A stretch of DNA of 17,652 nt from Promethearchaeota archaeon. GTDB lineage: Archaea > Asgardarchaeota > Lokiarchaeia > Sigynarchaeales > SOKP01. Position 1 is the first letter of the stretch. The number at the start of each line of letters is the position of its first letter. The position numbers and the translations under genes are program-made. The notes under the pieces were generated by a model. It was not told the origin of the DNA. It did not search any database and was given only the letters and a program-made list of their open reading frames with translations. Shown one piece after another: positions 1 through 17,652 of the stretch. The stretch spans positions 1 through 17,652 of the forward strand of contig JAHPYY010000197.1 of NCBI GenBank assembly GCA_019058515.1, given 5' to 3'.

Positions 1-63
1 CTGCAAACATTTTTAGTAACGCTAAAAAAATCACGGGGGGTGATAGGTTAAGTAAGAAATTTC

Positions 64-117
64 GTCGGGTTTCCGACCACGGTTAAATAAAGATAAAAAA
101 ATAAATAATTAGATACT
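64..117 (-). terminator. Likely terminator of the ABC transporter operon
   Basis: Read on the minus strand, the sequence just after the ATPase stop codon is very T-rich (about 82-117, including a run of seven T). It is followed by a small hairpin with arms GTCGG/CCGAC at 64-68 and 73-77. T-rich tracts are the usual archaeal termination signal; the hairpin is short and may be incidental. No gene is convincing in 1-131. Confidence 0.35.
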
Positions 118-131
118 CAGGAAAAAAAAGC

Positions 132-1478
132 TTAAGATTTAGGTTTTATTCGTTTCTCCGACTCTTTTTCGAAAAAGTGAATGTATTTTTCGTTAAATGA
201 AACGAAAATATCACTATGAACTTGTAAATCAGTTAAACCTTCCATTTTAACGATCATGTAGTAGTCCTCGGTAAAATCTATGTATATGTAGGTATCAGAG
301 CCAATAGGTTCAATAACGCCGATATTAACTTTATAGTGATTAACTCCATCATCATTCGGTTTGACTCGTATATCTTCAGGGCGAATTCCTAAAATGACCT
401 CTTTGCCATCGTAGTCTTTTAAGTTCGAGTATCGATCAGGAATCTCATATTCAAGGGCAATACTACTAAATATCACTTTACCATTTTTGCTTTCAACCTT
501 ACCATTAATAAAATTCATTGAAGGAGAACCAATGAATCCTGCTACGAATTTATTTAATGGCTCTAAATATACTTCGTTTGGTCTTCCAACCTGTTGTAGA
601 ACCCCTTCGTTTAAAATCGCAATTCTATGGCCTAAAGTCATTGCCTCTATTTGGTCGTGTGTTACATACATCGTAGTAACTCCCAGCTTGTGGCTTAACC
701 TTTGTAATTCTGCGCGCATTTGAACTCTTAGCTTAGCGTCTAAATTAGAGAGAGGTTCGTCAAGTAGAAATACTTTTGGATTTCGGACGATAGCTCGTCC
801 GAGGGCTACCCGCTGTCGTTGTCCTCCGCTTAGCTGTTTGGGTTTTTTTACTAATTGCTGATCGATATTAAGCAATTTGGCGGCATTTTTAACTTTTTCT
901 TCGATTTCTGCCTCAACTTCTTCGTGAACTTTAATGCTATTAATCTTTTTAGCAAAGAACGATATAACTCTGTTTCTAATTGATTTTCTCACTTCACCAT
1001 ATAAAGCAAGAATTGCAAGGTAACTTATCAATCCTGCAATTAGAATTGTGATTCCAATTGATTGAAAGAGAAAAGATATTAAAAGTCCAGCCAAGAGAAT
1101 TGCGAGTATTGGAAGTAGGTAAGTTATCGTCATTATAATTGAAATGAGCAGTTTACCCGACGATTTTGCTCTTGCTCTTAATCCGAAAGCAAGATTATTG
1201 TACACATTATAATGAGGATATAATGCATAGCTTTGAAATACCATGGCAATTTCTCTATCTTTAGGTTCAACGGTATTTACTACTTTTTCACCAATTTTAA
1301 TGGAACCTTCAGTTATATCGTCAAGTCCCGCTAACATTCGAAGCGTTGTGGTTTTTCCACATCCAGATGGTCCAACTAAGCATAGGAACTCGTGATCATT
1401 TATTTCTAAATTAAAATCTTTTACTGCGGTAAAATTTCCAAATCGTTTGGTTACATTTTCAAATACTACTTTTGCCAT
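132..1478 (-). CDS. MalK/UgpC-type sugar ABC transporter ATPase with an inserted membrane hairpin
   Basis: This is the ATP-hydrolysing subunit of a carbohydrate importer, 448 residues. Visible motifs are Walker A GPSGCGKTT (residues 36-44), Q-loop Q82, signature LSGGQ (216-220), Walker B VFLLDEP (236-242), the H-loop His in VTHDQ (about 274), and a C-terminal TOBE/MalK regulatory region (about 320-440). It is longer than the usual 360-380 residues because about 80 extra residues (about 104-186) sit between the Q-loop and the signature motif. These contain two strongly hydrophobic stretches (about 110-138 and 141-160) followed by a basic, then charged helical linker. The reading frame is continuous through the insert and all catalytic motifs are intact, so the gene is not broken. 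An AAGGAGG ribosome binding site (1487-1493) overlaps the stop codon of the permease gene upstream and supports the ATG at 1478. It is the last gene of the operon. Family assignment is secure; the sugar is unknown. Confidence 0.93.
   Translation of the reverse strand: MAKVVFENVTKRFGNFTAVKDFNLEINDHEFLCLVGPSGCGKTTTLRMLAGLDDITEGSIKIGEKVVNTVEPKDREIAMVFQSYALYPHYNVYNNLAFGLRARAKSSGKLLISIIMTITYLLPILAILLAGLLISFLFQSIGITILIAGLISYLAILALYGEVRKSIRNRVISFFAKKINSIKVHEEVEAEIEEKVKNAAKLLNIDQQLVKKPKQLSGGQRQRVALGRAIVRNPKVFLLDEPLSNLDAKLRVQMRAELQRLSHKLGVTTMYVTHDQIEAMTLGHRIAILNEGVLQQVGRPNEVYLEPLNKFVAGFIGSPSMNFINGKVESKNGKVIFSSIALEYEIPDRYSNLKDYDGKEVILGIRPEDIRVKPNDDGVNHYKVNIGVIEPIGSDTYIYIDFTEDYYMIVKMEGLTDLQVHSDIFVSFNEKYIHFFEKESEKRIKPKS
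921..1166 (-). other. Membrane-hairpin insertion inside the ABC ATPase
   Basis: This segment encodes residues about 105-186 of the ATPase: a basic entry (KSSGK), two hydrophobic stretches long enough to span a membrane, a basic stretch with several Lys and Arg, then an acidic amphipathic helix leading back to the family sequence at KLLNID. Ordinary MalK proteins have only about 20 residues at this place, in the helical subdomain that docks onto the permease coupling helices. There are no intein splice residues and no stop codon. Confidence 0.75.
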
Positions 1479-1491
1479 TTTATTTTCCTCC

Positions 1492-3066
1492 TTATTTAAT
1501 TCCTCCAGCTATTACTCCAGATACAAGCTGAGATTGTAAGATCATATAGAATACTACGACTGGTGCCGCTACTATTATTGAATATGGAGTAAGTAACTCG
1601 TAAAAAGTTGGATTATCAGGAGCGTTTAAATTTTGATAGTTATAAAATAGAAGCGGTAATGTCCCTAGAGGACTCGATTCTCCTATGAATGTCCGCGCAA
1701 GTACAAATTCTTGCCAAGCTGATAAGAATGTATATACCATTACTGCGACCATACCTGCTTTTGCCAAAGGAATAGCAATTCTTATGAATGTAGCGAATTT
1801 ACCATACCCATCAATTAGCGCGGCTTCTTCGATATCTACGGGGATAGTCTCAAAATAGCCTTTCATCATCCAAACACAATAAGCAGTAGCACCAGTAGCC
1901 ATAACTAATAACAGACCTATTAAAACATAATCAGTACCTATGAATCCTAAGTCGCTAAGAATGATGTACTGCGGTATTAATAGAATTATTGCAGGAAACA
2001 TTTGAGTCGAAAGTACAACAAAAGTTAAAACAGATTTTCCTCTGAACTTGAATCGCGACAATGCGTACCCAGATGATAGTGCAAGCACTAATCCTATAAA
2101 ACTAGTACCAAAGCTTAAAAAAAGACTATTTAAGAGAGAAGTGCTAAAAGCAGGTTCATCAACCGAGATGGCAAACATTACTGAGGAATAGTTAACAATC
2201 AAAGATCTTAGTGGGTCACTCGGTAATCCCGTACCAATTTCTCCGGGTGCTGAAATAGAAGCAATCACCGCCAAAGCTAATGGAAAGATTGTAAAAATCA
2301 AATATATAAATAAGATAATGTAAAACGGTAAGTTTTTCAAAATTGAGAGTACAGTTGATTTTATAGAAGTCTTTACACCTGATTCTAGTCTTTTTGACTC
2401 AGTTAAGAACTCGTCCTTAAGTTTAAAAGCGTTTCGTTTCACATAAACAATAACGACTAAAATTACCAATAGAATCGTCATTATTATGAAAAATGTGAAT
2501 GTTAATGCTTCGATTATGGGAGAAATTGCCGCTAGATCAATTCTAATCCAATCGTTTCCAGACACATCTTCGATAAATTCTTGGGTAACAGGATCATATA
2601 TTCTTATACCAGGAAAGCTCGCGATTATCGGTACACTATTGAATATCCAAAAAGATGTAACTCCAGATGCCAAACTAAGTAATGTATTGATCATTAACAA
2701 CGTCCTTGAAGTTTTAAACCAACTTTTTTTGATGAGATAGTGGAAAATCATTACGATTGTGCAAACAAGAAATAAAATGTTCCCAAATATAAATATTCCG
2801 AAATTCTGCAATAACAAATGGGTTAATTCTGGCAACGGTATAGTGCGATATATAGGATCTGCGTTACGCCATTGAGAACCTGTAGAATACACAATCCGGT
2901 TCCATAATATCGTCTCTGTTTCCCAGAATCCAAGAAAAATGCATGTAAAGCTGAAAAACGATAACAGCAATAAGAGATAGTCCCAGTTCTTAAAAGTAAT
3001 AGTAAACATTTTGTCTTTTTTCGAAACAATTTTGAATTCTTCTACACTAATAGTTTCTTCTTTCAT
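1492..3066 (-). CDS. MalG-type sugar ABC permease with an N-terminal membrane extension
   Basis: This is one of the two membrane subunits of the sugar importer. The canonical MalG/binding-protein-dependent permease module occupies residues about 240-524 and carries the EAA coupling motif (EEAALIDGYGKFATFIRIAI, about 413-432) followed by IPLAKAG. It ends with the typical SGVIAGGIK tail. At 524 residues it is nearly twice the usual 270-300, because about 235 residues precede the canonical first helix. They contain roughly four hydrophobic segments (about 29-48, 86-112, 121-143, 180-208) separated by polar loops. The ATG at 3066 is preceded by a GGAAGAG-like site, and the gene lies 10 bp after the MalF-like gene and 13 bp before the ATPase. 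The function of the extension is unknown. Confidence 0.9.
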   Translation of the reverse strand: MKEETISVEEFKIVSKKDKMFTITFKNWDYLLLLLSFFSFTCIFLGFWETETILWNRIVYSTGSQWRNADPIYRTIPLPELTHLLLQNFGIFIFGNILFLVCTIVMIFHYLIKKSWFKTSRTLLMINTLLSLASGVTSFWIFNSVPIIASFPGIRIYDPVTQEFIEDVSGNDWIRIDLAAISPIIEALTFTFFIIMTILLVILVVIVYVKRNAFKLKDEFLTESKRLESGVKTSIKSTVLSILKNLPFYIILFIYLIFTIFPLALAVIASISAPGEIGTGLPSDPLRSLIVNYSSVMFAISVDEPAFSTSLLNSLFLSFGTSFIGLVLALSSGYALSRFKFRGKSVLTFVVLSTQMFPAIILLIPQYIILSDLGFIGTDYVLIGLLLVMATGATAYCVWMMKGYFETIPVDIEEAALIDGYGKFATFIRIAIPLAKAGMVAVMVYTFLSAWQEFVLARTFIGESSPLGTLPLLFYNYQNLNAPDNPTFYELLTPYSIIVAAPVVVFYMILQSQLVSGVIAGGIK

Positions 3067-3076
3067 TATTCTCTTC

Positions 3077-4675
3077 CTATTCCTCCAAAAGTTGTTCAGT
3101 TTTCAAAAATCGTCGATATACGAGACTAAATGATATTAGAATGAGAAATACTGTAAATGCCAGCGCACTCGCTTCTGAATATTGGTTTTGAGAAAATCTA
3201 TTATAAATGAATGTCACGAAAATATCGTAATATATGGCATTACCTAAACCTGTTTGATTCTGTGTTAAAATGTACACCACATTAAACAACTTGAATGTCC
3301 AAATTATCCCTAAGAGAGAAACAGTCAAAAGAGTTGGTTTTAGTAAAGGTAATGTTATCTTTTTGAATTGAGCCCATTCCGTTAATCCATCAATCATAGC
3401 CGCTTCGTAAAGTTCTTTTGGTATTGATTGAAGAGTTGCTAAAAACGAAAGCATCATAAATGGTACACCTAACCAGACATTTATTAAAATTGCCGAAAAG
3501 GTTATCATTTTTAGACGCATACCAATGTCTTTAGGTCCAAAGATATAGACATCGTCAGTGTACCAGAATGTCGAAGAAATTTGTGGGATATCGATAAGTT
3601 TGTACCCGATAAAGCTCACTAATTCAAGTGGACGAAGCAACAATATAAATAGTTCGTTAACAAGAAACGCCAATCCTAATCCACCTAGTCCTAGTACAAG
3701 CAACAAGAGTGGCTTTAAAGAAGAACCAACTTTCTTCGAAAGGAATTTATATGAGTAAGATAAAGTTGCAAAAACGAGGATAATAGTTATTACTATACTT
3801 ATCAAATTTCCAATCGTAAATGCATAACTTGGGCCTAATAGCTCTGTATTTGATCCAAGTATCCCTAGATCTTTATCGAACACCAAAGCTCTCCACATCA
3901 AGGTAGATACAAACGAAGGAACTGCCCAAGGTAAAATGAATATAGCTCGGAAAAGTCCACGACCTATAAACTCTCGATTCAACAGAATTGCTAATGTGAT
4001 GCCCAAAATGATGTGTATGAAAGTACAAGTTAGCGTCCAAAACAAAGTATTAAACAAAATTCGTAAAAAATTTATATCTGGGTCAGTTAAAACTTCTCTA
4101 TATTCGTCCCATGGGACTTGTACAAAAAATCCTGCAAAGTATGATATCCATTGTAAAATGTAATCAATGAGATATATTAAAAGTGGGGCAATTACTAGTA
4201 TTGTAAGAGGAGCTATAGCTAATCCAAGTAAGAACGCCACAAATATTCTTAATAATTTACTGTCTTTAAGCCGTTTGAATCTAATTAGTTTTTTGTAAGA
4301 AAATCTCGTGTATGCGATTGTAAGTATGGCAATTATTAAAGTCACCAATCCGTCTATTAGGAATATTCCTGGATTGTATCTATCTACTCGATAGAAAAAG
4401 TCGCTGAAACCTATTCCCGCCAAGTTTTCAAAATTAGTGTAATAATAGATAGAGTTTCGCAACTCTAGAACGGTTGGATTTTTGAATATACTAACGATGA
4501 ATGAAAACACTATAGGGTAGAACACAAAAAGAATTAACGATGTGTAGGCAGGAACGAGAAACAGTAGTTTTCGGATTGATTCTTTAACTGATTTTTTTTT
4601 TTTAGTCTTCGAATGCCTTTTTTTAACTGGTGTGATAGGTTCTTCTAAAGTTTGTTCAATAGCCAAAAATTTCAC
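3077..4675 (-). CDS. MalF-type sugar ABC permease with extra membrane segments
   Basis: This is the second permease subunit. The N-terminus is basic and cytoplasmic (residues 18-36, Lys-rich), followed by a first helix (about 37-63). The permease core begins near NFLRILFNT (about 202) and carries the EAA motif (ELYEAAMIDGLTEWAQFKKI, about 421-440) followed by TLPLLKP. Compared with typical archaeal MalF proteins (about 290-320 residues), this one has 532. Hydrophobic segments appear to be inserted between helix 1 and the core (about 104-123 and 142-182) and again in the middle (about 286-309 and 321-350). The start is uncertain. The upstream GTG at 4675 shares its first base with the GGAG ribosome binding site, so the TTG at 4666-4664 (8 nt spacing) is the more likely initiator. 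The gene follows the binding-protein gene after a 75-bp gap holding a hairpin and U-tract. The substrate is probably a sugar or oligosaccharide, by family only. Confidence 0.9.
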   Translation of the reverse strand: MKFLAIEQTLEEPITPVKKRHSKTKKKKSVKESIRKLLFLVPAYTSLILFVFYPIVFSFIVSIFKNPTVLELRNSIYYYTNFENLAGIGFSDFFYRVDRYNPGIFLIDGLVTLIIAILTIAYTRFSYKKLIRFKRLKDSKLLRIFVAFLLGLAIAPLTILVIAPLLIYLIDYILQWISYFAGFFVQVPWDEYREVLTDPDINFLRILFNTLFWTLTCTFIHIILGITLAILLNREFIGRGLFRAIFILPWAVPSFVSTLMWRALVFDKDLGILGSNTELLGPSYAFTIGNLISIVITIILVFATLSYSYKFLSKKVGSSLKPLLLLVLGLGGLGLAFLVNELFILLLRPLELVSFIGYKLIDIPQISSTFWYTDDVYIFGPKDIGMRLKMITFSAILINVWLGVPFMMLSFLATLQSIPKELYEAAMIDGLTEWAQFKKITLPLLKPTLLTVSLLGIIWTFKLFNVVYILTQNQTGLGNAIYYDIFVTFIYNRFSQNQYSEASALAFTVFLILISFSLVYRRFLKTEQLLEE

Positions 4676-4680
4676 TCCTT
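4664..4680 (-). promoter_or_regulatory. Ribosome binding site favouring a TTG start for the MalF-like gene
   Basis: On the minus strand AAGGAG occupies 4680-4675. The GTG at 4675-4673 overlaps this site and cannot easily be its target. The TTG at 4666-4664 lies 8 nt downstream, a normal spacing, so the protein probably begins three residues later than the longest reading frame. Confidence 0.55.
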
Positions 4681-4706
4681 TTTTATACTTACTTTAAAAT
4701 TATAAA

Positions 4707-4730
4707 AGAAAAAAAATAGTATTTTATACT
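4707..4730 (-). terminator. Hairpin and U-tract between binding-protein and permease genes
   Basis: On the minus strand AGTAT-AAA-ATACT (4730-4718) is followed almost at once by a run of eight T (about 4716-4709). It lies 20 bp after the binding-protein stop codon and about 35 bp before the permease start. This fits partial termination or an RNA-processing boundary that would give more binding protein than permease. The stem is only 5 bp and AT-rich, so the call is tentative. Confidence 0.4.
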
Positions 4731-4750
4731 TTATGTTTTATGCTTTATAA

Positions 4751-6208
4751 TTATTTTCTCATCTTCTTCTTAAGCAACATAATGATTCCGATTGTACCAA
4801 TGAACATCGAGGCAAGAACTAATGGTATCTCAAATCCAGGAATTGGAGGCGCAGGAGGAACTGGAGGGTCTCCAGAAGTTACATCTGCTGTTGCTGGGAG
4901 GATGTCTGCCCAGAGGTCAATGGTATCAGAGATGCATGTGTCTACAGTTATATCTCCTTTTAAGTATTCGTCGATTTTGTTTCCAAAAGCTGTTTCCATT
5001 TGACCATAATAAGGAGAGGAAGCCAATTGAAACGCGTTTAAAGCCTGCTCGTAATACGCTCTCACATATGGGTATGAATCAGCATTCGTAACATCGGTAC
5101 GAGACATAACACTTTTTCTTGCTGGAACATGATAGTTGCTAATTGCGCTTTGAGCCATCATATCGGCCGAAGACAAAAACTTTATGAATTTCACTGCAGC
5201 TGTATATTCGGTATCAGAAGCTTGACTAGAGATAGTATAGTATTGTCCTCCAATTATCGCTCCGTAATCACCAGCTTCATCGTGTGGGAGTTGCATAAAT
5301 CCTAAATTTTCTCCTCCATTGAACAAAGCTTGGCTTTCTACAAGATCGGTAAGGTCCCATGGTCCAGTCGCAATCATTGCAACTTTACCACTTCTGAAAT
5401 CACCACCAAAATATGACCATCCTTGTTCAGTCCAAGGGGGCGTCCACGAACTATCTGTAACTTGCTTTAAATATTCTAATGCTGCTTTTGACGCAGCACT
5501 ATCAACCGTGACGTGCGCTTGATCAAATATATTATTTTCAACAAACGCAGCTCCCATTCCGTAATAATAAGGCTGAGCGGAGAAGAATAAACCTGCAAGC
5601 GAAAGAGGGTACTCACCGGCGGGCAAAGCTGTATCTAAAGTATCCATAAGGGTTCCAAATTGTGCCCAAGTAAGGGAAGTTTCGAATGTGTAGTCATTAA
5701 CACTGAGCCCTGCTTCAATAAACATCTCCTTATTGTATACAAATGTTGGACAATCGATGCTCTGAGGGAACGCCCAGAATTTTTGATCGTAAGACGATAA
5801 TTTTCGAGAAGCATCAATGAAATCGTTATAATCTTCATACGTCCATTCAGCTGTGAGATCCATAATTAAACCATCTTTTGCAAACCTCACTACATCATCT
5901 CTGGGAGTTCTTAGAACTTGTGGCTCGTTTGCAGCTGCAAACGCAGTAGCGAATTCATCCCCAACTCCAAAAAATCCTTTTTGTTCAGCTGTAATGGCAA
6001 TGTCCGGATTAGCCGCTTCGAATGCAGCGACCTTAGCAAGTAATCCTGGTTTCTCTGCATCGTTTTCTGTATACCAAAAAGTTAATGTAACAGTTTGTGC
6101 AGGCTTTGGCGCCGCAAGTGCGAAGGACATCAATGGAACACTTAAACTGAAACCTAATAGTAGTATAATTAACGCTCTAAAATTTCTACTTTTCATTTTT
6201 TTAAGCAC
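4751..6208 (-). CDS. MalE-type sugar-binding lipoprotein-like protein, C-terminally membrane-anchored
   Basis: This is the extracellular solute-binding protein of the importer (bacterial family 1/MalE-like fold). It has a positively charged signal peptide (residues 1-33, hydrophobic core about 12-31, ending near ALAAP). The mature part starts TVTLTFWYTEND, typical of family-1 sugar binders. Later family features are a segment reading GKVAMIATGPWDL (about 275-286) and a KFIKFLSS segment (340-347). The C-terminus has a Pro-rich linker (449-456), an IPGFE motif (456-460), a hydrophobic helix (about 461-479) and a KKKMRK tail, so the protein is likely held on the outer face of the cytoplasmic membrane. 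This tail resembles archaeal PGF-type sorting or anchor signals. The longest frame starts with GTG at 6208; an ATG at 6196 (residue 5) is an equally good start and neither has a clear ribosome binding site. It is the first gene of the operon. Confidence 0.9.
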   Translation of the reverse strand: MLKKMKSRNFRALIILLLGFSLSVPLMSFALAAPKPAQTVTLTFWYTENDAEKPGLLAKVAAFEAANPDIAITAEQKGFFGVGDEFATAFAAANEPQVLRTPRDDVVRFAKDGLIMDLTAEWTYEDYNDFIDASRKLSSYDQKFWAFPQSIDCPTFVYNKEMFIEAGLSVNDYTFETSLTWAQFGTLMDTLDTALPAGEYPLSLAGLFFSAQPYYYGMGAAFVENNIFDQAHVTVDSAASKAALEYLKQVTDSSWTPPWTEQGWSYFGGDFRSGKVAMIATGPWDLTDLVESQALFNGGENLGFMQLPHDEAGDYGAIIGGQYYTISSQASDTEYTAAVKFIKFLSSADMMAQSAISNYHVPARKSVMSRTDVTNADSYPYVRAYYEQALNAFQLASSPYYGQMETAFGNKIDEYLKGDITVDTCISDTIDLWADILPATADVTSGDPPVPPAPPIPGFEIPLVLASMFIGTIGIIMLLKKKMRK

Positions 6209-6222
6209 TCTAAACTCTTTTT

Positions 6223-6276
6223 TTTATCGAGATTTTTTTTTATAGATTGACTTTTTTAAAGTCTGCTCTCGATAAA
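6223..6276 (-). promoter_or_regulatory. Promoter/operator of the sugar ABC operon with nested inverted repeats
   Basis: A perfect 10-bp inverted repeat (TTTATCGAGA at 6223-6232 on the plus strand, TCTCGATAAA at 6267-6276) encloses a second palindrome, GACTTT-TTT-AAAGTC (6249-6263). Between them, on the minus strand, is a TATA-like CTATAAAAAAA (about 6246-6236). That would place transcription start near 6215, a few bases before the GTG start. The layout suits a repressor operator straddling the TATA box, as for archaeal sugar regulators, or a 5' leader stem. No regulator gene is adjacent apart from the histidine kinase. Confidence 0.5.
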
Positions 6277-6415
6277 ATTATTCAAGGGAATTAACTATTT
6301 AATAATTCTACCTATTAAATATTAAAAGTCGTAGGAAACGCCTTTTTAAATTTTAAAATAACTGTGTCATATACTCAAGTTGATAAATACTTAATATCGA
6401 ATGTCCAAGTTCTTC

Positions 6416-7546
6416 TTAATATTTGACATCATCCAAAGGAATTTTGATTACGACCGCAGGATTTGGATCATTTTCCAACTTAATATCCCAGGAATGAGCA
6501 GTTATTATGCGTTTAATTATTTGTAAGCCTAATCCTTGACTATTAGAGTCGAAAGTATTAAAATGGTTATTGAACTTGTCTAAAATCTTTTTTGGAAAAG
6601 GTAAGCCATCGTTTTCTAAATAATAATAGCACATTCCCTCGACTTTTTCAGAATATATCTTTAAGTTCTTTGGTTTCCCGTGTATTATAGCGTTTTCAAT
6701 TACATTTTTCCACACTTGATATAAACGGCGATTATCCGCCATAATTGAAGAGGGTAAAACTCCATATGTTACATTAATTCCTTCTGGGATCATCAAGTCA
6801 ACAATGTTTTTTGAAAATACAAGTAAATCAATTTTCTCCTTCTTATCAATAAGTTTACCTGAGTCTGCTAGTTTTAAAGAGGATTCTAATAATTTGTTTA
6901 TGTGTTTTACTTGGTCGATAATAATCTGCGGATATTTCCTGTCTAGTTTTTCTTTCATTAATTGAGCGTAACCTGCAATAGAAGAGAGATATGTTCGGAT
7001 ATCGTGAACCATTATATGAGCAAAATTGCTTAACTCATTTTTTTGTTTTTTGAGTTCCTCTTCCATCTTAACCTTTTGAGATATAATCTCGCGGAAAGGA
7101 TTGATTATTCGTTTACTTGTAAAATAAACGGTAATATTAAGCATTGAAATGATATTTAGCAAACCAATAAAAACAGCCATTACAAGAAAAGGTATATTTG
7201 ATCTTAAAACTCCCCAATTTGGTGTCAATTTCGTCATCAACGAGGCAAACAAACCGGAAAATCCTGCAAAAATAGCGAGAATTAAGTATAAATTTCTCTG
7301 AAATTTTAATTTGATAAAGATACGAGTAAAAATCCAATATGGAACAAATAGAATAAGCGCGTAAAAGAACTCAATAATCATGATTTGAAACAAAGTTTCA
7401 TCTAAAAGATAGAGATGTAACCAAAAAATAACTGAAGTTAGGATGTAAACTATTATTGAAACGATATTTATGAAATTGAGCTGTCTCAAAGCCAAAAACC
7501 TTGAAAGTTTGTCAAAATGCTTTTTAAGTTTGGCTCTCGTAATCAT
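6416..7546 (-). CDS. Membrane sensor histidine kinase
   Basis: This is a two-component-type kinase of 376 residues. The N-terminal half has about four membrane helices (about 25-48, 55-78, 86-105, 117-141) with very short loops, so no large extracellular sensor domain. A basic, coiled-coil-like linker (about 150-173) leads to the dimerisation helix with the phospho-acceptor H181 in MVHDIRTYLSSIAGYAQL. The ATPase part shows the N-box (NVIENAIIHG, 281-290), a G1-like box (ENDGLPFP, 311-318) and the G2 box QGLGL (337-341), ending with the usual I-K-I-P-L strand. All catalytic boxes are present, so it is probably active. No response regulator is visible here. It lies 207 bp upstream of the sugar transporter operon on the same strand, and its start is 31 bp after the end of a symporter remnant. 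Control of the transporter is possible but unproven. Confidence 0.88.
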   Translation of the reverse strand: MITRAKLKKHFDKLSRFLALRQLNFINIVSIIVYILTSVIFWLHLYLLDETLFQIMIIEFFYALILFVPYWIFTRIFIKLKFQRNLYLILAIFAGFSGLFASLMTKLTPNWGVLRSNIPFLVMAVFIGLLNIISMLNITVYFTSKRIINPFREIISQKVKMEEELKKQKNELSNFAHIMVHDIRTYLSSIAGYAQLMKEKLDRKYPQIIIDQVKHINKLLESSLKLADSGKLIDKKEKIDLLVFSKNIVDLMIPEGINVTYGVLPSSIMADNRRLYQVWKNVIENAIIHGKPKNLKIYSEKVEGMCYYYLENDGLPFPKKILDKFNNHFNTFDSNSQGLGLQIIKRIITAHSWDIKLENDPNPAVVIKIPLDDVKY

Positions 7547-7577
7547 GTCATTTTTCTAATTTTGTATAACGATTGTT

Positions 7578-8190
7578 TTAGACATTAATAAAATTTACTC
7601 TAACGGGATCTGTAATTTCTCGATGTATTAATAATTCATTAACAATCTCTTGATTCTCTGCTCTTTAAGGGAAACATAAATTGGGGAAAAATACTAATAA
7701 ATAGAGCCAACACATCATAAAGTAAGATTGTTCCAAGGCATATCCCTAAAATCGCTTAAAGAGTTTGTATAACATTGGGTACATAAACTGTATATGTCAA
7801 AATGTAAGCTGCTAAGGTCGCTCCTATTCCCCTAGCTGCTTTCGAAATAAACATATTTAAGGAGGAGATTGCATCTTCGGTTCTGTATCCTTGCTTCTAT
7901 ACAATATAACCTACATTATACGCAAATATCACATGTAAAGTAACTGGTAAGGTAACAAATCCAATTCCCATTATGAATAAGGCAACAAATATCATACGAT
8001 TAGACTTAAGCGAACTAATATAATGAAGACTCGTAATCCTCCTAATATGATTAATCCGATGACGGATAATGATTTTTTTCCAATTTTGTTTGAAATTGGA
8101 TAAGCGATTATCGTGCCATTGACAATTTCAGTCATATAAGCAGCAATCGCAACTGCATAATTTGTCGTTGAAAAAAATCCCTTAAAAAGA
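7578..8190 (-). pseudogene. C-terminal remnant of a GPH-family (MelB-like) sugar:cation symporter
   Basis: Conceptual translation of the minus strand gives a GPH/MFS C-terminal half split over several frames. From about 8189 it reads LFKGFF, then the cytoplasmic loop motif SNKIGKKS, to a stop near 7992. In another frame it resumes at MIFVALFIMGIG, passes a TAG near 7897, then gives the diagnostic GPH motif GYRTEDAISSLNMFISK and the following helix. After a TAA near 7756 it continues, and shifts frame again at about 7667 into a hydrophilic tail (AENQEIVNELLIHREIT) ending with TAA at 7578. At least two frameshifts and two nonsense codons make it non-functional. The part upstream of helix 7 is missing. 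It may be the other half of the plus-strand remnant at 8310-9206 or a second copy. Confidence 0.75.
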
Positions 8191-8309
8191 ATTGATCAAT
8201 CTTGTGAGAATAAGAATAAATCCTTCTCAATTTAAATATTCTGTTGTAAACTTTTAATAAAGATAAAAGTGAAATGTATTCAATTTAAATTAGTTCAAAG
8301 TGAAATAAA
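8191..8309 (+). promoter_or_regulatory. AT-rich intergenic region between two symporter remnants
   Basis: This very AT-rich stretch holds no gene. On the plus strand a TATA-like AACTTTTAATAAAG (about 8252-8266) lies about 45 bp before the ATG at 8310 and could have been the promoter of the plus-strand symporter. No ribosome binding site is evident. Confidence 0.3.
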
Positions 8310-9206
8310 ATGAGAGAATCTGAATCTCAATCAGAAAAGTTTTCCCATAAATATGCTACTTCTTATAGTATTGCGCAATTGTCTGATATAACTGCCTATC
8401 AAACCTTCACATTTCTGGTCTTTACCTTTTATTTCGCTAATTGGCATTAGAATTGAATTAATTGTTACAGGTTTTCTAATCTGGGCTTTATGGAACAGTT
8501 TCAATGATTCTATTATTGGATATGTATCTGACAAGACTCATACCAAATGGGGACGGCGCAAGGTTTATATCATGATTGCATTAGTTCCATTAGCAATTCT
8601 TGTTTTACTCTTATTTACTCCTCCTTTGGCTTTTGGGATTGCAAGTGAAACGCTCAATTTTGTTTACTTCCTTATCATCATAATGTGTTTCGAATTGTTC
8701 TTCACGATATATGATGTAAACTTTACGGCACTATTCCCGGAATTATTTCTCTCCGTGGAAGAACGAACTAAAGCAAATAATGTAAGACAGGCATTTGCGA
8801 TTGTAGGGTTAATCATGGCGTTCGTATTACCCGGTTTATTTATCTCAGACTATTCAAATCCGGCAAATTTACCTCAATATCAAATTTTTGGAATTATCAT
8901 TGCTATTATTATAATTGTTCCCGGTGCTCTATTTTTAAAATTTTCGCCGAATGAAAAATCTGAATTCGGTGAAGATTATAAAGAAACTCCCGGATTTATA
9001 GAGTCCCTAAAACATGCTTTAAAAGTAAATCTTTCGCATGGTATATCCCGGCAGAAGTCGCGAATTGGTTTGTTTATGGAATGTTGCCAGCTATTGTGCC
9101 CCTCTACGGCAAGTTTGTTTTAGGTATCTCAGATACGCTCCTCTTATCTTTATTATTAGGTTTGAGAGTGCTATTACTTAAATTACTCTTAAATGCTCTG
9201 AATTAA
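8310..9206 (+). pseudogene. N-terminal remnant of a GPH-family (MelB-like) sugar:cation symporter
   Basis: From the ATG at 8310 the product reads a polar start and helix 1 (KYATSYSIAQLSDITAYQ), then meets a stop just after 8440. Shifting frame there restores the family sequence: a helix with LIWALWNSFNDSIIGYVSD and the hallmark GPH loop THTKWGRRK. This continues to about 9022, where a second shift restores KSFAWYIPAEVANWFVYGML and YGKFVLGI. The spacing fits a 2-nt deletion at about 8438-8442 and a 1-nt deletion at about 9024-9027. Homology ends near LLLGL (about 9163); the last codons before TAA at 9204-9206 run through the end of fwdA on the other strand. Only about 290 of the expected 450-500 residues remain. 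The gene is broken and truncated; sequencing error could explain the shifts but not the truncation. Confidence 0.8.
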
Positions 9207-10854
9207 GCGGTACTTTATAGTTATCGTAAAATAACGAGTTGTATTTTTCGAAATAACTGACTTTTCTTGATAAACTTAGATTAGATATATCAATGTCTTT
9301 TATTTCTTGAGATACATATATTTTTCCACTCAAAGAGCTATCAGTATGATTTTTGTTTTTTACGACCTGCCCCGATTTAAGAACGTATTCAAGTGCAGAT
9401 AATGCTCTTACTACTTTATCGTATTCTTTTTCGAAATCGATATCGTTAACATTAATATCTAACACATTTAAATCTCCATCTGCGTTTGGTCCAAGATTTC
9501 CTTTGATCTTTCCTATACCAAGAGATTTAGCAGGAGACGCTCGAGATATGACGACAAAATCGTTGAATGTTAAGTTATTTTCCAAATTTTGAAGTGTAGT
9601 AGATGATTTGAATTCGTCGCTCATATCTTCCATGTACTTATTTCGCGCTTCAGAACTCATTAACCAACTCCCAATCTTTGCCACATTAGTAATATTTCCG
9701 TAATTTGGAAAATTAAGAGAGAGTTGGACTTGCCATTTATTCTTAGCTTTGATTGCAAGTTCAATCGCATTTGCCCAGTAAACGCAATGAGTTTTATTAC
9801 TTTTGGAAAACACTCTAATTGACGCAAAAAAATCACCTTCTGATTCTATAGCCGATGTAACTAAAGGAGATAGGAGGTTGTTACTTCTATGCTCTTGTTG
9901 AATTAAATGGCGGTCTGAAGTTATGATTGGATTTATGTCATCAAATCCGATAAATCCCAAATCTAAATCGAATCTTTCATCAGAGTTAATTAGATTTAAT
10001 TGAGCGGTAGTATCTCCATCCCTATTAAGCGTGGAAGCGTGAGCGATGTGCAATAGTTGCTGACGAGATGTAAGAGTTTCTTCCGAATCAACTATTCTCG
10101 AAGGAAGTTCTTTAACTTTTTCAGTTATTTCAGCTAAATTATTCTTAGCAACATCTGTTTCGTATCCTTCTATGTGAGCGTGTAGTGAATGAGGTAAATT
10201 AAGGTGCTCTACGGCTTTTGTTAAGGAAATGTAAACATCTAAAGGTGAAAAATTATAAAGTCTTCCTTGACTTGAAATTCCTTTTCTAAGGGATTTTAAG
10301 TTCCAATCTTCGTTTTCAAATGGATTGTAAACTTTTATGCCAAACGCGTTCGTCTTTTTCAAAAGATCGCTTAGGAAGATTGCAATATCCTCTGTTTTAT
10401 GTCTTTGGTACTCCAGATCTAGCATCCATAGATTACTCGTGTTGAGTAAAAAAGCTTTATCTAACACGGGCAAGTTTTTAAGATTAAATACGGTTTGGTT
10501 TGCTAAAGAAGGGAATACATTTGCCTCGGTGACAAATGTATAACCCATTTTGATGTAATTTTGTGCAATAGCGTTTAAAGTCAGATTATTCCAATATGAT
10601 TTGAATTTTTCGTAATTTACGCCTAATAATCTTACCCAATTTAACTGAGGTGTTGCGATGTGGCAATGAATATCAATCCCTGCTGGAATTATGGTCTTGT
10701 CTTGCGCGTTTATCTCTTTTACCTGATTTTCGCTCGAAAATTTCTCGACGATTATACCATTCTCTATTAGTATGTCTTTGACTTCCCCATTGATATTATT
10801 AATAGGATCGTAAACATGTCCGTTTTTTACAATTATCTTGCTCATACTATTCAC
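9178..10854 (-). CDS. fwdA: Formylmethanofuran dehydrogenase subunit A-like amidohydrolase, divergent active site
   Basis: FwdA is the metal-dependent amidohydrolase that exchanges formate and formyl-methanofuran in the Fwd complex, the CO2-fixing entry step of the archaeal methyl branch. The 558 residues are near full family length. Visible features are the HxH metal motif (DIHCHIA, H63/H65), the Lys of GIKVYNPFE (K174, position of the carboxylated Lys), LPHSLHAH (H225/H227), LLHIAH (H269/H272), and the segment YWANAIELAI ... WQVQLS that precedes the last motif. There the family TDHPN motif is LNFPN (residues 380-384), so the usual metal-binding/catalytic Asp is Asn and the next His is Phe. 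The start at 10854 is GTG; the ATG at 10845, with GAGTG just upstream, starts MSKIIVKNGHVYD and is more likely. It follows fwdD by 5-14 bp. No fwdC and no T-rich terminator follow; a truncated symporter abuts the stop codon. Confidence 0.9.
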   Translation of the reverse strand: MNSMSKIIVKNGHVYDPINNINGEVKDILIENGIIVEKFSSENQVKEINAQDKTIIPAGIDIHCHIATPQLNWVRLLGVNYEKFKSYWNNLTLNAIAQNYIKMGYTFVTEANVFPSLANQTVFNLKNLPVLDKAFLLNTSNLWMLDLEYQRHKTEDIAIFLSDLLKKTNAFGIKVYNPFENEDWNLKSLRKGISSQGRLYNFSPLDVYISLTKAVEHLNLPHSLHAHIEGYETDVAKNNLAEITEKVKELPSRIVDSEETLTSRQQLLHIAHASTLNRDGDTTAQLNLINSDERFDLDLGFIGFDDINPIITSDRHLIQQEHRSNNLLSPLVTSAIESEGDFFASIRVFSKSNKTHCVYWANAIELAIKAKNKWQVQLSLNFPNYGNITNVAKIGSWLMSSEARNKYMEDMSDEFKSSTTLQNLENNLTFNDFVVISRASPAKSLGIGKIKGNLGPNADGDLNVLDINVNDIDFEKEYDKVVRALSALEYVLKSGQVVKNKNHTDSSLSGKIYVSQEIKDIDISNLSLSRKVSYFEKYNSLFYDNYKVPLNSEHLRVI

Positions 10855-10859
10855 TCTGG

Positions 10860-11246
10860 TTATTTTCGTTGAAATTTTGATATTAATTCAGAATAAGTTA
10901 ATACGGGGGTACTAGTAGGCTCTACTTCTACTTCAATGTTCTTGTAAGTCAACTGATCGTTTTCTATCCCCGTAATTTGGTTTGCCCAAATAGACACAGG
11001 AATTATCAACATATGTTCGGGAACCTCTTGTTTTTTTTGGCTATACAATACCACCTCACCGTATTTTCCCCTAATATGTAGATTTAAACCTTCCTTCAAT
11101 CCTAGAGCTGAGAAATCATTGGGATTTAGAAAGCACATGGCAAGATTTTTGTGAATCTCTTTGTAATCTCCAAACGCGTATTCTTTAGCTTGGTCAAAAT
11201 CCACCATTCTAACAGTGCTAGCAATTAAATTCAAATTATTTCTCAC
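10860..11246 (-). CDS. fwdD: Formylmethanofuran dehydrogenase subunit D (molybdopterin dinucleotide-binding)
   Basis: This small subunit (128 residues) forms the C-terminal molybdopterin-dinucleotide-binding barrel that completes FwdB. Recognisable features are the segment around NLAMCFLNPNDFSALGL (about 34-50), the GKYGEVVL strand, the motif IIPVSIWANQITG (equivalent of the family IPMGPWAN) and the closing VEVEPT plus V-L-T-Y-S-E-L tail. The start is GTG at 11246, inside the last codons of fwdB (11-bp overlap), which points to translational coupling. It acts in the cytoplasm as part of the FwdBD catalytic unit. Confidence 0.9.
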   Translation of the reverse strand: MRNNLNLIASTVRMVDFDQAKEYAFGDYKEIHKNLAMCFLNPNDFSALGLKEGLNLHIRGKYGEVVLYSQKKQEVPEHMLIIPVSIWANQITGIENDQLTYKNIEVEVEPTSTPVLTYSELISKFQRK

Positions 11247-12546
11247 CCTTCTTTTCCAGTAATTTTGTGTTTAAATTTTGTAGTAATTCATAATCAGAGG
11301 GTATACCGCTAGGAGGGTTAATGATCTTTTTTAGGAACACAGGAACATTATCCAATCGAATGGCTAACCCTTCGGTTTCTATTCCGGTAATCGCAGTGGG
11401 GAGCACTACATCAGCTAATTCAGTTGTAGCTGAGCGTTTGTTGTCAACTACGATAATCGGATTGTTAGAAAGCTTAGAGCTTAAGAGTGAAGGTAAGTGG
11501 GAAATTGGATCTGTACCAACTACCAATAGACTGTCGAAATCGTCTCGAAGCAAAGATATAGCATAATCACGTTTATCTTTAACGAGTTCTCCGTTTTCAA
11601 ACTCGATGTTATGATTACTTCCGGTTAGATTTAACGCAACATGCTCAAATCCCATCATGTTATAATGACCTCCCATAAGCATAACAGAAATACGCCCTTT
11701 TTGCTGTTTCTCGTTAATCATATGTACTAAATTTAGCAATTCTTCTATAACATTATTATCAGGACTTGTCCTAAGAATCCCTTGTCCTATAATAATCACT
11801 ATATTTTCCGATTCGCTCAGATTAATTAATAGTCGTTTCATGTCTTCTTTGTCTAATCCTGAAATCCCTCCAGAAGGAAATCCTTGAGGATTACAACACT
11901 CTTCTTGAAGAGCTTTGATCAATTCAAGATCGGAGCCTGGCGTTATGTTTAAAGCAATATCCCGTACACCCATAACATTAAAAGAAGATGTTTTTACCGG
12001 GTCAATGATAATTAAGGTCCGGATTTCCCTTCCGGTCATTCTAAACTTCCCTCGGGTAAATAAAGTCTTATTTAGCAACCTTGGGATTGATTCTGCAGGG
12101 TTAGCGCCCCATAATATGATTAGATCGGTCTTATTTACGATCTCAGTAATTGTGGTAAGCGTGATGCCTTTTTCCCTGACGATATTAAGCACTTGGCCTT
12201 GACATATGGATGAATTTGAATCGATAATAGCATGAATATTTTTTGCAAGTTTCAACGCTTCTGCCTGAGCTTCACAAGAGGAAGTTGATAAACCGTAAAT
12301 TAAAGGTTTTTGAGAATCATTTAGAATTTCCATAGTTTTGTTAAGAGCTTCATCCCAAGGTGCCTTTTCTAATTTTCCAGCGTTCCGTATCATTGGTGTC
12401 GTTATTCTATTTTTGGCTGTTACCTGAGAAAACCGTTCATATCCCTTTAAACAAGCGCCATAAATATCGACTATAAAGAGCCCATCTGTGTTAACCAATA
12501 AATCATCACATAGTAGTGAACATCCCGAACAAGGATATCGTTTCAT
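11236..12546 (-). CDS. fwdB: Formylmethanofuran dehydrogenase subunit B (Mo/W catalytic subunit), His-to-Gln variant
   Basis: This catalytic subunit carries one [4Fe-4S] cluster and a bis-molybdopterin Mo or W centre and reduces CO2 to formate in the family. It is 436 residues, the normal length. N-terminal cluster cysteines are C6, C9, C13 and C32 (CSGCSLLC ... GACLKG). The likely metal ligand is C115 in SSICQGQ; known methanogen FwdB proteins have Cys-His-Gly-Pro here, so the residue after the Cys is Gln instead of His. Pterin-binding segments such as LWGANPAES, IIIDPVKTSS and VVGTDPISHLPS are preserved, as is TAITGIETEGLAIRLDNVP near the end. The ATG at 12546 has GAGATG at 12559-12554. It lies 25 bp after the Fe-S protein gene and overlaps fwdD. 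Cys rather than Ser/Sec at the metal position keeps it with redox-active FwdB, unlike the inactive bacterial FhcB. Confidence 0.92.
   Translation of the reverse strand: MKRYPCSGCSLLCDDLLVNTDGLFIVDIYGACLKGYERFSQVTAKNRITTPMIRNAGKLEKAPWDEALNKTMEILNDSQKPLIYGLSTSSCEAQAEALKLAKNIHAIIDSNSSICQGQVLNIVREKGITLTTITEIVNKTDLIILWGANPAESIPRLLNKTLFTRGKFRMTGREIRTLIIIDPVKTSSFNVMGVRDIALNITPGSDLELIKALQEECCNPQGFPSGGISGLDKEDMKRLLINLSESENIVIIIGQGILRTSPDNNVIEELLNLVHMINEKQQKGRISVMLMGGHYNMMGFEHVALNLTGSNHNIEFENGELVKDKRDYAISLLRDDFDSLLVVGTDPISHLPSLLSSKLSNNPIIVVDNKRSATTELADVVLPTAITGIETEGLAIRLDNVPVFLKKIINPPSGIPSDYELLQNLNTKLLEKKGEK
12193..12210 (-). other. FwdB metal-site motif with Gln replacing His
   Basis: These codons give S-I-C-Q-G-Q (FwdB residues 113-118). 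From family knowledge the equivalent stretch in methanogen FwdB reads V-C-H-G-P, with the His acting next to the metal-bound Cys. The reading is unambiguous: TGT CAA GGC on the minus strand. Confidence 0.7.
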
Positions 12547-12571
12547 GATATTTCATCTCAAGATTTTATAA

Positions 12572-13057
12572 CTAAACGTATTCTATTTTTATAGCTTCGC
12601 GCGGACAATAGGTTTCGCAAACCCTACATTCCCGTTCTCTACCTTCCGCTTCAAGTCTACGACAGTGTTTAATGTTAAGCAATTCACATTTTCCTTTTTT
12701 AACTTGAAATAATTGGTGAGATTCCGGGGGGTAATTGGGAGCTTTTCCGCTTAAAGTTGGAGGACAATATCTTGCATTTACGGGACAAACTGTAACACAA
12801 ATACCACATCCGTCGCAAGAATCTTCGTCTACATTTATCTTAAGCTCCTTTTCCTTACCTTCTTCTGAACCTATTAATTCCTTAAGGTTATCGTACTGTT
12901 TCTTGTACTTGGGTTCAAGCAGAGGGGTGCAATCGTCGATTTTAACTTTGCCTTGTAACAAATCTAGGGCAAAGGCCATACAGGTTGGTTTTCCGCACTT
13001 TTTACAATTAGTTTTTGGTAAAAATTTGTACAATTCCATAAAATTTTGAACGGGCAT
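12572..13057 (-). CDS. Fes-domain / dicluster ferredoxin-like Fe-S protein of the fwd operon
   Basis: This 161-residue protein probably carries electrons to or from the Fwd-like complex. The N-terminal part matches the Fes [4Fe-4S] domain found in CODH/ACS gamma subunits and RnfB: C18, C21, C26 and C43 in NCKKCGKPTCMAFA ... DDC. After a charged linker comes a classic ferredoxin motif CDGCGICVTVCP (C81, C84, C87, C91), with an extra C98. A second, spread-out set follows (C124, C132, C144, C147, C151), ending ECRVCETYCP, so three clusters are likely. It is the first gene of the operon, with GGAG at 13065-13062 before the ATG at 13057. Known Fwd complexes use FwdF and FwdG polyferredoxin subunits; neither is here, so this protein may replace them. 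That replacement is an inference from position and cysteine content. Confidence 0.82.
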   Translation of the reverse strand: MPVQNFMELYKFLPKTNCKKCGKPTCMAFALDLLQGKVKIDDCTPLLEPKYKKQYDNLKELIGSEEGKEKELKINVDEDSCDGCGICVTVCPVNARYCPPTLSGKAPNYPPESHQLFQVKKGKCELLNIKHCRRLEAEGRERECRVCETYCPREAIKIEYV

Positions 13058-13162
13058 TTTTCTCCTATGACCTTTATTTATCTCGTAAGGTTTACTAACT
13101 AACTAATTGATGTAAAGATGGTTCTTTAATAAGTACCACGATAATATATCAAAAATTATTTG

Positions 13163-13181
13163 GTATTTTAATATAAAATAC
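13163..13181. promoter_or_regulatory. Palindrome upstream of the fwd operon
   Basis: GTATTTTA-ATA-TAAAATAC is a perfect inverted repeat with 8-bp arms and a 3-bp centre, 106 bp upstream of the Fe-S protein start. It includes a TATA-like sequence, so it could be a regulator site over the operon promoter. AT-rich DNA makes chance palindromes easier, so confidence is modest. Confidence 0.35.
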
Positions 13182-13223
13182 TAAAGCTGGTTTAGGTAAT
13201 TGTAATTTTGTTCTATGCCATAC

Positions 13224-13361
13224 CGAAAAGCTTTTTTATCCAATCTGTAATAAATTTGTTTTATGTCTAAACTCGCTTTAGATTCAGGAGCTTGTCCGAC
13301 CTCCGTTTTCGTAAACGACACTGTTTCTCGTAATGTTTATCGAAAGGAATTTGATCTATAA
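13224..13361 (+). other. Possible leaderless microprotein gene or small structured RNA
   Basis: A good archaeal promoter match (BRE-like CGAAAAG at 13224-13230 followed by CTTTTTTATC) predicts transcription start near 13260. An ATG lies at 13263, opening a 32-codon frame that ends with TAA at 13359-13361. Its product begins MSKLALDSGACPTSVFVND and resembles nothing I know. The same DNA is less AT-rich than its flanks and holds two small hairpins, CTAAA/TTTAG (13267-13281) and CGTTT/AAACG (13304-13317), so a short RNA is an alternative. A run of T at 13392-13397 could end it before it reads antisense into the convergent gene. Confidence 0.25.
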
Positions 13362-13413
13362 CCTTGTAAATGGTTTCATTAAGAAAAAAATTTTTTGGGA
13401 TGCTCCTTTTGTT

Positions 13414-13878
13414 TTACCCTCTTCTACCTCGACCGCCACCCGCTCCAGCGCCCCTTCCTAGCCCTTGTCCCATTCCCCCTCCCATTCCTTGATGAGGAGC
13501 CACATTTGCATTTGTTAACTTTTTTAGATTACCCTTCTGATAAAACTCAATGGTTTCTTTAATAGTTAACTTCTTATTTGGGACGGTATATAAGTCAATT
13601 TTTAACTGAGTTAGGGCGCTGAAAGCATTTCCACCTAAAGAACCACATAATACGGTGTTAGCATTATGATTTCCCACAACCTGAGATGCTACAATTCCTG
13701 CTCCTCCCATTTCATCAGGTCCAGGATTATGAACCGTTTTTACTTCAGATATTTCGTTATTTTCGATTGTTACAAAAGTAAATGTCTTACACCTACCAAA
13801 AACCTGACTAAAATTATCGCTTAAACCCCCGTTTGATTCCGAGGGAACAGCGATAATTTCTTTTTTAGGATTTACCAT
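13414..13878 (-). CDS. NifX/NifB-C-terminal-like (dinitrogenase FeMo-cofactor family) protein
   Basis: This 154-residue member of the dinitrogenase iron-molybdenum cofactor biosynthesis family (RNase H-like fold) is of the archaeal MTH1175 kind. The family pattern is visible: an initial strand and SNGGLSDNFSQVFGRCKTF (about 15-33), then VHNPG, GAGIVASQVVGNHNANTVLCG (about 59-79) and the GNAFSALTQLKIDLY segment. The last 26 residues are a Gly/Met/Arg-rich tail, common in archaeal homologues and possibly metal-binding. It is divergent from the Mrp/NBP35 gene 449 bp away and just upstream of the fwd operon on the same strand. Such proteins often occur beside ParA/Mrp-like ATPases and are thought to handle iron or metal clusters; nitrogen fixation is not implied. 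The ATG at 13878 has only a weak AGAGAAG site. Confidence 0.85.
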   Translation of the reverse strand: MVNPKKEIIAVPSESNGGLSDNFSQVFGRCKTFTFVTIENNEISEVKTVHNPGPDEMGGAGIVASQVVGNHNANTVLCGSLGGNAFSALTQLKIDLYTVPNKKLTIKETIEFYQKGNLKKLTNANVAPHQGMGGGMGQGLGRGAGAGGGRGRRG

Positions 13879-14327
13879 AGTTCTTCTCTATTTTTTTTTT
13901 GTAATTTAGTTTTAAGTATACTCGTGCACTTATTACAAACTACTATAATATGATAAAGAAATCTAAGAAATATAAGTTTTCTGAATAATTATCCAAAACA
14001 ACCTAAACTATTGGATTTTTAGAAAAACAATTTTCTTTCTTTATCTATCTTGAATCTTTAATTAAAGCAGAATTATTGAAATTTTCGATAAGGATGTTAG
14101 AAATCTCAATTATCCAATAATTTAAATTGAAAGGAATATTTATTCACAATAGAATTAATTATTATCAATATTAATTTTATAAAGTAGAATTTAGCTTGAA
14201 AAGCAAAAGATAAACTAAACTAAGTTATAGTTCATAAAATATTAGAAATAAATTAATGTATTTATTAGATTTTAATTTAAACAAGAATTATACAGTTTAA
14301 AAATAAATTAGTTAAAAGGAGAACAAA
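13879..14327. promoter_or_regulatory. Divergent promoter region between the NifX-like and Mrp genes
   Basis: This is 449 bp of extremely AT-rich DNA without a gene. It must hold both divergent promoters, but AT richness hides individual TATA boxes. Two direct copies of AATTATCCAA occur at 13987-13996 and 14108-14117 and could be regulator sites. A clear GGAG at 14318-14321 serves the plus-strand gene. Confidence 0.35.
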
Positions 14328-15203
14328 ATGGGAAACGATAACGATGTACCCGATATTGACTTGAAGGCAACAGTGGAGGAAGGTAAAAAGGAGATTATGG
14401 ACGAGCGTGCTGAAAATATTCGTAAAAATATGGAAAAAATCAAGCATAAAATCGTAATAATCTCTGGCAAAGGAGGAGTAGGGAAAACTACGGTTTCAGT
14501 AAACTTAGCAATGAGTTTAGCCAGTTTAGGATTAAGGGTAGGATTATTAGATGTCGATATTACGGGTCCTAATGTGTTGAAAATGTTAGGGGTAAATCCT
14601 GAACTTAAACCCCGTATCGATGCTGAAAATCAGAAGTTTTATCCGGTAAACGGACCTTTAAATACTAAGGTAATGTCAATGGCTTTTTTAGTGGAAAGCT
14701 CAGATTCACCAGTAATTTGGAGAGGTCCAATGAAAATGGGGGCAGTTCGTCAATTTCTTGGCGACGCAATCTGGGGGGATTTAGATTATCTTATCTGTGA
14801 CCTCCCTCCAGGAACTAGCGACGAGACATTAGATATTTTACAACTTATTCCAGATGAAAATGTAATTGTAATTACCACTCCACAACAAGTAGCCCTAATG
14901 GATGCCAGAAAAACGATTAAGATGTCTCAGATAATGCAGAGAAAGGTTTTGGGGATAATTGACAATATGTCTGGATTTAAATGTCCACATTGCGGAGAAC
15001 ACATTAAACTATACCCCGAAGGCGGTGTTTCAAAAGCCTCTTTAGATTTTGGTGTACCTATTCTAGGAAGAATACCATTTGAACTAAGCGTAAGTCAGCA
15101 GGGGGATCTTGGATTACCTTTTGTTTTAAAATACCCTGATTCTGACAGTGCTAAAGCCTTTAAAGAGACAGTAAAAAAAATAAGAGAAATTTTAGAGAAA
15201 TAA
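14328..15203 (+). CDS. mrp: Mrp/NBP35-type Fe-S cluster carrier ATPase
   Basis: This is a P-loop ATPase of the Mrp/ApbC/NBP35 family that binds and transfers [4Fe-4S] clusters to apoproteins. After a charged N-terminal region (1-38), the deviant Walker A GKGGVGKTT spans residues 47-55, DVDITGPN (75-82) is the switch/A' motif, and DLPPGTSDE (158-166) is the Walker B region. The CPHC pair (C219, C222), the bridging-cluster site, is present, followed by GVPILGRIPF. Length (291) is normal. The N-terminus has no CX13CX2CX5C motif of eukaryotic NBP35, as expected for archaeal forms. GGAG lies 6 nt before the ATG. Its neighbours, a NifX-like protein and an Fe-S-rich Fwd-like operon, suggest that it supplies clusters to them; this is inferred from proximity. 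Confidence 0.94.
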   Translation: MGNDNDVPDIDLKATVEEGKKEIMDERAENIRKNMEKIKHKIVIISGKGGVGKTTVSVNLAMSLASLGLRVGLLDVDITGPNVLKMLGVNPELKPRIDAENQKFYPVNGPLNTKVMSMAFLVESSDSPVIWRGPMKMGAVRQFLGDAIWGDLDYLICDLPPGTSDETLDILQLIPDENVIVITTPQQVALMDARKTIKMSQIMQRKVLGIIDNMSGFKCPHCGEHIKLYPEGGVSKASLDFGVPILGRIPFELSVSQQGDLGLPFVLKYPDSDSAKAFKETVKKIREILEK

Positions 15204-15314
15204 AACCATTTTCTTATTCATTTAATTATTTTTAGCGATATTATAATTTCTCTTTATACTGTTTTTCATATAAAATAAATATAAGTGAAATTCAATATAA
15301 TATATTTATTTTTA
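15204..15314. terminator. Convergent 3' region between mrp and the methyltransferase gene
   Basis: Both genes end here. T-rich stretches follow the mrp stop on the plus strand (about 15210-15233), and A-rich sequence on the plus strand (T-rich for the minus gene) lies nearby. This is consistent with simple archaeal T-tract terminators in both directions; no hairpin stands out. Confidence 0.3.
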
Positions 15315-16124
15315 TTATTTACTACAAACATTTTCATATGTAGGTTTGCGACAGCGGATAATTAAAAAATAAGGAATAATTCGGCTAGTGTATTCTTCTG
15401 GATATTTCGCAAGGATATTGTCTTCTGCGTATGGTTCACAAAATTTCTCTAATATAAACCCTTTTTCAATTAATAAATTCAACCATTCAGATAAAGTGCG
15501 GCTGAAGCGTGGAATCTTAAATTTTCTCATTTTTTCAGTCATTTCTTCAGGAACGGCTCCAAAAATCCATTCCTCAGGTTCTCCTTTTAGATTCTTAAAG
15601 TAATCTTTAATTATAAATCCAATTTTTTTACCATCTTCACTTTTTAACCATCTCCAATCTGAATTACTCACGAAGGGATGTACTATAGAAAATTGGAAGA
15701 ACCCACCGGGTTTTAACACTCTATATGCTTCTTCTATAGCATTCTCGTTATTTGCCATGTCCATTAAACTCATGGTTGCCATTAAGAAATCGAATTCATT
15801 ATTCGAAAAAGGAAGTTTTGTTCCATCAGTGACTTTATATATAATTCCTAAAGGCTCTTGCTCCTCAATTTTTTTTGCAAACTTGATGAATTCCTCTGAG
15901 ATATCTATAGCGGTAATTTTAGCTCCTCTCTTCGCTGCAATTCTGGTATTATAACCCTCTCCGCATCCAAGATCCAATCCCTTTAAATTAGATACATTTG
16001 GAAGCATTTTGAAAAAAGCAGGTGAATTAATTAAATCTCTACATCGATCGTATCCTAATCTTGCAAGTTTGGTCCAGTTTTCTGCGTTATCATCCCAATA
16101 TTTACCAACTTCTTTATTATCCAT
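15315..16124 (-). CDS. Class I SAM-dependent methyltransferase (UbiE/type 11 family)
   Basis: This 269-residue protein has a Rossmann methyltransferase core: motif I LDLGCGEGYNT (about 50-60), the acidic end of strand 2 in AIDISEEFI (about 72-80), DGTKLPF (about 100-106, motif II region), the post-II segment FDFLMATMSLMDM, and the motif III-like EAYRVLKPGGFF (about 131-142). The N-terminus KYWDDNAENWTKLARLGYD is typical of small-molecule methyltransferases of this class. The C-terminal region (about 150-260) is Trp- and Phe-rich and probably shapes the substrate pocket. The substrate cannot be told from sequence. It lies 83 bp after the broken efflux gene on the same strand and converges with mrp, so it may have its own promoter in that AT-rich gap. 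Confidence 0.9.
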   Translation of the reverse strand: MDNKEVGKYWDDNAENWTKLARLGYDRCRDLINSPAFFKMLPNVSNLKGLDLGCGEGYNTRIAAKRGAKITAIDISEEFIKFAKKIEEQEPLGIIYKVTDGTKLPFSNNEFDFLMATMSLMDMANNENAIEEAYRVLKPGGFFQFSIVHPFVSNSDWRWLKSEDGKKIGFIIKDYFKNLKGEPEEWIFGAVPEEMTEKMRKFKIPRFSRTLSEWLNLLIEKGFILEKFCEPYAEDNILAKYPEEYTSRIIPYFLIIRCRKPTYENVCSK

Positions 16125-16207
16125 TTTTAAATCTCATAATATTTATACAGAGCATAAAATTCCGTAATATTTAATATGAATTATTTTTTTAAAAGCATCT
16201 TTAATTT

Positions 16208-17523
16208 TCAAACTGGGGTTTTTGAACCTCGTAAAAATGATAAAAAGGCAGCAATTAAACAAACAATAAGAGATACTAAAAATACAAAATGGAGTCCATT
16301 CATAAATTCTATTACATTTATCCCTTCTGATCCAACCTGGGTACCTGTAAATAAACCTTGTAAAGCTTGCGAGGTCATTGAAGTCGAGATCACATCCATG
16401 GTTATGGCCAAACTTATTATTCGGCCAATATTCATGGTCATCGATCTAGTTCCCGCTGCAATTCCTCTCTTATCCGGAGGCACTGCTCCCATTATAGTAT
16501 TGGTATTGGGTGCTAAAAATATTCCCGTGCCTACGCCCATTACAATAAGCCAAAAAAAAGTGAATAAAATACTAGAAGTTGGCTCTATTAGAACGAAACC
16601 AATCAATCCTATTGCTGATATAATCAATCCAAATGTACTTAAACCCCTAGAACCATAACTATCTGATACTCGACCACTAAGAGGAGATATAACCATTAGT
16701 GTAGCAGCAAATGGTGTGAGTAAAATCCCTGCTATAAGGGGATCGAAATTCTGAATTCCATGTAAATATAGTACTAAAAGGAAAGTAATAGCCCCCTTGC
16801 AATCCCATTCAATAAGTTAGAAATTAAGGCAAAACTCAAGATAATTATCGGATTTATCCACCCTAAAAAGGCTCCAAATGTGGACCCCAATAATACTATT
16901 AATAAACCTAACGTAAAGAGTATCGTTCCACTCCAATCGAAAGTTTGATTTGGTGGTAAGAGATTGATTTCACGCAATTGCATTTGAGACCAAATTGTAC
17001 CAATAATTCCAATAGGTACATTCACAAAAAAGATAAGCCGCCAATTAATGATCGTGAGCGCTCCACCGATGATTGGCCCCGCCACGGCTCCAACACTTAT
17101 CATCATACCGTTAATGCTTAAGGCTTTTCCTAGTTCATTTTTTGGAAAAGCATCGGTAACAATCGTAGTACTATTGGCAAATAGTAATACTGCTCCACTT
17201 GCTTGAATAACCCGAAATGCGATTAATATCTCCCCATTAAAAGAAAAACCAGATAATAATGAACATAAAGTAAAAATCATAAATCCTCAAACAAATAATT
17301 GTTTCCGACCAATCATGTCAGCGACCCTGCCAATTGCAGGAATGAGTATTGTAAGAATTAACATATAGCTCATGATTGTCCATAATATAACCGTGAATGA
17401 GGTATTTAAGTCTAACATTATAGAGGGAAGTGCGATTACTACAGCTGTGCTATTAAATATAGAGAAAAAAGCCCCTAAACTAGTACAAGAGAGTGCAATC
17501 CATTTATATTGAATTTTTTTCAT
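16208..17523 (-). pseudogene. Broken DHA2-type (EmrB/QacA-like) MFS drug-efflux permease
   Basis: The coding remnant is about 438 codons in three pieces. The first (from the ATG at 17523) shows helix 1 with LGAFFSIFNSTAVVIALPSIM and the loop GRVADMIGRKQLF. An in-frame TGA (17287-17289) interrupts it, after which the same frame continues MIFTLCSLLSGFSF, RVIQASGAVLLFA and the DHA2 helix-5 motif GAVAGPIIGGALTIINWRLIF. Near 16815-16830 about 30-40 residues normally found between helices are missing (SFAL joins ISNLLNGIARG). At a 5-G run (C's at 16792-16796) one base is missing, since ARGAITFLLVLYLHGIQ follows in the next frame. The rest reads to SFLRGSKTPV with GRVSDSYGSRG. Three independent lesions indicate a dead gene. 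The family exports drugs or other amphiphiles. Confidence 0.82.
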
Positions 17524-17544
17524 AATATATCATAATGTCTGAAA

Positions 17545-17652
17545 TTAGTCTATCCCTAAATGTTCCTTCAAACTCTTTTCCTGATCTGAATCCTTGTTTA
17601 ATACTTTTTCAAGGGTATTTAACCAATTAATAAAACACGACCAGAGTAGATC
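17545..17652 (-). CDS. C-terminal end of an unidentified protein (partial)
   Basis: The minus strand is open from the window edge to TAA at 17545-17547 and encodes 35 residues beginning DLLWSCFINWLNTLEKVLNK and ending HLGID. The composition (amphipathic, then charged helix) suits a real C-terminus, and it lies 21 bp upstream of the efflux gene start, as expected for an operon partner. DHA2 pumps are often preceded by a TetR or MarR regulator, but the fragment is too short to tell. Confidence 0.45.
   Translation of the reverse strand, partial: DLLWSCFINWLNTLEKVLNKDSDQEKSLKEHLGID

What the first reader, a model, noticed from the sequence alone, without database searches (positions are those of the whole stretch)
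921..1166. Membrane hairpin inserted into a cytoplasmic ABC ATPase
The MalK-like ATPase has all catalytic motifs intact, yet about 80 residues with two membrane-length hydrophobic stretches are inserted between the Q-loop (Q82) and the signature LSGGQ (216). That is the helical subdomain that contacts the permease. MalK-family ATPases are peripheral proteins and I know of no standard member built this way. The insert could anchor the ATPase permanently in the bilayer beside the permeases, bind a membrane regulator, or gate coupling. The frame is open throughout, so it is not a sequencing artefact creating noise.
Basis: partly seen in the sequence, partly recalled or inferred. Interest (0 to 1): 0.78.

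Follow-up and report, generated by a model that had tools for sequence, protein, structure and literature searches.

The report
Membrane-anchored sugar-importer ATPase of Asgard archaea
The motor protein of a sugar importer, normally a soluble protein that docks onto the membrane, appears to carry a built-in pair of membrane-spanning helices in this archaeon and its relatives, and its partner channel proteins carry extra membrane helices too.

Summary
The 448-aa MalK/UgpC-type ATPase (132-1478, minus strand) keeps its motifs but has about 82 extra residues (105-186) between Q-loop and LSGGQ, with two membrane-length stretches. It is no chimera. Of 163 scorable ATPase hits, 63 carry hydrophobic segments there (60 two, 2 four, 1 one) at near-constant spacing (132-137 in 59 of 63), against 51 in 95 and 73 in 5 others. 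They form one clade. All 14 listed hits with an Asgard name carry the insert. Charges fit a hairpin with both ends inside. AlphaFold models a confident helical hairpin on an intact MalK core. It belongs to a wider remodelling: the MalF-like permease has two extra hairpins, shared by its long homologues and lacking in bacterial ones; the MalG-like permease has a four-segment N-terminal extension (this window only). Best reading: the insert makes the ATPase an integral membrane subunit, held beside its own permease near the coupling cleft. Membrane crossing is strongly inferred; packing against the permeases is inferred. New variant of a known kind; I found no description in the papers searched.

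The parts
132..1478 (-). MalK/UgpC-type ABC ATPase, 448 aa, with membrane hairpin insert
   Evidence: ORF; ABC_tran 106.7 bits and OB_MalK 56 bits, both over cut-off; NCBIfam UgpC subfamily 443.9 bits against cut-off 432
921..1169 (-). the insert, residues 104-186, between first and second helix of the helical subdomain
   Evidence: in the three PDB alignments printed the first stretch ends at residue 103 and the second starts at 183-189; MVFQ-to-LSGGQ spacing 133 against 51
1068..1157 (-). first membrane helix of the insert, residues 108-137
   Evidence: AlphaFold; hydropathy
1002..1058 (-). second membrane helix of the insert, residues 141-159
   Evidence: AlphaFold; hydropathy
951..998 (-). 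helix after the hairpin, residues 161-176, with conserved [FY]-x-[ED]-x-R-x-x-I at its start; cytoplasmic by charge
1492..3066 (-). MalG/SugB-like permease, 524 aa, EAA motif at residues 414-420
   Evidence: PF00528; SugB and MalG chains
2323..3066 (-). N-terminal extension of the MalG-like permease (residues 1-248) with four hydrophobic segments; conservation not examined
   Evidence: segments; MalG core match starts at residue 249
3077..4675 (-). MalF-like permease, 532 aa, with EAA motif at residues 424-430
4133..4378 (-). extra hairpin A of the MalF-like permease (about residues 100-181; helices 108-130 and 140-181)
   Evidence: alignment; AlphaFold; segment counts
3596..3838 (-). extra hairpin B of the MalF-like permease (about residues 280-360; helices 288-313 and 321-352)
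   Evidence: alignment; AlphaFold; segment counts
4751..6208 (-). sugar-binding protein of the operon with a C-terminal membrane tail
   Evidence: PF13416 and PF01547; tail resembles Loki-CTERM, 18.8 bits against cut-off 19.9

Best explanation
This is the ATPase subunit of a type I (CUT1-like) sugar importer, most likely from an Asgard archaeon. A helical hairpin, inserted in the loop after the first helix of the helical subdomain, dips into the membrane from the cytoplasmic side with both ends inside, followed by a helix that probably lies at the cytoplasmic membrane surface. It makes the ATPase an integral membrane protein and holds it next to its own permeases, at the edge of the cleft that receives the permease coupling (EAA) helices. 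The hairpin most likely packs beside the permease body and its accessory helices, so that the ATPase stays attached throughout the cycle and is dedicated to one transporter. ATP binding, hydrolysis and coupling run in the ordinary MalFGK2 way. Shown by computation: the insert, its hydrophobicity and charge pattern, its conservation and single-clade distribution, intact catalytic motifs and fold, extra hairpins in the MalF-like permease. Inferred: that it spans the membrane in the cell, contact with the permeases, permanent anchoring, dedication to one transporter.
Against: No complex could be modelled, so contact with the permease is not shown. Conserved faces of the two helices are weak (shuffle p 0.28 and 0.07), which fits a mainly lipid-facing anchor as well as a docking surface. 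Amphipathicity of the helix 160-176 is not significant (p 0.09), so its place at the membrane surface is a guess; hydropathy of residues 108-137 is periodic (p 0.0004), so the first helix has a less hydrophobic face. Pairwise identities of the insert correlate with those of the permease inserts after removing core identities (r 0.41 and 0.41), but control correlations are not far below (0.17-0.34) and the pairs are not independent. Two relatives (P0018, P0021) have four segments, one of them (P0021) probably beside an ordinary 520-aa permease of the same group, so the fit to the permease cannot be very strict. Nothing shows that the ATPase is not shared among transporters. The MalG extension was seen in this window only.
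Confidence: 0.6

Rival explanations
1. The hairpin is mainly a targeting and assembly device: it sends the nascent ATPase to the membrane co-translationally so that it meets its permease while being made, and has no role in the transport cycle.
For: Hydrophobic, short, fast-evolving (median pairwise identity 0.30 against 0.75 for the ATPase-domain core) with near-constant length and an inside-inside charge pattern.
Against: A targeting signal could sit at a terminus; an internal site beside the permease contact, kept in one whole clade, and extra hairpins in the partner permease point to a role in the assembled complex.
Confidence: 0.15
2. The hairpin is a specific docking or regulatory surface: it binds the accessory permease helices (or another membrane protein) and tunes the rotation of the helical subdomain, so gating ATPase coupling.
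For: Placed in the subdomain whose movement is passed to the coupling helices (PMC3150292, passages). Conserved aromatic and [FY]x[ED]xR motif. Weak excess correlation with the permease inserts.
Against: Low sequence conservation, no significant conserved helix face, and two relatives with a doubled hairpin.
Confidence: 0.17
3. The hydrophobic segment is not in the membrane but forms a soluble helical core or an oligomerisation element.
For: No experimental topology exists. The first helix has a less hydrophobic face (hydropathy periodicity p 0.0004).
Against: Two near charge-free stretches, positive-inside flanks, long helices in the model, attachment in the permease-facing subdomain.
Confidence: 0.05
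4. Assembly chimera, frameshift or unique oddity.
For: Other genes of the window (MFS transporters) do appear broken.
Against: Same insert in 63 database proteins; same protein listed on a second contig of 483,880 bases.
Confidence: 0.01

Closest known systems
MalK / UgpC / MsmX, ATPase subunits of CUT1 sugar importers (TC 3.A.1.1, number recalled)
   Same: Catalytic motifs, fold (349-361 residues superposed at 1.9-3.2 A on MalK and MsmX chains), OB-fold regulatory domain, operon with sugar-binding protein and two permeases.
   Different: About 82 extra residues with two membrane-length helices between Q-loop and signature; of the 100 insert-less hits 95 have 51 residues there and none has a hydrophobic segment.
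MalFGK2 maltose importer of E. coli (2r6g and others)
   Same: Permeases match MalF and MalG chains and carry EAA coupling motifs.
   Different: Where E. coli MalF has its soluble P2 domain (location recalled), the MalF-like permease has a membrane hairpin; it has a second extra hairpin; the MalG-like one has four extra N-terminal segments.
ABC-F proteins such as EttA: Arm domain inserted in an ATP-binding domain
   Same: An insertion in an ABC ATPase domain used to dock on a partner; EttA Arm = residues 94-136 of NBD1, contacts the L1 stalk (PMC8782954, passages). That the Arm lies between Q-loop and signature is recalled.
   Different: Soluble arm on the ribosome, no membrane helices, not a transporter subunit (recalled).
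Rad50/SMC proteins: coiled coils emerging between the Q-loop half and the signature half (recalled, no call)
   Same: Same topological place of a long helical insertion in an ABC ATPase.
   Different: Soluble coiled coil tens of nanometres long, DNA repair or chromosome function.
MalK-type ATPases with about 22 extra non-membrane residues at the same site (P0066, P0071, P0076, P0095, P0105; P0105 named Anaerolineae)
   Same: Extra residues at the same site (spacing 73; alignment of three of them).
   Different: No hydrophobic segment; not sister to the hairpin clade in the tree, so not an evident intermediate.

Membership tests
MalK/UgpC-type ATPase (CUT1) | ABC_tran and OB_MalK domains, UgpC subfamily model | tested here: met
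   PF00005 106.7 bits (cut-off 25), PF17912 56 bits (cut-off 27); NF008653 443.9 bits (cut-off 432)
MalK/UgpC-type ATPase (CUT1) | Walker A, Q-loop, LSGGQ, Walker B, D-loop, H-loop | tested here: met
   invariant columns K42, Q82, L216-Q220, D240-E241, D247, H274 in 55 homologues, (motif names recalled)
MalK/UgpC-type ATPase (CUT1) | fold of solved MalK chains | tested here: met
MalK/UgpC-type ATPase (CUT1) | short Q-loop to signature stretch without hydrophobic segment, as in a peripheral subunit (usual architecture, not a sequence criterion of the family) | tested here: not met
   spacing 133 with two segments, against 51 and no segment in 95 of the 100 insert-less hits; hence member by descent, variant in build
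Type I ABC importer with two permeases, binding protein and ATPase | adjacent genes for binding protein and two BPD_transp_1 permeases with EAA motif | tested here: met
Type I ABC importer with two permeases, binding protein and ATPase | sugar uptake driven by this ATPase | not testable with these tools
   needs biochemistry
Integral membrane protein | two membrane-length hydrophobic helices with positive-inside flanks | tested here: met
   (prediction only)
A known domain family for the insert | Pfam match at gathering cut-off | tested here: inconclusive
   no match at cut-off for the window's own insert; across 22 insert rows the best E-value is 0.0002 (DUF4229, 2 rows), its cut-off not shown
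ABC-F / SMC-Rad50 type insertions | common descent of the insert | not tested
   compared by position only, partly recalled

The most novel reading that the evidence does not exclude
Asgard archaea, and at least one lineage filed as Methanobacteriota, run a structurally distinct class of sugar importer in which the ATPases themselves cross the membrane. The hairpins of both ATPase copies and the accessory helices of both permeases would form an outer collar around the transport core, so that helical-subdomain movement is braced by, or passed directly into, the membrane part. This would be an ABC importer with integral, non-exchangeable ATPases.
Probability: 0.33. Interest if true: 0.8.

Novelty: new variant of a known kind. 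Interest (0 to 1): 0.6.

Why it matters
In type I importers the ATPase is taught as a soluble subunit that binds the permease through the coupling helices (recalled), and MalK-type ATPases can even be exchanged between transporters (PMC7658222, passages). A whole clade, largely of Asgard archaea, the group thought closest to the origin of eukaryotes (recalled), appears to have made that subunit an integral membrane protein and to have enlarged its permease as well. It offers a natural test of how much coupling depends on free movement and exchange of the ATPase, and it changes how these proteins must be handled at the bench (membrane extraction rather than soluble purification) and annotated.

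Tried and rejected
Chimera or frameshift: rejected. Soluble hydrophobic core: disfavoured. The insert as a known Pfam domain: no convincing match. The 22-aa insert of Anaerolineae-type ATPases as an evolutionary intermediate: not sister in the tree. Conserved helix face as proof of docking: not significant. Covariation of insert and permease inserts: suggestive only.

Dead ends: the viral-contig scan found no relative. The whole ATPase as query matched 0 of 59 relatives of a Haloferax genome at E 1e-80. The insert-only profile matched 0 of 392 genomes of the phylum of that genome and 1 of 400 of the phylum of an Anaerolineae genome; that one lies in an ORF of about 197 aa that is no ABC ATPase by its length and letters. 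No genome known to carry the insert was available as positive control, so these empty answers are weak. Paper searches with terms for Asgard, MalK, ABC importers, membrane anchors or helical inserts listed no description of such an ATPase in the titles and abstracts shown (one search shows 8 of 5,272 papers, one search shows 10 of 84); the Asgard transporter survey PMC7997004 (passages only; supplements not read) has no occurrence of MalK, CUT1 or 'extra TMS' in its main text. Subscription papers were not searchable.

Full report
WHAT IS THERE. The ORF 132-1478 (minus strand, 448 aa) lies last in a tight minus-strand gene row: binding protein 4751-6208, MalF-like permease 3077-4675, MalG-like permease 1492-3066, ATPase. 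It is a MalK/UgpC-type ATPase: ABC_tran and OB_MalK over cut-off and the UgpC subfamily model over cut-off. The 25 NCBIfam matches listed for it and the 60 PDB matches listed all come in two or more stretches; in the three PDB alignments printed the first stretch ends at residue 103 and the second begins at 183-189. The span 921-1166 equals residues 105-186.

MORE THAN CHANCE. Two protein searches (120 rows listed in each) gave 166 ATPase hits; 163 have the Q-loop and LSGGQ pair. Of these 63 have at least one hydrophobic 19-mer between the motifs (60 two, 2 four, 1 one) and 100 have none. Spacing is 132-137 in 59 of the 63, and 51 in 95 and 73 in 5 of the 100. The second search, with a profile of 55 insert-bearing proteins, added only six more (P0241-P0246), so the group looks discrete and nearly saturated in that database. 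All 14 hits with an Asgard name (Promethearchaeota, Thorarchaeota, Hodarchaeales, Harpocratesius) have the insert. Two other named ones are filed as Methanobacteriota (P0242) and [Eubacterium] cellulosolvens (P0030, which falls among Asgard-named rows in the tree and may be mislabelled). Asgard ATPases ranking below the listed rows would not have been seen.

ONE CLADE. A tree of 98 ATPases built without the insert puts all 62 insert-bearing rows used on one side of a branch (SH-aLRT 99, quick method, no bootstrap). The simplest reading is one gain. The five ATPases with a 22-residue non-hydrophobic insert at the same place lie elsewhere in the tree.

WHERE IT SITS. The insert follows the first helix after the Q-loop, in the helical subdomain. 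In MalFGK2 the permease coupling helix docks in a cleft of that subdomain (PMC3150292, passages) involving the Q-loop (PMC7658222, passages). From recall, E. coli MalK K106, a residue linked to permease contact, lies at this very place; I found no open paper to cite.

THE PERMEASES ARE REMODELLED TOO. The MalF-like permease's long homologues (P0121-P0175; 22 of them plus the window aligned with 5 bacterial ones) share two inserts that the bacterial ones lack. Between the PWAxP and NxWxGxPF motifs, 52 of 55 long ones are scorable: median 146 residues, two hydrophobic segments in 46 and three to five in 6; 39 of 65 short ones are scorable: median 52 residues, no segment in all 39. Before PWAxP, 30 of 52 long ones have four segments, 16 have five or more and 6 have three or fewer; 38 of 39 short ones have two. 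AlphaFold (mean pLDDT 89.6) gives helix pairs 108-130/140-181 and 288-313/321-352. The MalG-like permease has a 248-residue N-terminal extension with four hydrophobic segments before its MalG core; I had no search left to test its conservation. Of 63 insert-bearing ATPases, 27 share an exact longest-contig length with a long permease (26 distinct lengths), against 0 of 60 insert-less ATPases; and 0 of 63 match any of the 65 short permeases. The other 36 of 63 have no such match; many of their contigs are short or their permease may not be in the list. Equal length as a sign of the same contig is an inference; in the window the genes are adjacent.

MECHANISM. Catalytic motifs, fold and EAA coupling motifs say that the engine and its coupling are conventional. 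The hairpin adds a second attachment. It evolves fast (median pairwise identity 0.30 against 0.75 for the ATPase-domain core and 0.50 for the OB domain) while its length hardly changes, two relatives have doubled it, and no significantly conserved helix face was found (p 0.28 and 0.07). This fits a largely lipid-facing anchor better than a precise regulatory interface. After removing core identities, its pairwise identities correlate with those of the permease inserts at r 0.41 and 0.41, against 0.17-0.34 for four control comparisons (26 ATPase-permease pairs, non-independent); mild support at most for contact with them. I commit to: an integral ATPase held beside its own permease, coupling as in MalFGK2 (0.6). 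Assembly targeting (0.15) and specific regulation (0.17) remain open.

NOVELTY. Member by descent of the MalK/UgpC family, variant in architecture. Similar in principle are soluble insertions in other ABC ATPases, such as the EttA Arm (residues 94-136, PMC8782954, passages). The paper searches (listings only) and the main text of an Asgard transporter survey (PMC7997004, passages) showed no description of it; subscription journals and supplements were not covered.

Noticed in passing
window 4751-6208 (-): The binding protein ends in a tail resembling the Loki-CTERM sorting signal, just under its cut-off, which fits an Asgard host and surface anchoring.
   Followed up: partly
window 8310-9123 (+) and 16208-17523 (-): Major-facilitator-like genes appear broken into several ORFs (family matches were run on 8572-9123 and 16774-17280 only): decayed genes or sequence errors.
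   Followed up: partly
window 9178-12546 (-): Genes like formylmethanofuran dehydrogenase subunits A, D and B in a row; only the B-like one passes its family cut-off.
   Followed up: no
window 12572-13057 (-): Fe-S protein resembling the N-terminus of the acetyl-CoA synthase gamma subunit and RnfB, all under the family cut-offs.
   Followed up: no
window 13414-13878 (-) and 14328-15203 (+): A FeMo-cofactor-domain protein (PF02579) and an Mrp-like Fe-S carrier ATPase (under the family cut-off) stand back to back.
   Followed up: no
window 6416-7546 (-): Histidine kinase with a hydrophobic N-terminal part upstream of the transporter genes on the same strand; possible regulator.
   Followed up: no
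P0018 and P0021 (relatives): Two ATPases have four membrane-length segments in the insert.
   Followed up: partly
P0066, P0071, P0076, P0095, P0105 (relatives): ATPases with about 22 extra non-hydrophobic residues at the same site, elsewhere in the tree; P0105 is named Anaerolineae.
   Followed up: partly
P0133, P0134, P0136-P0138, P0144-P0146 (relatives): Several long MalF-like permeases are larger still (596-860 aa); those aligned (P0133, P0137, P0144) have further insertions or an N-terminal extension.
   Followed up: no
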